Shown here: positions 1 through 64,000 of the stretch, piece by piece
Position numbering within the stretch: position 1 is the first letter of the stretch
How the letters are laid out: every line of letters begins with the position of its first letter
Assembly: GCF_002999135.1 (NCBI RefSeq)
Contig: NZ_CP027229.1
Location: forward strand, 2,703,501-2,767,500
Length of the DNA stretch: 64,000 bases
Reading direction: 5' to 3'
DNA from: Capnocytophaga sp. oral taxon 878
GTDB lineage: Bacteria; Bacteroidota; Bacteroidia; Flavobacteriales; Flavobacteriaceae
Program-made: the position numbers and the translations under genes
Notes under the pieces: generated by a model
The model's database searches: none
What the model saw: only the letters and a program-made list of their open reading frames with translations
Told to the model about the DNA's origin: nothing

Positions 1-2468
1 CCTTTCCAGAAACGACGACGTGAGAGGCGTACGTACCAGTTACTGAGGTTTTCTTGTACAAAATCGGAGATAGCACGCGTAGCACGGGTAGGCTCATAAT
101 CGGCGTAGAGGGCATCTACTTCTTTGATAAGGGTGTTGAGTTCCGAAAGTATCCATCGGTCTATTTCTGGGCGTTCAGCCAATGGTATATCGGCTTCTGC
201 ATAAGTGAAGCTGTCGGTATTGGCATAGAGCGCAAAGAATGAATAGGTGTTGTAGAGCGTACCGAAGAATTTACGGCGCACTTCGGCTACCCCTTCCAAA
301 TCGAATTTGAGGTTATCCCAAGGGTTCGCGTTGGAAATCATATACCAGCGAGTAGCATCGGCACCATACTCGGCTATGGTAGTGAATGGATCTACCGCAT
401 TGCCCAAGCGTTTGGACATCTTTTGTCCGTTCTTGTCAAGCACTAGTCCGTTAGACACTACATTTTTGTATGCCACACTGTTGAATACCGAAGTAGCAAT
501 GGCGTGAAGTGTATAGAACCAACCGCGTGTTTGGTCTACCCCTTCAGCAATAAAGTCGGCTGGATAGGCAGTGTGGTTTTCTATATAGTCCTTGTTTTCA
601 AAAGGATAGTGCCATTGTGCATACGGCATAGACCCAGAGTCGAACCACACGTCGATAAGGTCGGTTTCGCGGTGCATTGGCTTGCCTGATGGCGATACGA
701 GCACTATGTTATCTACTATATTTTTGTGTAAATCTACCTTGCTGTAATTGCTTTCGGAGTTGTCGCCCACTACAAAATCTTTATAAGGATCGGCAGTCAT
801 TACGCCCGCTGCAATAGCTTTTTGTATTTCGGTTTTTAGTTCTTCTACCGAACCGATGCAGATTTCCTCTTGTTTATCGTCAGTACGCCAAATAGGTAAC
901 GGGATACCCCAATAGCGCGAACGCGAAAGGTTCCAGTCGTTAGCATTTTTTAGCCAGTTGCCAAAACGCCCCTCACCAGTAGCCTTAGGTTTCCAGTTGA
1001 TAGTTTCATTGAGCTCAAACATACGCTCTTTGAAATCGGTTACACGTACAAACCACGAGTCGAGCGGGTAGTACAACACTGGTTTATCAGTACGCCAGCA
1101 GTGCGGATAGCTGTGTACGTATTTTTCTACTTTAAAGGCTTTGTTTTCTTCTTTGAGGAGAATTGCCAAGCTCACATCCCACGATTTTTCAGGCGCTTGC
1201 CCTGCATCGTAATACTCATTTTTGATGTATTTACCGGCAAAAGCCTCTGGAATATTGTGCCCTGTGATAAATTTTCCTTGCAAATCTACCAGCGGAATGA
1301 GGTTGCCGTACGCATCTTTTACAAGCATTGGAGGCACGCCGTATTCTTTGGCTACACGGGCGTCGTCCGCACCAAAAGTAGGCGCAATATGCACGATACC
1401 AGTACCGTCATCGGTGGTAACAAAGTCGCCTGCAATCACGCGGAAAGCTTGGTCGGAATTCTCGGTAGGAGTGCACCAAGGAATGAGTTGCTCGTAAGTA
1501 GTGCCTACGAGGTCTGCGCCTTTGCATTCCCCTATAATTTGATAAGGGATAGTCTTGCTTTCAGGCGTATAAGCTGCCAAAGCAGCTGCATCGCCCTCTA
1601 CAAACTTTTTGCCGAATTGTTTTGCCAAAAGCGGTTTGCCAATGATGATAGTAATCGGCTCAAAAGTATATTGATTGAATGTTTTTACGAGTACGTAGTC
1701 AATTTCTTTACCTACTGCCAATGCCGTGTTAGAAGGCAACGTCCAAGGGGTAGTTGTCCAAGCGAGGATATGGATAGGTGCTGTAGGGTTACCCAATGCT
1801 TTACTTGCCGCTGCTGCTAATGCTTTTACTTTAAACTGCGCCACAACCGTAGTATCGCTCACATCGCGATAGCAACCAGGTTGGTTCAGCTCGTGTGATG
1901 ACAAGCCTGTACCTGCCTTAGGTGAGTATGGCTGAATGGTGTATCCTTTGTATAGTAACTGCTTGTTATATAGTTGTTTCAAAAGCCACCACACGCTTTC
2001 CATATATTTGGGTTTATAGGTGATATAAGGGTCTTCCATATCCACCCAGTAGCCTATTTTCTCGGTAAGGTCGTTCCAGATGTCAGTATAGCGCATTACG
2101 GCTTCCTTACAAGCCTTGTTATAGTCCTCTACGCTTATTTTTTTGCCTATATCTTCTTTGGTAATGCCGAGTTCTTTCTCTACTCCCAATTCTACGGGCA
2201 AGCCGTGGGTATCCCAACCTGCTTTGCGTTTTACTTGAAATCCTTTCTGAGTTTTATAGCGGCAGAAAATATCCTTAATAGAGCGCGCCATCACGTGGTG
2301 AATACCAGGCACTCCATTAGCGGATGGCGGTCCTTCAAAAAACACGAACGGAATAGCGCCCTCACGTGAGGTGATACTCTGCTCAAAGATGTTAGCAGCT
2401 TTCCAAAAAGCCAATATTTCTTCTGCTATCTTAGTAAGGTCTAAGTGTTTGTACTCGTTGAATTTCAT
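1..2468 (-). CDS. ileS: isoleucyl-tRNA synthetase, C-terminus beyond window edge
   Basis: Class I aminoacyl-tRNA synthetase that charges tRNA-Ile with isoleucine in the cytoplasm. The reading frame is open from the ATG at 2466-2468 to the left edge, giving 822 codons of a family usually around 1,100 residues or more, so the anticodon-binding C-terminus lies outside the window. The HIGH-like signature is GIHH at residues 55-58. [11 protein letters not shown] segment follows, as in the family. The KMSKS loop reads KMSKR at residues 683-687, followed by LGNAVDPF. The last visible residues include [12 protein letters not shown], typical of the start of the anticodon-binding domain. The HIHH-type signature and spacing resemble flavobacterial and type 2 IleS rather than the E. 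coli form, but mupirocin response cannot be judged here. The GH109-like gene ends 52 nt upstream, so the two may be co-transcribed. Confidence 0.96.
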
Positions 2469-2520
2469 ATAATTTAATCTAAAAAGTATCGTGTTTAGTT
2501 TTTTAAGTATAAAATAAATC

Positions 2521-3729
2521 TCAATCAGTAATAAAGTTGGGTACCTTTACCACACAATTCCCCCCTGCTATTGATTGTTGTGTAAGCTCTGCTATGCACG
2601 ACCATAAAGCGCCATCATATACGTTTAAGTCCAAAGGCAATCCGTTTTTCAGGCAGTACACCAATCGGTAGTCCATAACTATGTCCATTGGCTTTTGATC
2701 AGGCAACAGGCTGCGCAAGTGTGCTGTTTCGCGGTAGTAAGGGTGTTCGTGTTCTTCCAAATAGGCTTCAATCTCTTCAGGGGTAAGCAGTTTTTCCTCT
2801 CTATCGTCAAAATATAACTGAGGGGTAGGGTATTTCTGCACAAATCCCTTAGTCCCACTAAGCATAAAGATACGTGAGTAAGGCCGCGGATTAGTTACAT
2901 CGTGTTGTAGTATGATAGTCTTACCTTTAGCCGTTTGTAGCAGGGTAATATTCATATCACCAGTGTACTGAGCTTGTGCCTCTTCCGAGGTCTTTCCAAA
3001 ATGACTTTCAGCATACTGCTGCATCCCCACCGCCAATGACGACATCGATACAAGTCGCTCCAATCGGTCACTACGCAATATATCCAATGCCCTACATATA
3101 GGCGCAAGCCCGTGAGTAGGGTAGGGGTTACCCTCAAAAGTCTTGCTGTAGGCTATGCGCCATTTACCCCGTTCAGCATCGCGTTCTGTCTGCCTGAAGT
3201 TTAGGTGTCGTAAGTCGTGTATGTAAGCTCCCTCAGCGTGTACTATCTCTCCTAGTTTCCCCTGTTTTACCAGCTCAATGCTCATCAGTTCAAAGCGGTC
3301 GTAACACACATTCTCAAGCATTATACAATGCCTACCAGTAGCTTCGGCGGTACGCACTATACGCTGGCAATCAGTAACAGTCATTGCTAGTGGCACTTCA
3401 ATAGCTACGTGTTTGCCGCATTCCATTCCGTAGATAGCCATTTCGGCGTGTAGTTCCCAAGGGGTCGAAATGTATAGTAGGTCTATATCCTCACGTTCAC
3501 ATAATTTGCGCCAGTCATCAGCTTTGGTATAAAAAGCAGGAGTCGGTTCTATTCCCTCTGTAATATCTTTAGCTTTAGCTATAGCTTCAAGGTCTACTTC
3601 AGCAATAGCTATTATCTCTGCATCTAAGTGTATATAGCGTTTCACAGCTTCAATACCTCGCACACCCACGCCTATAAAAGCAATACGTAGTTGCGGTATC
3701 GGAGCCACAGAAAGGTTAAAAACATCCAT
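2521..3729 (-). CDS. GH109-like Gfo/Idh/MocA family protein
   Basis: A 402-residue NAD(P)-dependent oxidoreductase-fold protein resembling glycoside hydrolase family 109, whose characterised members are NAD-dependent alpha-N-acetylgalactosaminidases. The Rossmann motif GVGVRG is at residues 20-25. The family-like segments [31 protein letters not shown] and [12 protein letters not shown] appear in the expected order, the last in the C-terminal alpha/beta domain. Unlike many GH109 enzymes it has no signal peptide, Tat motif or lipobox, so it should be cytoplasmic. It lies directly upstream of ileS on the same strand. The broad superfamily is certain; the GH109 subfamily and its sugar substrate are inferred from motifs only. 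A plain Gfo/Idh/MocA dehydrogenase is the alternative. Confidence 0.82.
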
Positions 3730-3866
3730 TATTTAGTTTCCTTTGTTTGTAGTTAAAATAAGTTTTCTTTGTATAAGTTTCTACTTCCAATATCTTGATA
3801 AGATAATCAGCCTCTTCCCTCTCCCAAAATAGTTTCTCTACCTCCCTTTCTTATGAAATCAGCAGC

Positions 3867-4778
3867 CTAATTAAATACAAATTTCTTACCATCTTCGGCC
3901 AAAAACACATTCTTAAATACCTCTTCAGCCTCTTTTTTAAACAGATTCATATCAGCATATCTTGATGAGTAATGCCCCAAGATAAGCGCTTCAGCCCCTG
4001 CATTCCGTGCCGTAAGTCCTGCCTGCTGTGCGGTCGAGTGCATTGTCTTAGCTGCCAGCTCCTCATTCACTTGCAAAAATGTCGATTCGTGGTACACCAC
4101 TCTTGCGCCCCGTATGCTCTCTGCCAAAGCCTCAAAGTACAGCGTATCACTGCAATAAGCATAGCTTTGTGGGCGGTGTGGTTCAAAAGTAAGCTCTGCA
4201 TTAGGTACAGTGGTACCATCTTCCAGTACTATGTCTTTCCCATTTTTAATATTCTGGTAGTCACACACTTGTATCTCCGGATACTGTGCAATACCATCAG
4301 CGTTTATCCGGCGTTCGCCTACTTTCTCTTCAAACAAAAATCCATTTGTATACACGCGGTGTTGTAGTGGTATGGTGCGCACACTCACCTTCTCATCCTC
4401 GTACAGCAGTTCAGAAGTGTTCCCCGTTAATTCATGAAAATACAACGGAAAAGGTGTATAAGCACCCCCAAGTTTTAGCACCAGTAGCACGGCCTCTTTT
4501 ATCCCCTTAGGCCCATATATGTGCATCTCTGCCTCACGTCCCAACAGCTGGAAAGTCGATATCAACCCAAAAAGACCATAAAAATGATCTCCGTGCAGAT
4601 GCGAAATAAAAATATGCTTTATACGCGCAAACTTAGCATTAGCATTGCGCAATGCTATCTGGGTTGCCTCACCACAGTCTATCAAAAACAAGTGCCCCCG
4701 CATCTCCAGCAGCTGCGCCGAAGGACGGGCGTTAGCACGCGGACTCGCACTATGGCAGCCCAGAATTGTTATTTCCAT
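3867..4778 (-). CDS. rnz: ribonuclease Z
   Basis: Zinc-dependent tRNA 3' processing endonuclease of the metallo-beta-lactamase fold, cytoplasmic. It has 303 residues, the normal short-form length. The metal-binding motif HLHGDH is at residues 60-65, and a family-like C-terminal part contains the YCSDT and LILGHYSSRY segments that supply further metal ligands. The start ATG at 4776-4778 lies inside the last codons of the upstream STAS-like gene, giving a 10-nt overlap and probable translational coupling. Both are read from the promoter at 5161-5190. Confidence 0.95.
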   Translation of the reverse strand: MEITILGCHSASPRANARPSAQLLEMRGHLFLIDCGEATQIALRNANAKFARIKHIFISHLHGDHFYGLFGLISTFQLLGREAEMHIYGPKGIKEAVLLVLKLGGAYTPFPLYFHELTGNTSELLYEDEKVSVRTIPLQHRVYTNGFLFEEKVGERRINADGIAQYPEIQVCDYQNIKNGKDIVLEDGTTVPNAELTFEPHRPQSYAYCSDTLYFEALAESIRGARVVYHESTFLQVNEELAAKTMHSTAQQAGLTARNAGAEALILGHYSSRYADMNLFKKEAEEVFKNVFLAEDGKKFVFN

Positions 4779-5083
4779 AAGTCACGTTCTATTTCGTCCA
4801 ATTCAATCAGGTCTATAGCCTCTTGCAGCGTAGGGGCTATATGCATCTCCACCTCCAAAGCCTCCAACGCAAGGGGCTTATTCACCACAGCTATCGTCTT
4901 TTTATGCGCTTTGTCGTGTTCTTTAGCAAGGCTTATCAGTGGTTTGAGGTCTTTCTTTTGCCATTTGTCTGTTTCTCCCAGCTCTATCACTATGTGGTTA
5001 TCCGGCAAAGGAATCTCCTTAAGCCCTGTTATCCAGTCTGCTATCTCTCTCTTGCTAAGGGTAATTATTGTAGGCTCTATCAT
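4769..5083 (-). CDS. STAS-like small protein upstream of rnz
   Basis: A 104-residue cytoplasmic protein with no signal peptide or membrane segment. It alternates predicted beta strands and acidic helices, and the fold pattern and length suggest a STAS/SpoIIAA-like protein; this is inferred from pattern rather than from a diagnostic motif. Its 3' end overlaps rnz by 10 nt in a different frame, so the two are almost certainly one operon. A promoter matching the Bacteroidota consensus lies 78-107 nt upstream of the ATG. The function is unknown; a regulatory or accessory role with RNase Z is only a guess from coupling. Confidence 0.75.
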   Translation of the reverse strand: MIEPTIITLSKREIADWITGLKEIPLPDNHIVIELGETDKWQKKDLKPLISLAKEHDKAHKKTIAVVNKPLALEALEVEMHIAPTLQEAIDLIELDEIERDLWK

Positions 5084-5160
5084 CTTTAAATCTTTTGCAA
5101 GCTATCCCCAACCTCTCTTTTAAGGTCTGTATATCTTCTGTAATAGTCTATTTATTGGCG

Positions 5161-5190
5161 CAAAAATACAAATATATTTTGAAATAACAA
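5161..5190 (-). promoter_or_regulatory. promoter of the STAS-like/rnz operon
   Basis: On the minus strand a TTG (5188-5190) is followed after exactly 19 nt by TATTTTTG (5161-5168), matching the Bacteroidota TTG-N17-23-TAnnTTTG promoter. It sits 78 nt upstream of the first ATG of the operon. Confidence 0.75.
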
Positions 5191-5472
5191 AAACCAAACA
5201 TTTTTCTACCTCCCTACCCCCTCATCTTACCTCCTACCTTTTACCTATTACCTATTACCTTCTATCCCCTGTCTCCTATCTCTTGTCTCCTGTCTATTAC
5301 CTCTTACCTCCAATTATCAAATTCGCATCTTTTTTCCATTTTTATTGCCGAATCCTCAAAAATCCACATTCCCCACACCTTACCTCTTATCTCTTGTCTA
5401 TCACATTGATAATCAACCTATTTCAATCCTCACTCACACCCCAGCTACCATACAGCCATCCCCTAACTTGAT

Positions 5473-5520
5473 CGAACGATGAACGAACTATAAACGAACT
5501 ATAAACGAACTATAAACGAA
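5473..5520 (+). repeat. 11-bp direct-repeat cluster, copy A
   Basis: Four consecutive 11-nt units (CGAACGATGAA, then three identical CGAACTATAAA) plus a partial CGAA. This is one of four such clusters in the window, always intergenic; the others are at 31651, 47516 and 55272. The CGAA strand is also the C-rich strand of the surrounding sequence. Confidence 0.9.
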
Positions 5521-5648
5521 GAACACATCCACCTCCCTGATTATCAACCCCTTCATTTCCATCCTCTATTTTTGTCAAATCCACAACAAAATCCCCCAAA
5601 TCCCCCTTTTTCCTCATTCACCCCTAACTCCTATCCCCTCCCTCCTTC

Positions 5649-5722
5649 CCCCTCTCTCCTAACTCCTATCCCCTAAAACTCCTATCCCCTCTCTCCTAAC
5701 TCCTATCCCCTAAAACTCCTTC
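5649..5722 (+). repeat. 37-bp tandem repeat, two copies
   Basis: The pyrimidine-rich unit that begins CCCCTCTCTCCTAACTCC occurs twice in direct succession with a nearly identical second copy. A shortened third piece follows (CCCCTAAAA). It is a non-coding satellite-like tract. Confidence 0.75.
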
Positions 5723-5796
5723 CCCTAAAACCCCTACCTCCCAGCTTATTACCCCTTTTCTCACTTTACAATCTTGTTCCACCCTGTTACAACTTC

Positions 5797-5828
5797 TTGC
5801 CCACCTGCTCATTCCTACCCTAACTTTG
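5797..5828 (+). promoter_or_regulatory. promoter of the phage-like lysis cassette
   Basis: A TTG at 5797-5799, 21 nt of spacer and TAACTTTG at 5821-5828 match the Bacteroidota promoter consensus. It lies 70 nt upstream of the first gene of the cassette. Confidence 0.7.
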
Positions 5829-5897
5829 CACCGCAATAACAAAGTATCACCCTTAGGCAGCGCGCACCTAAACCCTGATACCCCAAACTAACACATA

Positions 5898-6167
5898 ATG
5901 GAATTACTTACACAACCCATCGTAACCTTCATCAGTATGCTCCTATCAGCCTTTGTAGGCTGGCTCTTCGGCCGCCCCAAGCAAAGGTTAGAACTACAAA
6001 GCAGCGAGCTCGATAATGTCGATAAAGCAGTACGCATATACCGCGAAATGATCGACGATCTCGGCGCCAAATACGCCAAAGCCATTGCCGACCTTAATGA
6101 GGCTAACCAACGCATCCGCGAACTCGAAAACTCTTTAGAAAAACTCTTAAAAAAAACAGTAAACTAA
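5898..6167 (+). CDS. small membrane-anchored coiled-coil protein, phage-like
   Basis: An 89-residue protein. Residues about 7-25 form one hydrophobic membrane segment (around FISMLLSAFVGWLFG). The rest is a charged helix with heptad-like spacing, rich in Glu, Lys, Leu and Ala. Small proteins of this design are common next to cell-wall hydrolases in Bacteroidota prophages, where they are assigned holin-like or accessory lysis roles; that family knowledge is general and no specific domain was recognised. The stop codon overlaps the ATG of the downstream glucosaminidase by one base, so the two are coupled. C-ending codons dominate here and in the next gene, more than in most of the window. Confidence 0.75.
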   Translation: MELLTQPIVTFISMLLSAFVGWLFGRPKQRLELQSSELDNVDKAVRIYREMIDDLGAKYAKAIADLNEANQRIRELENSLEKLLKKTVN

Positions 6168-7153
6168 TGAACAACAAAACAAAAATCCCCGCCAATGTAC
6201 GTAACTTCTACACCACGTACGCCCCCTATGCACGCCAAACCGAGCAGCATACCGGTATCTCTCACCTTTTTATCTTAGCACAAGCCGCCTTGGAAAGCGG
6301 CTGGGGTGCCCACGCCCCTGGCAATATGTTCTTCGGCATAAAGGCTACCCCCAGCACCCCTGCCCATCAGCGCCAGCTGTTAGTAACTACCGAGGTGCTC
6401 CCTGCGCCTCCCAAGGCAGGCGCCTTCCCTCAGCTCATCAGCCTACAGCCCCTGCCCAATGGTAAGTACCTCTGTGTCGTGAAGGACTGGTTCTGTAAGT
6501 ACGCCTCTCCTGCCGAGAGTTTTACCGCCCACGCCCAGCTATTCCTCCGCCACACACGCTACGCTCAGGCACTCAAAGTCAAAGCCAACCCCTATGCCTT
6601 TGCCGATGCCATAGCCCGCGCTGGCTATGCTACCGATCCTCTTTACGCCCAAAAGCTTAAGCAGCTCATCACTCTCTTAGAAGAGGCCGAAACAGTCCTT
6701 GCTACCCCCGCCTCCAAGCCCACCCCGCTGCCTATAAAGGCACTCACCCCACTTCTCATCTTTGCACTTTTGTTAGGAGGGTGCCGTGCCAAAAAAGATG
6801 TGCAGCAGCACCACCATCAGCAGCTCCTCCTTACCGATACCCTTAGCCACCAGCAGGCACTATGGCGCACCCAAAGGCTGCTGCACACCACCGTACAACA
6901 GCTCTCTGCCCAGGTCGAAACCTTTAAAGATTCCTTAGGGCATAGCTATATGAAGCTGCACACCATCACCACCCACCATCACCACCTTACCGATACCCTC
7001 CAGCAGCAGCAGGCTCACCACCAGCTCCAAAGCAGTGCCTTAGAGCAGCACAGCAGCTCGCAGTATGTTCAAAAACAGACTCCCCACTACCCTCGCTGGC
7101 TCTACTGGCTACTTGGCGCAGCCTTAATAGTAGCTTTGGTTAGAAAAAAATAA
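6167..7153 (+). CDS. glucosaminidase-domain protein with internal lipobox and C-terminal anchor
   Basis: A 328-residue probable peptidoglycan hydrolase. Residues about 10-170 form a GH73/FlgJ-like glucosaminidase domain: QAALESGWG carries the catalytic-type Glu, and NMFFGIKA and SFTAHAQLF are typical. There is no N-terminal signal peptide. From about residue 193 a hydrophobic stretch ends in LLLGGC, a good lipobox, followed by a long Gln/His-rich helix with coiled-coil character and a final membrane segment (WLYWLLGAALIVAL) before a basic tail. The second half looks like a separate small phage lipoprotein (spanin-like) joined in frame to an endolysin. It is the second gene of a two-gene cassette with its own promoter and no other phage genes nearby. 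The GH73 call is firm; the origin by fusion is inference. Confidence 0.82.
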   Translation: MNNKTKIPANVRNFYTTYAPYARQTEQHTGISHLFILAQAALESGWGAHAPGNMFFGIKATPSTPAHQRQLLVTTEVLPAPPKAGAFPQLISLQPLPNGKYLCVVKDWFCKYASPAESFTAHAQLFLRHTRYAQALKVKANPYAFADAIARAGYATDPLYAQKLKQLITLLEEAETVLATPASKPTPLPIKALTPLLIFALLLGGCRAKKDVQQHHHQQLLLTDTLSHQQALWRTQRLLHTTVQQLSAQVETFKDSLGHSYMKLHTITTHHHHLTDTLQQQQAHHQLQSSALEQHSSSQYVQKQTPHYPRWLYWLLGAALIVALVRKK

Positions 7154-7186
7154 TCTGCTAGTATGCTAATATTTAAAAATATTTTG

Positions 7187-7194
7187 TACCTTTG
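7187..7194 (+). promoter_or_regulatory. probable -7 element for the CDF gene
   Basis: TACCTTTG matches TAnnTTTG, about 96 nt upstream of the CDF ATG. No TTG is present 17-24 nt upstream, so the -33 element is weak. It is preceded by the A/T-rich near-palindrome AATATTTAAAAATATT, which could help an activator or repressor bind. Confidence 0.45.
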
Positions 7195-7210
7195 CCTCAT
7201 CAATAATAGC

Positions 7211-7274
7211 CCTCTATCCGCCCGAAAAGCAGTAGCACAGGCCTATACTTGCCTACCCTTCGGGCGGATAAGGG
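7211..7274 (+). promoter_or_regulatory. inverted repeat in the CDF leader, candidate structured RNA
   Basis: TATCCGCCCGAA (7215-7226) and TTCGGGCGGATA (7259-7270) form a perfect 12-bp inverted repeat around a 32-nt loop. CCT/GGG pairs extend the stem outward past one mismatch. The loop can form a further short hairpin (AGGC with GCCT). No T-run follows, so it is not an obvious intrinsic terminator. It starts about 17 nt after the predicted promoter and ends 15 nt before the His-rich CDF start codon, so it should lie in the mRNA leader. Its function is unknown. Confidence 0.6.
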
Positions 7275-7289
7275 TCAAAAAATACTATT

Positions 7290-8225
7290 ATGGAAGATCA
7301 CCACCATAACCACGACCATCACCATCATCACCACCATCACCATGAGGTAGCCAACCTTAGCAGCCTAAACCGCGCTTTTTATATAGGTATAGCCCTTAAT
7401 CTGTTATATACTATAATCGAGTTTGGGGTAGGGTATAAGGTCAATTCTTTAGCCCTAATGTCCGATGCCACCCATAACCTAAGTGATGTTGCCAGCTTGG
7501 TAATCTCCCTCATCGGTATGAAGTTAGCCCACAAAGCAGCTACCAAGCTCTATACCTATGGCTATAAAAAAGCCTCTATCTTAGCCTCTCTTATAAACGC
7601 CGTACTACTGATGTACATCGTTGTTAAGATTATTATCGAAGGGGTCGAACGCCTTGCCAATCCACCCGAAATGGTCGGCACAGCCATTATGATTACCGCC
7701 TTCATAGGGGTTATTATCAATGCCGTTTCAGCCTTCTTGTTCTATAAGGGGCAGCAAACCGATATCAATATCAAGGGCGCATTCCTCCACCTAATGCTCG
7801 ATGCTTTAGTGTCAGTAGGGGTAATAGTTTCAGGCGCTATCGTCTATTTCACAGGCTGGAACATTGCCGATCCTATTAGCAGCTTCGTAGTAGCTATAGT
7901 CATACTATTCTCCACTTGGGGGCTGCTCAAAGAGAGTGTCAAGCTCATTTTAGATGGTGTCCCTCATGATATTGATGGCACACACATCAAAACCCTGATG
8001 GAAGCACACCCTATGGTAGCCGAAGTACACCACCTGCATATTTGGGCGCTAAGTAGCTCACAAAATGCTCTTACCGCTCATATAGTCCTCAAAGAGTGCG
8101 TCAGCTTAGAAACCTTTATACAAATAAAAGCAGAACTTAAGCACACCCTTTTAGATGAGCATATCAGCCACGCAACCCTTGAGCTCGATACCGCCAAATG
8201 CAAAGAAAAAAACTGCGAAATATAA
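7290..8225 (+). CDS. cation diffusion facilitator (zinc exporter, CzcD/ZitB type)
   Basis: A 311-residue inner-membrane divalent-cation/proton antiporter that should export zinc or a similar metal. Residues 4-18 are almost all histidine (one run of nine), a flexible metal-binding extension. Six membrane segments follow. The site A ligands sit in SDATHNLSD (D59, H62, D66) and in HLMLD of segment 5 (H167, D171), which is the HxxxD arrangement of zinc-specific CDF proteins. The C-terminal cytoplasmic domain contains VHHLHIWAL. Its leader holds a strong inverted repeat. A carbonic anhydrase, itself a zinc enzyme, follows after 26 nt. The metal is inferred from motifs. Confidence 0.93.
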   Translation: MEDHHHNHDHHHHHHHHHEVANLSSLNRAFYIGIALNLLYTIIEFGVGYKVNSLALMSDATHNLSDVASLVISLIGMKLAHKAATKLYTYGYKKASILASLINAVLLMYIVVKIIIEGVERLANPPEMVGTAIMITAFIGVIINAVSAFLFYKGQQTDINIKGAFLHLMLDALVSVGVIVSGAIVYFTGWNIADPISSFVVAIVILFSTWGLLKESVKLILDGVPHDIDGTHIKTLMEAHPMVAEVHHLHIWALSSSQNALTAHIVLKECVSLETFIQIKAELKHTLLDEHISHATLELDTAKCKEKNCEI

Positions 8226-8251
8226 TTGTTAATCGTTAATTAGTAATCGTT

Positions 8252-8911
8252 TTGCCTTCTTACAAAAAAATATTTGAAAATAACCGGCAATGGCTCGAGA
8301 TGCGCAAAGCCTCCGATCCTCATTTCTTTGAAAAACTTGCCGAAGACCAAAACCCCGATTACCTCTACATAGGCTGTTCCGATAGCCGCGTAGCTGCCGA
8401 AGAGCTTATGGGCGTCGGGCCTGGTAAAATATTCGTACATCGCAATATTGCCAACGTAGTCAATACCCTCGATATGAGCTCTGCCGCCGTAATACAATAC
8501 GCTGTCGAGCATCTCAATGTAAAGCATATTATAGTATGCGGCCATTATGATTGTGGCGGGGTCAAAGCCGCTATGCAAGCCAAAGACTATGGGCTGCTCA
8601 ACCCTTGGCTCCGAACCATTCGTGATGTCTATCGCCTATACCAAGAAGAACTCGATGCCATTCCCGATATAGAAGCCCGCCACCGCCGCTTGGTCGAGCT
8701 CAATGTCTTTGAACAGTGCTTTAATGTAACCAAAATGGCAGTAGTGCAAGAAAGCTACCTAAAATACCAAACCCCCGAGGTACACGGCTGGGTCTTTGAT
8801 ATCCATTCAGGCGAACTTATTGATTTACATATCGACTTTAAAGCCCTCTTACACAAAATACAACATATTTACGACCTTACAGGTCAAGAATGGTACCGCC
8901 CATCAAAATAA
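8252..8911 (+). CDS. beta-class carbonic anhydrase
   Basis: A 219-residue cytoplasmic zinc enzyme interconverting CO2 and bicarbonate. Zinc ligands are visible: C42 and D44 in CSDSR, and H98 and C101 in HYDCGG. The length and the FFEKLA/NPDYLYIG region match the E. coli Can group. The start is a TTG: an in-frame stop lies at 8237-8239 and no ATG or GTG occurs between that stop and conserved sequence. The gene follows the CDF gene by 26 nt and probably shares its mRNA. Co-expression of a zinc exporter and a zinc enzyme may be incidental. Confidence 0.93.
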   Translation: MPSYKKIFENNRQWLEMRKASDPHFFEKLAEDQNPDYLYIGCSDSRVAAEELMGVGPGKIFVHRNIANVVNTLDMSSAAVIQYAVEHLNVKHIIVCGHYDCGGVKAAMQAKDYGLLNPWLRTIRDVYRLYQEELDAIPDIEARHRRLVELNVFEQCFNVTKMAVVQESYLKYQTPEVHGWVFDIHSGELIDLHIDFKALLHKIQHIYDLTGQEWYRPSK

Positions 8912-8948
8912 AACCTTCTAAACTAACTGATGTAATGTAATTTAAACT

Positions 8949-9005
8949 ATGAAAATCGTATTTGAAGAGGAATCTTTAAAAGAATTATGTGAAAAATCAA
9001 AATGA
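8949..9005 (+). pseudogene. stub of a HigB-type toxin
   Basis: An 18-codon ORF beginning MKIVFEEESLKEL, which resembles the N-terminus of flavobacterial HigB/RelE-type toxins that precede HigA. It stops at 9003-9005. A full toxin would be about 90-110 residues, so everything after the first strand and helix is missing. The antitoxin start lies within this ORF in another frame. Assignment rests on 15 or so residues and on context. Confidence 0.5.
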
Positions 9006-9300
9006 AAATATAGTTCCTTTTGTTGCAACTCATCCTGGTGAGATACTTGCCGATGAAATAGAAGCAAGAGGACTTACAGAAAAAGAATTAGCAACTCAGC
9101 TAAAAGTTACCGATGCTTACTTAGAACTTATACTCAAAGGGCAAAATGAAGTAACTGAAGAGTTTGCTTTTCGCTTGGAAAAAGTATTGGGTATTCCAGT
9201 GCAGTTTTGGCTCGCTATGCAAGAAAACTATTACGAAGATACACGGCAGATAGAAGCCAAAACATATCAATTAACACATAACACTGTAACCCATACCTAA
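8989..9300 (+). CDS. higA: HigA-family antitoxin
   Basis: A 103-residue XRE-type DNA-binding antitoxin. The HPGEIL motif near residue 15 and the helix-turn-helix region (GLTEKELATQLKV, then YLELILKG) are diagnostic of HigA. LGIPVQFWLAMQ near residues 69-80 completes the family pattern. The best start is GTG at 8989, as no in-frame ATG precedes the HPGEIL region. The toxin that should sit upstream is reduced to an 18-codon stub, so this is an orphan antitoxin that could still regulate itself or neutralise another HigB. Confidence 0.85.
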   Translation: MKNQNENIVPFVATHPGEILADEIEARGLTEKELATQLKVTDAYLELILKGQNEVTEEFAFRLEKVLGIPVQFWLAMQENYYEDTRQIEAKTYQLTHNTVTHT

Positions 9301-9330
9301 AAACTAAACAAATTTAAAATTTTATAACTA

Positions 9331-10248
9331 ATGGAAGATTTTATTCTTTATTTCGTCATTTTTTTAGCAGTAGTATTCTTGCTATCCACTTTCTTTACAG
9401 TACGCCAGCAAACAGCCGTTTCTGTAGAGCGTTTTGGTAAATTCCAAAGCATTAGGCATTCAGGCTTGCAAATGAAAATCCCCGTGATTGATAAAATAGC
9501 AGCTCGTATCAGCCTCAAAATCCAACAGCTCGATGTAATTGTCGAAACCAAAACACTCGACGATGTATTTGTGAAAATTAAAGTATCAGTGCAATTCGTT
9601 GTAATTAAGGATAAGGTTTATGATGCTATCTATCGTTTGGAATACCCTCACGACCAAATTACCAGCTACGTGTTCGACGTTGTTCGTGCCGAAGTACCTA
9701 AAATGAAATTGGATGATGTATTCGTTAAAAAAGACGATATCGCTATTGCCGTAAAACGTGAAGTGCAAGAGTCTATGGAAACTTATGGGTATGACATCAT
9801 CAAAACCCTAGTAACCGATATAGATCCCGATGCTCAAGTAAAAGCCGCTATGAACCGTATCAATGCAGCCGAACGCGAAAAAGTAGCAGCTCAATACGAA
9901 GGAGATGCACAACGTATCTTAATAGTAGAAAAAGCTAAAGCCGAAGCCGAAAGCAAACGCCTACAAGGGCAAGGTATCGCCGATCAGCGCCGCGAAATAG
10001 CTCGCGGTTTGGTCGAAAGTGTCGATGTATTACAAAGGGTTGGCGTAAGCTCTCAAGAGGCTTCTGCCCTTATCGTAATTACTCAGCACTATGATACCCT
10101 CCAAGCAGTAGGCCAACAAACTAACAGTAATCTTATTTTACTCCCCAACTCACCCGAAGCAGGTAGTGATATGCTCAAAAATATGATTACCTCATTCACC
10201 GCTTCAGCTCAAATTGTTGAAAAAATAAAAGATTCTAACGAACAATAA
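9331..10248 (+). CDS. SPFH/band 7 membrane protein
   Basis: A 305-residue protein with one N-terminal membrane segment (residues about 5-22), then a stomatin/prohibitin/flotillin domain (VSVERFGKFQ through LVTDIDPD) and a long Ala/Glu-rich coiled coil (AAEREKVAAQYEGDAQR and onward). This architecture forms oligomeric membrane microdomain scaffolds, often linked to protease control (QmcA/HflK class). No NfeD partner is adjacent. It sits alone between the antitoxin and pheT. The family is certain, the cellular role unknown. Confidence 0.9.
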   Translation: MEDFILYFVIFLAVVFLLSTFFTVRQQTAVSVERFGKFQSIRHSGLQMKIPVIDKIAARISLKIQQLDVIVETKTLDDVFVKIKVSVQFVVIKDKVYDAIYRLEYPHDQITSYVFDVVRAEVPKMKLDDVFVKKDDIAIAVKREVQESMETYGYDIIKTLVTDIDPDAQVKAAMNRINAAEREKVAAQYEGDAQRILIVEKAKAEAESKRLQGQGIADQRREIARGLVESVDVLQRVGVSSQEASALIVITQHYDTLQAVGQQTNSNLILLPNSPEAGSDMLKNMITSFTASAQIVEKIKDSNEQ

Positions 10249-10281
10249 CCTAAGGGCGAAGGCATTTCCCCAATGAGTGAA

Positions 10282-10344
10282 TTTGCCAATTAGCGAAATT
10301 GCTAATTGGCAAATTTGCTAATTGGCAAATTATTTGTACTTTTG
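10282..10344 (+). promoter_or_regulatory. pheT promoter merged with an inverted repeat
   Basis: TTTGCCAATTAGC (10282-10294) and GCTAATTGGCAAA (10301-10313) form a perfect 13-bp inverted repeat with a 6-nt loop. GCTAATTGGCAAA occurs again directly at 10317-10329. The promoter TTTG (10314-10317), N19, TACTTTTG (10337-10344) starts at the end of the second arm, and its spacer contains the third copy. This arrangement suits an operator controlling pheT, or a short hairpin ending the upstream transcript. Confidence 0.8.
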
Positions 10345-10380
10345 CACCGCGAAATTAAGTGAAAAAACTAAAGAACAACT

Positions 10381-12813
10381 ATGAAAATATCCTATAACTG
10401 GTTGAAACAATATTTGAAGTTAGACCTCCCTGCCGAAGAAACAGGCATTATCCTTACCGATCTCGGCTTAGAAGTAGAGGGTATTGAACCCTATGAAAGT
10501 GTTAAAGGAGGACTCAAAGGCGTAGTAGTAGGACACGTGTTAGAATGTGAAAAACACCCCAACGCCGATAAACTCAAAATTACCAAAGTGGATGTAGGTG
10601 CCGAGGCACCTTTGCAAATAGTATGCGGTGCTCCCAATGTAGCACAAGGACAAAAAGTACCCGTAGCTACCATCGGCACAGTACTATATGATAAAGAAGG
10701 TAACCCCTTTGAAATTAAAAAAGGAAAAATACGTGGCGAAGAAAGCTACGGTATGATTTGCGCTGAAGACGAACTCGGCTTGGGCGAAAGTCACGATGGT
10801 ATTATGGTACTTGATGATAAATACCCTGTGGGTACTCCTTGCTGTAAGGTCTTTGAGGTCGAAACCGATGAGGTGTTTGAAATAGGTCTTACCCCCAACC
10901 GTGCCGATGCTATGAGCCATTATGGGGTAGCTCGTGATCTCCGTGCTGGCTTAATACAAAGAGGTACTCAGCTGGAACTTATCACCCCTTCAGTAACCAA
11001 ATTCCATGTCGATAACCGCTCTGGTAAAGTCGATATCGAAGTAACCGATAAAAAACTTGTTCCACGTTACACTGGGGTAACCATTAGTAACCTGCGCGTA
11101 ACCGAATCTCCAGCTTGGCTGCAAAACCGCTTGAAAGCTATAGGTATCACTCCCAAAAATAATGTAGTCGATGCTACTAATTATGTGCTACACGCTTTAG
11201 GACAACCACTACACGCTTTTGATGCCGATCATATAATAGGACGAAAAATAGTAGTAAAAACAGCCGAAGAAGGAGCTAAGTTCACCACTCTTGATGGGGT
11301 ACAACGCATCCTTAGTAGTGAGGACATAATGATTTGCGATGCCGAAAAACCTTTGTGCATAGCAGGGGTGTTAGGCGGAGAAAATTCAGGTGTGAGCTAC
11401 TCTACTCGCAATGTGTTTCTAGAAAGTGCCTACTTTGATCCTGTAGCAGTACGCAAAACGGCCAAACGTCACAGCATCAGTACCGATGCTTCATACCGTT
11501 TTGAACGTGGTATCAATATCGAAGACTGTAAGTATGCCTTAATGTATGCTGCAGTACTTATTGAAAATATAGCAGGGGGTGTCATCTCTTCTGATGTGAT
11601 TGATTTCTATCCTAAAAAGATAGAAGATTTTCAGGTGTTCCTTGCTTTTGATAAAGTAGATAAACTCATTGGGCAGAAAATACCTCATGATACTATTAAG
11701 TCAATATTGCACTCACTTGATATTAAGGTGAATTCACTTACCGAACGCGGTTTGGGCTTAGTCATTCCTTCTTATAGGGTCGATGTACAACGTGAGGCTG
11801 ATGTAATTGAGGAAATATTGCGTATCTACGGATATAATAACATTAGTTTTTCCGAAAAAATTAATGCTTCTATGTCCCACTCTAGCAAGTATGATGATCA
11901 TAATGTGCAGAATGTAGTAGCTACCCAGCTTATAGGGCAGGGCTTTACCGAGATAATGACCAATAGTTTGGTCTCCGAAAAAGAGATCACTACCTATACA
12001 CAGCAGCCCGAAACAGCAGTGAAGTTACTTAACCCTCTAAGTGCCGATTTGGGGTATATGCGCAAAAACTTGCTCTTCTCTGGTTTGGAAGTAATAGCTT
12101 ATAATAACAACCGTAAGCGCACCGATTTAAAGTTGTTTGAATTTGGTAAGAACTATCACTTCACCGAAGGTAAATATACCGAAAGTAAGCACTTAGCTAT
12201 TTACCTCACAGGTAATACTCAGTCAGAGCATTGGGGGGCAACAGCTCAAAAAACTACTTTCTTCCAATTAAAAGGAGTAGTCGAAACTCTCTTTGAACGT
12301 TTAGGTCTTAAAGATATTAAAGCCCTACCTCTTGAAGAGAATGATGCAATAGCTTCCGAAGGGTTCCGTTGGCAGTTAGGCGATACTCTTATAGGTACTA
12401 TAGGGGTGGTTAAAGGTAAAGTACTCAAAAACTTTTCTATAAAGCAAGAAGTCCTCGTAGCCGATCTTAATTGGGAAGTAATACTACACCAGGTACAAGA
12501 TCATAAGGTGATTTATAAAGAGATTGCCAAATATCCCGAAGTACGCCGTGATTTAGCTCTTTTGTTAGATGAAAAGGTAACTTTTGCCGATTTGTATAAA
12601 GTAGCGCTAAGTGCTGAAAAAGATATTCTAAAAAGCATCAACCTATTTGATGTATATCAGGGTGATAAATTACCACAAGGTAAGAAAAGCTATGCCGTAA
12701 GCTTCGTGCTGCAGGACGAGAAGAAAACCCTTACCGATAAACAAATAGACAAAACAATGCAGCGCCTACAAACAGCTTTTGAAAGCCAGTTAGGAGCAGC
12801 ACTACGTGATTAA
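10381..12813 (+). CDS. pheT: phenylalanyl-tRNA synthetase beta subunit
   Basis: The 810-residue beta chain of the cytoplasmic alpha2-beta2 enzyme that charges tRNA-Phe. Domain order is as expected: an N-terminal EMAP/tRNA-binding-like domain (about residues 40-155, with HPNADKL and VCGAPN), the B3/B4 editing region (GLTPNRADAMSH near 165 and VDATNYVLHALGQPLHAFD near 265), B5, and a C-terminal ferredoxin-like anticodon-binding domain (YPEVRRDLALL onward). Length is standard. pheS is not in the window, so the two subunits are encoded apart, as is common in this phylum. It has its own promoter and is followed by an intrinsic terminator. Confidence 0.97.
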   Translation: MKISYNWLKQYLKLDLPAEETGIILTDLGLEVEGIEPYESVKGGLKGVVVGHVLECEKHPNADKLKITKVDVGAEAPLQIVCGAPNVAQGQKVPVATIGTVLYDKEGNPFEIKKGKIRGEESYGMICAEDELGLGESHDGIMVLDDKYPVGTPCCKVFEVETDEVFEIGLTPNRADAMSHYGVARDLRAGLIQRGTQLELITPSVTKFHVDNRSGKVDIEVTDKKLVPRYTGVTISNLRVTESPAWLQNRLKAIGITPKNNVVDATNYVLHALGQPLHAFDADHIIGRKIVVKTAEEGAKFTTLDGVQRILSSEDIMICDAEKPLCIAGVLGGENSGVSYSTRNVFLESAYFDPVAVRKTAKRHSISTDASYRFERGINIEDCKYALMYAAVLIENIAGGVISSDVIDFYPKKIEDFQVFLAFDKVDKLIGQKIPHDTIKSILHSLDIKVNSLTERGLGLVIPSYRVDVQREADVIEEILRIYGYNNISFSEKINASMSHSSKYDDHNVQNVVATQLIGQGFTEIMTNSLVSEKEITTYTQQPETAVKLLNPLSADLGYMRKNLLFSGLEVIAYNNNRKRTDLKLFEFGKNYHFTEGKYTESKHLAIYLTGNTQSEHWGATAQKTTFFQLKGVVETLFERLGLKDIKALPLEENDAIASEGFRWQLGDTLIGTIGVVKGKVLKNFSIKQEVLVADLNWEVILHQVQDHKVIYKEIAKYPEVRRDLALLLDEKVTFADLYKVALSAEKDILKSINLFDVYQGDKLPQGKKSYAVSFVLQDEKKTLTDKQIDKTMQRLQTAFESQLGAALRD

Positions 12814-12832
12814 ATAACGTAGTCAGATAACT

Positions 12833-12882
12833 AAAATGGTTAATAGACTGACATTCATTCAGTTTATTAACCATTTTTTTAA
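12833..12882 (+). terminator. intrinsic terminator after pheT
   Basis: AAAATGGTTAATA (12833-12845) pairs perfectly with TATTAACCATTTT (12865-12877). An inner ACTGA/TCAGT stem adds to it. The hairpin runs into a T-tract at 12874-12880. Confidence 0.88.
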
Positions 12883-13144
12883 TGCTCTTATACTATCTGT
12901 GTAATTCATAAACTGTCTTTTCCACAAGCAGAAGGTGTCTTTGTAATTAAGTAATGTAACATTCAATAATTATTTTGTTATATTTGTAACAAAAGTAAGA
13001 AACCTTATTGTAATTAGGCGTTTTATTTTACTTTACTGATAATCAGTGGTTTTTATAAAAATGAACAAGGGATAAAAGCAGTCTGTATTGTTGCATTATT
13101 GCCTAACTTTCAGTCAGTAACAATAAAAAAATATTTCTTTTTTC
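12883..13144. other. AT-rich region upstream of the ribosomal cluster
   Basis: No ORF is supported. It holds a small TTTTGTTA/TAACAAAA hairpin at about 12973-12994 and the near-palindrome ACTGATAATCAGT at 13035-13047. An 11-nt core of the latter recurs upstream of the rpmJ promoter (27436-27446). Confidence 0.55.
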
Positions 13145-13175
13145 TTTGTCAGTTCAAAATAAAGTTGTACTTTTG
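13145..13175 (+). promoter_or_regulatory. rpsL (str/S10) operon promoter
   Basis: TTTG (13145-13148), exactly 19 nt, then TACTTTTG (13168-13175): a full match to the Bacteroidota consensus. About 140 nt of leader separates it from the rpsL ATG. Confidence 0.85.
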
Positions 13176-13320
13176 CACCCGATTTAGATGAGAAGCGTTT
13201 GGAGCTAATAGTAGAAAATAGTGTAAAATAATAAGTAGCACTTAATTCTGTCGTTTAAACTCCACTGCTTGAGAGCTAAACAAGTAAACAAATTAAATTA
13301 AATATATAGTATTGTAAATT

Positions 13321-13734
13321 ATGCCAACAATTTCACAATTAGTACGAAAAGGAAGAACCAGAATTACCAAGAAGAGTAAATCGGTTGCTTTGGATTCGTG
13401 CCCACAACGCCGAGGTGTATGTACACGTGTGTATACCACAACGCCTAAAAAACCGAACTCAGCAATGCGTAAAGTAGCGCGTGTTCGTTTAACAAATGGC
13501 AACGAGGTGAACGCCTACATACCAGGTGAGGGACACAACCTTCAAGAGCACTCGATAGTATTGGTACGAGGCGGAAGGGTGAAAGATTTGCCAGGTGTTA
13601 GATACCACATTGTGCGTGGTGCTTTGGATACTGCCGGAGTAGCTGGTAGAACACAACGCCGCTCTAAATACGGTGCTAAACGCCCTAAACCAGGTCAAGC
13701 CGCTGCTGCACCAGCTAAAGGTAAGAAAAAGTAA
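13321..13734 (+). CDS. rpsL: 30S ribosomal protein S12
   Basis: A 137-residue decoding-centre protein. The conserved TPKKPNSA loop carries the wild-type lysine at position 43 (a lysine usually changed in streptomycin-resistant mutants). [13 protein letters not shown] near residue 85 is also intact. A lysine- and alanine-rich tail extends the C-terminus beyond E. coli S12. It is the first gene of the cluster, preceded by a strong promoter and a 140-nt leader. No Shine-Dalgarno is seen; the A/T-rich sequence before the ATG is normal for this phylum. Confidence 0.98.
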
Positions 13735-13766
13735 TTTAACACACAAAATCTTTTAACTGAAAAGAA

Positions 13767-14243
13767 ATGAGAAAAAGACAGGCTAAAAAACGCCCCCTGT
13801 TACCAGATCCAAAGTTTAATGACCAGTTGGTTACACGTTTCGTGAATAACTTGATGTGGGATGGTAAAAAATCGGTGGCTTTTAAAGTGTTTTATGATGC
13901 GTTAGATATCGTAGAACAAAAGAAAAATAATGACGAGAAGACTTCGTTAGAGGTTTGGAAGGATGCTCTTACTAATGTAATGCCTCACGTGGAGGTGCGC
14001 TCACGCCGAGTAGGAGGTGCTACTTTCCAAATCCCAATGCAAATCCGTCCTGACCGCAAAGTGTCAATGGCTATGAAATGGCTTATCGGTTATGCACGTA
14101 AACGCAACGAGAAATCTATGGCTCAAAAATTAGCAGCTGAAATTATCGCCGCTTCAAAAGAAGAAGGTGCAGCTGTGAAAAAGAAAATGGATACGCACCG
14201 TATGGCAGAAGCTAACAAAGCGTTCTCACACTTTAGATTTTAA
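13767..14243 (+). CDS. rpsG: 30S ribosomal protein S7
   Basis: A 158-residue primary 16S rRNA-binding protein of the 30S head. MRKRQAKKR at the start and the GGATFQIP and [12 protein letters not shown] segments are typical. It starts 33 nt after rpsL and ends 8 nt before fusA, in the canonical str order. Confidence 0.98.
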
Positions 14244-14251
14244 TTAAACCG

Positions 14252-16372
14252 ATGAGTAGAGATTTAAAATATACAAGAAACATAGGTATTGCCGCTCACA
14301 TTGATGCGGGCAAAACCACCACTACTGAACGTATTCTATTCTATACAGGTAAAACCCACAAAATTGGTGAAGTACACGATGGAGCTTCAACAATGGACTG
14401 GATGGAGCAAGAAGCTGAACGCGGTATCACTATCCAATCAGCTGCTACTACTTGTAAATGGAATTTCCCTACCGAAAATGGTAAACCTACTGCCGATGCT
14501 AAAGAGTATCACTTCAACATTATCGATACTCCCGGTCACGTAGACTTTACAGTCGAAGTAAACCGCTCTCTACGCGTGCTTGACGGATTGGTATTCCTTT
14601 TCTCGGCTGTAGACGGAGTAGAGCCTCAGTCAGAAACTAACTGGCGTTTGGCTGATAACTACAAAGTGCCACGTATTGGTTTCGTAAACAAAATGGACCG
14701 CCAAGGTGCGAACTTCCTTAATGTTTGTAACCAAGTAAAGGAAATGCTTAAATCAAACGCTGTGCCTATCGTATTACCTATCGGTGATGAGGCTGACTTT
14801 AAAGGTGTAGTAGATTTGATTAAAAACCGTGCTATCGTATGGCACGAAGAAAACTCAGGTTCTACTTTTGACGTAGTAGAGATACCTGAAGAAATGAAAG
14901 AAGACGTAACTAAATACCGCGCACAACTTATTGAAGAAGTAGCAGGTTATGACGAAGGTCTTCTTGAAAAATTTATGGAAGATGAACACTCTATTACAGA
15001 GGATGAAATACACAAAGCATTACGTGCAGCTGTAATGGATATGGCAATTATCCCAATGGTATGCGGTTCTTCTTTCAAAAATAAAGGGGTGCAATTTATG
15101 CTTGATGCAGTATGCCGTTATTTACCTTCACCACTTGACAAAGAAGCTATTGAGGGTACTAACCCCGATACTGGTGAAGTAGCGTTGCGCAAACCATCAG
15201 TTGATGCTCCTTTCTCAGCGTTGGCATTTAAGATTGCTACCGACCCTTATGTAGGACGTTTAGCTTTCTTCCGCGCTTACTCAGGTCACTTAGATGCAGG
15301 TTCTTACGTGTTGAATACACGTTCTGGTAATAAAGAGCGTATCTCTCGTATCTACCAAATGCACGCTAACAAGCAAAACCCTATCGAATATATTGAAGCA
15401 GGTGATATAGGGGCAGCAGTAGGATTTAAAGATATCAAAACAGGTGATACTCTTTGCGATGAGAAATATCCTATCGTACTTGAAAGTATGGTATTCCCTG
15501 ACCCTGTGATTGGTATTGCAGTAGAACCTAAAACAAAAGCTGACGTTGATAAATTAGGTATGGCATTGGCTAAATTAGCTGAAGAAGACCCAACCTTCCA
15601 AGTGAAGACAGACCAAGCTTCTGGACAAACTATCATCTCAGGAATGGGTGAGTTACACTTGGATATCATTGTAGACCGTTTGAAACGTGAGTTCAAGGTA
15701 GAAGTGAACCAAGGTCAACCACAAGTAGAGTACAAAGAGGCTATTACTGGTAAAGCCGACCACCGCGAAGTCTACAAAAAACAAACAGGTGGACGTGGTA
15801 AGTTTGCTGACATTGTATTCCGTATGGAACCAGCAGAAGAAGGTAAAGTAGGCTTAGAATTTGTGAATGAAATCAAAGGTGGTAACATTCCTAAAGAATA
15901 TATCCCATCAGTAGAAAAAGGTTTCAAAGAAGCAATGAAGAGCGGACCTTTGGCAGGATTTGAAATGGATGCAATGAAGATAGTTCTTCTTGATGGATCA
16001 TTCCACCCTGTAGACTCTGACTCATTATCATTTGAGTTAGCAGCTAAGTTAGGTTACAAGGAAGCTGCTCGTGCTGCAAAAGCAGTATTGATGGAACCAA
16101 TTATGAAATTGGAAGTTATCACTCCAGAAGAAAATATGGGTGATATAGTAGGTGACTTGAACCGCCGTCGTGGACAAGTAAACAATATGGATGACCGTAA
16201 CGGTGCTAAAGTTATTAAAGCATTCGTTCCGCTATCAGAAATGTTTGGTTATGTAACATCATTGCGTACCCTTTCATCAGGACGAGCTACTTCGGTAATG
16301 GAGTTTTCACACTATGCTGAAACACCATCGAATATCGCAGAGGAAGTAATTAAAAACGCCAGAGGCAACTAA
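14252..16372 (+). CDS. fusA: translation elongation factor G
   Basis: A 706-residue GTPase driving ribosomal translocation. G-domain motifs are present: AHIDAGKT (residues 15-22), the RGIT switch, DTPGH and NKMD. The remaining domains follow ([20 protein letters not shown], then [26 protein letters not shown]). It lies between rpsG and rpsJ; tuf is not here. Confidence 0.98.
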
Positions 16373-16384
16373 ATTAGTAAGCAA

Positions 16385-16696
16385 ATGAGTAATCAACAAA
16401 AAATAAGAATCAAGTTAAAGTCTTACGACCATAACTTAGTAGATAAATCAGCTGAAAAGATTGTTAAAACAGTGAAAGCAGCTGGTGCAGTAGTAGTAGG
16501 ACCTATTCCACTACCTACACATAAAAAAATCTTTACTGTTCTACGCTCACCTCACGTGAATAAAAAAGCACGTGAACAGTTCCAACTGAGCTCACACAAG
16601 CGTTTGCTTGATATTTACAGCTCATCATCAAAAACTATTGATGCTTTGATGAAATTGGAATTGCCAAGTGGTGTAGATGTAGACATCAAAGTGTGA
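16385..16696 (+). CDS. rpsJ: 30S ribosomal protein S10
   Basis: A 103-residue protein of the 30S head and transcription antitermination partner (NusE). [10 protein letters not shown] at the N-terminus and the GPIPLPT loop are diagnostic. It starts 12 nt after fusA, joining the str and S10 blocks into one run. A 175-nt gap with a hairpin separates it from rplC. Confidence 0.98.
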
Positions 16697-16744
16697 TAAC
16701 TTTGCTAAAATGTCCCGAAACTGTGGGTTAGGGAAAAACGGATA

Positions 16745-16797
16745 AAAATGGTTCAGGGTTAAAAAGCTCAAAGCATTTTTTGACCCTGAAACATTTT
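16745..16797 (+). terminator. long hairpin between rpsJ and rplC
   Basis: Left arm 16745-16765 and right arm 16776-16797 pair over about 21 bp with one mismatch and one G-T wobble (core TTCAGGGT/ACCCTGAA). The 3' arm ends in TTTT. It could act as a partial terminator, an attenuator or an mRNA processing site within the cluster. No clear promoter follows before rplC. Confidence 0.6.
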
Positions 16798-16871
16798 AAT
16801 AATTAACAATTAAAAAATTGGTAATTATTAGTTCAAATAAGTAATAACTTTAATAACAAATATTTAATTTT

Positions 16872-17489
16872 ATGTCTGGGTTAATTGGAAAAAAAGTAGG
16901 CATGACCAGCATTTTCGATGAGAATGGAAAAAATGTTCCTTGCACCATCATAGAAGCAGGTCCTTGCGTAGTTACCCAAGTCAGAACCAAAGAGGTTGAT
17001 GGCTATGAAGCGCTTCAACTTGGTTTCGATGACAAAGCAGAAAAACGAGCTACCAAAGCAGAGCTTGGTCACTTTAAAAAAGCTGGTACTGCTCCTAAAA
17101 AAAGAGTCGTTGAGTTCCAAGGATTTGAAGACACTTACAAATTAGGTGATACTATCACCGTTGATTATTTTACCGAAGGAGAGTTTGTAGATGTTACAGG
17201 TATCTCAAAAGGTAAAGGATTCCAAGGGGTTGTTCGTCGCCACGGATTTGGTGGTGTAGGACAAACTACTCACGGGCAACACAACCGCCTAAGAGCTCCA
17301 GGATCAGTAGGTGCTTCATCATACCCTTCACGCGTGTTTAAAGGAATGCGTATGGCGGGCAGAATGGGCGCAGAAAAGGTAACAGTACAAAACTTAAAAG
17401 TATTGAAAGTGGTTGCTGAGAAAAATCTTTTAGTAGTAAAAGGTTGTATTCCAGGTCACAAAAATGCTTACGTAACTATTCACAAATAA
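16872..17489 (+). CDS. rplC: 50S ribosomal protein L3
   Basis: A 205-residue protein near the peptidyl transferase centre. [10 protein letters not shown] at the start and the [10 protein letters not shown] and [11 protein letters not shown] loops are characteristic. Its TAA shares a base with the rplD ATG (TAATG), so translation is coupled. Confidence 0.98.
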
Positions 17490-18118
17490 TGGAAGTAGCA
17501 GTATTAAACATACAAGGAAAAGAAACAGGTAGAAAGGTAACCCTTTCAGACGCTGTGTTCGGTATTGAGCCTAACAACCACGTGATTTACTTAGATGTAA
17601 AACGTTATTTAGCTAACAAACGTCAAGGAACTCACAAGTCTAAGGAAAGAAATGAAGTAGCTGGTAGTACTCGTAAAATTAAAAAACAAAAAGGTACAGG
17701 TACAGCTCGTGCAGGTAGTGTGAAATCACCAGTGTTTGTAGGAGGTGGTCGTATATTTGGTCCTCGTCCTAAAGATTACACACAAACACTTACCAAAAAC
17801 GTAAAACGTTTGGCACGCCGCTCTGCTCTTAGTGCTAAACTTCAAGGTCAAGCTTTAGTAGTGGTTGAAGATTTGAATTTTGAGGCTCCAAAAACTAAAG
17901 ATTTTACAGCTGTAGTGAAATCATTAGGTTTGGAGAATAAAAAATCACTTTTTGTATTGCCAAATACAAATAATAACGTATATTTGTCGTCTCGTAATGT
18001 TCCTACTTCAAGTGTAGTAACTGCTTCAGAACTAAACACTTACCAAGTAGTAAATGCTACTAATGTAGTTCTTACCGAGAGTTCAGTGGCTGTATTAGAG
18101 TCAATTTTAACAAAATAA
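17489..18118 (+). CDS. rplD: 50S ribosomal protein L4
   Basis: A 209-residue exit-tunnel protein. The chosen start is the ATG at 17489, which gives [14 protein letters not shown]. The frame is open further upstream, but that stretch lies within rplC and is not conserved. [10 protein letters not shown] and FGPRPKDY mark the tunnel loop. In enterobacteria L4 represses the S10 operon; no such leader can be shown here. Confidence 0.97.
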
Positions 18119-18125
18119 GAAGAAA

Positions 18126-18413
18126 ATGAGCGTATTAATAAAGCCTGTAAATACAGAAAAAGCAAACGCAAATAGTGAGCTTAAAAACTGCTATACATTT
18201 GAAGTAGCTAAAAACGCTAACAAAATTCAAATTAAAAATGAAGTAGAAGCTACTTATGGCGTTAAAGTTGGAGAGGTTCGTACTCTTAACTATGCACCTA
18301 AACGCACAGTGCGTTATACAAAAACAGGCTTGCAATTGGGTAAAACCAATGCTGTGAAAAAAGCAGTAGTGCAAGTAATTGACGGGACTATAGATTTTTA
18401 TAGTAATATATAA
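18126..18413 (+). CDS. rplW: 50S ribosomal protein L23
   Basis: A 95-residue protein at the tunnel exit, docking site for trigger factor and SRP. LIKPVNTEKAN, YTFEVAKNANK and VEATYGVKV are typical. Standard length and position between rplD and rplB. Confidence 0.97.
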   Translation: MSVLIKPVNTEKANANSELKNCYTFEVAKNANKIQIKNEVEATYGVKVGEVRTLNYAPKRTVRYTKTGLQLGKTNAVKKAVVQVIDGTIDFYSNI

Positions 18414-18432
18414 GTTTAACAAATAGACAAAA

Positions 18433-19260
18433 ATGTCAGTTAGAAAATTAAAACCGATTACCCCTGGTCAGCGTTTTAGAGTAGTAAACGAATTTGACAC
18501 CATTACTACTGATAAGCCGGAAAAGAGTTTACTCGTTCCGTTGAAAAAGACTGGTGGTAGAAACAATCAAGGAAAAATGACCATGCGTTATATAGGTGGT
18601 GGTCATAAGAAGAAGTATCGTATTGTCGATTTCAAACGTAACAAGTTTGGTGTTGAAGCTAAAGTAGTTTCGATTGAATACGACCCTAACAGAACAGCAT
18701 TCATTGCTTTGGTACAATATACCGACGGTGAGAAACGTTATATCATCGCTCCTGCCGGTTTAAAAGTTGACCAAGTAGTAGTTTCAGGACAAGAAAATGT
18801 AGCTCCTGAAATTGGAAATGCAATGCCGCTTTCTCAAATTCCGTTAGGTACTGTAATTTCTTGTATTGAATTGCGTCCAGGACAAGGAGCTAATATAGCA
18901 CGCTCTGCTGGAACTTTTGCACAATTAATGGCGAAAGATGGAAGATATGCAACTGTAAAATTGCCTTCAGGTGAAACTCGTATGATTTTGCTTACTTGCT
19001 TGGCTACTATAGGAGCTGTATCAAACTCTGACCACCAATTGGTGCTTTCAGGAAAAGCAGGACGTTCACGCTGGTTAGGTCGTCGTCCTCGTACACGTGC
19101 TGTAGTAATGAACCCTGTTGATCACCCAATGGGTGGTGGTGAAGGTCGTGCTACTGGTGGACACCCACGCTCACGTAAAGGTATACCTGCTAAAGGTTAC
19201 AGAACTCGTTCTAAAACCAAAGCAAGTAATAAGTATATTGTAGAACGCAGAAAAAAATAA
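18433..19260 (+). CDS. rplB: 50S ribosomal protein L2
   Basis: A 275-residue core protein needed for subunit association and peptidyl transfer. [25 protein letters not shown] and the C-terminal [14 protein letters not shown] signature (with the conserved His) are all present. Confidence 0.98.
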
Positions 19261-19271
19261 GAGACTAAGAA

Positions 19272-19550
19272 ATGGCACGTTCATTAAAAAAAGGACCTTA
19301 CGTTCACTATAGCTTAGAAAAAAAGATTCAACAAAATATTCAATCAGGTAAGAAGAATGTTATCAAAACTTGGTCACGCGCTTCAATGATTACTCCAGAT
19401 TTTGTGGGTCAGACTATAGCAGTGCACAATGGTCGTCAGTTTGTTCCTGTATATATTACTGAAAATATGGTGGGACATAAATTAGGAGAATTTTCACCTA
19501 CGCGTTCATTCCGTGGACACGCTGGTGCAAAGAATAAAGGTAAAAAATAA
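19272..19550 (+). CDS. rpsS: 30S ribosomal protein S19
   Basis: A 92-residue protein of the 30S head. [10 protein letters not shown] at the N-terminus and [16 protein letters not shown] are diagnostic. It is 11 nt after rplB and 8 nt before rplV. Confidence 0.98.
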
Positions 19551-19558
19551 TAAAGGCT

Positions 19559-19969
19559 ATGGGAGTTAGAAAAAGAGAAAAAGCAACAGAAATAAAAGAA
19601 GCTAAGAAAAGCTTAGCATTTGCGAAGTTGAATAACTGCCCTACCTCGCCACGTAAAATGCGTTTGGTAGCCGACTTAGTGCGAGGCGTAGAGGTAGATA
19701 AAGCCCTTGCTATTTTGAAGTTCAACCAAAAAGAGGCAGCTGCTCGTTTAGAAAAATTACTTTTATCAGCTATTCATAACTGGAGAGCTAAAAATGAAAA
19801 TGCTAACGAAGAAGAAGCTGGATTATTTGTTAAAGAAATACGCGTTGACGGAGGAGCTATCCTTAAACGTTTGCGCCCAGCCCCTCAAGGTAGAGCACAC
19901 AGAATTAGAAAACGCTCAAACCATATAACTTTGGTTTTAGGAGCTAAAAATTTTAACACAGAAAGCTAA
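19559..19969 (+). CDS. rplV: 50S ribosomal protein L22
   Basis: A 136-residue protein with a beta-hairpin reaching into the exit tunnel. [14 protein letters not shown] and the tip segment [15 protein letters not shown] are conserved. It is slightly longer than E. coli L22 owing to an N-terminal basic extension. Confidence 0.97.
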
Positions 19970-19977
19970 GATAAACT

Positions 19978-20724
19978 ATGGGACAAAAAACAAATCCAAT
20001 CGGAAATCGCCTTGGAATTATCAGAGGATGGGAGTCTAACTGGTATGGTGGCAATGATTACGGAGATAAACTTGCTGAGGACGACAAAATTAGAAAGTAT
20101 GTTCAAACACGTTTATCAAAAGCTAGTGTTGCACACGTGATAATAGAACGTACTTTTAAGCTTGTAACAGTTACTATTACTACTGCTCGCCCAGGTGTAA
20201 TTATTGGTAAAGGTGGACAGGAAGTAGATAAGCTTAAAGAGGAACTGAAAAAAATCACAGGTAAGGATATTCAAATTAACATCTTTGAAATTAAACGCCC
20301 TGAGCTAGATGCAGCTCTTGTAGCAGCAAGTATTGCTCATCAAATTGAAGGACGTGTATCGTACAAACGCGCTATCAAAATGGCAATAGCTTCTGCAATG
20401 CGCATGAATGCTGAAGGTATTAAAGTGATGATTTCTGGTCGTTTGAACGGAGCTGAAATGGCACGCTCTGAAAGCTTTAAAGAAGGTCGTATCCCTCTTT
20501 CTACTTTCCGCGCCGATATTGATTACGCTATTGATGAAGCTCACACTACCTACGGTCGTATGGGTATTAAAGTGTGGATTATGAAAGGCGAAATCTATGG
20601 TAAAAGAGATTTATCACCTCTTGTAGGAATGACTAAGAAAACTGCTGCTGGAGGTAGTGGTTTTTCAGGAAAACAAAATGACAAACCTTCGGGAGCTCCT
20701 AAAAAAGCGCGTCGTAAAAAGTAA
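19978..20724 (+). CDS. rpsC: 30S ribosomal protein S3
   Basis: A 248-residue mRNA-entry protein. [13 protein letters not shown] starts it, the KH domain contains [13 protein letters not shown], and [13 protein letters not shown] follows. The basic tail (residues after about 215) is low-complexity, as is usual. Confidence 0.98.
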
Positions 20725-20744
20725 TTTTTTAAACAACAGAAAAA

Positions 20745-21164
20745 ATGTTACAGCCTAAAAGAACGAAATATCGCAAACAGCAGAAAGGCAGAATGAAAGG
20801 AGTATCACATCGTGGTGCATTACTTTCAAATGGTATGTTCGGGATTAAATCATTGGATTCAGCATTCATTACTTCCCGCCAAATAGAATCTGCTCGTGTT
20901 GCTGCTACACGTTATATGAAACGTGAAGGACAACTTTGGATAAAGATATTCCCTGATAAGCCAATTACAAAGAAGCCTTTGGAAGTACGTATGGGTAAAG
21001 GTAAAGGTGCTGTGGAATATTGGGCAGCCGTAGTGAAACCAGGAAGAATAATGTTTGAAGTAGGTGGAGTGCCTTTGGAAGTAGCAAAAGAAGCTTTGCG
21101 TCTTGCTGCTCAAAAGCTACCTGTAAAAACTAAATTCGTTGTAGCGAGAGATTATCAAAATTAA
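20745..21164 (+). CDS. rplP: 50S ribosomal protein L16
   Basis: A 139-residue A-site region protein. [27 protein letters not shown] and [12 protein letters not shown] are diagnostic. Confidence 0.98.
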
Positions 21165-21174
21165 TTAAAGAACA

Positions 21175-21366
21175 ATGAAACAGTCTGAAATTAACAAATT
21201 GACAATTACTGAGCTACAAGAAAAGCTTGGTGAGTATAAGAAATCGTATGCAGATTTGAAAATGGCACACGCAATTTCGTCATTAGAGAAACCAATTCAG
21301 TTACGTAATGTAAGAAGAACTATTGCGAGATTGGCTTGTGAGCTAACTAAACGTGAATTACAATAA
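21175..21366 (+). CDS. rpmC: 50S ribosomal protein L29
   Basis: A 63-residue two-helix protein near the tunnel exit. Conserved elements are ITELQEKL and the C-terminal [16 protein letters not shown]. It occupies its usual place between rplP and rpsQ. Confidence 0.96.
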
Positions 21367-21380
21367 TTCGAACCTGCCTT

Positions 21381-21638
21381 ATGGAAAAAAGAAATTTAAG
21401 AAAAGAAAGAATAGGGGTTGTTACAAGCAACAAAATGGATAAATCTATCGTCGTTTCAGAAGTGAAACGTGTAAAACACCCTATGTATGGTAAGTTCGTA
21501 TTGCGCACAAAAAAATATGTTGCGCATGACGAAAAGAATGATTGCAATATTGGTGATACAGTGCGCATAATGGAAACACGCCCACTTAGTAAAACCAAAT
21601 GCTGGAGATTAGTTGAAATCATTGAAAGAGCTAAGTAA
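21381..21638 (+). CDS. rpsQ: 30S ribosomal protein S17
   Basis: An 85-residue OB-fold protein binding 16S r[22 protein letters not shown] and [20 protein letters not shown] match the family. The stop is 2 nt from the rplN ATG. Confidence 0.97.
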
Positions 21639-21640
21639 TT

Positions 21641-22009
21641 ATGGTACAACAAGAATCAAGATTAAAAGTAGCCGATAATACAGGGGCTAAAGAAGTGTTA
21701 ACCATTCGTGTGTTGGGTGGTACAAAACGCCGCTATGCTTCTGTAGGCGATAAGATTGTAGTTACCGTGAAAGATGCTACCCCTAACGGAAACGTTAAAA
21801 AAGGTCAAGTGTCTACTGCGGTGGTGGTAAGAACTAAAAAAGAAGTACGCCGTGCCGATGGTTCTTATATTCGTTTTGATGAAAACGCTTGTGTCCTTCT
21901 CAATGCAGCAGGCGAAATGAGAGGTACTCGTGTATTCGGTCCTGTAGCAAGAGAACTTCGTGATAAGCAATTTATGAAAATCGTTTCATTGGCACCCGAA
22001 GTGCTTTAA
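21641..22009 (+). CDS. rplN: 50S ribosomal protein L14
   Basis: A 122-residue interface protein. [30 protein letters not shown] and [12 protein letters not shown] are diagnostic of L14. Confidence 0.98.
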
Positions 22010-22028
22010 TCTTTAATTAAGTAAATTG

Positions 22029-22340
22029 ATGAAACTAAAAATTAAAACTGGAGATACCGTAAGAGTAATTGCTGGTGAGCACAAAGGTGAAGAAGGCAAA
22101 GTATTACGTGTGGATCGCGAAAAGAATAAGGCGATTGTAGAGGGTGTAAATTTAGTGAAAAAACACACTAAACCTAATGCCCAAGCTCCACAAGGAGGAA
22201 TCGTTGAAAAAGAGGCTTATATTCACATTTCTAACCTATCACTTATTGATCCTAAAACGAAAAAAGTAACTCGTGTAGGGTATGAATTACGTGATGGTAA
22301 AAAAGTGCGAATTTCTAAAAAATCAAATGTAGAAATATAG
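22029..22340 (+). CDS. rplX: 50S ribosomal protein L24
   Basis: A 103-residue assembly-initiating protein with a KOW motif ([15 protein letters not shown]). The ATG at 22029 is preferred over the adjacent in-frame TTG at 22026. [11 protein letters not shown] and [14 protein letters not shown] complete the match. Confidence 0.97.
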
Positions 22341-22342
22341 TT

Positions 22343-22894
22343 ATGGCTTACGTACCTAGACTAAAACAGGAATACAATGAGCGCATTATTGCTGCTCTTA
22401 AAGAAGAATTTAGCTACAAAAATGTAATGCAGGTTCCTAAACTTGAAAAAATAGTTGTGAGCCGTGGCGTAGGTTCAGCAGTATCTGATAAAAAACAAAT
22501 AGATTATGCTATTGATGAACTTACAAAAATTACAGGGCAAAAAGCAATCGCTACCTATTCTAAAAAGGACGTTGCATCATTTAAACTCCGCAAAGGTATG
22601 CCCATTGGTGCTAAAGTAACACTTCGTGGTGAAAGAATGTATGAGTTTCTTGATAGGCTCATTACTACAGCTCTACCTCGAGTGAGAGACTTTCAAGGAG
22701 TGAAAGCTGATGGTTTTGATGGTAGAGGTAATTACAATTTAGGTATTACCGAGCAAATTATCTTCCCTGAGATTGATATTGATAAAATCAATAAGATAGC
22801 AGGTATGGATGTTACCTTTGTAACTTCAGCCCACACGGATAAAGAAGCTAAATCATTATTAAGCGAATTAGGATTACCTTTTAAAAAGAACTAA
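22343..22894 (+). CDS. rplE: 50S ribosomal protein L5
   Basis: A 183-residue 5S rRNA-binding protein. [27 protein letters not shown] and LPRVRDFQG are diagnostic. It begins 2 nt after rplX. Confidence 0.98.
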
Positions 22895-22898
22895 GTAT

Positions 22899-23168
22899 AT
22901 GGCTAAAGAATCAATGAAAGCCCGCGAGGTGAAAAGACAAAAGTTAGTAGCTAAATATGCTGCAAAACGCAAAGCATTAAAGGAAGCTGGTGATTACGAA
23001 GCACTTCAGTTAATCCCTAAAAACGCTTCACCAGTACGTTTGCACAATCGTTGTAAGCTTACCGGACGCCCTAAAGGGTATATGCGAACTTTTGGAATTT
23101 CACGTGTTTTATTCCGCGAAATGGCAAATAAGGGATTAATTCCTGGTGTAAAAAAAGCAAGTTGGTAA
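22899..23168 (+). CDS. rpsN: 30S ribosomal protein S14, zinc-free form
   Basis: An 89-residue protein of the 30S head. It is the long form without the two CxxC pairs (only one Cys, in [10 protein letters not shown]), so it should not bind zinc. [12 protein letters not shown] and the terminal KKASW are conserved. Confidence 0.97.
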
Positions 23169-23187
23169 TAATTAAAAGGACGAAAAT

Positions 23188-23586
23188 ATGTATACAGATC
23201 CTATCGCAGATTATTTAACAAGAATTAGAAATGCTAATAATGCAAGGCACAGAGTCGTAGAAATTCCCGCTTCTAAACTTAAAAAGGAAATCACTAAAAT
23301 CCTTTTTGACCAAGGGTTTATTTTAAGTTATCAATTTGATGATTCTACTGTACAAGGTACTATCAAAATAGCTTTAAAATACGACAAAGAAACTAAGGAG
23401 CCAGTTATTAGGCATATTGAACGCGCTAGCCGTCCAGGACTTAGAAAGTATGCTGGAGCTGATAACCTGCCTCGTGTATTGAATGGACTTGGTATTGCAA
23501 TCATTTCAACTTCTCAAGGTGTAATGACAGGCAAAAAAGCCAGAGAACTCAATATCGGGGGCGAGGTAATATGTTATGTTTACTAA
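23188..23586 (+). CDS. rpsH: 30S ribosomal protein S8
   Basis: A 132-residue 16S rRNA-binding protein, the translational repressor of spc operons in enterobacteria. [13 protein letters not shown] at the start and [13 protein letters not shown] near the end are diagnostic. Confidence 0.98.
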
Positions 23587-23608
23587 TCATTTAAAAAGAC
23601 AATAAACA

Positions 23609-24151
23609 ATGTCAAGAATAGGTAAAGCACCCATCAATATTCCTGCAGGAGTTACCGTTACTATTAAAGATAATGTGGTAACTGTTAAAGGAAAATTAGG
23701 CGAATTAACCCAAGAGGTTAAAGACATTGCTGTAAAGCAAGAAGATGGTCATTTAGTGTTTGAAACTACCAATAGTACCAAAGAACAAAATGCTAAACAT
23801 GGTTTATACCGTGCTTTAGTTCATAATATGGTAGTTGGTGTTTCAGAAGGATTCACTAAAGAATTAGAATTAGTAGGGGTAGGTTACCGTGCTACAAATC
23901 AAGGGCAAAAACTTGATTTAGCTCTCGGTTTCTCACATAATATCCTTTTAGAACTGCCAAAAGAAATTAAACTTGAAACAGTGAATGAAAAAGGTAAGAA
24001 CCCTATTATTAAATTGACTTCTCATGATAAGCAGTTACTTGGTCAAGTAGCAGCTAAAATCCGTAGTTTCCGCAAACCTGAGCCTTATAAAGGGAAAGGT
24101 GTTAAATTTGTGGGTGAGGTACTGAGAAGAAAAGCAGGTAAATCAGCTTAA
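23609..24151 (+). CDS. rplF: 50S ribosomal protein L6
   Basis: A 180-residue protein with two repeated alpha/beta domains. [24 protein letters not shown] and [12 protein letters not shown] are diagnostic. Confidence 0.98.
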
Positions 24152-24162
24152 TAGTTATAACA

Positions 24163-24519
24163 ATGGCATTATCAAAAATAGAAAGAAGACAACGTATTAA
24201 AAGCAGAATCAGGAAGATTGTAAAAGGTACTGCGGAGCAACCACGTCTATCAGTATTTAGAAGTAATAATGAAATCTATGTGCAAATCATAGACGACACC
24301 AAAGGTACAACCCTGTTGGCTGCATCTTCACGCGATAAAGAAATTAGTGCTGTAAAAGGTACTAAAATTGAAAAAGCCGCTTTGGTAGGTAAAGCTATTG
24401 CTGAAAAAGCTTTGAAACAAGGTATTGAGAAAGTATCCTTCGATCGTGGAGGTTATCTTTACCACGGACGAGTAAAATCACTAGCAGACGGTGCCAGAGA
24501 AGTCGGACTTAAATTCTAA
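24163..24519 (+). CDS. rplR: 50S ribosomal protein L18
   Basis: A 118-residue 5S rRNA-binding protein. [19 protein letters not shown] and [14 protein letters not shown] are typical. Confidence 0.98.
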
Positions 24520-24524
24520 TAACT

Positions 24525-25049
24525 ATGTATCAGAAATATAAAAATGTAGAATATGTGAAACCAAGTGGTCTTGAATTAAAAGATCGCTTGGTCGGAGTAC
24601 AACGTGTTACTAAGGTAACTAAAGGTGGTCGTGCTTTCGGTTTCTCTGCTATAGTAGTAGTAGGTGATGAGAACGGTGTAGTTGGTCACGGACTTGGAAA
24701 ATCAAAAGAAGTATCTGAAGCTATTGCTAAAGCAGTAGAAGATGCTAAAAAGAATCTTGTCCGTATTCCTCTTAATGGAACTACTCTTCCTCATGAACAA
24801 AAAGGTAAATATGGTGGTGCACGTGTGTTTTTACAACCTGCCACTGAAGGTACTGGAGTGATTGCAGGAGGTGCTGTTCGTGCAGTATTAGAATCAGTAG
24901 GTATCCACAACGTGCTTTCAAAATCACAAGGGTCATCAAACCCCCACAATGTGGTGAAAGCTACTTTCGATGCTTTGTTGCAACTACGTAGTGCAAAAAC
25001 AATTGCACAGCAACGTGGTATCTCTTTAGAAAAATTGTTTAAAGGTTAA
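24525..25049 (+). CDS. rpsE: 30S ribosomal protein S5
   Basis: A 174-residue protein important for decoding accuracy. [34 protein letters not shown] and [12 protein letters not shown] are diagnostic. Confidence 0.98.
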
Positions 25050-25060
25050 TATTTGTAGCA

Positions 25061-25243
25061 ATGGCAAAACTTAAAGTAACACAAATCAAAAGTAGCATAA
25101 AACGCCCAAAAGACCAAAAGCTTACTTTGGAAGCTTTAGGGCTTACTCGCATAGGTATCACAGTTGAACACGATGCTACACCAAGTATTCTTGGTATGAT
25201 AAATAAGGTAAAACACTTAATTTCTATAGAAGAAGTTAAATAA
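25061..25243 (+). CDS. rpmD: 50S ribosomal protein L30
   Basis: A 60-residue protein. KVTQIKSSIKRPKDQK and the central LGLTRIG are the L30 signature. It lies between rpsE and rplO. Confidence 0.97.
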   Translation: MAKLKVTQIKSSIKRPKDQKLTLEALGLTRIGITVEHDATPSILGMINKVKHLISIEEVK

Positions 25244-25260
25244 TATTTTTGTACAAAGTT

Positions 25261-25713
25261 ATGAACTTGAGTAATTTACAACCCGCAGAGGGTTCAATTC
25301 ACAGAGAAGGGAAGCGCGTAGGACGTGGGCAAGGTTCTGGTAAAGGAGGAACTTCAACCCGTGGACACAAAGGTGCTAAATCTCGTTCTGGCTTTTCTCA
25401 CAAGATTGGCTTTGAAGGAGGACAGATGCCTTTACAAAGACGCGTACCAAAATTCGGTTTCAAAAACTTTAATCGTAAAGAATATATCGGTATTAATGTT
25501 GGCAAGTTACAAGAACTTGTAGATGCTGGTAAAATTACAGATAAGGTAGATCTTGAAACCTTAGTTCAGCTTCATATTGTTAAGAAAACCGACTTGGTTA
25601 AAATCTTAGGTGGAGGTGAATTAAAAGCCAAACTAAATATATCTGTTCATAAGTTTACCGCAGGAGCTAAAGCTGCTATTGAAGCAGTAGGCGGACAAGC
25701 TGTAACCTTGTAA
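25261..25713 (+). CDS. rplO: 50S ribosomal protein L15
   Basis: A 150-residue protein. The ATG at 25261 is chosen over an in-frame TTG at 25249 because MNLSNLQPAEGS is the conserved start. GRGQGSGKGGTSTRGHKG, FEGGQMPLQRR and the C-terminal KAAIEAVGG match the family. Confidence 0.97.
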   Translation: MNLSNLQPAEGSIHREGKRVGRGQGSGKGGTSTRGHKGAKSRSGFSHKIGFEGGQMPLQRRVPKFGFKNFNRKEYIGINVGKLQELVDAGKITDKVDLETLVQLHIVKKTDLVKILGGGELKAKLNISVHKFTAGAKAAIEAVGGQAVTL

Positions 25714-25724
25714 TACACTAATTT

Positions 25725-27074
25725 ATGAAGAAGTTTATCGAGAACCTGACCAATATTTGGAAAATTGAAGAGCTTAAGAATCGTATTATCTTAACACTTG
25801 GTATTTTATTAGTTTATCGTTTCGGGGCTCATGTGGTGCTGCCAGGGATTAATCCTACACAGCTTCACGAACTTGCAAGCCGAACCTCAGGAGGTGGACT
25901 GCTTGATATATTGAATGCATTTACAGGAGGAGCGTTCTCTAACGCTTCAGTATTTGCTTTGGGTATAATGCCTTATATCTCAGCATCCATCGTAGTACAG
26001 TTGATGGGGATAGCTATCCCTTATCTTCAAAAACTACAAAAAGAAGGAGAAAGCGGACGTAGAAAGATAAACCAAATCACTCGATGGCTTACTATTGCGA
26101 TATGTATTGTTCAAGCACCTGTTTATTTGTATGGTATCAACCGATTAGGAGTGCCTGATAGTGCTTTTATGCTCGGGAAAGGATTGGATTTTATAATTCC
26201 TGCAGTAACAATCCTAGTAACAGGTACTATTTTTGCAATGTGGTTAGGTGAAAAAATTACAGATAAAGGAATAGGAAATGGTATTTCATTGCTTATTATG
26301 GTGGGTATCATAGCACGCTTGCCAAAAGCATTTATTTCAGAATTAGCGTCAAGATTAACTGCTTCTAATGGAGGGCTAATGCTTATCTTAATTGAAATAA
26401 TACTTTGGTTTGTAATAATCCTCCTTTGTATTTTCCTTATTAAAGCTGTACGCCAAATACCAGTGCAATATGCACGTCGTACCGCTGATGGAGGAGGAGC
26501 AGCTGTTCAGAAAAATATATTTGGTGCACGCCAATATATACCTTTAAAACTGAATGCAGCTGGTGTAATGCCTATCATCTTTGCTCAGGCCTTGATGTTT
26601 ATTCCTAGTGCAGTAGCAGGTTTATGGCAGTCAGAGTTTGCTACAAATGTTGCTAATGCTTTTTCTAACATCTTTGGTTTTTGGTATAACTTACTTTTTG
26701 CGGCTATGATTATACTATTTACGTATTTTTATACTGCTATTACAGTTCCTACCAATAAGATGGCTGATGATTTAAAACGTAGTGGAGGTTTTATACCAGG
26801 GATACGCCCAGGTAAAGAGACTGGTGACTATTTGGATAAAATAATGTCACTTATTACTTTGCCAGGTTCTATTTGTATTGCTTTGGTAGCTATTTTTCCT
26901 TCACTTTTGCGAATTATTGGTATGCAAGACCAATGGGCATTATTTTATGGAGGTACCTCACTACTTATTCTTGTAGGAGTAGCTATCGACACTATGCAAC
27001 AAGTAAATTCATATCTGCTTAATCGTCATTACGATGGTTTGATGAAAACAGGTAAAAACAGAAAAGTATCTTAA
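25725..27074 (+). CDS. secY: protein translocase subunit SecY
   Basis: The 449-residue channel of the Sec translocon, with ten membrane segments. PGINPTQL after segment 1, the plug-region pattern, GIMPYISASIVVQL, and the cytoplasmic loop PIQYARR-like QIPVQYARR are conserved. Its place between rplO and infA is canonical. Confidence 0.98.
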   Translation: MKKFIENLTNIWKIEELKNRIILTLGILLVYRFGAHVVLPGINPTQLHELASRTSGGGLLDILNAFTGGAFSNASVFALGIMPYISASIVVQLMGIAIPYLQKLQKEGESGRRKINQITRWLTIAICIVQAPVYLYGINRLGVPDSAFMLGKGLDFIIPAVTILVTGTIFAMWLGEKITDKGIGNGISLLIMVGIIARLPKAFISELASRLTASNGGLMLILIEIILWFVIILLCIFLIKAVRQIPVQYARRTADGGGAAVQKNIFGARQYIPLKLNAAGVMPIIFAQALMFIPSAVAGLWQSEFATNVANAFSNIFGFWYNLLFAAMIILFTYFYTAITVPTNKMADDLKRSGGFIPGIRPGKETGDYLDKIMSLITLPGSICIALVAIFPSLLRIIGMQDQWALFYGGTSLLILVGVAIDTMQQVNSYLLNRHYDGLMKTGKNRKVS

Positions 27075-27081
27075 TTAATTT

Positions 27082-27297
27082 ATGGCTAAGCAATCAGCAA
27101 TTGAACAAGATGGCACTATAATTGAAGCCTTATCCAATGCAATGTTTCGTGTTGAATTAGATAATGGACATGTAGTCATAGCTCATATATCTGGGAAGAT
27201 GCGTATGCACTATATAAAATTATTGCCAGGCGATAAAGTAAAGCTTGAGATGAGTCCTTATGATCTTACAAAAGCACGTATTACCTACCGCTACTGA
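27082..27297 (+). CDS. infA: translation initiation factor IF-1
   Basis: A 71-residue OB-fold factor. [29 protein letters not shown] and [16 protein letters not shown] are the complete IF-1 signature. It starts 7 nt after secY and is followed by a hairpin. Confidence 0.98.
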
Positions 27298-27337
27298 TAG
27301 GTTAATTAAGAGAAATCTTCAATAATTTGATAGTATT

Positions 27338-27385
27338 TTCTCACAGATTTTTAGTTTATTTACATCAATCTGTGAGAATTTATTA
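27338..27385 (+). terminator. hairpin after infA
   Basis: TTCTCACAGATT (27338-27349) and AATCTGTGAGAA (27367-27378) are a perfect 12-bp inverted repeat with a 17-nt loop, followed by TTTATTAT. With the promoter downstream, it probably ends or reduces the first transcript. Confidence 0.65.
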
Positions 27386-27521
27386 TCATTTTAAAATAGA
27401 TTTTTATTTGTTAAAAAAAATAGGCGAAAACTAATTGATAATCAGTTGTTTCTGATAAATTGTTTGAGCCCAAAACAATATGTGTGTAAAATCTTAATTT
27501 ATTTTTTTTGATTTAAAAATA

Positions 27522-27551
27522 TTGTTATTAATAAAAAAAATTGTAGTTTTG
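27522..27551 (+). promoter_or_regulatory. promoter of the rpmJ-alpha block
   Basis: TTG (27522-27524), 19 nt, TAGTTTTG (27544-27551), 28 nt before rpmJ. The motif TGATAATCAGT (27436-27446), shared with the rpsL upstream region, lies 76 nt before the TTG. Confidence 0.82.
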
Positions 27552-27579
27552 CGCACTCTATTCAAATAAACAAAATAAA

Positions 27580-27696
27580 ATGAAAGTTAGAGCATCCATT
27601 AAAAAAAGAAGTTCAGAGTGCATTATTGTGCGCCGAAAAGGACGTTTGTACGTAATCAATAAAAAGAATCCTAAATTTAAACAACGACAAGGATAA
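27580..27696 (+). CDS. rpmJ: 50S ribosomal protein L36, zinc-free form
   Basis: A 38-residue protein, recognised from [23 protein letters not shown] and the terminal KFKQRQG. The zinc ribbon is gone: of the usual three Cys and one His only C14 remains (position 11 is Ser, 27 is Asn). It therefore belongs to the zinc-independent type. It has its own promoter and is 2 nt from rpsM. Confidence 0.95.
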
Positions 27697-27698
27697 TT

Positions 27699-28073
27699 AT
27701 GGCACGAATTGCAGGTATAGACTTACCAAAAAATAAAAGAGGGGTTATTGGATTAACCTATATTTTTGGTATTGGAAGAAGTAGAGCTAAAGAAATTTTA
27801 ACTAAGGCTCAAGTAAATGAAGACACAAAAGTAAGTGAGTGGAACGATGATGAAATTAGTCGTATCCGTGAAGTAGTTGCGTCTTACAAAATTGAAGGAG
27901 AATTGCGCTCTGAAGTGCAACTCAACATCAAACGTTTGATGGATATAGGTTGCTATCGTGGTATTCGTCATCGTAACGGACTACCTTTGCGCGGACAAAA
28001 AACTAAAAATAATTCTCGTACAAGAAAAGGTAAAAGAAAAACAGTTGCTAATAAGAAAAAAGCAACTAAATAA
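27699..28073 (+). CDS. rpsM: 30S ribosomal protein S13
   Basis: A 124-residue 30S head protein contacting the P-site t[26 protein letters not shown] and the [17 protein letters not shown] segment are diagnostic. Confidence 0.98.
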
Positions 28074-28086
28074 TAAGTAGTTAAGT

Positions 28087-28491
28087 ATGGCAAAACAAAA
28101 TGCAAAACAAAATGCGAAAGTCTCTAAAAAGAGAAAAGTAGTTATTGAGTCAGTTGGTGAAGCTCACGTTTCAGCTACTTTTAATAACGTGATCATTTCT
28201 CTTACTAATAAAAAAGGAGATGTTATCGCTTGGTCATCAGCAGGTAAAATGGGCTTCCGTGGATCAAAAAAGAATACCCCTTATGCAGCGCAAGTAGCAG
28301 CAGAAGATGCTGCTAAAGTAGCTTTTGATGCAGGGCTTAAGAAAGTAAAAGTATACGTAAAAGGTCCTGGGAATGGTAGAGAATCAGCTATCCGTACTAT
28401 TCATAATGCAGGTATTGAAGTGACTGAAATTATTGATGTTACTCCACTGCCTCACAATGGATGTCGCCCTCCTAAGAGACGTAGAGTTTAA
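28087..28491 (+). CDS. rpsK: 30S ribosomal protein S11
   Basis: A 134-residue platform protein. [32 protein letters not shown] and the C-terminal [13 protein letters not shown] are diagnostic. The N-terminus carries a short duplicated AKQN word. Confidence 0.98.
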
Positions 28492-28571
28492 TTTAATACT
28501 AACATACGAAAGGTTTTTTATTATCGAAGGAATGCCTTAATTCATAATACCTTTCAAATAAACATTAAAAA

Positions 28572-29177
28572 ATGGCAAGATATACTGGTCCAAAAACTAA
28601 AATAGCTCGCAAATTTGGTGAAGCTATCTTCGGCGACGATAAATCTTTTGAGAAAAAAAATTATCCTCCCGGACAACATGGTTTAGCACGTCGTAGAGCA
28701 AAACGCTCAGAATATGCTATTCAATTACAAGAAAAACAAAAAGCAAAATATACATATGGTATTTTGGAAAAACAATTCCATAATCTATATGAAAAAGCAA
28801 AAAGGAGCAAACACATAACAGGTGAAGTACTTCTTCAACTTTGCGAATCACGCCTTGATAATGTAGTTTATCGTATGGGCATTGCACCTACTCGTAGTGC
28901 TGCTCGTCAATTGGTTTCACACCGCCATATTACTGTAAATGGAAATATTGTCAATATTCCATCTTATACTCTTAAACCAGGTGATGTAGTGGGTGTTCGT
29001 GAAAAATCAAAATCTTTAAGTGTTATCGAAAACTCATTGGCAGCAAGTAGTGCCGTGTATGAGTGGATAACTTGGAATCCTGAGAAATTAGAAGGTACTT
29101 TTGTCGCCATTCCTCAGCGTATTCAGATTCCTGAAAATATTAAAGAACAGTTAATCGTAGAGTTGTACTCTAAATAA
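28572..29177 (+). CDS. rpsD: 30S ribosomal protein S4
   Basis: A 201-residue primary 16S rRNA-binding protein. [16 protein letters not shown] starts it. The S4 RNA-binding domain contains [13 protein letters not shown] and [14 protein letters not shown]. An 80-nt gap with a weak GAAAGG/CCTTTC hairpin separates it from rpsK. Confidence 0.98.
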
Positions 29178-29201
29178 TAAATAAAAGACAGCAGTCAAAT
29201 T

Positions 29202-30194
29202 ATGGCATTATTTAACTTTCAAAAACCAGATAAAGTTATAATGATTGAATCATCTGATTTCGAAGGGCGATTTGAATTTCGCCCTTTGGAACCAGGGTAT
29301 GGTTTAACTATAGGTAACGCATTACGCAGGGTGATGCTTTCCTCTTTGGAAGGCTTTGCTATTACTTCTGTGAAGTTTGATAAAGTAGAACATGAATTTT
29401 CTACTATACCAGGTGTAAGAGAAGATGTTACTGAAATTATTCTCAATCTGAAACAAGTGCGTTTCAAACGTCAGGTTGAAGATGCAGAAGATGAAACAGC
29501 TACTATTAGCGTCTCTGGTAAAAAGCAATTGACTGCCGGTGATTTTCAAAAAGCACTCTCAAGTTTCCAAGTACTAAATCCAGAATTGGTAATTTGTAAT
29601 ATGGAGACTACAGCCTCTTTCACAATAGCAATTACTATTGAAAAAGGGCGAGGTTATGTTTCAGCTGAGGAAAATTCAAAACCTAATGCTGCTTTAGGAG
29701 TGATAGCTACAGATGCTATTTTTACTCCTATTAAAAACGTGAAATATTCTATTGAAAATTATCGAGTTGAACAAAAAACTGACTATGAAAAATTAGTCTT
29801 TGAAATCAAAACAGATGGGTCAATAGATCCTAAATTTGCCCTTACTGAGGCTGCTAAGACTCTTATTCATCACTTTATGTTATTCTCTGACGAAAGAATA
29901 ACTCTTGAAGCAGATGAAGTAGCTCAAACAGATGCTTATGATGAAGAATCATTACATATGCGTCAGTTACTAAAAACTAAGTTAGCTGATATGGACTTAT
30001 CAGTAAGAGCTTTAAACTGCTTAAAAGCTGCTGAAGTGGAAACATTAGGAGACTTGGTTTCATTCAATAAAGCTGACTTAATGAAGTTCAGAAATTTTGG
30101 TAAGAAATCATTGATTGAGCTTGATGAATTGGTAGCTAACAGAGGCTTAGTGTTTGGTATGGATATATCAAAGTACAAATTAGATAAGGATTAA
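29202..30194 (+). CDS. rpoA: RNA polymerase alpha subunit
   Basis: A 330-residue subunit that nucleates RNA polymerase assembly. The N-terminal domain has the dimerisation signature [20 protein letters not shown]. The C-terminal domain has [16 protein letters not shown] and [14 protein letters not shown], the helix-hairpin-helix fold that contacts DNA and activators. It lies between rpsD and rplQ. Confidence 0.98.
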
Positions 30195-30226
30195 CGCGCT
30201 CTTTGCGATATTTTAACTAAGGAAAA

Positions 30227-30709
30227 ATGAGACACGGAAATAAAATTAATCATTTAGGAAGAAAGACTGCTCACAGAAATTCAATGCTTGCTAATATGGC
30301 ATCATCTCTGATTGAGCACAAACGTATCAATACAACTTTGGCTAAAGCTAAAGTACTAAAGCAATTTGTTGAGCCTTTAGTAACTAAATCAAAAGAGGAT
30401 ACTACTCATAATCGTAGGATTGCTTTTAGTAAGTTACGTAGTAAACAAGCTGTTACTGAACTATTTAAAGAAGTAGCTACTAAAGTAGGTGATCGCCCAG
30501 GTGGATATACTCGTATTATTAAGCTTGGTAACCGTTTGGGAGATAACGCTGAAATGGCTATGATTGAGTTTGTTGATTACAACACTACTTATAATACAGC
30601 TAAAGTAGCTAAAAAGAAAAATACCCGCCGTGGTAGAAAAAAAGCAACTGCTGCTGAAGGTGCTGCTACTGAAACAGCTCAAGCAACTGAAACAACTGCT
30701 GCTGAATAA
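30227..30709 (+). CDS. rplQ: 50S ribosomal protein L17
   Basis: A 160-residue protein. [17 protein letters not shown] and the [13 protein letters not shown] segment are diagnostic. Beyond about residue 128 there is a Lys/Arg patch and an Ala/Thr/Glu-rich low-complexity tail that E. coli L17 lacks. It is the last gene of the cluster, followed by a strong terminator. Confidence 0.97.
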
Positions 30710-30734
30710 ATACAAATTAAGGTTTCTAATAATT

Positions 30735-30766
30735 GAGGCTTGCCCATTAGGGCAAGCCTCTTTTTT
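30735..30766 (+). terminator. intrinsic terminator of the ribosomal cluster
   Basis: GAGGCTTGCCC and GGGCAAGCCTC form a perfect 11-bp stem with an ATTA loop, followed directly by six T residues. Confidence 0.95.
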
Positions 30767-30774
30767 GTGGCTTA

Positions 30775-30996
30775 TTAAGAAGTAGTTATTTGCTTTTTGG
30801 TGTAAGTGAAACTACTATCCTCATAACGTTTGAACTTATACACAGCATCGTTCATTAGTGCTTTGTTGAAGACTCCTAAGTTAGCCAGTAACTCAAACTG
30901 TTCTTGGGTGAGTCCTGTTACACTTTTAAACGGCTCGGGCTCTAAACGGCGTACTACATCATAAAAAGTTTCCTCTCTATAATCGGTGTGGTACAT
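30775..30996 (-). pseudogene. probable C-terminal fragment of a larger protein
   Basis: A 73-codon ORF beginning MYHTDYREETFYDVVRRLEP and containing LTQEQFELLANLGVFNKALMND. The sequence has the look of a conserved globular C-terminal tail, not of a complete small protein. The frame stays open upstream of the ATG for about 45 codons without another start, through a very Lys-rich stretch. No promoter or partner gene is visible. The first impression is the end of a restriction-modification or helicase-type enzyme, but I cannot name the family. An intact small gene is the alternative. Confidence 0.4.
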
Positions 30997-31865
30997 AAAG
31001 TAAGGGGGGTGTGACAGGTTTGTGCAGGCGTTTTTGTGTTTTTTTGCCTTTGCTCTTATGTTCTTTTTCTTCTTTGGTGATTTTCTTGTTGGATTTTCTT
31101 CTTTTTTAGCGGCTTTTTTTATTGACTTTCTTTATTTTTTTTGCTATTGTTTATCATAGTCGTCATATCACCACGTAACGAATGAAAATCTTCAATATTT
31201 TTCAAGGCTGTTACGGCTTTTGGGGTGTTTGGGTGATTGATTTAGGGTGGGAGTGTCTATATTCACCTATAAGTTGCTTTCTTAATGGTGTGGAAATTGA
31301 TTGCTTGCGGTGCTTGTAATCGTAATGTTTTTTGTGTATTTGTGCCTTCTGAGATTGGCTTATCATAATACAATATGGGTGAGAGGTGGATGAAATAGGC
31401 TGTGGATTTTTTCATGTTTATCTGACTGTCTTTGTAAGCTGACTTTGGTGTTGGTCTTTTTCTTCGTGTATTCAAAAAAAGTAATTATGCTTGCTAAAAG
31501 AATAGAGTGTTTAAAGGTTTTAAAAGGGGTGCTTTAACGTAAAAAAGCTGTTTTTCTGATTGGTTTATTTTTCTGTTTTTGACGTGAAAAATAGAAATAT
31601 GTACTATTTTTAGGTGCTTTGGTAGTTGTGAGGGGGTTGGGGGTTTTATGTTTATCCTTCGTTTATAGTTCGTTTATCCTTCGTTTATCGTTCGTTCAGC
31701 CTATCAGTAGAGAAATATTCGTTTGGGGTATGGGTGGGATTTTGGTGTATTTGACTTGTTGGTGAATTGGTGGGCTAACGGGGTGGTAGGTGAGTAGGCT
31801 GGGGGGTAGGGTAGGGGTGGAGGATTGGTAGATGGGGGGTGAGGATATTAATATTTTTAATAAAA
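30997..31865. other. intergenic region, T/G-rich, with 11-bp repeat cluster
   Basis: About 870 nt with no supported gene. The left part is T-rich (Lys-rich in the minus-strand frame). From 31620 onward the plus strand is strongly G-rich. It contains direct-repeat cluster B. A 70-codon minus-strand ORF at 31263-31475 has no recognisable features. Confidence 0.6.
31651..31694 (-). repeat. 11-bp direct-repeat cluster, copy B
   Basis: Four 11-nt units: TTTATCCTTCG, TTTATAGTTCG, TTTATCCTTCG, TTTATCGTTCG. On the minus strand these read CGAANNATAAA, the same as copies A and D. The minus strand is the C-rich one here, preserving the polarity seen in copy A. Confidence 0.9.
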
Positions 31866-31897
31866 TTTGTGTAGTTCAAAAAAGTGTCGTACTTTTA
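31866..31897 (+). promoter_or_regulatory. promoter of the bifunctional-nuclease/CNT operon
   Basis: TTTG (31866-31869), 20 nt, TACTTTTA (31890-31897), one mismatch from TAnnTTTG. It lies inside the upstream extension of the reading frame and so supports the downstream ATG at 31934. Confidence 0.65.
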
Positions 31898-31933
31898 CGC
31901 CCTCATAAAAAAATCAATAACCACTACCTACCA

Positions 31934-32548
31934 ATGGATGATTTAGTACACTTATTTGTTAAAAGAATCTCATATAATCAGTCGCAAAATGATGCTTTTG
32001 TGCTGATTATGCACGAATTGGAGTCGGATTTGAAATTGCCTATTGTGATTGGTGCTTTTGAGGCTCAGTCGATAGCTTTGGAGCTGGAGAAGAATATTGT
32101 GCCGCCTAGACCTTTGACGCATGATCTTTTTAAGATAATGGCTAATGCGTTCAATATACAGGTGTTACGGGTGGTGATTCACCGGCTGGAGGAGGGGATT
32201 TTCTACTCGAATATGTTGTGTGTGCAGTATGGTGAAGAGCGCCTTATTGATGCTAGGACGAGTGATGCTATTGCGTTGGCTTTGAGGTTTAACGCTCCTA
32301 TTTATACTTATAAGCAGATAATAGAGAAGGCGGGTATTTATATTCCGCTGGTAGGGGATGAGCGGCATCAGGCTGTGAGTCCGTCATTGGATGGGGTTAG
32401 TGAAGAAGAAGATGCGATGCGTGACGCTTACTCAAAATTTTCGCTTTCAGAACTTAAAAAGATGCTAAATGAATGTATTGAAAATGAGGATTATGAAATG
32501 GCGGCTCTGCTAAGAGACGAGATTTTAAAACGTGACGGTACTTTTTAA
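31934..32548 (+). CDS. bifunctional nuclease (DUF151) family protein with UvrB/UvrC motif
   Basis: A 204-residue cytoplasmic protein. The BFN/DUF151 domain covers residues about 1-135 (LPIVIGAFEAQSIALELE, then DARTSDAIALALRFNAPIY). A C-terminal UvrB/UvrC-type helix pair follows (LKKMLNECIENEDYEMAALLRDEI). Family members are credited with nuclease activity in plants and mycobacteria; the role in Bacteroidota is not established. The ATG at 31934 is chosen because a promoter lies just upstream, within the longer open frame, and because MDDLVHLFVKRI is a natural start. The CNT transporter follows after 11 nt. Confidence 0.88.
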   Translation: MDDLVHLFVKRISYNQSQNDAFVLIMHELESDLKLPIVIGAFEAQSIALELEKNIVPPRPLTHDLFKIMANAFNIQVLRVVIHRLEEGIFYSNMLCVQYGEERLIDARTSDAIALALRFNAPIYTYKQIIEKAGIYIPLVGDERHQAVSPSLDGVSEEEDAMRDAYSKFSLSELKKMLNECIENEDYEMAALLRDEILKRDGTF

Positions 32549-32559
32549 AACGGAATTAT

Positions 32560-33957
32560 ATGAAAAAAACATTTGCTTTGGGAGGGGCTTTCTTCCTTAC
32601 ATTTTCGGCCTTTGCACAGAGTGCTACTGAGGTGGCAAAGGTTGTGCCTAGTGCGGGTATCACTTTTGAGGGGATATTACGTGGGGCTATTGGTATGATG
32701 GCTGTTTTGTTGATTGCTATCTTGTTTAGTAGTAATAGGAAGGCTATTAACTGGAGGACGGTGGGTATTGGTTTGGCGATACAGCTTACTATTGCTGTGG
32801 GTATTTTGAAAGTGGGCTTTGTACAGCAGGCTTTTGATACTATGGGTAGTGTGTTTGTACTGATACTTGATTTTACTAAAGCGGGCAGTAAGTTTTTGCT
32901 TGGCAATTTGCTGAATACGGAGAGTTTTGGTTATATTTTTGCTTTCCAGGTATTACCTACTATTATTTTCTTTTCGGCACTTACGTCTTTACTGTTTTAT
33001 TTAGGGATTATACAGGTTGTGGTTAAGTGGATGGCTTGGGCGCTTTCTAAGCTGTTGAATATATCGGGGGCTGAGAGTTTATCGGTTACGGGGAATATAT
33101 TTCTTGGACAGACGGAGGCTCCGCTAATGATTAAGGCTTATTTGGGCAAGATGACGCGCTCGGAAATATTGCTTGTGATGATTGGTGGTATGGCTACGGT
33201 GGCTGGTGGTGTGATGGCTTCTTATATTGAGTATTTGGGAGGTAATGACACTGAGATGCGCTTGATGTTTGCAAGGCACTTGCTTGCGGCATCGGTAATG
33301 GCTGCGCCGGGGGCTATAGTGATTTCAAAGATATTATGTCCGCAGACGGAGGAGTTTTCAAATGACTCGAGTGTATCGATGGAGAATGTAGGTTCGAACA
33401 TGCTAGATGCTATTGCTAATGGTACTACTGATGGGTTAAAATTGGCTTTGAATGTGGGTGCAATGCTGTTGGTATTTGTGGCTTTTATAGCTATGGTGAA
33501 CCATATTTTTCATTGGGCAGGAGATTTTGAACATTTGAATGATGTTATTGCTGCTAATACGCCTTATAAAAAAGGGCTTTCGCTGGAAATGATATTAGGG
33601 ACTATCTTTTCGCCTGTGATGTGGCTGATAGGGGTAGCTAAGGAAGATATGATGCTGATGGGGCAGTTATTGGGTATTAAGTTGGCTTCATCGGAATTTG
33701 TGGCATACGGACAGTTGGGAGTATTGAAAGATGTAGCTAGTGCGCCGCATTTGCTTTATAATAAATCGATTATAATTGCTACTTATATGCTTTGTGGTTT
33801 TGCTAATTTTGCTTCAATAGGTATCCAGATAGGGGGTATAGGAGCATTGGCGCCTAATCAGCGAAAAACTTTATCGGAGTTTGGTTTAAAAGCGGTTTTA
33901 GGGGGGTCATTAGCATCATTGTTATCAGCAACTATAGCGGGAGCAATTATAGGTTAA
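32560..33957 (+). CDS. concentrative nucleoside transporter (NupC/CNT family)
   Basis: A 465-residue inner-membrane cation-coupled nucleoside importer. An N-terminal signal-like segment ending in FAQS precedes the core. Core motifs include the GQTEAPLMIKAYL loop, which lines the substrate site in CNT proteins, and MASYIEYLGG. The last part (MLCGFANFASIGIQIGGIGAL) carries the family-typical FANF/SIGIQ segment. It is the second gene of a two-gene operon with the BFN protein. A short 9-bp inverted repeat follows at 33984-34013. Confidence 0.92.
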   Translation: MKKTFALGGAFFLTFSAFAQSATEVAKVVPSAGITFEGILRGAIGMMAVLLIAILFSSNRKAINWRTVGIGLAIQLTIAVGILKVGFVQQAFDTMGSVFVLILDFTKAGSKFLLGNLLNTESFGYIFAFQVLPTIIFFSALTSLLFYLGIIQVVVKWMAWALSKLLNISGAESLSVTGNIFLGQTEAPLMIKAYLGKMTRSEILLVMIGGMATVAGGVMASYIEYLGGNDTEMRLMFARHLLAASVMAAPGAIVISKILCPQTEEFSNDSSVSMENVGSNMLDAIANGTTDGLKLALNVGAMLLVFVAFIAMVNHIFHWAGDFEHLNDVIAANTPYKKGLSLEMILGTIFSPVMWLIGVAKEDMMLMGQLLGIKLASSEFVAYGQLGVLKDVASAPHLLYNKSIIIATYMLCGFANFASIGIQIGGIGALAPNQRKTLSEFGLKAVLGGSLASLLSATIAGAIIG

Positions 33958-33983
33958 AAATATAGAACTTATACAGAAAACGG

Positions 33984-34013
33984 GTGGTATGTTGGAGTAA
34001 TCTGACATACCAC
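33984..34013. repeat. 9-bp inverted repeat downstream of the CNT gene
   Basis: GTGGTATGT (33984-33992) and ACATACCAC (34005-34013) pair perfectly around 12 nt. No T-run follows, so a terminator role is uncertain. Confidence 0.5.
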
Positions 34014-34135
34014 ATTCTGATAATATGGGGGAGTGGATAGAGGGAGTTGAATTAGATGGTATGAAAAGCAATTTTGTTTTTCTCTGCTTATGTGAAAATA
34101 GGGTAAAAGAAATAAGGAACAAATGATCATTACAG

Positions 34136-34165
34136 TTGTTATTTCAAAAAATATTTGTACTTTTG
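34136..34165 (+). promoter_or_regulatory. recF promoter
   Basis: TTG (34136-34138), 19 nt, TACTTTTG (34158-34165). The TTG that could be mistaken for a longer recF start is the -33 element. Confidence 0.82.
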
Positions 34166-34177
34166 CAGCAACTAATT

Positions 34178-35257
34178 ATGTTTTTAAAAAAAATATCCAT
34201 AGTTAATTATAAGAATATTCCCTCACAGACATATAATTTTAGTCCAACGATTAATTGTTTTGTGGGGAATAACGGCGTAGGGAAAACTAATTTGCTGGAT
34301 GCTATATATCATTTGGGAATGGGGAAGAGCTACTTTACGCCCTCGGCATTGCACAATGTACGACATGGAGAAGAGTTTTATCTTATTGATGGAGCTTTTC
34401 AACACCAAGAACGAGAAGAGCAGATAGTATGCAGCCTAAAAAAAGGGCAGAAAAAAGTGATAAAGCATAATGGTAAAGCGTACGAACGTCTTGCTGACCA
34501 TATAGGGAAATACCCTATGGTGCTTATTTCACCTTCTGACCGTGACTTGATTGTAGAAGGTAGTGAAACTCGCAGAAAGTTTTTAGATAGTGTGATTTCT
34601 CAGACTGATAGAGAGTATTTGGAACTATTGTTGCGATATAATCGTATCCTACTGCAGCGTAATACCCTACTGAAACAAATGGCTGAGAATAATACTTTTT
34701 CAGTAGAAACTCTAAGTGTTTATGATGAGCAGTTAGCTCCCTTAGGACAGTTTATTTATCAGAAACGAAAAGACTTTATGGAAGTTTTTCTGCCTATATT
34801 TAGTTATCAGTATGCTTATATTTCGGGCGGGAAAGAGCAAGTAGGTTTACAGTATGATAGTACATTACATGAAAAATCGTTAGAAGAACTACTTGTTGAA
34901 AATCTTCCACGTGATCGAGTGACACAATACACTACTGTAGGAATTCATAAAGATGATTTGCTATTTGAGATTGAAGGATACCCAATGAAGAAATATGGTA
35001 GTCAAGGGCAACAGAAATCATTTTTAATAGCCCTGAAACTCTCACAATTTGAGATACTAAAGCGACAATTAGGGGTAACACCTATAGTGCTTTTAGATGA
35101 TATTTTTGATAAGTTGGATGATAATAGGGTGGCACAGCTGATACAGTTAGTTACTCAAAATCATTTTGGACAGTTGTTTGTTACAGATACACACTCAGAA
35201 CGTACTGAACAAGTAGTGAAACAAACAGGTTTAACTTATCAGTTGATAGAATTTTAA
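34178..35257 (+). CDS. recF: DNA replication/repair protein RecF
   Basis: A 359-residue SMC-like ATPase that loads recombination proteins at single-strand gaps. Walker A is GNNGVGKT at residues 30-37, the signature region is YGSQGQQKS, and Walker B is VLLDDIFDKLD. Start chosen at 34178 (MFLKKISIVNYKNI), only 12 nt after the promoter's -7 element. The surface-polysaccharide gene follows after 25 nt; it is not functionally linked in any obvious way. Confidence 0.96.
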   Translation: MFLKKISIVNYKNIPSQTYNFSPTINCFVGNNGVGKTNLLDAIYHLGMGKSYFTPSALHNVRHGEEFYLIDGAFQHQEREEQIVCSLKKGQKKVIKHNGKAYERLADHIGKYPMVLISPSDRDLIVEGSETRRKFLDSVISQTDREYLELLLRYNRILLQRNTLLKQMAENNTFSVETLSVYDEQLAPLGQFIYQKRKDFMEVFLPIFSYQYAYISGGKEQVGLQYDSTLHEKSLEELLVENLPRDRVTQYTTVGIHKDDLLFEIEGYPMKKYGSQGQQKSFLIALKLSQFEILKRQLGVTPIVLLDDIFDKLDDNRVAQLIQLVTQNHFGQLFVTDTHSERTEQVVKQTGLTYQLIEF

Positions 35258-35282
35258 TATATTTACTTTTTACTATATACTA

Positions 35283-37787
35283 ATGAACAAAAAAAAGAAA
35301 GTTCCTAGCACTAATCAGGCGCAAACTAAGGCGCCCTCAAAGCCTCTTGCTACAGTTAAAACTGAAAGCAATGTGGTAATGAACTTTTTGTGTACAGTAT
35401 TGCTTATTGCCTATGGTTATCTAACTGTACTTACTCCTAATTGGATGGCGTTTGACTCTAACGCATCAAAATTCTATACCTTTGCTATTTTAAACTTAGT
35501 AGTTGTAGCCTTGATATTCCTTGTTAAAGATTTTAGAGAGCGAACTAAGGTGCTCTTAGGTTTTTTTACTAATAAAATAGGAATTGCTTATAGTATAGTG
35601 ATGGTGTTTGCTTTACTTTCATTCACTAAAGCTATTGATATAGAAGAAGCGATTTTACATTATTCAAAAGTATTTATAGCCTTTACTGCAGCATGGATGG
35701 TATCGGCATTGGTAATTTATAATAAGAAGAGTTTGGTGCCCTTATCAGTAGCAATGACACTATTGTTATTCTATGATTTTATAGTTACTTTAGATGGGGT
35801 GAAGAGCATAGTAAGAGGACTTAGTAGTGATTATAACATTAAGGGGTCATATTCTAATAAGAATATCTTGGCATCGGCTATGTTTATTAAGATACCTTTT
35901 GCTATTTGGTTGTTTTATTTTCAGAAGAAAGCTGTATGGCGTATCATTGGTGGAGCAGGTATTCTGTTAGGTACTTTAGCTATCTTCTTTATGAGTACTC
36001 GTGCTTTCTATTTGGCTACTATTCTTACAACACTTATACTTATAGTGTATGGTTTGCTTGATTTTTTCGTACTCAAACGCCGTGAAACAGGGCAAAAAGT
36101 GCTAATGCATGTAGTATTAGTTTTCTTAGCTTTTGGAATATTCTCATTTGTACAGAACTTTATGTATCCACAGCAAGTGCGTCAAAGCACTAGCTTTGGA
36201 GCACGGTTGGCTGAAGTAGCTAACCAAGAAAATAGTAGTAACAATTTACGTAAGACAGCTTGGGTGATTACAGCTACTGATATGATACCTAATGACCCTT
36301 TGTTAGGGGTAGGTATAGGGAACTGGAAAGTACGATTTTTGCAGTATGAAAACTCATATAGTCCTCACTACATTTACATGTATAAAAATCATAATGATTT
36401 TCTTGAAGTACCTGCTGAGATAGGAATTGTAGGGGGACTGGCATTTTTAGCCATATTTATTTTAGCTGCTTATTACTTTTTGTGGAATACCTATAAGCGC
36501 AAAAATATAGAACGTGAACAGTGGTTTTTCTTACCTCTATTTGGTTTATTTGCTTACTCATTTGATGCCTTTTTTAACTTTCCTCAAGATCGTCCTGAAA
36601 TACAAGCTCTTTTTGCTATTTATGTAGGAATAGCAGTTGGATTGGCAGTACTCTTCTTAAGTAAGAAAGAAGAAAACCGCAAATTACCTATTACTATAGT
36701 GAGTTTTATAGGTTTGGTAGCTGTAGTTGTAGCAGTAATGAATGTAGTGGTAGAACGTATGTATTTTGATTCATCAAAAATACAACGTATGGTGAAAGAA
36801 GAACAACAAGGGGCACGTAGTCCTAAATCATCATCTGATTTTCTTATTCATAATTATCCACGTATACCAAACCTCACTGCAGTAGCTGAGCCTGTGGATG
36901 TGGAAAAAGCACGTTACCTTATTGATGAACAAAAATTTGATGATGCACGTAAGATATTGGGATCTATTCATTATCACCCGTATGATGCACGACCTGAGTA
37001 TTTTATGGCGGTTTCTTACTTTATGCAACCAGAGAAAAATAATGATAGTATCTATAAATATGCTCGCAAAGCCCGTATGATTAAGCCTAACTTCTTTGGA
37101 AGTTTGAACTTAGAAACTTTTGCACTTAATAATATGGGGAAAGAGCAAGAGTCTATGCTCCTATTAAAACAGTTTTTAGGATTAGAAAAAGATACAGTGC
37201 AAAAAACTATACCTCATTGGAAGGCTATTTTAAAGAATCGTTTTCATGTAGATGTTGATCGAGATGCCTTATTAGCTAAACGTAATGAGGTACAAGCATG
37301 GAATTCTTTGGCATATCTGCAAGAAAAAAATAATCTTATAGCTGAAGCCAAAGCTACCCTTGATAGTGCTTTTGTATATTTGCCTACTAATCCTGATATT
37401 ATAAGCAATCGTAATAAAATTACTTCACGATTGCAAGTGGAACAATATTCTCCTTTATATATTGAGGCTGTAAATTTGTATAACACTGGACGTTATACTG
37501 AGGCAGTAACTGCTTTTACTAACTTTTTAAGCAAGGTGCCTGCTCATATAGAGGCTTACCGTTTGCGTGCTTATAGCTATTATAACTTGCAACAGTATCG
37601 TAATGTGATAAATGATATTAATGCAATGGAAGCTTTAGGTAACCCCATTGATGCAGTACTTAATAACTATCGTGGGTCTTGTTACTATATGCTTGGTGAC
37701 CGCATGAATGCTAAAGTGTTCTTTCAGCAAGCAGCTAATCAAGGGAATACTGATGCTAAAAAGAACCTAAATACCCTTACTTTTTAA
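35283..37787 (+). CDS. O-antigen ligase-like membrane protein with TPR domain
   Basis: An 834-residue inner-membrane protein. Residues about 35-490 hold ten or more membrane segments with a Wzy_C/WaaL-type core: the segment GVGIGNWKVRF, followed by a long periplasmic loop with HNDFLEVPAEIG, is typical of O-antigen ligases. Residues about 560-830 are tetratricopeptide-like helices (repeats around FDDARKILG, AEAKATLDSAF, YTEAVTAFTNF and RNVINDINAM). Such fusions are common in Bacteroidota and are assigned to polymer ligation or polymerisation. The substrate cannot be inferred. pyrR starts 3 nt downstream. Confidence 0.85.
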   Translation: MNKKKKVPSTNQAQTKAPSKPLATVKTESNVVMNFLCTVLLIAYGYLTVLTPNWMAFDSNASKFYTFAILNLVVVALIFLVKDFRERTKVLLGFFTNKIGIAYSIVMVFALLSFTKAIDIEEAILHYSKVFIAFTAAWMVSALVIYNKKSLVPLSVAMTLLLFYDFIVTLDGVKSIVRGLSSDYNIKGSYSNKNILASAMFIKIPFAIWLFYFQKKAVWRIIGGAGILLGTLAIFFMSTRAFYLATILTTLILIVYGLLDFFVLKRRETGQKVLMHVVLVFLAFGIFSFVQNFMYPQQVRQSTSFGARLAEVANQENSSNNLRKTAWVITATDMIPNDPLLGVGIGNWKVRFLQYENSYSPHYIYMYKNHNDFLEVPAEIGIVGGLAFLAIFILAAYYFLWNTYKRKNIEREQWFFLPLFGLFAYSFDAFFNFPQDRPEIQALFAIYVGIAVGLAVLFLSKKEENRKLPITIVSFIGLVAVVVAVMNVVVERMYFDSSKIQRMVKEEQQGARSPKSSSDFLIHNYPRIPNLTAVAEPVDVEKARYLIDEQKFDDARKILGSIHYHPYDARPEYFMAVSYFMQPEKNNDSIYKYARKARMIKPNFFGSLNLETFALNNMGKEQESMLLLKQFLGLEKDTVQKTIPHWKAILKNRFHVDVDRDALLAKRNEVQAWNSLAYLQEKNNLIAEAKATLDSAFVYLPTNPDIISNRNKITSRLQVEQYSPLYIEAVNLYNTGRYTEAVTAFTNFLSKVPAHIEAYRLRAYSYYNLQQYRNVINDINAMEALGNPIDAVLNNYRGSCYYMLGDRMNAKVFFQQAANQGNTDAKKNLNTLTF

Positions 37788-37790
37788 ACA

Positions 37791-38336
37791 ATGAACACCT
37801 ATAAAAAACAAATACTCGGTGAAAAAGAACTTCAAGTAATGTTACACCGCTTGGCTTGTGAACTGATTGAAAATCATACAGATTTTAGTAATACGGTTTT
37901 CATAGGCATACAGCCACGAGGTACTTTTTTAGCCTATCGCTTATTGCAACTACTTACAACTGAGTATAAAGTACCTTCTATTCCTTATGGGATGTTAGAT
38001 ATTACTTTTTTTCGGGATGATTTTAGGCGTACTTCACGTCCTTTGGCAGCGAACTCTACTTCTATTGATTTTATTGTAGAGGATAAAAAAGTAGTATTTA
38101 TTGATGATGTACTCTATACGGGGCGTAGCATTCGAGCAGCTCTTTCGGCTATACAATCATTTGGGCGCCCTGCAGAAATTGAACTTTTAGTGCTTATTGA
38201 CCGTCGATTTAGTCGTCATTTGCCTATACAGCCAGACTATAGCGGTAAGCAAGTAGATGCGATTAATGAAGAGCGTGTGGTAGTACATTGGAAAGAGAAT
38301 GATGGTGAAGACGCAGTGTATGTGATTGATAAATAA
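37791..38336 (+). CDS. pyrR: PyrR pyrimidine regulator/uracil phosphoribosyltransferase
   Basis: A 181-residue type I phosphoribosyltransferase. The PRPP loop reads VVFIDDVLYTGRS with acidic residues D105 and D106. IGIQPRGTFLAYRL and DITFFRDDFRR are PyrR-like, as is the C-terminal LVLIDRRFSRHLPI. In Firmicutes PyrR is an RNA-binding attenuator of pyr operons; here no pyr genes are adjacent, so the enzymatic role is safer. It follows the ligase-like gene by 3 nt. Confidence 0.9.
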   Translation: MNTYKKQILGEKELQVMLHRLACELIENHTDFSNTVFIGIQPRGTFLAYRLLQLLTTEYKVPSIPYGMLDITFFRDDFRRTSRPLAANSTSIDFIVEDKKVVFIDDVLYTGRSIRAALSAIQSFGRPAEIELLVLIDRRFSRHLPIQPDYSGKQVDAINEERVVVHWKENDGEDAVYVIDK

Positions 38337-38357
38337 TAGCTAATAAGTAATATAGAG

Positions 38358-39038
38358 ATGGTAATAGCAATACTTACAGCTTTTATAGCTATAAATGTAG
38401 TACTAAAACTTAGCTTTTGGAAGTTCTGGCATACAGCTGTATGGGGAGGAGTAGCTTTTTTATTTGTATACTTAGCTACTGATTTTGCTTCAGAACAATC
38501 ACAAGTGGCTTTAGATGCTATGCTGAACAACCCTACGGTATTGAGCAATATCACGGTGTTACTTACTGTTGAAACTGCTTTGTGTATCGCTTTTTGTTTT
38601 AGTTCATTACGCACTCTTTTTAAAGGCACTCAAAGTAAATGGAATAAAATATTGCAATGGTATCCTAACCTGTTGCTTTTTCCTGCACTTTTTTACCTAC
38701 TTACCCAGAGTATTTTTTATTTTACAGGAGTTTCGTTTGCTTATATAGCTTTAGGAGTAGGTACAGTTATTTTTCTGTGTATAGTAGGAGGAGCTTTGGG
38801 TATAAAGAAGCTATTACCAGAGAAAGATCTTCGTTTAGAGCTCCATTTTTTGGTAAGCCTACTTATTACGCTATTAGGGCTTATAAGTACTGCTAATGGC
38901 CAAATACTATATATGCCCCAAAGTGAGCCGCTAAACATACAAGTTTTAGGAACTACTTTTTTGTTTTTTATACTCCTATTTACTGTAGGATTTGTGTTGA
39001 GTAAATTGTATTGGAAATTTAGAAGAAATAGAATATAA
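38358..39038 (+). CDS. multi-pass membrane protein of unknown function
   Basis: A 226-residue protein with about seven hydrophobic segments (roughly residues 1-18, 22-43, 62-84, 100-122, 124-148, 160-180 and 197-220) and a basic C-terminal end (KFRRNRI). No motif was recognised. It sits 21 nt after pyrR and 24 nt before the SPOR gene, so it is probably part of the same transcript. Confidence 0.75.
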   Translation: MVIAILTAFIAINVVLKLSFWKFWHTAVWGGVAFLFVYLATDFASEQSQVALDAMLNNPTVLSNITVLLTVETALCIAFCFSSLRTLFKGTQSKWNKILQWYPNLLLFPALFYLLTQSIFYFTGVSFAYIALGVGTVIFLCIVGGALGIKKLLPEKDLRLELHFLVSLLITLLGLISTANGQILYMPQSEPLNIQVLGTTFLFFILLFTVGFVLSKLYWKFRRNRI

Positions 39039-39062
39039 TCCTTGATTTATAACATTTAGACT

Positions 39063-39416
39063 ATGAAAAAACTAATAATAGCCGCAGGGCTTATCATTTC
39101 GGCAGTAACAGTTAGTTCTGCACAAGTAACCTTTAATAACGATAGCAATATTGCTGAAGCTATGGAAGTTAAAAAGGAAGTTGCTAGATCGGAAAGTGCT
39201 TTTCAAGTGCAGATATATAATGGCAATATTACTGAAGCTAATAAAACTTTATTAGAGGCAAAAAATCTTTTCAAACAATATCCAGTAATACTTAGCTTTG
39301 AGTCGCCGAACTACAAAGTACGTGTTGGAAGTTTTCGCACTCGTTTAGAAGCTGAAAAGAACTTAGCTGAGATTAAGAAAAACTATGTAGCGGCTTTTGT
39401 TGTTGGTTTAAAATAA
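39063..39416 (+). CDS. SPOR-domain protein
   Basis: A 117-residue secreted protein. A Sec signal peptide (residues 1-20, cleaved near SSAQ) is followed by a SPOR domain: FQVQIYNGNITEA at the start, YKVRVGSFRTRLEAEKNL in the middle, and a final strand. SPOR domains bind denuded septal peptidoglycan, so a periplasmic cell-wall role is likely. It starts 24 nt after the membrane protein gene and ends 20 nt before the kinase. Confidence 0.87.
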   Translation: MKKLIIAAGLIISAVTVSSAQVTFNNDSNIAEAMEVKKEVARSESAFQVQIYNGNITEANKTLLEAKNLFKQYPVILSFESPNYKVRVGSFRTRLEAEKNLAEIKKNYVAAFVVGLK

Positions 39417-39436
39417 CCTTTATATTGCCTCATCTT

Positions 39437-40894
39437 ATGTTTAAGAAAAACTCATTACGCTTCCAGATTTTTTTGAGTATGACTCTGCTTGTACTCGTAG
39501 CTTTTGCTATCTTAGCCTTTGTAATGGTGGGGCAGTACAGGAAACAAGCTTTAGAATACCACGATGAACGCCTTATAGATAAGGAAAACCAAATTAAAAT
39601 GCAAATACAATATGTATTTTCTCAAACTACTTTTCCTGTTGAAACTATTTATATTCCTCTTATCTTTCGTGAGGATATTTATTCTATAGCTAATATTCAA
39701 AACTTAAACTTCGCCTTGTATGACCTTGACGGAGTACTGCTTAAAAGCTCTAAAGCATCATTGTCGCCTGACCAAGATGCTTTTTTTATACCCCAAAGTG
39801 TACTAAGTGAACTTTCGTCTACTCTTGATAAACGCATAGTGGAACATCATGAACTTGTAGGGAGAGGTTATCAAACATCATATACCTATATTACAGACTT
39901 ACAGTTTAAACCTATTGCTATTCTCAATATTCCTTATTTTGAAAATGACACCTTCAATGAGCGTGCGCTTGAAGGATCACTTTACCGCCTTAGTATTGTA
40001 TACTTCACTCTTTTGGTAATATCTTTAACAGTAGCTTACTTCATTTCAAAGTATATTACCAAATCACTTAAAACTATTGAGAGTAGATTACAGAAAACGC
40101 GTTTGCTATCAAGAAATGAGAAGATAACACTTAAATCGGCACCTACTGAAATTACGGAGCTTGTGACTGCTTATAATGCGATGATTGATGAGATAGAGAA
40201 TAGTAAAGCTCTTCTTGCAAAATCGGAAAGGGAACAAGCTTGGCGCGATATGGCTAAACAAGTAGCTCACGAAATTAAAAACCCGCTGACCCCTATGCGC
40301 CTTTCGGTGCAAAGCTATCAGCGTAAAGCTAATAGGGAGGCACAAACAACTGAGGATACAAATGAATTTTGCGAATCACTAATACAGCAAATAGATATTC
40401 TTAGCAATATATCGACCGCTTTTTCAGCTCTTACTAATATGCCAGCAAAGAATGATGAAGAGCTTAACTTTGTAGCAGTTATTAAGCGTACGCTGGATAT
40501 TTTTAATGATAATACAATTCAATTTAACTATTCACAACCTGAAATTATAGCTGTTTTTGATAAAGACCAGTTGGGGCGTGTGGTTACTAATCTTGTGAAA
40601 AATGCTATTCAAGCAACAGAGAATGAGTCTGCACCACAAATAGAAGTAGCCCTTACTAAAGATGAACAATATATTACCCTGAAAGTTACTGATAACGGTA
40701 TAGGTATTGCAGAAGCAGACCATCATAAGATTTTTGAACCTAAATTTACTACCAAAACGAGTGGTAGTGGCTTAGGCTTGGCAATGGTGAAGAATATTAT
40801 CTTATCATATAATGGTAACATTAGCTTTACTTCGGAACTAGGGAAAGGAAGTGAGTTTGTGGTTCAAATACCAGTATTTCAAAGAACGAACTGA
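39437..40894 (+). CDS. NtrY-like sensor histidine kinase
   Basis: A 485-residue inner-membrane kinase. It has a first membrane segment (about residues 10-32), a periplasmic sensor region of about 150 residues, a second membrane segment near residue 195 and a HAMP-like linker. The phosphoacceptor H278 is in VAHEIKNPLTPMRLSVQSYQR-type sequence (H-E-I-K-N-P-L-T-P). The ATPase region has the N box NLVKNAIQATE, the G1 box DNGIGIA and the G2 box GSGLGLAMVK. Start chosen at the ATG 39437 rather than a TTG four codons earlier. No response regulator is adjacent, so its partner is elsewhere. The HEIKNPLTPMRLS pattern is the NtrY/PorY class. Confidence 0.92.
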   Translation: MFKKNSLRFQIFLSMTLLVLVAFAILAFVMVGQYRKQALEYHDERLIDKENQIKMQIQYVFSQTTFPVETIYIPLIFREDIYSIANIQNLNFALYDLDGVLLKSSKASLSPDQDAFFIPQSVLSELSSTLDKRIVEHHELVGRGYQTSYTYITDLQFKPIAILNIPYFENDTFNERALEGSLYRLSIVYFTLLVISLTVAYFISKYITKSLKTIESRLQKTRLLSRNEKITLKSAPTEITELVTAYNAMIDEIENSKALLAKSEREQAWRDMAKQVAHEIKNPLTPMRLSVQSYQRKANREAQTTEDTNEFCESLIQQIDILSNISTAFSALTNMPAKNDEELNFVAVIKRTLDIFNDNTIQFNYSQPEIIAVFDKDQLGRVVTNLVKNAIQATENESAPQIEVALTKDEQYITLKVTDNGIGIAEADHHKIFEPKFTTKTSGSGLGLAMVKNIILSYNGNISFTSELGKGSEFVVQIPVFQRTN

Positions 40895-41097
40895 GAGTTT
40901 TAAAACTTTAACGCTGCAAAGTTCGGATGTTTGGCTAAGGTGCACAAATAACTGTTTCGCGATGAAACGGACTTGTAAACTAAAGTGTTACTAATTAGCT
41001 GATAATGACTTCACAGAAGCGATGCTTTATCTTCTTTTAAAAATAGAAATCTTCTTAAATTTTAAGTGAAAACAACATTCGAGAAACAGAAATAAAA
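40895..41097. other. intergenic region between convergent operons
   Basis: No gene seen. It contains only weak small inverted repeats such as GTTTC/GAAAC near 40950-40975. No strong T-run terminator for the plus-strand kinase operon was found. Confidence 0.4.
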
Positions 41098-41131
41098 AGG
41101 TTAATGATTGCAAGAAGCTAATCATTAACCT
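41088..41131 (-). terminator. terminator of the heme/surface operon
   Basis: AGGTTAATGATT (41098-41109) and AATCATTAACCT (41120-41131) are a perfect 12-bp inverted repeat. On the minus strand the stem is followed by TTTTTATTT, giving an intrinsic terminator 62 nt past the last gene of the operon. Confidence 0.82.
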
Positions 41132-41193
41132 GTGAGAAACACACAAAATTGTGTGATGGTGTGAACTATTTCTGTTGGGAGAGAGGCTGCAGG

Positions 41194-42243
41194 TTAGGGG
41201 GTGATAGTGATTGTTAGTATTTTTTCTTCTCGACTAATACGATCATAAAAAGTAGCTTGAAAGCTGCCTGCTTTTAAACCTCTTACTCCTAAGATTTTAT
41301 TATCGGGGGTGATGGCTATGTAAGCAATTTCTTCGGTGGCTTTGTCACGCTTTAATCCGTACTTGTTACTACCAGATATGCTGGCAGCTTCCTGCTCGCC
41401 TACTTTTATTGTGAAAGTAGTTTTATCAATAACTAAGGGTTTGAAGGGAACATTTCGGTTGATATAATAGCCGTAAAGACTCCAGAAAGCATCTTCATAA
41501 CGATAATCATCGGTTGCTATTTTGGGTACAGTAATTTCTTTGAGAGTTTTAATAGGGAAAGGACCTACACTGCCTTGAGCTGTGTTCACGATATTAAGAC
41601 GCGGAGGATAAGTAGCAAGCACTTTTACTGTGGCAAGCTCTGTATCAATAAAAGCTCCTGTACCTATTTGTCCTACTGATTTGGGGATTGTTATTTCTTT
41701 TAGATTTTTATTGCCAGCAAAAGCTTGCTCTTTGATATAGATAAGGTTATCGGGGAGTTTTACTTCGCTAAGAGCTGCATCGGCAAAGGCGTACATATCG
41801 ATTTCGGCTACGGAATTGGGTATGCTGATTTTTTGTAGGCTGCGACACTCTTCAAACGTTCTGACATTAATCTTTTTAAAGGCTGCATTTTCGGGTAGTG
41901 TTATGTGACTAAGAGAAGTACAACCTTTAAAGGCTCCTTGCCCAATACTTTCAACAGTGTTGGGCAATATTATTTTTGTGATAGTAGTATTGTCTTTAAA
42001 AGCCTCATCGGCAATGGATTCTACTTTTTTTAGCTGAGAATCGGTAGTGAAGTTAACCACAGTGGTGCTGGTACTTGTGAACTTGACTAATTCCCGACCG
42101 CTATTACTAAGGGTATAAGTGAAGGTAGGTGCTGGTGGGGTAGGGGTAGGTAGTGGAGTAGGGGTAGGGGTATCACTGCCTTTGCTGCAGCTGAGCGCAA
42201 AGGCAATGAGGGTAAGGGGTATTAATAGGAATATTCGTTTCAT
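41194..42243 (-). CDS. BspA-type leucine-rich-repeat surface lipoprotein
   Basis: A 349-residue predicted lipoprotein with lipobox Cys at residue 19 (ALSC), then a Thr/Pro-rich linker (residues about 26-40). LRR_5/BspA-like repeats follow (residues about 75-215): IADEAFKDNTTITKI, IGQGAFKGCTSLSHI, NVRTFEECRSLQKI and IKEQAFAGNKNLKEI. The C-terminal 80 residues look like a bacterial Ig-like domain. BspA-type LRR proteins bind host matrix or other bacteria. The start is the ATG at 42243, overlapping the PorP-like stop by one base; an in-frame TTG is ignored. It is the last gene of the operon. Confidence 0.88.
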   Translation of the reverse strand: MKRIFLLIPLTLIAFALSCSKGSDTPTPTPLPTPTPPAPTFTYTLSNSGRELVKFTSTSTTVVNFTTDSQLKKVESIADEAFKDNTTITKIILPNTVESIGQGAFKGCTSLSHITLPENAAFKKINVRTFEECRSLQKISIPNSVAEIDMYAFADAALSEVKLPDNLIYIKEQAFAGNKNLKEITIPKSVGQIGTGAFIDTELATVKVLATYPPRLNIVNTAQGSVGPFPIKTLKEITVPKIATDDYRYEDAFWSLYGYYINRNVPFKPLVIDKTTFTIKVGEQEAASISGSNKYGLKRDKATEEIAYIAITPDNKILGVRGLKAGSFQATFYDRISREEKILTITITP

Positions 42244-43130
42244 TACCAATAGAATTTGATTAAAACTTCGTGTATATTACGCAAGCTGGAGCTTATATTG
42301 CTATTGAAGGTAGTTTCAAAGCCATAGCCTATTGCAAAATGCCAATCGGGAATTTTGAAGAGTGCATAAGCATTGATATTCTGCTGGCTGTGATAGCCTA
42401 AACCACCTTCGAGACAGTTGGCGTATAGGACTGTGGCTGTAGCATCTACTTGGTAGTTACTATCCTGATTTATATAAGCTTGGAGGCTAGGACGCAGTGT
42501 AATATCGGGGGTTATGCCCCAAGAGTACCCAGCTTGGAGATAAAAGTTGATACGCTCGGAAACTGATGTTACTACTTCATTGCTAATTTTTGTTTTATCG
42601 GAAGCGAAAAGGTTAGGCGCTGCCAAGCCAGCAAAGAAGTTATTCCGTACGTAATATACCCCTACCCCCATATTGGGCTGGAAACGCCCTGATACGCCTT
42701 GTAGGTAGGGATCGAAAGAGGGGTTATAGGTTTTTAGCTTGCTGCTATCGATATTGAAGAGATTTCCGCCAGCTTTTAGTCCTAAATAGAGTTCAGAGCT
42801 TGGGCTAAGAGGTAGCTGGTAGGAAAAATCGGCAAAGAAGGCTGTTTGCCTTTGTATAAACACTTTTTCACTTACTACCGAAGCCCCCAGCCCTATGCGA
42901 GGGCTGAGGCGGTGGGTAGTATTAAGTGTTTGCTGTTGGGGGTTATCGGAATGGGATGATTGCCCCCATTGGTTACGCAGGTTAAGGGTAATGTTGTGCT
43001 TTTCGGTAGTGCCTACTGCGGCGGGATTCATAACGTTTTGGAAGTTATTAAAGAATATATAGCTAGGCGTTTGTGCTGCTACATAGGTGGCACAGAGTGC
43101 TATAATGCTTGATATAATTAGTTTTTTCAT
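42243..43130 (-). CDS. PorP/SprF family outer-membrane protein
   Basis: A 295-residue protein with a signal peptide (residues 1-19, ending AAQ) and a PorP/SprF-type beta-barrel: FNNFQNVMNPAAVG near the N-terminus and the RIGLGASVVSEKVF, FADFSYQLPLS and SELYLGLKAGGNLF strands are typical. Members act with T9SS type B substrates, often encoded just downstream of them, as here: the metalloprotease gene with a type B C-terminal domain ends 6 nt upstream. It probably helps secrete or anchor that protein. Confidence 0.93.
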   Translation of the reverse strand: MKKLIISSIIALCATYVAAQTPSYIFFNNFQNVMNPAAVGTTEKHNITLNLRNQWGQSSHSDNPQQQTLNTTHRLSPRIGLGASVVSEKVFIQRQTAFFADFSYQLPLSPSSELYLGLKAGGNLFNIDSSKLKTYNPSFDPYLQGVSGRFQPNMGVGVYYVRNNFFAGLAAPNLFASDKTKISNEVVTSVSERINFYLQAGYSWGITPDITLRPSLQAYINQDSNYQVDATATVLYANCLEGGLGYHSQQNINAYALFKIPDWHFAIGYGFETTFNSNISSSLRNIHEVLIKFYW

Positions 43131-43136
43131 TGGGGT

Positions 43137-46100
43137 TTAGTAATTAATGTAAAGCCAACCTTCTTGAGTAGCTTTGTCTTTAATGGTGAATTTATAGAAA
43201 TAATAGCCTTGAGGTACTTTTTTGCCATCGATACCGATACCTTTCCACTGATTGTGGTACCCACGAGCTTCATAGACTAATAGCCCTGTACGTGAGTAAA
43301 TTTGCAGGGTGTTTTGCTTATAGAGGCTTATGCGCTGGATTACAAAACTATCATTAATGCCATCCTCATTAGGAGAAAAAGCATTAGGGATGAGAACAGT
43401 GTCGAAATCTTTATCCTTATCATTAGGAGTGCCATCACCGTCGGCATCATCATCACAGGTATCGCCAATGCCATCGCGGTCGGTATCTTCTTGGTTGGGG
43501 TTATAGTGATAAGGGCAGTTATCTTTACTATTTTCTCTGCCATCGCCATCAAGGTCGTTATCACAAGCATCGCCTATGCCATCGCCATCGGTGTCTGTTT
43601 GTGAAGGATTGGGGATGTAAGGGCAATTATCTTGTGCATTGGGTATGCCATCGCCATCGATATCATCATCACAGACATCGCCGATGCCGTCTTTATCGGT
43701 GTCGGCTTGGTCGGGGTTATGGGTGTCGGGGCAGTTATCAAGGTTATTTTTCACGCCATCGCCATCGCGATCGTCGTCACAAGCGTCGCCTATGCCGTCT
43801 TTATCGAGGTCTTTTTGGTCGGGGTTAATAAGATCAGGACAGTTGTCTTTTTCATCGGGAACTTTGTCCAAATCACGGTCGCCGCTACATATATCGCCAA
43901 TGCCATCATTGTCAGAATCTTTTTGGTCGGGGTTGGCGTGGTAAGGGCAGTTATCTTGCTGGTTGGGGATGCCATCGCCATCGGCATCGGGGTCGCAAGC
44001 ATCGCCTATGCCGTCTTTATCGGTATCGCGTTGGTTGGTGTTTTTAATATCGGGGCAGTTATCATAAGAGTTACGAACGCCATCGCCATCGCGATCGTCG
44101 TCACAGACATCGCCTATGCCATCGCCATCAAGGTCGGCTTGGTCGGGGTTGGCAGTTTCGATACAGTTATCTTGACTATCGGGGATGCCATCGCCATCGA
44201 CATCGGCATCGTCTTTCACAATAATTTTACCTAAATTCACTGCCAAGAATATGTTATTGGTAGGGCGAATCATAAAGCGGCCATTGGTGGTAGTAAAATC
44301 GGTAGTTACGGTAAAAGTGTAAGTACCGTTATTAGGGATATTGGCTGCGAGAGTTTTGGTAAATGTTTTGCCATCGGCAGCAAATAGGATATTTACTTTT
44401 TGTGCATTAATTTCTTCTTTATCGGTATTGGCCACTGCCCACGTGATGGTGTGAGTTTTGCCTATGAACCAATAGCTTTTTTGGAGCTGAGAGGTGACTT
44501 CAAAGGGGCCAGCAGTATTCACTACATTGACTTTGATAGTGCTAAAACTTGTGTTACCTGTACTTTGGTCGGTTTCACGGTCGGCACGTTTGCCTAAGGT
44601 TTTATCGGTAACTACGAAAGCCCAAGTGAGGGAACGCTTTACGCTAGTAACGGTTTCCCAATTACTACGGCGGTTGGGGTTGCGCTCACTTAGCTTCCCT
44701 TCTAAAATGCTGCTAAGGCGAGGGATGTAACGTTCGGTTGATTGGCTGGGAGGTAGGGAGCGTGCTATAGGCCCTTCGGAAAGGTTATCGCCAAACACAT
44801 CGGCAGTAACGGTAGGGCGCCCAGGTTGTGGGCTATTGTGTTGCTCCCAAGTGTAGTATAGCTGATCATTATCGGCATCGGTAGCGGAGCCTACTAAATG
44901 ATAGGCGGTGCTTTGAGGAATGGTGTAGTCCTGCAAATCATTAATTACAGGAGGTGTATTGGTAATAGGTGTTTTGGTAGCACAGCTGGTGCTGCTGATG
45001 TATTTCATTATTTGCCATACGCTTATGTGGTTAAAATAAGGGTCGGTACGGGCTTGTACATCATTGGAGCCAGAGATACCTGCGTAGCCCATAATGGTGG
45101 AGCCACTACCAGGTTCGACTTGGGCGCCAGAGCTTTCGTTTTGGAGGTTATGTACGTGGTTTGCTCCCATTTGGTGGCCTAACTCGTGACAGAAGAAATC
45201 GATATCGAAGATGTCTTTTTCGGTGTTTTTGAGGTTTCCGGCAGAGAAGGCTCTTCCTTTATCATTTTTATCGCATACGCAGCCTATACAGCCTGCGTTA
45301 CCATTGGGCTGGTTGGTGTGGTGGAATACGTGTCCTACATCGTATTTATCATTGCCTACTTTTTCATCTAAGAATTTTTGGAGAGGCTCGCCAGTCCAGC
45401 TCATATTGAGGTTATTGCGGAAGGGGTCGTCTTTACGGTTGCGGATGATAGTTTCTTCGCCAGAAACGAGCTGGAACTGTATAGACATTTGGGTGCGGTA
45501 TACTTGGTTGGCTCTTTGGACGGTAGAGACTACTTGTTCCAGAGCTTTTTCGGGACGGCTACCGAACTGAGCGGTATAATCACTAGTAGTAGCTATAGCG
45601 ATGCGTAGGGTACGCAAGCTGTTTTCGGTTTCGAAGGTGTTGCGTAGGGTAGCATTAGAGGCTTGGGTAGGGCGTGCTGTATGGCTTAAGTGGCTTATGC
45701 GTGCTGCTGTTTGGCAGCTAAAGGTCATCTTATCGATAGCATTGGCACGGTGGTAGGCTATGTGTTTTACTCCGTTTTTGCTTGAAGGCTGTACAAAGGA
45801 GTAAGAGTTATTAAGGCTGATTATTACGGAGAGTCCGTTTTCGCCCCAAGTAAAGGAAACTTCTTTGTTGGGGTTTTGGGTGGAGTACCCTGCATAAGTT
45901 TGGATTTGAGGGTAGCGAGCTTGTAGGGCAGGGGAGAGGACAGGCTGAGGTTTCACTATAAAAGTTTCGAGCTGCCCATCGGCATTGGGGAGTAGTATTT
46001 CGACCCCTTGGGCAGTAGGACGTGCTGCGGGGTTATGGAGTGCTTTGGCAAAGGCTTTTCGGTTTAAATTATACTCGAAGTGAGTAGTGGTTGGGGTGTT

Positions 46101-46208
46101 GGTAGTTGTGCTGCGATTGGTGAATTGGGTTTGCTTCCAGTAGCTTTGAGCCTGAGAGGTAATAGTTATTAGGCAGGCGGCTATTAGTAGGATATAATTT
46201 CTGAACAT
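43137..46208 (-). CDS. T9SS-secreted reprolysin-like metalloprotease with thrombospondin-3 repeats
   Basis: A 1,023-residue secreted zinc protease. It has a signal peptide (residues 1-20), a propeptide region, then a catalytic domain with HELGHQMGANH at about 341-351, the extended metzincin HExxHxxGxxH site. Next come a region with cadherin/Ig-like strands and a calcium-binding thrombospondin type 3 repeat array at about 667-930 (many DxDxDGxxD loops alternating with DNCP). Last is a gliding-motility-type C-terminal domain beginning VLIPNAFSPNEDG near 935, the type B T9SS sorting signal. The downstream PorP/SprF gene fits this. It could degrade host proteins or hemoproteins and feed the heme receptor of the same operon; that is inference. 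Long plus-strand open frames opposite the array are composition artefacts. Confidence 0.93.
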   Translation of the reverse strand: MFRNYILLIAACLITITSQAQSYWKQTQFTNRSTTTNTPTTTHFEYNLNRKAFAKALHNPAARPTAQGVEILLPNADGQLETFIVKPQPVLSPALQARYPQIQTYAGYSTQNPNKEVSFTWGENGLSVIISLNNSYSFVQPSSKNGVKHIAYHRANAIDKMTFSCQTAARISHLSHTARPTQASNATLRNTFETENSLRTLRIAIATTSDYTAQFGSRPEKALEQVVSTVQRANQVYRTQMSIQFQLVSGEETIIRNRKDDPFRNNLNMSWTGEPLQKFLDEKVGNDKYDVGHVFHHTNQPNGNAGCIGCVCDKNDKGRAFSAGNLKNTEKDIFDIDFFCHELGHQMGANHVHNLQNESSGAQVEPGSGSTIMGYAGISGSNDVQARTDPYFNHISVWQIMKYISSTSCATKTPITNTPPVINDLQDYTIPQSTAYHLVGSATDADNDQLYYTWEQHNSPQPGRPTVTADVFGDNLSEGPIARSLPPSQSTERYIPRLSSILEGKLSERNPNRRSNWETVTSVKRSLTWAFVVTDKTLGKRADRETDQSTGNTSFSTIKVNVVNTAGPFEVTSQLQKSYWFIGKTHTITWAVANTDKEEINAQKVNILFAADGKTFTKTLAANIPNNGTYTFTVTTDFTTTNGRFMIRPTNNIFLAVNLGKIIVKDDADVDGDGIPDSQDNCIETANPDQADLDGDGIGDVCDDDRDGDGVRNSYDNCPDIKNTNQRDTDKDGIGDACDPDADGDGIPNQQDNCPYHANPDQKDSDNDGIGDICSGDRDLDKVPDEKDNCPDLINPDQKDLDKDGIGDACDDDRDGDGVKNNLDNCPDTHNPDQADTDKDGIGDVCDDDIDGDGIPNAQDNCPYIPNPSQTDTDGDGIGDACDNDLDGDGRENSKDNCPYHYNPNQEDTDRDGIGDTCDDDADGDGTPNDKDKDFDTVLIPNAFSPNEDGINDSFVIQRISLYKQNTLQIYSRTGLLVYEARGYHNQWKGIGIDGKKVPQGYYFYKFTIKDKATQEGWLYINY

Positions 46209-46285
46209 CTTTTATGTTAATGATTTAATGGTTAATTGCCCCCTACCCTTAAAGGGAGGATAAGGGGCAAAGGGTGTTGTAGTTT

Positions 46286-47467
46286 TTACTTGAGGAGTTG
46301 GTATTCAAGGGTGGGGTAACCACGTTCGCCTGCATCGTTTTTGTAGGCTTTTATTTTTAGTTTAAAGAAGTTTCCGTCGCCATCTTGAATGACAAAGTAA
46401 ACGTTGCGTAGTAGTCCGTTTTGGAGGTCGCGCCAGTTTTTGCCTATGATGATTTGGGAGTTGTATTTTTCGGTAGAAAGGTTTAGTTTTTTGGTATTTT
46501 CGATAGTGTATTGGTTGTATAGATTGTCGCGTTCTTCAATGGAAGAGGCTGGGGTGAAGAAGGTAGCGCGTGTGCCTCCTAAAAGGTTATTTATGATGAA
46601 ATCGGGGTAGAAGTTTATGGCGTTTTGAACGCTGTATTTTTGGCTAAACCAACCGGTAAAGGTAGAGAAGCACAAATCCCAATCGCGTTTGCGAGGTTGT
46701 ACTTGTACTTTGTCGCCTGTTTCGAGTTTTAGGAATATGAAGTTGTATTGAGGGTCTTTATCGACAGTGTAGGTTTTGACACTTGCCTCATGTGTGGTGG
46801 TGTTTTTGGCGTATAGTACTTTGTAGCCATTGCCGTTGCGCAAGACGCGTATTTTAGCCCAACCGCGATGGTTGCCAAGTAGATTGACGCTGCCTTTTAC
46901 GGGGGTTACATTGCTGATTTCAAAGCCCATACTCATTAGGTATATTTTGTTATCCTCGGGATTGGCTGAGATTTCGGCAATGGCGGTGCCTGAGCCGGGT
47001 TCGGCTTTGGTGGGAGCGAGGTGCCCACGAGGGTCGTCGATGATATGGGATGCGGCGAACTTGGCTTGATTTTGTTGTCCGACACTGGTATTGAGGAGAA
47101 GGAAATCGTCCTTAGGGATGCTGGTGGTCATAGAGGTTAGGCTGGTAGCGCTTACTGCCATACCTATGGTGGGGTTCAGGATTGCGTAGAACTCATCGCC
47201 GCAGTAGAGGGCGATATCCCAGCTGTCGCGCTTAATGAGGGTAGTTTTTCCGGTAGATAAATCGAGGTATACTTGGTTGGGCTGGTTGGGGCCACCTACT
47301 TCGGGGCTAATGATGTATTCTTTGCCTGCTTGGATGGTGGTGGTACCACTTTGGGTGGTTTGATTATTTTGGGGGTTATCGGGGAGCTGTTTGCCTCCGT
47401 TTTCTTCTTTTTGGCAAGCTGTAAATAGGCTTGCTAAGATGCTTAATGTTAGAATTATTTTTTTCAT
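46286..47467 (-). CDS. HmuY-family heme-binding lipoprotein
   Basis: A 393-residue lipoprotein with lipobox Cys at residue 18 (FTAC) followed by QKEEN. The body has HmuY-like beta structure: WDIALYCGDEF near residue 85, YLMSMGFEISN, and the second-half WDLCFSTFTGWF. HmuY proteins strip heme from hemoproteins and pass it to a TonB-dependent receptor, which here is the gene just upstream in the operon. The C-Q-K-E-E sequence fits the export signal known from Capnocytophaga surface lipoproteins (a K followed by two acidic residues near +2), so display on the cell surface is predicted. Whether it binds heme cannot be read from sequence. Confidence 0.87.
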   Translation of the reverse strand: MKKIILTLSILASLFTACQKEENGGKQLPDNPQNNQTTQSGTTTIQAGKEYIISPEVGGPNQPNQVYLDLSTGKTTLIKRDSWDIALYCGDEFYAILNPTIGMAVSATSLTSMTTSIPKDDFLLLNTSVGQQNQAKFAASHIIDDPRGHLAPTKAEPGSGTAIAEISANPEDNKIYLMSMGFEISNVTPVKGSVNLLGNHRGWAKIRVLRNGNGYKVLYAKNTTTHEASVKTYTVDKDPQYNFIFLKLETGDKVQVQPRKRDWDLCFSTFTGWFSQKYSVQNAINFYPDFIINNLLGGTRATFFTPASSIEERDNLYNQYTIENTKKLNLSTEKYNSQIIIGKNWRDLQNGLLRNVYFVIQDGDGNFFKLKIKAYKNDAGERGYPTLEYQLLK

Positions 47468-47515
47468 TGTAAAATAGATTATTTAATTTATTATTGTTTG
47501 TGATATGTGAGTAAC

Positions 47516-47557
47516 TATCCTTCGTTTATAGTTCGTTTATAGTTCGTTCATCGTTCG
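47516..47557 (-). repeat. 11-bp direct-repeat cluster, copy C
   Basis: Partial TATCCTTCG, then TTTATAGTTCG twice and TTCATCGTTCG. Read on the minus strand this is CGAACGATGAA, two CGAACTATAAA and a partial CGAAGGATA, closely matching copy A unit by unit. It lies in the 143-nt gap between the TonB receptor and HmuY genes, flanked by a G-rich plus strand. Confidence 0.9.
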
Positions 47558-47610
47558 TTTGGGGTAGGGGGTGGTTAGGTGTAGGTTGGTGGGTGCTAAG
47601 GGAGCGTGTG

Positions 47611-49722
47611 TTAGTAATTGATATTTAGATTATAAGCGAGCTTAAAATAGAATGCGCGCCCGTTACCTACAGGGAAGTCACGTTCTGTTACTACGCCTGA
47701 GAGTGAGGTTTGGGTGAGATTGACATTGATTATATTGAGGAGGTTGCGGGCTCCGGCAATAAATTCTATTCGTTTTTTCCAGAAATATTGTTGATAGGAG
47801 AAGTTTAGGTGTCCGTAAGGGGATAGGTTGCCTAAAGCAGCGCCATCGTTGGCGGCCATCCACATTTGAGATTTTCCTGTGAACTTGTATTTGGCGGTGA
47901 TAATGCTTTGAGTTTTGGGTATGCGCCAAGTAATTCCGGCATCGGCATTGATGTTCAGTAGGTAGCGGTTGTCACGTTTTACTACGGACATATCATCGGT
48001 TTGGGATACCCATACGAAAGCGCCACTAAGGGTGAAATCAATATTATTGAGGTGGAGTGTATTGGTGCTGATGATATTATTGTTTTTGAAGCGGCTTACA
48101 TTCATATATTGGGTGCGAGGCATTCCGCCTTCGACAGATAATAGTAGGTTTTCGATCTTATCATTAATGCGGTTGATGCTAAATGAAAGGTTATTAAGCA
48201 GGCTGTGCCCTTTATCGCCCCAAGAGGTAAGTTTTTTGAGGTTTAGTTCGGCGGAGTAACTTCGTTCGGGGGTGAGGTTTTCATTTCCTAAGAATACGTG
48301 GCCGACGAATATATTTCGGACGTAGAGTTCTTGGAAGGAAGGGGTGCGGTAGGCTTGGCCTGCTGAGGCACGAAGCTGTATGTTGGCAGGGAGGGTGTAG
48401 CGAGCGCCTAAAGAATAGGCGTATTGGTTATTGAAGAGTTTTTGTATGGAATAGCGTACTCCTGGGCGGATAGATAGCTTGGGGGTGATGTTGATTTCGG
48501 AAGAGATATATCCGTCATAATTATCGATGGCTTTATCGACTATTTTAAGTGTAGAGCCTTCGTCTTTAAGTACGGCATATCCTTGGTTATGGGCGGCTTC
48601 ATAACCTATTTCAACTTGGTGTTTTTTCTCGCCAAAGGCATGGCTTATGGCACCTGTGGAGTACCATACATCCATTGATTGGTTTTTTTGTTTTTCGTTG
48701 TTTAGTTCGGTACGGTAATCGATAAGGTAGCGGAATTTTTCTTCAAAGCGCTCTTGGTACTGGTAAGCAATAGAAAAATCATACTTAATGAAGTTGTTTT
48801 TGCCATTGAGGTTTAGGATGTGAGAGTTCCGGAGGTAATAGTCACGACGGTCATCACCAAAAGTATAATCGCCATAGAGGGGGCTATAGTTTTTTTCGGT
48901 GGTGCGATCAAAGGAATTGTACTGATCTTTCATATAATCAAACTTGTACATCAGTTTGTACTGAGGGGTTTGATAATAGGTGAGGAAATTGGTTTGGTAT
49001 AGGAAGTAAGGGGCACGCTCAAAGCCACGTAGTCCATCCATTTTTTCGTGATTTTTGCCTTTGTATTTACCCCAAAACCCGTTAAAATTGGTGCGGTTCA
49101 TACCTAAAGAAGTAAACCAACGCTTGCTGAGGTTGGTAGCAGCACGGAAACTTAGATAGTGTTTACCTTTATTGAGTAGGTTATATTCTTTAGTAAGAGA
49201 TTCTTCTTGAAGAGTGTATGTAATATCCCACTTGTTCCGTGCTGATTTTTTGGTGATAATATTCATTATGCCTGTTACAGCATTGGCACCGTGAGTTACA
49301 CCCATAGCACCCTCAATAATCTCAATGCGCTCCACCTCATCAATGTTAATTTGAGAAAGATCGGTATTGACGCCTAAGCCATCTTCATTTACTAAAGGGA
49401 TGTTATCAATAAATATTTTGAAATAGTTAGCTCCTAAGCCGTATAGAGATACTTTTTCTTTGCCTGTAGCGGCATCGGGTAGTACAGTGATGTTTACATA
49501 CTGATTAAGCACATCGCCTAAATGAGTGGCTCCTGCGGCTTTTATTTGCTCTTTAGTTATTACTTGTACGTTTTTCACTGCTTTTGTGGCCGACTGCGGA
49601 GCTATTTGTCCAGATACTACTACCTCATCTAGTTTTATTTCTTTTTCATTTTGAGCGGAGATAGTAAGAGGCACGAACAAAGTTAAGCAAAATATATATG
49701 TGTAAAAGAGTAAGGATTTCAT
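47611..49722 (-). CDS. TonB-dependent outer-membrane receptor (HmuR-like)
   Basis: A 703-residue outer-membrane receptor. Signal peptide (residues 1-23, ending SAQ). The plug domain covers about residues 30-160 (DEVVVSGQ as TonB-box region, VERIEIIEGAMGVTHGANAVTGIMNIITKK). A 22-strand barrel follows, ending KLAYNLNINY with a terminal aromatic residue. No carboxypeptidase-like N-terminal extension is present. Upstream it overlaps the lipocalin-like gene by 4 nt; downstream is HmuY. Heme or hemoprotein import is the best guess from neighbours. Confidence 0.93.
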   Translation of the reverse strand: MKSLLFYTYIFCLTLFVPLTISAQNEKEIKLDEVVVSGQIAPQSATKAVKNVQVITKEQIKAAGATHLGDVLNQYVNITVLPDAATGKEKVSLYGLGANYFKIFIDNIPLVNEDGLGVNTDLSQINIDEVERIEIIEGAMGVTHGANAVTGIMNIITKKSARNKWDITYTLQEESLTKEYNLLNKGKHYLSFRAATNLSKRWFTSLGMNRTNFNGFWGKYKGKNHEKMDGLRGFERAPYFLYQTNFLTYYQTPQYKLMYKFDYMKDQYNSFDRTTEKNYSPLYGDYTFGDDRRDYYLRNSHILNLNGKNNFIKYDFSIAYQYQERFEEKFRYLIDYRTELNNEKQKNQSMDVWYSTGAISHAFGEKKHQVEIGYEAAHNQGYAVLKDEGSTLKIVDKAIDNYDGYISSEINITPKLSIRPGVRYSIQKLFNNQYAYSLGARYTLPANIQLRASAGQAYRTPSFQELYVRNIFVGHVFLGNENLTPERSYSAELNLKKLTSWGDKGHSLLNNLSFSINRINDKIENLLLSVEGGMPRTQYMNVSRFKNNNIISTNTLHLNNIDFTLSGAFVWVSQTDDMSVVKRDNRYLLNINADAGITWRIPKTQSIITAKYKFTGKSQMWMAANDGAALGNLSPYGHLNFSYQQYFWKKRIEFIAGARNLLNIINVNLTQTSLSGVVTERDFPVGNGRAFYFKLAYNLNINY

Positions 49723-50570
49723 TTATATTTTTGTTCGTGTTTGTAATATTCATTTTCGTAATCACCAGCTAGTCCGTCTACAAATCCCCAGAACTCTAAA
49801 GTTCCATTACCTACACGGAATTCGCGTAATCCTATATTTGTTTTACCTTTAAAACGGTTTTTTACAGCAATAATACCTAAGCCTTCTGATAGGGTATAGG
49901 TGCCTTTGTAGATAGATTCTCGGCATTCATTTTTAGTGTATCGGTATTGGTGAAAGATAATAGAATCTTTAGTGATAATGACCTTTTGTTGGCCACGGCA
50001 TCCATTAAATTTTTCTAAATCGGCACTATAGTTATAAGTGTCATTCCGCCATAAAGCATTGATGTACCAAGTGCCAAGAATTTCTTTAGCAGGGTCATAC
50101 ACATAGTTTTTTTGGTAAGTAATTGTTTGGGTAGCCCCATTATTGGCTTTGTATACCATTGTAAGGGTGTTACTTGCAAGGGTATAGGAGTAAACCTCGG
50201 TAGCAGTACCACCAATATTATTTAATACTAACTGCTGGGTAGTAAAGCTATAGGTTTTAGCCTCAGTAGTAAAACTACAAGCATCTTTTGCTTCATTGGC
50301 CGAGGTAGAAGGTGTGTATCTGTATAGGGTGCGAGTAGCAGTGCCATCAGCAGCAAAAGTAATATAACTTTTTCTGCTACAGTTAGATAAAGGTTCATTA
50401 TTTGGGTCTTCCAAACCAATTAATTGCCACTTGCCTACCAACTGTTGTTGTGGGGTAGGGGTAGGAGTAGGAGTAATAGGGGCAGGCTTAGGAGTAGGTT
50501 CATCACCTCCTTTTTGGCAGCTACCTAATAATAAGCCTGCAAATAGGATAATTAAATATAGAGGTTTCAT
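49719..50570 (-). CDS. lipocalin-like lipoprotein with two domains
   Basis: A 283-residue lipoprotein. Lipobox Cys at residue 18 (LGSC) is followed by QKGGDE and a Pro/Thr-rich linker. Two lipocalin-like modules follow, each starting with a GxW motif: VGKWQLIGL near residue 45 and LGTWYINALW near 165. Lipocalin-like domains bind small hydrophobic ligands such as heme, which would suit the operon, but the ligand is unproven. The stop overlaps the TonB receptor ATG by 4 nt. Confidence 0.78.
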   Translation of the reverse strand: MKPLYLIILFAGLLLGSCQKGGDEPTPKPAPITPTPTPTPQQQLVGKWQLIGLEDPNNEPLSNCSRKSYITFAADGTATRTLYRYTPSTSANEAKDACSFTTEAKTYSFTTQQLVLNNIGGTATEVYSYTLASNTLTMVYKANNGATQTITYQKNYVYDPAKEILGTWYINALWRNDTYNYSADLEKFNGCRGQQKVIITKDSIIFHQYRYTKNECRESIYKGTYTLSEGLGIIAVKNRFKGKTNIGLREFRVGNGTLEFWGFVDGLAGDYENEYYKHEQKYK

Positions 50571-50577
50571 AAGAAGA

Positions 50578-51780
50578 TTAATCTTTTTTAGGACGTTCAG
50601 ATAATGGTCTAATTTTAGCCTTGAAGCTATCGGGGCACCAAGTAGCCTCTTTGTAGAGTTTTACACTCTCATCAGGTACATATACTTTTTTGAGAGAGCC
50701 TACAAATGACACATTGTAGTAAGCCCATTCGGGTATGGTGCGTGAGTGTAATACTAAGGTTTCAACAGGTGCATAACTAAAGGGGAAGTCTCCCATTTTG
50801 ATTACACTTTCAGGTATTTCTAGTTCTTTAAGTTTGGTACAACCTACAAAAGCAATAGCTCCTATCTGTTTTAGTCCTTCTTGAAGTTTCAGTTCACTAA
50901 GCTCATCGCAACTAGCAAAGGCATAACCACCAATCTTTTTTACTGAACGTGGAATAGTGATGCTTTCAATCTTTGAGCCAGCAAGGGCAAAGTCGGCTAT
51001 TTCTTCAATACCTTCTTCTAAGTTGATACTTTTAAGGCGTATACACCCTACAAACACTCCTTTAGGTAGTGAAGTTATGCCTTTAGGCAGGGTAATGCTT
51101 TCCAAAAATGAAAGTCCTTCAAAAGCGTGGTGTCCTATCTTGGTAACACCATTAGGTAAGATAATTGATTTTATAGCAAAACGATCGGTATAGAAAACCC
51201 CTTCGTGCCCACTATTACCATAAGTGTAGCTAAAAGCATTCTCTTTGATGGTGGTAATGTTATTAAGCCGCAAATCGGTACGCATATCTATATGCAAGGT
51301 TTGAGGGTTAAGCCACGAAAGAAGGGTCTTTCCATCATCCGATAATTTATAGTTAGGCAGGTCGGTATGATTTAGAGGGTTGTTATTGCCCAAGGCAAAA
51401 CCATTACCCCACCCAGCAGCGCTTTTAGGGCCATATAGTTTAGAAGCTTTGCTATCAAGGTATAAGTCACCTTCATTACCTATGTCAGCTTTAGGATAGC
51501 CTTCTCCCATACGTATAGTGTTAGGGTGTAGCCCTTTTTCCGATACAATACGGATAGGAGTGTTACCCCATCCTCGTTCATTAGTTTTAGGACCATATAA
51601 TAGCCCAGCACTCCTATCGATATAATAATCACCTATTTCACCTGTATCAATATTAGGAGGATAGTCTTTTAGGTGAATGATGCTAGCACGTTTAACAGTT
51701 ACACGTTCAATAGTTTGCTTAGTGCAGGAAGTGCTTAAAGCTATTAGTAACCCACACAAGCCTATTAGTATATTCTTCAT
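50578..51780 (-). CDS. BspA-type LRR lipoprotein with GPKT repeats
   Basis: A 400-residue lipoprotein with lipobox Cys at residue 19 (STSC). Residues about 47-130 hold two copies of a GxxGDxYxD...LYGPKT...GWGN module. Residues about 175-360 hold LRR_5/BspA repeats (IGHHAFEGLSFLESI, LPKGVFVGCIRLKSI, IGGYAFASCDELSEL, IGAIAFVGCTKLKEL). It is a close paralogue of the next gene upstream and shares the operon. A host or co-aggregation adhesin is the likely role. Confidence 0.88.
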   Translation of the reverse strand: MKNILIGLCGLLIALSTSCTKQTIERVTVKRASIIHLKDYPPNIDTGEIGDYYIDRSAGLLYGPKTNERGWGNTPIRIVSEKGLHPNTIRMGEGYPKADIGNEGDLYLDSKASKLYGPKSAAGWGNGFALGNNNPLNHTDLPNYKLSDDGKTLLSWLNPQTLHIDMRTDLRLNNITTIKENAFSYTYGNSGHEGVFYTDRFAIKSIILPNGVTKIGHHAFEGLSFLESITLPKGITSLPKGVFVGCIRLKSINLEEGIEEIADFALAGSKIESITIPRSVKKIGGYAFASCDELSELKLQEGLKQIGAIAFVGCTKLKELEIPESVIKMGDFPFSYAPVETLVLHSRTIPEWAYYNVSFVGSLKKVYVPDESVKLYKEATWCPDSFKAKIRPLSERPKKD

Positions 51781-51798
51781 TATTAAGGGTGTTAAGGG

Positions 51799-52953
51799 TT
51801 ATTTTATAGCTTCAATAATATCAGTGTATTCAGGGAATTTTTCTTTGTATTTATCTACAAATTGTGATGGCACATAAATATGTTCTATTGTAGCACCCGC
51901 AAAAGGATCTCCCTCAATAGTAGGAACATCGCCTAAAAAGGTAACACTTATTTTCTGACTCGTTTCATTGAATTGTGCCTCACCCAATCCTACCAAACTC
52001 TTAGGGAAGGTAATTTTGGTAAGAGAACTACATTTATGAAAAGCCTCATTGTCTACAAGGCGCACTCCTTCATTCAGCACTACGTCTTTTAATTGCCTAC
52101 ACTCTTGAAATGCATTTTGCAGAATACGCTCACAGCTACCAGGGATCACTACCTTTTCTAAGTTTTCACATTTAAGAAATACCCCTTGGTTAATCTCTGC
52201 AAGTCCTTCAGGAAAAGCTATCGTTTTCAATGAGTTACATTTAGTAAAAGCCTCCCTTCCTATGCGTTCTAACTTACTTTCATTAGTGAAGATAACTTCT
52301 TTTAACCCAAAGTTATTCTCAAAGGCTTGAGCGCTAATTATACGTACTTCATCGCCTATTAGTATTTTCTCAAGCGAACGCTTTTGCGCAAATGCTTCCT
52401 CGCCTATTACCTCCACTAATTTTAGTTTAGGATCGGCATTCATATTAATTTCAATGGTTTTAGGGTTAGCCCAAAGAAGAAGTGTGGGCTGTCCAATGCT
52501 ATTGATATGGTAGTCTGGTAAAGATGAATCTGGGTCTTGTGATGAGCCATTATTAGGATTACCTCCTAATACTATCCCATTGCCCCATTGGTTTTTAGTC
52601 TTAGGGCCGTAAAGGGTACGAGTATTAAGATCTATATACCAATCCCCTTCATTACCCACATTTAGGGCTGGTGCTCCTGCTCCCGATAATATTTTAGCTT
52701 CCTGAGCACCTTTATTCCCAAACTGTACTGGGCTACCCCAGCCTGTTTCTGTCTTAGGACCATAAAGCTCTGCTGTAAGGGCGTTGATGTAGTAATCGCC
52801 TATCTTACCATCACTCTCCTCAGGCGGACGGTTGGCTCGTAGCATCTCGCTACCGCTTTGTTCTTCAATACGTTCTTCAATAATCTGCTTATGGCAAGAT
52901 ACCATACTACTTAGGGTCAGCAAAGTTGCTGCCCCTATGAATAACTTTTTCAT
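51799..52953 (-). CDS. BspA-type LRR lipoprotein with GPKT repeats, first gene of operon
   Basis: A 384-residue lipoprotein, lipobox Cys at residue 20 (MVSC). It has two GxxGDYYIxxxTAELYGPKT-type modules (about residues 48-130) followed by LRR_5/BspA repeats (ISAQAFENNFGLKEV, IGREAFTKCNSLKTI, INQGVFLKCENLEKV, ILQNAFQECRQLKDV). It is organised like the following gene, and the pair looks like a tandem duplication that has diverged. The promoter is at 53032-53063. Confidence 0.88.
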   Translation of the reverse strand: MKKLFIGAATLLTLSSMVSCHKQIIEERIEEQSGSEMLRANRPPEESDGKIGDYYINALTAELYGPKTETGWGSPVQFGNKGAQEAKILSGAGAPALNVGNEGDWYIDLNTRTLYGPKTKNQWGNGIVLGGNPNNGSSQDPDSSLPDYHINSIGQPTLLLWANPKTIEINMNADPKLKLVEVIGEEAFAQKRSLEKILIGDEVRIISAQAFENNFGLKEVIFTNESKLERIGREAFTKCNSLKTIAFPEGLAEINQGVFLKCENLEKVVIPGSCERILQNAFQECRQLKDVVLNEGVRLVDNEAFHKCSSLTKITFPKSLVGLGEAQFNETSQKISVTFLGDVPTIEGDPFAGATIEHIYVPSQFVDKYKEKFPEYTDIIEAIK

Positions 52954-53031
52954 TGTTCGATGATGATTATTTAATTTAGAATTATTTATTTGTCCTACTA
53001 TTTAAATTCAGTTGAAATAGTGTTACGGCCG

Positions 53032-53063
53032 CAAAAGTACAACTATTTTATATTCGATCCAAA
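53032..53063 (-). promoter_or_regulatory. promoter of the heme/surface operon
   Basis: On the minus strand TTTG (53060-53063), 20 nt, TACTTTTG (53032-53039), 79 nt before the first ATG. No other consensus promoter was found within the operon down to 41194. Confidence 0.8.
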
Positions 53064-53080
53064 TAAAATATCGTTTTTAA

Positions 53081-53127
53081 CATAAAAAGAAATTGGCCAA
53101 CTCACATTTTCAGCAAGTTAGCCAATT
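53081..53127 (-). terminator. terminator of the M1 peptidase gene
   Basis: AATTGGCCAACT (53091-53102) and AGTTAGCCAATT (53116-53127) pair over 12 bp with one mismatch. On the minus strand the stem is followed by TCTTTTT. It lies about 33 nt past the peptidase stop. Confidence 0.75.
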
Positions 53128-53159
53128 ATTTTTTAGTTCTTTTCTCTATTCAGGAATAG

Positions 53160-55028
53160 TTATTTTCTATATGTATTATTCTCTTTATTCATATCCACGC
53201 TCTTATTTTCAGCATCTATCTCAATACTTTCAATCTTTTCCAAAGGAATATCAAGCTCAAAAGTATAAGTAGTGTTACCCCAGCCCCAAGCAGGAAGTAC
53301 CGTGCGGGTATAAGCCTGATAAGTATTAGGTTTCTCTCCATAAGTCATACGTAATGGGATATAAACATACTGCTTTTTACCTGTCACATCAGTAACAAAA
53401 AGGTCTATAGGCAGTGGTAGGCGGTCTTTGCGTTTTAGGGTAACACTTGTTTTATTACCTTTAGCCTCTACTTTCTCTATAGCGTAATCAGCCGTATGGT
53501 CTGTCTCCATAAATTCATTCAAAAACCATTGTAATTGCATCCCCGATACCTTCTCAGCTATACGTATAAAGTCATTAGGAGTAGGGTTCTTAAAGGCATA
53601 GGTGTTGTAATAGCGTTTCAAAGTCTTCATCAATGCCTCATTACCCATAATATAATCTAATTGGGTAAGGAAAAGCAATCCTTTGTAGTATGCCGTTATA
53701 CTGTAAGCTCTATTGGTAGCATATCTATCCGAATGCGTAATAGTAGGCTCATTCATTCCCGATGATACTAAGTATTCCAGTCCTAAGTATGAACCTTCAA
53801 AAGGATCTTTATCTGCCGCTATCAGCCCCAAAACCTTTTGCCTTGCAAGGTATTCTATGTATGAAGTAAAGCCCTCATCCATCCAAGGGTAAGCCGCTTC
53901 ATCAGTAGCCAATAAATGCTGGAACCAAGCGTGTGCCAGCTCGTGAGTAGCTGTACCTATAAGTCCTTCATATCGCTCACCACCTACCATCAGCGTACAC
54001 ATAGCGTATTCCATACCACCATCGCCTCCTTGTATGAATGAGTATTGCTCCCAAGGGTATTTACCTATAAGATTATTAAAGTACTCAAACACTTTAAGCA
54101 TACCAGGCTGTATCTTTTTCCACGTCTCAGCATATTTTTTGTAGAAGAAATGTATAGTCTTACCATCAGCCAATATATGCTTATCGTGCGTATATTCAGG
54201 GTCTGCAGCCCAAGTAAAGTCGTGTACTCTATTGGCTTTAAAATGCCATGTTTTGGTCTTCACTTTTTTAGGCAATACAGGTACTTTCACTCCCGCATCT
54301 TCATAACCGCAGCCCATCTCATTCGCATTTTGTAGTACCCCCGAGCCTGCTACTACATACCTTTTATCAAGAGTGATTTTTACGTCGAAATCTCCCCATA
54401 CACCGTAAAACTCACGTCCCAAGTATTCCGTAGTATGCCACCCTTTATGGTCATAAGCCACCATTTTAGGGTACCATTGTGCCATCGATAAGGCCACCCC
54501 ATCACTGCTATTTCGCCCTGCGCGGCGTATCATTACAGGCACTTGTCCCTCAAAAGTCATTGTAAGCACCGTCTTTTCTTTAGGCAGCAAAGGCTTGTCC
54601 AGCGTTACTTTTAGTATAGTACTCTCGTGAGTATACCTCACATTACTCCCATCTTGCCGAAGCGATGTAATCCGCAAATAACCTATTTCATTCTCCGATA
54701 GTTTAGCTATCCTACTCTCGTAAATAGGGTTTTGGCGCGTCCCAAGGTTATTCACCATACGCCCATCAGGGTCTGGTAACGTTTGCAGATTGCTGTCCAT
54801 CTCACTATTGGGCTGAAAAGCGTTGAAGTACAAGTGGTAAAACACCGTACGTAACGTATCTGGCGAGTTGTTAAAATACGTGAGTTGCTGCGTGCCCTTA
54901 TACCGGAAGTTATTCACATCCATTTGCACATCCATCTCGTAATTCGCTTGTTGTTGCCAAGGGTTATCTTGTCCCATAGCTGTCAAACTCAATACTAAGC
55001 CACAAAAGGCTAAAAGTGTTTTTTTCAT
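53160..55028 (-). CDS. M1 family metallopeptidase
   Basis: A 622-residue zinc aminopeptidase-type enzyme. A signal peptide (residues 1-19, ending MGQ) places it in the periplasm or outside. The zinc site is HELAH at 362-366 with the third ligand E385 (HExxH-18-E). The exopeptidase motif GxMEN appears as GGMEYAM just before it. C-terminal helical and beta domains follow. It is a single-gene transcript with its own promoter and terminator. Substrate unknown; peptide nutrition is likely in an oral or asaccharolytic-type flavobacterium. Confidence 0.93.
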   Translation of the reverse strand: MKKTLLAFCGLVLSLTAMGQDNPWQQQANYEMDVQMDVNNFRYKGTQQLTYFNNSPDTLRTVFYHLYFNAFQPNSEMDSNLQTLPDPDGRMVNNLGTRQNPIYESRIAKLSENEIGYLRITSLRQDGSNVRYTHESTILKVTLDKPLLPKEKTVLTMTFEGQVPVMIRRAGRNSSDGVALSMAQWYPKMVAYDHKGWHTTEYLGREFYGVWGDFDVKITLDKRYVVAGSGVLQNANEMGCGYEDAGVKVPVLPKKVKTKTWHFKANRVHDFTWAADPEYTHDKHILADGKTIHFFYKKYAETWKKIQPGMLKVFEYFNNLIGKYPWEQYSFIQGGDGGMEYAMCTLMVGGERYEGLIGTATHELAHAWFQHLLATDEAAYPWMDEGFTSYIEYLARQKVLGLIAADKDPFEGSYLGLEYLVSSGMNEPTITHSDRYATNRAYSITAYYKGLLFLTQLDYIMGNEALMKTLKRYYNTYAFKNPTPNDFIRIAEKVSGMQLQWFLNEFMETDHTADYAIEKVEAKGNKTSVTLKRKDRLPLPIDLFVTDVTGKKQYVYIPLRMTYGEKPNTYQAYTRTVLPAWGWGNTTYTFELDIPLEKIESIEIDAENKSVDMNKENNTYRK

Positions 55029-55066
55029 TCTATATTCGCAAATTAATTATCTTATCTTACAGACTG

Positions 55067-55097
55067 CAAAGGTAATAATAATTACCAAATTACCAAA
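55067..55097 (-). promoter_or_regulatory. promoter of the M1 peptidase gene
   Basis: On the minus strand TTTG (55094-55097), 19 nt, TACCTTTG (55067-55074), 38 nt before the ATG. Confidence 0.8.
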
Positions 55098-55440
55098 AAA
55101 AGCCACCGCCACTCTCCCCCTTCTTATCCCTTGCCTTTTGCCTAAAATTCATCTTTTTTCCCCTTTCATTGCCAATCTTTCAAAAAAGATAACTCCTATT
55201 TCACTTTTGGGCAGAAAATACAAAACCTTAATAATCAATACATTTGTCTATTAACCTCACCCCAAAAACATCGAACTACGAACGAACCTATAACGAAGGA
55301 TAAACGAACTGTAAACGAACTATAAGCAAACACACCCCTACTTTACTGGCTCTCAGTAAGTTCTTTCCAAAAAGGACTTTTTGCGAAAATCGCAACAAAA
55401 TCCTCAAAACATCACATTTTTCTCAATCTCTCTTTTCCTC
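55098..55440. other. C-rich intergenic region with repeat cluster D
   Basis: No gene seen. The plus strand is C-rich. Around the 11-bp cluster it shares short words with the 5.2-5.6 kb gap (for example ATCTTTTTTCC, TTTCATTGCC and CACAACAAAATCC-like), as if the two gaps derive from one longer element. Confidence 0.55.
55272..55326 (+). repeat. 11-bp direct-repeat cluster, copy D
   Basis: Five 11-nt units: CGAACTACGAA, CGAACCTATAA, CGAAGGATAAA, CGAACTGTAAA, CGAACTATAAG. It is more diverged than copies A-C but keeps the exact 11-nt period and the CGAA core. Confidence 0.88.
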
Positions 55441-56316
55441 TTACCTGCTCTTCCCTTGGGCTACCTCCTCAAAAAACGCCTTTAGCCTATGCCTTCCTAT
55501 CTGCATTGGCGCTACCGAGTCCATTCCCATTATCGTCAGCACAAACTCCACAACCCCATAAGCACTCCTTGGCATCACATATTTGCCTATTTTCAAAATA
55601 AAACGTCGTACCCAGTCCGGCAAGTAGCTTATTTTTACAGGCTTGCCCAATACCTCAAAAGCCAAGCGCGCAATCTCCGTTTGTGTCAAAACCTCACTCC
55701 CCCCTACATTCATTTCTCTTTCAGCACTTGCTAATTGCGCCACACACACTTCAGCCAAGTCCTCCCCGTGAATAGGGTTCATAGCCCATTGTCCTTTCCC
55801 AAAAAGCCGTACTTTACCCTCTTTAGCCATCTTTAAAAAGTTGCCCATATCACTGTAAAAAGCCGAAGGTCTCACTATACAATAACTCATTCCACTGCCT
55901 TTAAGCGCCTCTACAAACCGTTCTTTGGCAGCCCCAATACCAATATGTCGTATAGCATCCCCATTCAGTACCGATATGTACACCATTTTGCGTACCCCAC
56001 AGCGCATAGCCTCATCAAGGAGGTTTTTGTTAGCTCCATAATCCACTTGTTCGTAGGTAAGTCCGTCCTTTTGTTGGGTAATCCCTACGGCCGAAATTAC
56101 TCCGCTTATCCCCTCACACACCCCTTGCAGCGTATCAGCTTTTGTAACCTCAGCCTCCACTACCTCCAATAGCGGATGCGTGAGTAGGGAGGGTGCTATT
56201 TTTGACTTATTGCGCACCACAATACGGGTAGGGTATTCTTTTTTTAGGAGCTCAGCCAGTATATACTGACCTAAATAGCCGGTTGCTCCTGCTAATAATA
56301 TCTTTTCTGTTTTCAT
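55441..56316 (-). CDS. NAD(P)-binding protein (atypical SDR/NmrA-like)
   Basis: A 291-residue Rossmann-fold protein. GATGYLGQY at residues 10-18 is the atypical-SDR dinucleotide motif. VISAVGIT, YISVLNG and YCIVRPSAFYSDM are typical of NmrA/complex-I-assembly-like members. The C-terminal third has one or two hydrophobic helices (VRRFILKIGKYVMP). It lies 4 nt downstream of a close paralogue and shares its opening codons almost exactly. Substrate unknown. Confidence 0.87.
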   Translation of the reverse strand: MKTEKILLAGATGYLGQYILAELLKKEYPTRIVVRNKSKIAPSLLTHPLLEVVEAEVTKADTLQGVCEGISGVISAVGITQQKDGLTYEQVDYGANKNLLDEAMRCGVRKMVYISVLNGDAIRHIGIGAAKERFVEALKGSGMSYCIVRPSAFYSDMGNFLKMAKEGKVRLFGKGQWAMNPIHGEDLAEVCVAQLASAEREMNVGGSEVLTQTEIARLAFEVLGKPVKISYLPDWVRRFILKIGKYVMPRSAYGVVEFVLTIMGMDSVAPMQIGRHRLKAFFEEVAQGKSR

Positions 56317-56320
56317 TGGG

Positions 56321-57649
56321 TTAATCTTCTGCTAAGTCTAAAAAGTCTTCAAAATATTCCTCAAAGGAATCAAATATAGGCGTAGGTTTGTCTATTTCAA
56401 ATTCCCCTTTATCATTGCAAAATACCTCTGCTTCGAAGACCTCAGCATCTTTCAGGCGTACCCCATTAGAAACTTTATATAAGGTTAGGAACTCGTCCAC
56501 CTCGTAATCTAGTACGATAAAATCCTCTGAGAGATGTAAATCGTCTCTTAGTTGTTTAGTTAGTTCCACAACAGGATAAGATATGGAGTCTTTTTCTTTG
56601 TAAATACCATTGATATACACATCGCCATAGTTGCAGGAACCACATTCTGAAAGAAAATTTACATATACTTCAGGAAGCAATATGCCCAATTCCTCTTCTA
56701 TATGCTTAATTTCTTCAGCATTAGCCCCTAGAGAATACTCAAATTCTCCACTCTGTTTTAATAGTTTTAGATAATATCTATCAGCTGATGAATTTATAGA
56801 TTCAAAAAACGCCTTTAACCGATGTTTGCCTACTTGCATAGGAGCTACAACATCCATGGCCATAATGGTAAGGACAAATTCCATAGCACCATAGATACTT
56901 TTAGGGAGGAAGTATTTGCCCATTTTTAGGATCAAACGCCGTACCCAGTCAGGCAAATAAATTATATTGGCAGGTTTATGGAGTACCTCAAAAGCCAAAT
57001 GAGCCATCTCCGTTTGTGTAAAAATCTCAGCTCCTCCTACATTGACTTCCCGTTCGTAACGCTCCAATTGGGCGACACAGACCTCAGCCAAGTCTTCCCC
57101 ATGAATGGGATTCGTGGCATATTGTCCTTTGCCAAATAGGTGTATTATGTCCTTCTTATCCATTTTGAAAAATAGAGTCATATAACTATAGAAAACGCTG
57201 GGGCGTATGATACAATAGTCTAATCCACTAGCCTTAAGAGCATCAACAAAACGTTCTTTAGCGGCTCCAATGGCTATATGTCGCATGGCTTCTCCTTTGA
57301 ATACGGATACATATATGAACTTACGTACTCCTTCGCGTAAGGCTTCATCAAGTAGGTTCTTGTTGGCTTGGAAGTCTACCTGCTCATAGGTAAGTCCATC
57401 TTTTTGGCGGGTAATCCCTACAGTTGAAATCACCTTATGCACCCCTTTGCATACGCCTTGTAAGGTTTGGGGTTGGGTTACTTCGGCTTCTACGACTTCC
57501 AATAGCGGGTGCGTGAGTAGGGCGGGTGCTATTTTTGACTTATTGCGCACCACAATACGGGTAGGGTATTCTTTTTTTAGGAGCTCAGCTAATATAAACT
57601 GACCTAAATAGCCGGTCGCTCCTGCTAATAATATCTTTTCTGTTTTCAT
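56321..57649 (-). CDS. NAD(P)-binding protein fused to an SMI1/KNR4 domain
   Basis: A 442-residue two-domain protein. Residues 1-288 are a full paralogue of the downstream SDR-like protein (GATGYLGQF at 10-18, VISTVGIT, YCIIRPSVFYSYM). Residues about 290-442 are an SMI1/KNR4-like module: EEIKHIEEELGILLPEVY, then SCNYGDVYINGIY, VVELTKQLR and an acidic end (EDFLDLAED). SMI1/KNR4 domains are mainly immunity proteins against polymorphic toxins. The junction falls where the paralogue ends (AFFE), suggesting that a separate immunity gene was joined in frame. Frame continuity over the junction is complete. Confidence 0.85.
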   Translation of the reverse strand: MKTEKILLAGATGYLGQFILAELLKKEYPTRIVVRNKSKIAPALLTHPLLEVVEAEVTQPQTLQGVCKGVHKVISTVGITRQKDGLTYEQVDFQANKNLLDEALREGVRKFIYVSVFKGEAMRHIAIGAAKERFVDALKASGLDYCIIRPSVFYSYMTLFFKMDKKDIIHLFGKGQYATNPIHGEDLAEVCVAQLERYEREVNVGGAEIFTQTEMAHLAFEVLHKPANIIYLPDWVRRLILKMGKYFLPKSIYGAMEFVLTIMAMDVVAPMQVGKHRLKAFFESINSSADRYYLKLLKQSGEFEYSLGANAEEIKHIEEELGILLPEVYVNFLSECGSCNYGDVYINGIYKEKDSISYPVVELTKQLRDDLHLSEDFIVLDYEVDEFLTLYKVSNGVRLKDAEVFEAEVFCNDKGEFEIDKPTPIFDSFEEYFEDFLDLAED

Positions 57650-57652
57650 TTG

Positions 57653-58267
57653 TTAATTAAACAGTTTGTGTTTCTTAATCTCTTTTCCTTTTCTCAGCAG
57701 ATAAGCGTGGTAGCTACTCGGGATATCGTTCTGCCATTTAGGTAGCAACAAAATGATAAGAATGACGTCCAATTGCGAGAAAAGTCCCCAATAGACCGCC
57801 AAGAGCAAGGGGAAACCTCCGTAACCAAAGCCTATAAGCGAGATAAAAGCTACTAATAAGCATACGCCCCACAGTTTGGAAAGAAAAGCGTGTGTACAAG
57901 TTTCTTTGCCAAATCGCCAAAAACTCACCCCATAACAGAGTCCTTCCATTACAAAAAGGGCAATAATTTCATACCGATAGGCTGCTATCAAGGTGGGGTT
58001 GAGGTGATAACAAGCCACGCCCACACACAGCCAGAATATCAAATCTGTTTGGCTATCCATTCGCCGCATTGCCACGGTGCAGACCCCCATATAGCGCGCA
58101 ATAATCCCATCAAAGATATCCGACAATAGTCCTAAAACGATAAAAACTACTATCCATAGCCTTGCGGTGGGTTCTTCTGCCTTATACGCCACCCACAGAA
58201 TAGTAGGGGCTAATAAAAACCGAAATAATATCAGTAGATAGGGTAATTTTTTTAATAGTGTTTTCAT
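57653..58267 (-). CDS. CDP-alcohol phosphatidyltransferase family protein
   Basis: A 204-residue integral membrane enzyme of phospholipid head-group transfer. The catalytic motif is SDIFDGIIARYMGVCTVAM-type at about residues 48-66, then RRMDSQTD. The four Asp and the DG..AR are present, but the usual Gly before the last two Asp is Met. About six membrane segments. It begins the three-gene run with the SDR-like genes (3-nt gap to the fusion gene). The alcohol substrate is unknown. Confidence 0.85.
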   Translation of the reverse strand: MKTLLKKLPYLLILFRFLLAPTILWVAYKAEEPTARLWIVVFIVLGLLSDIFDGIIARYMGVCTVAMRRMDSQTDLIFWLCVGVACYHLNPTLIAAYRYEIIALFVMEGLCYGVSFWRFGKETCTHAFLSKLWGVCLLVAFISLIGFGYGGFPLLLAVYWGLFSQLDVILIILLLPKWQNDIPSSYHAYLLRKGKEIKKHKLFN

Positions 58268-58347
58268 TATTCAAATACGATTTTGCCAATAGAAATCTTT
58301 TGTATTAGTATATTGCATTTTTAAGAGCATACCCAAAATATTACCCT

Positions 58348-58656
58348 TTACCATAAACTTGTTTTATATTTTTCTTTATAAAAAGTATTGAATAAGACGA
58401 AAAACTCATCCAAAGCCTTCTCTTCAGTTTCAAATTTATAATAAAGGATATTAGCCCACCCCATAGTATTATTAATCTTATATTTCTTTCTTAGCCATTC
58501 ATAAAATTCTGTGTATAAGACACTAGCTTTTACATCTTCCTTGGTATCACGATAATGCCAGCCATTAACAAAGGCTTCAAAACAAAATATGCTATGTTTC
58601 CTAATATATAGTTCAGGAATAGGCTTGATAAGTTTTATAAGATCTATAATAGTCAT
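58348..58656 (-). CDS. small immunity-like protein
   Basis: A 102-residue cytoplasmic protein rich in aromatic residues (FCFEAFVNGWHYR, LYTEFYEWLRKKY, GWANILYYKF, ALDEFFVLFNTFY). This pattern, ending in an acidic-aromatic helix, resembles small immunity proteins found beside polymorphic toxins in Bacteroidota. The exact family is not recognised. It is more AT-rich than the genes on either side. No cognate toxin is adjacent. Confidence 0.65.
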   Translation of the reverse strand: MTIIDLIKLIKPIPELYIRKHSIFCFEAFVNGWHYRDTKEDVKASVLYTEFYEWLRKKYKINNTMGWANILYYKFETEEKALDEFFVLFNTFYKEKYKTSLW

Positions 58657-58743
58657 ATTGAAAATAGTTTTTTGTTTCTGTGTGTTATATTAGGCATAAA
58701 GTCTTAACGATTTCTCTCACTGACTTGCGCCTGTGGGGGGAAT

Positions 58744-59361
58744 TTAGTTTTCAATAACATCTCCTACTTCTAAAAATAAAACATTACTAAATCCTCTTTT
58801 TTCTATATATTTTTTTACATTTTCTGTACATAAAAGGAAAGTACTTTTTTCTATTCTAAAAAAATCAAAATCTCCAAGCTCTCTCTTGTCAATAAATATA
58901 CCCTTTCCAAGTTCTCTTGGTGTATGTTTTGTCCCAAATAGGGTTTCTTCCCCAATATAGTCTTTTATCCAATCTTTTCCATCATTTCCCTTACTCATTA
59001 TTACAGTACTTTGAGGTAATATAGGAATGTTGATTTTAGAATAGATATGTACCAAATCCACCTCTTCTTTAGGTAGCCATTTTAATCTACGAATATCTTT
59101 TGCTACTATTTCTTTTGGATTTTTATGCCATTCTAGCTCCCCTATTTCTATTTTATTGAATATTTGATTTAGCTCTATTGCTATTTCTCTTTTACATACA
59201 ATATACCCACCATATAAAAAATCAGGAATAACATTCCCTTTAGAATGGTAATCATTCCAAGTCACTTTTATATATTCTCCTTTTTCATAAGGTTGTCCCA
59301 TTTGAGCGTGAATACTAGCATAAATAGGATTATTTCCACCTCTTATTTTATATATTTTCAT
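58744..59361 (-). CDS. Imm11-like (DUF1629) protein, tentative
   Basis: A 205-residue cytoplasmic protein with no signal peptide or membrane segment. The length, the layout and the closing segment FDFFRIEKSTFLLCTENVK recall the Imm11/DUF1629 immunity family, in which the C-terminal half is conserved. The match is by eye only. It is AT-rich like its neighbours and lies 87 nt upstream of the smaller immunity-like gene on the same strand. No toxin gene adjoins. Confidence 0.55.
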   Translation of the reverse strand: MKIYKIRGGNNPIYASIHAQMGQPYEKGEYIKVTWNDYHSKGNVIPDFLYGGYIVCKREIAIELNQIFNKIEIGELEWHKNPKEIVAKDIRRLKWLPKEEVDLVHIYSKINIPILPQSTVIMSKGNDGKDWIKDYIGEETLFGTKHTPRELGKGIFIDKRELGDFDFFRIEKSTFLLCTENVKKYIEKRGFSNVLFLEVGDVIEN

Positions 59362-59437
59362 TGTTTCTATATTGTACCGTTTGATAAGGCATTGAAGTTT
59401 TAGTAATACATCTAATTGATTATCGTAAATTTGTAAT

Positions 59438-59494
59438 AGAGCTACAAGCTCTTGGAATGATAGGGCACGAGCTGCAAGCTCGCGCCAGCGGGGG
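59438..59494 (+). repeat. REP-like palindromes
   Basis: Two hairpins: AGAGCT-ACA-AGCTCT (59438-59452) and CGAGCT-GCA-AGCTCG (59468-59482), the second continuing into CGCCAGCGGGGG. The palindrome plus CGCCAGCG tail recurs at 60399-60533. Confidence 0.85.
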
Positions 59495-59752
59495 ATGTTA
59501 GAATACAGCTTACTCTTGTTAGATAAAAAAGAGCTTGAATATCAGACTATTGGAGGAATATTCAAAGATATACAGAAAGATACTCAGACGCCTACCTTAG
59601 ATGAATGTATATTACTTATTATCAAAGAATTAGTTCTTGATTTAGCAGAGATTCTTGAGATACCTTTTGAAGAACTAATAACAAAAATAATATCTGAAAA
59701 TAAGCAACTTATGAAATGGATTAATTTGAATCCCTTATCTGAAGCAGCTTAG
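59495..59752 (+). CDS. small hypothetical protein
   Basis: An 85-residue acidic, probably helical protein (LDECILLIIKELVLDLAEIL then EELITKIISENKQL). It is the only plus-strand ORF in this part and begins right after the REP palindromes. No promoter, no family. It could be the remnant 3' end of a longer gene cut by the REP, since the frame begins at the repeat boundary. Confidence 0.4.
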   Translation: MLEYSLLLLDKKELEYQTIGGIFKDIQKDTQTPTLDECILLIIKELVLDLAEILEIPFEELITKIISENKQLMKWINLNPLSEAA

Positions 59753-59808
59753 AACAACTTGCGAAACTTAAATTACTACTATGATTTTTTGCTCTTTAAG
59801 CAATATGA

Positions 59809-60279
59809 TTAGTTTGTTGTATTGTCTTTTTTGTACTTCCACAATATTTTTATAGACTCTATTTCATTATTATACTTCATAACATCAATAAAATAAAAAC
59901 CTTTTCTAAAACTAATCTCAAAGTCTATACTTCCCAATAAATACTGCACATTTTCAAAAAAAATGTGCATTAACTCATTTGTTTTTATATTTCTTATGAT
60001 TATTTCTTCTGAATATACACAAGAAAGTCCATCTATTATCATTTTTTCCATTTCCTCTTTAAAGTCTCCTGTAAAATATATCTCTCGAATAGGAATAGGA
60101 ATTGTTTCTAATGTATAAGTTTTTGACTTATCGTAAATAACATCTCCTTTAAGCTCTTTGTTAAATAAAATAGTCTTTCCTTCTTCTACAATCTTAAAAG
60201 TAATTGAACCATCACAATTTTGTGAATAACAATAATAGTTTAGTATGAATAATGATAAATATTTTATTTTGTGAAACAT
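59809..60279 (-). CDS. hypothetical secreted protein, immunity candidate by position
   Basis: A 156-residue protein with a hydrophobic N-terminus (KYLSLFILNYYCYSQ) that looks like a signal peptide. The body is beta-rich with acidic patches (KEEMEKMI, YSEEIIIRNIK). Its ATG lies inside the last codons of an upstream coding remnant in another frame, the coupling often seen between a toxin C-terminus and its immunity gene. No family recognised. Confidence 0.6.
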   Translation of the reverse strand: MFHKIKYLSLFILNYYCYSQNCDGSITFKIVEEGKTILFNKELKGDVIYDKSKTYTLETIPIPIREIYFTGDFKEEMEKMIIDGLSCVYSEEIIIRNIKTNELMHIFFENVQYLLGSIDFEISFRKGFYFIDVMKYNNEIESIKILWKYKKDNTTN

Positions 60280-60398
60280 CTTTCTAACATTTTTTTTATT
60301 TCTTCAATAATTTCTTCTCTGTCAAATAATCTAATAGTTATTTTTAATAAATCTGGAATATATGCATCCTCTTTTGGATTAGCTATATGAATGTGTCC
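60264..60398 (-). pseudogene. 3' tip of a lost gene, truncated at a REP element
   Basis: On the minus strand 44 codons read GHIHIANPKEDAYIP, then a helical segment ending EEIKKMLERCFTK and a stop at 60264-60266. There is no usable start codon before the last helix, and coding character ends abruptly at the REP palindrome (60399). The 156-residue gene overlaps its end. It is best read as the C-terminal end of a toxin or other large protein removed by deletion or REP insertion. Confidence 0.55.
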
Positions 60399-60533
60399 CG
60401 CCCCACGCTGGCGCGAGCGTGTCGCTCGTGTCTCTATTGCCCCTAATTCATTGCCTAATTAGTAACAGAGCTTGAAGCTCTCTACTTTCTTAGCACAAAC
60501 TTGAAGCGAGTATGTAACTCGCGCCAGCGAGGG
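60399..60533. repeat. inverted REP pair (REPIN-like)
   Basis: A minus-oriented REP at 60399-60430 (CGAGCG-TGT-CGCTCG at 60414-60428 with CGCCAGCG on the minus strand). Two plus-oriented palindromes follow: AGAGCT-TGA-AGCTCT (60467-60481) and GCGAGT-ATGTA-ACTCGC (60506-60522), which runs into GCCAGCGAGGG. The two CGCCAGCG tails point in opposite directions, as in REPIN doublets mobilised by RAYT transposases. No RAYT gene lies in the window. Confidence 0.82.
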
Positions 60534-60600
60534 TTTTTGCTCCACAAAAGTAGGTATTTATTCACTAATAACCAAATTTTTCACTTTTCCCTCTTACCTC

Positions 60601-61401
60601 TTACCTAAAAAACAGCTTCCTCTCCCTCACCAATATATACCCCATTAGTATGGCAAACAGCCCACTCTGTATCACCTTGCTATCAGGGTGCGTAGCAAAG
60701 ATTTCGTTAGAAACATTCGCTACCAAATGAAACAATATCGCCACCAGCACATTCCGCCCCGATTTGTAATACAACCAGTTAATGATAAACACAAAAGCAA
60801 ACAAACTCACAAAAAAGTTAGCCGTATAAATCCACCCTTCCGCTTGTATATTGCTCTGGTAATAATCTTTTACGAAGAATAAAGGCAAATGCCACAACCC
60901 CCAATACACCGTAAAAATAACCGATGAGGCAAACAAACTCCACCTACTGCGCAACGCATCAATACCATAAGTATGCCAAGCCAACTCCTCAAATACAGGC
61001 GCCAAGCAAAGCACAACCCACGCATTCAAAGGCTCCGAACTAAAACTCGGATCCCCCGAAATGTAAAACTGGTCAAGACTATGCCCCAAATCCAGCGAAA
61101 GCAACTGTGCCATCACAATCGAAATAGGCGGAAATAAGAGCGTAATCCAGAAATAGCGGTTGTAGAGTAGATTCCTCCCTATAAAACGCCCTTTAAGGTC
61201 TGCCCATAAGGCTCTATCACGTGCAAAAAGGCATCCCGCCACTACCATCGGCACCACCAAGCCCGCCAATTCAAATAAACCTGTCCAAAAAGCATTAGGC
61301 GCTTTTGGCTGGTGACTCCAATAAGCCACCACAAACCACAATACCCAAGGAATCACCAAGGATAAACCAAAAAACAAAAAAGGATGATTATATTTTTTCA
61401 T
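60601..61401 (-). CDS. CPBP family intramembrane metalloprotease
   Basis: A 266-residue membrane protein with about seven to eight hydrophobic segments. The CPBP/Abi motifs are EELAWHTYG (E138, E139), WGLWHLPLFF with His near 170, and FHLVANVSNE near residue 220. The first motif has Trp-His in place of the common Trp-Arg. Members include CAAX-type prenyl proteases and bacteriocin self-immunity proteins; the substrate is unknown. The position beside an immunity-like island is suggestive only. Confidence 0.88.
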   Translation of the reverse strand: MKKYNHPFLFFGLSLVIPWVLWFVVAYWSHQPKAPNAFWTGLFELAGLVVPMVVAGCLFARDRALWADLKGRFIGRNLLYNRYFWITLLFPPISIVMAQLLSLDLGHSLDQFYISGDPSFSSEPLNAWVVLCLAPVFEELAWHTYGIDALRSRWSLFASSVIFTVYWGLWHLPLFFVKDYYQSNIQAEGWIYTANFFVSLFAFVFIINWLYYKSGRNVLVAILFHLVANVSNEIFATHPDSKVIQSGLFAILMGYILVRERKLFFR

Positions 61402-61527
61402 TTTATTTAAGAGTTAAACTCAATTTATGAGAAAGCCCCGTCCCCCAAAGGCAACAATCTGCAAAAATGAGCATTTTTAAAATAAAGATAATGTTTAGCC
61501 TCGCACAATAATCGCCTTCACAGCTTT

Positions 61528-61553
61528 CCCCCCCTCTCCAAGGGAGAGGGGGA
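61528..61553. repeat. C-rich/G-rich inverted repeat
   Basis: CCCCCTCTCC and GGAGAGGGGG form a 10-11-bp palindrome with a tiny loop, followed by AACGGGGGTGAGG. It lies 23 nt past the stop of the TonB receptor gene on the minus strand, but no T-run follows on that strand. Confidence 0.55.
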
Positions 61554-61575
61554 ACGGGGGTGAGGACTTTTCGCA

Positions 61576-63915
61576 CTAAAATTCTATTTTATAACTGATA
61601 TTAGGAATCACCAAAGTAGCCTTGCTAAGCTCTATCTGCCCCGTTTGGTAATTGTAATTATGGTCAATGTAGATAGGAGCGCCAAGTACATTCTTCATCT
61701 GTAAGGATAGCACACTGCTGCTCTTTCTGTGGTTAATGCGGTAATTTACCGTAATGTCTGCGTAGGTAAGGGTACCCATTTGTTCGCTATAAGCCCTACT
61801 CTCATCAAATATCACACGTTTTTGGGCTACCGATTGGCTTTCCAAAATAGGGCTGTAACGCTCCCCTCCCGTTACAGTTACCTTTGCATTTACATCCAGC
61901 ACCTTGCGGTTATTAGCAAAATAGAACTCTTTACCCCAAAGGGCATTCAGTACAAAACCTTTGTTATAGCGCGTATTGCGCCATACATTATCCCCCGCCT
62001 TATATTCCGAACTAAATACCGAACCAGTAATCAGGTAGTAATAATTATCGCCCAAAAAGCGCTCCAAAGTAACATCAACACCATAGTTCCTACCCTTAGT
62101 GTTACTCACCAGCTTTTTGTTCAGAAACAAGGCACGTCGCAAGTTTATAAGCGAATAGCTGGTGCCTTCTTCTCCTGCTATATCCCAAAGGTATTGGTAA
62201 TACCCCTCAGCCTTTAAGCGTAGCTTGTCGCTAAGCAGCCAGTCATACCCCAACACAAAATGATGCGCTTTTCCAAGTTTTAAATCCTTATTCACTGCCA
62301 CACCTCCTACTTCTATCATATACACATTCAAATCTTCGGGTTGAGAGTGTTTGCCATAGCCAAAACTCAAACTGTGTTTATCGGAAAGTTTCCAAGCCAA
62401 TCCTGCTCTGCTTTCAACAGAGAGTTCTTTATTCAAACCAAAGTAGTGAGTGCGCAACCCTACGTTAGCCAAAAGGGCAGGCGATAACTGGTATTTCAGT
62501 TGGGCATAGCCTTCGGTAAGATGTGTATTGCCAGCCGAATTAGCAATACGCGCATAAGTCGAAGGCACATAATCCTGTGCAGCACTTAGGTTATACTTAT
62601 AAAAAAGCTGTTTGCTGGTAACTCCCACCTTCAAAGTAGCCAAACGAGAAAATTTATGAGTTACTGAGGTCGCCAAAGTAAGCGTACCGTTTTGCTTTTT
62701 TAGCCTACTATCAGGGCTGAATCTAGAAGCATCATCCCAAAGGTAATCCGTACTAATACGGTTGTCACTCCCCGATAGTGCAATATCCGATACTACCCAG
62801 CTACCTTCACCAGCATTCACTTGGTGGCGCAATCCCACAGTACCCACATAAGTATCCCAGTTGTTGTCCACACGGTCTATATCAGTCTTCCAGTCAGCAG
62901 GATTGCCTAAGGCTTCTTTATGGGTGTTGTCAATGCCTCCTATACCCCATAATGCAAACGTACCAGCCTTTTCCGTAGGAAAGTTTAATTTGAAGGAAAG
63001 ATCTTGATACTTAATACGCTGCCCAGTTTTGTTGATTTTCAAATCGCTTAGTAATCCCAAAGTAGAATAGCGATAGTTGAAGAGGTAAGAAGAACCTTTG
63101 CTGCGCGAAATCGGACCTTCCGAAGCAAAGTCTACTCCCAATACTCCCACCTGTGCCGTATGTTCATAACGTGAAGTATTTCCCGTACGCATTTTCACAT
63201 CAAATACAGCTGCCATAGCATTGCCATATTCAGCAGGAAAAGCCCCTGTCAGAAAATCCGAATTAGCTATTACTTGGTTGCTAAAAAGTGTAACCAATCC
63301 ACCTCCAATAACATTACCTCCCGAAAAGTGCTGAGGTGAGGGTATCTCTACCCCTTCCAATCGCCATTGTACCCCTTGCGGTGCGTTACCACGCACTATG
63401 ATCGAGTTGTCTTGTAAGTTACCCGTAGTAACCCCCGCAAACGCCGATGCCAAGCGTGCAGGGTCACTCAGTCCCCCCGCATAGCGTTGTGTCTCCTCTA
63501 CCGAAAAGGCACGCGCACTCACTGTAGCCATAGTGTTAAGGACTTTTTCTTTGCGCCTACTCGCTACTATCTCCACACCTTCAAGCTCAGTGGCAGCTTC
63601 TTTAAGGGCGATACTAAGCACTACTTCTTTACCCGAGGTAATCATTACCTCAGGTATAATGCGGCTCTCATAGCCTATGTACGAGATTTCTAAAGTTACC
63701 CTTCCTAAAGGAAGATTTTGAAGGGTAAAATGACCATTTTCATCAGTAATAGCCCCTATAGCAGGGGTAGTGTTTTGCACCACTACGGCAGCACCCATTA
63801 AGGGTTCGTGTGTGCTTTGGTCATAAATAGCACCCCTTAGGGTCTGTTTAAAATCTTGCCCCTCTGCCATAAGCGGCAAGGCAAAAAATAGGAAAACATA
63901 TAAAAAGGTTTTCAT
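61576..63915 (-). CDS. TonB-dependent receptor with carboxypeptidase-like domain
   Basis: A 779-residue outer-membrane receptor. Signal peptide (residues 1-19, ending AEGQ). Residues about 25-110 are a CarboxypepD_reg-like domain (GAIYDQSTHEPLMGAAVVV, NLPLGRVTLEISYIGYES). Next come a plug domain (IIVRGNAPQGVQWRLEGVEIP; FLTGAFPAEYGNAMAAVFDVKMR) and a barrel to the C-terminus (NISYKIEF, terminal Phe). No SusD-like partner is adjacent, so it is not a typical polysaccharide locus. Ligand unknown. Confidence 0.93.
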   Translation of the reverse strand: MKTFLYVFLFFALPLMAEGQDFKQTLRGAIYDQSTHEPLMGAAVVVQNTTPAIGAITDENGHFTLQNLPLGRVTLEISYIGYESRIIPEVMITSGKEVVLSIALKEAATELEGVEIVASRRKEKVLNTMATVSARAFSVEETQRYAGGLSDPARLASAFAGVTTGNLQDNSIIVRGNAPQGVQWRLEGVEIPSPQHFSGGNVIGGGLVTLFSNQVIANSDFLTGAFPAEYGNAMAAVFDVKMRTGNTSRYEHTAQVGVLGVDFASEGPISRSKGSSYLFNYRYSTLGLLSDLKINKTGQRIKYQDLSFKLNFPTEKAGTFALWGIGGIDNTHKEALGNPADWKTDIDRVDNNWDTYVGTVGLRHQVNAGEGSWVVSDIALSGSDNRISTDYLWDDASRFSPDSRLKKQNGTLTLATSVTHKFSRLATLKVGVTSKQLFYKYNLSAAQDYVPSTYARIANSAGNTHLTEGYAQLKYQLSPALLANVGLRTHYFGLNKELSVESRAGLAWKLSDKHSLSFGYGKHSQPEDLNVYMIEVGGVAVNKDLKLGKAHHFVLGYDWLLSDKLRLKAEGYYQYLWDIAGEEGTSYSLINLRRALFLNKKLVSNTKGRNYGVDVTLERFLGDNYYYLITGSVFSSEYKAGDNVWRNTRYNKGFVLNALWGKEFYFANNRKVLDVNAKVTVTGGERYSPILESQSVAQKRVIFDESRAYSEQMGTLTYADITVNYRINHRKSSSVLSLQMKNVLGAPIYIDHNYNYQTGQIELSKATLVIPNISYKIEF

Positions 63916-63941
63916 TGCGTAATACTTTTAAAATTCTGGGG

Positions 63942-63976
63942 CAAAAGTACAGCGCAAAAAGGGGTGCATCGCCCAA
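63942..63976 (-). promoter_or_regulatory. probable promoter of the TonB receptor gene
   Basis: On the minus strand TACTTTTG (63942-63949) lies 26 nt before the ATG. The nearest TTG is 24 nt upstream (63974-63976), slightly beyond the usual spacing. Confidence 0.55.
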
Positions 63977-64000
63977 GCGTGAGGGTTTGGACGTTTTTTT

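Follow-up and report, generated by a model that had tools for sequence, protein, structure and literature searches.

An 11-bp direct-repeat family with a one-sided adenine ladder in Capnocytophaga sp. oral taxon 878: candidate polar protein-binding arrays at gene starts

In Capnocytophaga sp. oral taxon 878, an 11-nt unit is repeated in short intergenic arrays, each with a conserved head and, on its 5' side, a ladder of single A residues in phase with the units. The 11-bp period, together with a near-invariant head, a phased one-base ladder and placement at gene starts, is the imprint expected of a protein that touches DNA once per turn on one face. We propose, with a probability of about 0.5, that each site would be a polar, operator-like binding array for one putative sequence-specific DNA-binding protein, regulating the adjoining promoters. 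The suggestion of an earlier sequence-only reading, that a protein could contact the same helix face at each unit, would still be the best reading of the period, the head and the ladder.

The window, that is, the whole stretch of 64,000 nucleotides analyzed here (positions 2703501-2767500 of a 2.96-Mb contig), contains four arrays. They had been described as four 11-nt clusters from the letters alone, and their coordinates, period of 11 and consensus were all verified. The features are the following, class A being a class of copies with shared flanks.

5473..5521, plus strand: array head 1, CGAACGATGAA followed by three times CGAACTATAAA and CGAAG (direct reading; TRF period 11, 94% matches)
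5432..5476, plus strand: A-ladder 5' of head 1, with A at 5476, 5465, 5454, 5443 and 5432, and T one step further
5326..5610, plus strand: class A long flanks of head 1, left TTTTATTGCCGAATCCTCAAAAATCC, CTGATTATCA at 5537-5546, right TTTTTGTCAAATCCACAACAAAATCC (read against the class A consensus; edges approximate)
31651..31694, minus strand: array head 2, CGAACGATAAA CGAAGGATAAA CGAACTATAAA CGAAGGATAAA (direct reading, TRF and pattern matches)
31691..31768, minus strand: A-ladder 5' of head 2, with minus-strand A at seven of eight positions, T at 31713, and G at the next step, 31779
47516..47557, minus strand: array head 3, CGAACGATGAA CGAACTATAAA CGAACTATAAA CGAAGGATA (direct reading, TRF and pattern matches)
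47554..47587, minus strand: A-ladder 5' of head 3, with A at 47554, 47565, 47576 and 47587, and T at 47598
55272..55326, plus strand: array head 4, CGAACTACGAA CGAACCTATAA CGAAGGATAAA CGAACTGTAAA CGAACTATAAG (direct reading, TRF and pattern matches)
55220..55275, plus strand: A-ladder 5' of head 4, with A at 55275, 55264, 55253, 55242, 55231 and 55220, then G at 55209
55145..55430, plus strand: class A long flanks of head 4, left TTTCATTGCCAATCTTTCAAAAAAG, right GCGAAAATCGCAACAAAATCCTCAAAACATCACATTTTTCTC (read against the class A consensus; edges approximate)

All four window copies show the A-ladder. By reading, sites 1 and 4 have the class A flanking element and sites 2 and 3 lack it; the short class A pattern labeled site 1 alone, missing site 4 despite its class A flanks. 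Head 3 is flanked by a TonB-receptor gene and an HmuY-family gene (assigned by Pfam), both on one strand. For the 15-mer CGAANNATAAACGAA, which spans two units, 21 matches with at most two mismatches are found in the window against 2.24 expected (100 dinucleotide shuffles, largest 7), 15 of them inside the four clusters. The gap around array 1 (5200-5740) is filled by C-rich, G-poor low-complexity repeats with periods of 7-51 nt, for example CTACCTC and CCCCTAACTCCTAT. Elsewhere in the window, a 108-bp tandem repeat (43430-43844) lies within a 1023-aa ORF on the minus strand, and an Rfam search gave no match at the arrays, its sole match being an S4-Flavobacteria ribosomal-protein leader at 28519-28549 (RF03141).

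The clusters are not confined to these four sites, being found across this genome and in three congeners too (Capnocytophaga bilenii, Capnocytophaga leadbetteri and the genome G017). In the whole genome, CGAANNATAAACGAA has 184 + 261 = 445 exact matches compared with 1 + 0 for a reversed-pattern control, and 204 + 296 compared with 14 + 8 when up to one mismatch is allowed. A 1.26-Mb sample, composed of the contiguous stretch of 1.2 Mb at 330001-1530000 and the window, holds 83 arrays, giving by extrapolation about 200 for the genome. Also, 81 of these 83 are outside called ORFs (greedy longest-ORF calls, uncurated, taking ATG/GTG/TTG and 90 aa in one run and ATG and 70 aa in the array sample).

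The anatomy of the arrays was analyzed in 111 distinct copies, 36 of class A and 75 others, collected with a 27-nt core and at most five mismatches, which bounds the core divergence and keeps very diverged heads out of the set. The head is a fixed series of four units with the consensus CGAA-NN-ATAAA, typically CGAACGAATAA CGAAGGATAAA CGAACTATAAA CGAAGGATA. Copies with zero to five core mismatches number 76, 9, 16, 3, 6 and 1, respectively, and this pile-up at zero, with only 10 copies having three to five, is not the distribution of a cut-off tail. Class A copies share a flank of about 290 bp, with TTGCCAATATTTCAAAAA on the left, CTGATTATCAG immediately right of the array and TTTGCCAAATTCGCAACAAAATCCCC further right. 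The two classes were told apart with a short pattern matching the palindrome downstream, so the second one ("B") comprises everything else, including some copies with class A flanks.

Most non-class-A copies have no common flanks by eye. In these 75 copies the 34-nt array is 2.8% off the consensus (46 of 75 being identical) compared with 54% for the adjacent 26 nt, and therefore adjoining parts of the same copies differ in history. Selection would be the simplest cause of the array conservation, with array-confined conversion as the alternative. The common unit order (GG, CT, GG) points to common descent as well as selection. A recognizable hairpin, GTYAGCNAGCTGGCGCAGCTRAGTATG, is kept in 18 of the 75 copies with some paired changes, although these were selected for hairpin resemblance and their pair table leans towards the hairpin. 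The proposal that the clusters are part of a longer oriented element is then correct for some copies only, namely the 36 of 111 with long class A flanks and the 18 of the other 75 with the hairpin.

Upstream of the head, the ladder runs for about nine turns, with an A at every 11th base pair that keeps the phase of the units. The fractions of copies with A at the final base of the unit are.97,.90,.76,.71,.64,.72 and.54 from unit -3 to unit -9 (n = 111). For the 75 non-class-A copies, the upstream A periodicity has a chi2 of 255 at period 11 compared with 10-65 at periods 7-10 and 12-16, and it persists after similar flanks are dropped (70 of 75 copies, with dissimilar flanks, were kept). The ladder is mostly one-sided in this set, the downstream side giving a chi2 of 48 near the array and 27 far from it, hence not fully flat, against 227 and 202 upstream over comparable spans. 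In 348 array-free gaps the lag-11 A/T ratio is 1.008. In class A, period 11 is also the highest (chi2 165), but period 10 reaches 111 and the signal is inseparable from the shared sequence. Among the congeners, the upstream period of 11 is prominent in G017 and C. leadbetteri and is not resolved in C. bilenii. G017 shows an 11-bp signal on both sides of the array, stronger downstream, where it is possibly due to array units cut off by the detector.

These features bear on whether the arrays are simply copied or slipped DNA. A non-autonomous mobile or copied element (MITE-like, of the BrickBuilt type), with an internal minisatellite homogenized by recombination and no need of a function, would account for the ordered unit series common to copies at unrelated sites and for the approximately 290 bp shared by class A copies. 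Occupied and empty orthologous sites also agree with it: 3 bp in this genome correspond to 228 bp including an array in C. leadbetteri, 27 bp in C. leadbetteri to 246 bp including an array in C. bilenii, and 143 bp including an array in this genome to 16 bp in C. leadbetteri. However, copying would leave no A-ladder in otherwise dissimilar flanks, and visual inspection of the class A consensus and of the empty and filled pairs revealed no terminal inverted repeat or target duplication, the pairs being too diverged for certainty. Y1/REP transposase (Y1_Tnp, the only family covered) has 0 matches in the four array-bearing species sampled, this genome, C. bilenii, C. leadbetteri and G017, with the control positive in 5 of 14 known genomes, which also led to the rejection of a REP/REPIN system with its RAYT. 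Likewise, phage or plasmid cargo was discarded because an 86-nt array-plus-hairpin query found no phage or plasmid match. One IMG/VR contig (L331) holds three CGAAGTATAAA units. We consider this explanation of the arrays unlikely; that the copies arose by mobility or recombination is nevertheless compatible with the same data and probably accounts for the shared unit order, but not for the ladder.

Neutral slippage of a microsatellite would fit the longer uniform runs present in G007 (C. leadbetteri) and G017, but it is extremely improbable given the unit order conserved at unrelated sites, the near-identical heads, the phase-locked ladder and the contextual bias. The view of the sequence-only reading that the clusters are a maintained family is supported.

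The placement of the arrays is strongly biased in this genome. Arrays occupy 43 of the 92 divergent gaps of at least 50 bp, 37 of the 371 tandem ones and 1 of the 69 convergent ones (Fisher test for divergent versus convergent, 3.5e-12), and for gaps of 200-700 bp the counts are 36 of 59, 26 of 117 and 0 of 20, respectively. The bias has the same direction in the three congeners, in stretches mostly picked around arrays. Of the arrays in tandem gaps, 25 are oriented opposite to the genes and 12 along with them, a weak bias that is inconsistent in the congeners. Moreover, among 72 array-facing spans that are 200 nt long or more, 49 have the motif TAnnTTTG within the 100 nt that precede the start and 9 have it within the 100 nt adjoining the array; being near the start and rarely beside the array, it places most arrays upstream of a promoter-like motif. 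This strict test was used after a loose one (T[AT]nnTTTG) proved poorly controlled, as 16 of 25 convergent gaps also match. With the loose motif, the distance from the array varies from 14 to 511 nt, and 17 of 126 array-gene pairs have no motif between them. In one orthologous pair, the array is downstream of the promoter-like motif, between it and the start codon, in both species.

The orientation of the arrays along the chromosome does not suit a role in segregation or replication polarity, as the sequence-only reading had considered. Both orientations are present in every 200-kb bin of the 1.2-Mb stretch from 330 to 1530 kb, and they are mixed too in partial position lists (covering one strand up to 1.4 Mb and the other up to 1.1 Mb). 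KOPS-like or segregation sites were therefore rejected, since the orientation, mixed in each bin of 330-1530 kb, would not follow the replichores. The likeness to iterons holds for the shape of the arrays, but about 200 dispersed sites (extrapolated) do not suit a replicon origin, and plasmid iterons or parC were discarded because the arrays are spread over the chromosome and not at one origin or centromere locus. Some arrays are located at gene-order breaks between species, for example near 13499 of the stretch 570001-590000 of this genome and near 15325 of its stretch 930001-950000, and dispersed arrays may act as rearrangement points.

The strand bearing CGAA had also been described as C-rich. 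Over 450 nt around each window site (250 nt upstream plus 200 nt downstream, coding bases included), C/G counts on this strand are 181/14, 130/39, 128/50 and 128/39 for sites 1 to 4, and in the 1.26-Mb sample 82 of 83 array flanks have more C than G, with a median skew of 0.57. For gaps of at least 200 bp, a skew above 0.4 is found in 57% of 79 array gaps versus 3% of 148 array-free gaps. The asymmetry is centered on the array, extending about 250 bp upstream and, with less strength, beyond 200 bp downstream. However, C exceeds G in only 1 of 26 cases in G017, where the sign is reversed, in 19 of 25 in C. leadbetteri and in 15 of 28 in C. bilenii, near zero. The C-rich strand therefore does not belong to a cross-species core, nor to a function common to the species. 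Also, in this genome 11 of 79 array gaps but none of 148 array-free ones have G3 x 4 motifs on the TTCG strand, and in C. leadbetteri 4 of 19 compared with 1 of 33, whereas such motifs are present in 0 of 21 array gaps in G017 and in 1 of 20 per strand in C. bilenii.

These strand features, together with placement, enter into an alternative reading of the arrays as an architectural or topological element, such as a nucleoid-protein filament, a promoter insulator or a negative-supercoil sink between divergent promoters, and not as a regulator of individual genes. The strong divergent bias with near-absence from convergent gaps, the 11-bp phase, the G3 x 4 enrichment in two species and the asymmetry centered on the array would all agree with it, but skew and G-runs that change from species to species speak against it, and we judge it quite unlikely. 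An RNA-level element, that is, a Rho loading site or a structured leader made from the C-rich, G-poor transcript of the CGAA strand, would use the same composition over about 450 bp, and could be exemplified by the orthologous arrays located between motif and start codon and by the 12 of 83 arrays that are found in tandem gaps and run with transcription. In this case, near-avoidance of convergent 3' ends (1 of 69) and the reversed skew of G017 are unfavorable, and TAnnTTTG, mostly between array and start codon, would leave most arrays outside the mRNA. Moreover, the alignment of the 36 class A copies gives a consensus fold of 0.0 kcal/mol on the CGAA strand and a negligible -1.5 on the other one (column shuffles 0.0), and a conserved RNA was rejected on the lack of a class A fold on the CGAA strand. 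An RNA-level function is accordingly very unlikely. A three-frame stop cassette was also considered because TRA (TAA/TGA) is present in many units, and discarded because the commonest G017 unit, CGAACAAAAGA (42 copies), has no stop.

Comparison with other genomes shows that the format is kept while its spelling changes. With up to one mismatch, a four-unit pattern is found 33 times in this genome, 56 in C. bilenii, 59 in C. leadbetteri, 25 in G017 and once in G013, and no array is detected with it in 15 of 19 Capnocytophaga congeners, which makes the system dispensable in the genus. The commonest units are CGAAGGATAAA and CGAACTATAAA in this genome, CGAAGGATRAG in C. bilenii, CGAAGGATAAG and CGAACGATGAG in C. 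leadbetteri, and CGAACAAAAGA and CGAACAATGAA in G017, so each of the three sampled congeners keeps period 11 with unit spelling of its own. In a motif-free count of tandem periods in gaps, period 11 comes first, with 14 of 45 arrays in this genome, 27 of 66 in G017, 14 of 30 in C. leadbetteri and 27 of 61 in C. bilenii. This count includes period-11 units unlike CGAA, such as TGGGTCTACAG and TATAGGAAGCT in G017, and only the sample of this genome, a contiguous stretch, is free of selection around arrays; occupancy and period counts of G007, G002 and G017 are biased, because the G007, G002 and most G017 stretches were chosen around known arrays. In G017 (about 2455320-2455870) a different hairpin, GGTGCGAGCCGCACGGG, recurs within arrays and covers two 11-bp steps in register.

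Occupancy also turns over between species. When this genome is compared with the three congeners, orthologous gaps with conserved gene order are mostly array-free in both species, and for the conserved-order gene pairs, summed over the three, an array is present in one species only in 8 comparisons and in both in 2. Of the two shared arrays, one has the same orientation and the other the opposite. Regarding a possible protein, PF00486 (OmpR/PhoB type), the only DNA-binding family examined, has 1-3 members per genome in 20 congeners, with arrays or without. An array lies upstream of a PF00486 kinase-regulator operon in G017 and C. bilenii but not in C. leadbetteri or this genome, and on this basis autoregulation of the sole OmpR-type regulator common to the four array-bearing species was rejected.

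More widely, an order-wide sample of 119 genomes, including this one, gave one other genome with one match. A scan of named genomes other than the window's own returned at least 120 stretches; 80 of them were listed and examined, 16 of these loci being from Capnocytophaga and many others lying in long open frames and probably unrelated. Among the matches listed, Chitinophaga alhagiae has ordered CGAA arrays at two loci and Chitinophaga sp. E66 has arrays at three, and thus CGAA arrays with an 11-nt period may extend more widely through Bacteroidota. The two separate loci of C. alhagiae have the identical ordered series CGAACCTCAAG CGAACGAGAAG CGAAGGAGAAG CGAACGAGAAG CGAAGGA.

No prior description of these repeats was found among the listed matches of the open-licence full-text literature, and we know of no described bacterial element with such a head-plus-ladder sequence code. 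The DnaA-trios beside DnaA boxes also combine nucleation boxes with a directional ladder of one conserved base per step, in that case a 3-nt step at a replication origin. By analogy, the arrays would work like boxes plus a ladder, but with an 11-bp step and at many gene-start regions.

Among the systems with published accounts, the PHO box and other OmpR-PhoB operators share the 11-nt period confirmed here: as far as the source was available, they are tandem direct repeats of 11-nt units with conserved and freer positions, varying in unit number and organization, on which PhoB oligomerizes cooperatively (PMC4415409). In contrast, the arrays described here form about 200 near-identical sites per genome (extrapolated), with a one-sided one-base ladder of about nine turns, a strong divergent bias and a cognate protein that is putative. 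Cooperative binding to units of 11 nt is known from PhoB-type operators, and the likeness to them would be functional and not one of membership. BrickBuilt of Porphyromonas gingivalis is another dispersed intergenic minisatellite element in Bacteroidota, in the parts of the source consulted a 23-nt minisatellite within a MITE, with 19 copies in one strain and a leader and tail with small inverted-repeat ends (PMC4596501), whereas here the unit has 11 nt, the copies are about ten times as many and no inverted ends were seen. The TAACTGA repeats of Beggiatoaceae, some Cyanobacteria and five Bacteroidetes also form many short, oriented, intergenic sets of direct repeats, 169 in one draft genome, but the unit has 7 nt and is mostly a few nt from the start codon in that genome, and the consulted parts show no helical ladder (PMC4679880). 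Finally, Subirana and Messeguer reported tandem repeats of constant size and variable sequence and suggested proteins that polymerize on DNA (PMC8161180). As in our arrays, the period is kept while the sequence changes between species; the sizes given in the consulted text are 20-21 and 52 nt, and the term "11 nt" is absent from it.

Based on these data, the operator-like array would work as follows. The putative protein would sit head to tail on the direct repeats, with one subunit per 11 bp on a single helix face and the four-unit head as the high-affinity nucleation part. From there, the complex would grow 5'-ward along the ladder, guided by one A per turn over otherwise free sequence. As one or two promoter-like motifs lie downstream of most arrays, the complex probably regulates nearby promoters or keeps divergent ones apart. 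The drift of unit spelling between species could reflect co-evolution of site and protein, and heads may have been copied and homogenized between sites, probably by duplication and gene conversion. On the other hand, the turnover of occupancy, the lack of arrays in 15 of 19 congeners with the four-unit pattern, the variable motif distance and the location of site 3 between co-directional genes are points against a regulator array. A more far-reaching version, which we offer tentatively and hold to be possible rather than probable, is a genome-wide polar nucleoprotein filament code, in which the head would nucleate a one-way spread that follows one A per turn over as many as nine turns; the filament would set divergent promoters apart from each other and leave behind a domain of about 450 bp with strand asymmetry.

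If the operator-like reading holds, nearly half of the regions where genes start divergently, in the portion of the genome sampled (43 of 92), would share one putative protein-binding array, which would be a major organizer of transcription in these species. With the head-plus-ladder anatomy, one could then test directly and at low cost how helical phase is read by a filament on DNA, and the dialects of the species would be a natural experiment in the co-evolution of a protein with about 200 sites. Moreover, the dispersed copies may bear on gene-order change in the genus.
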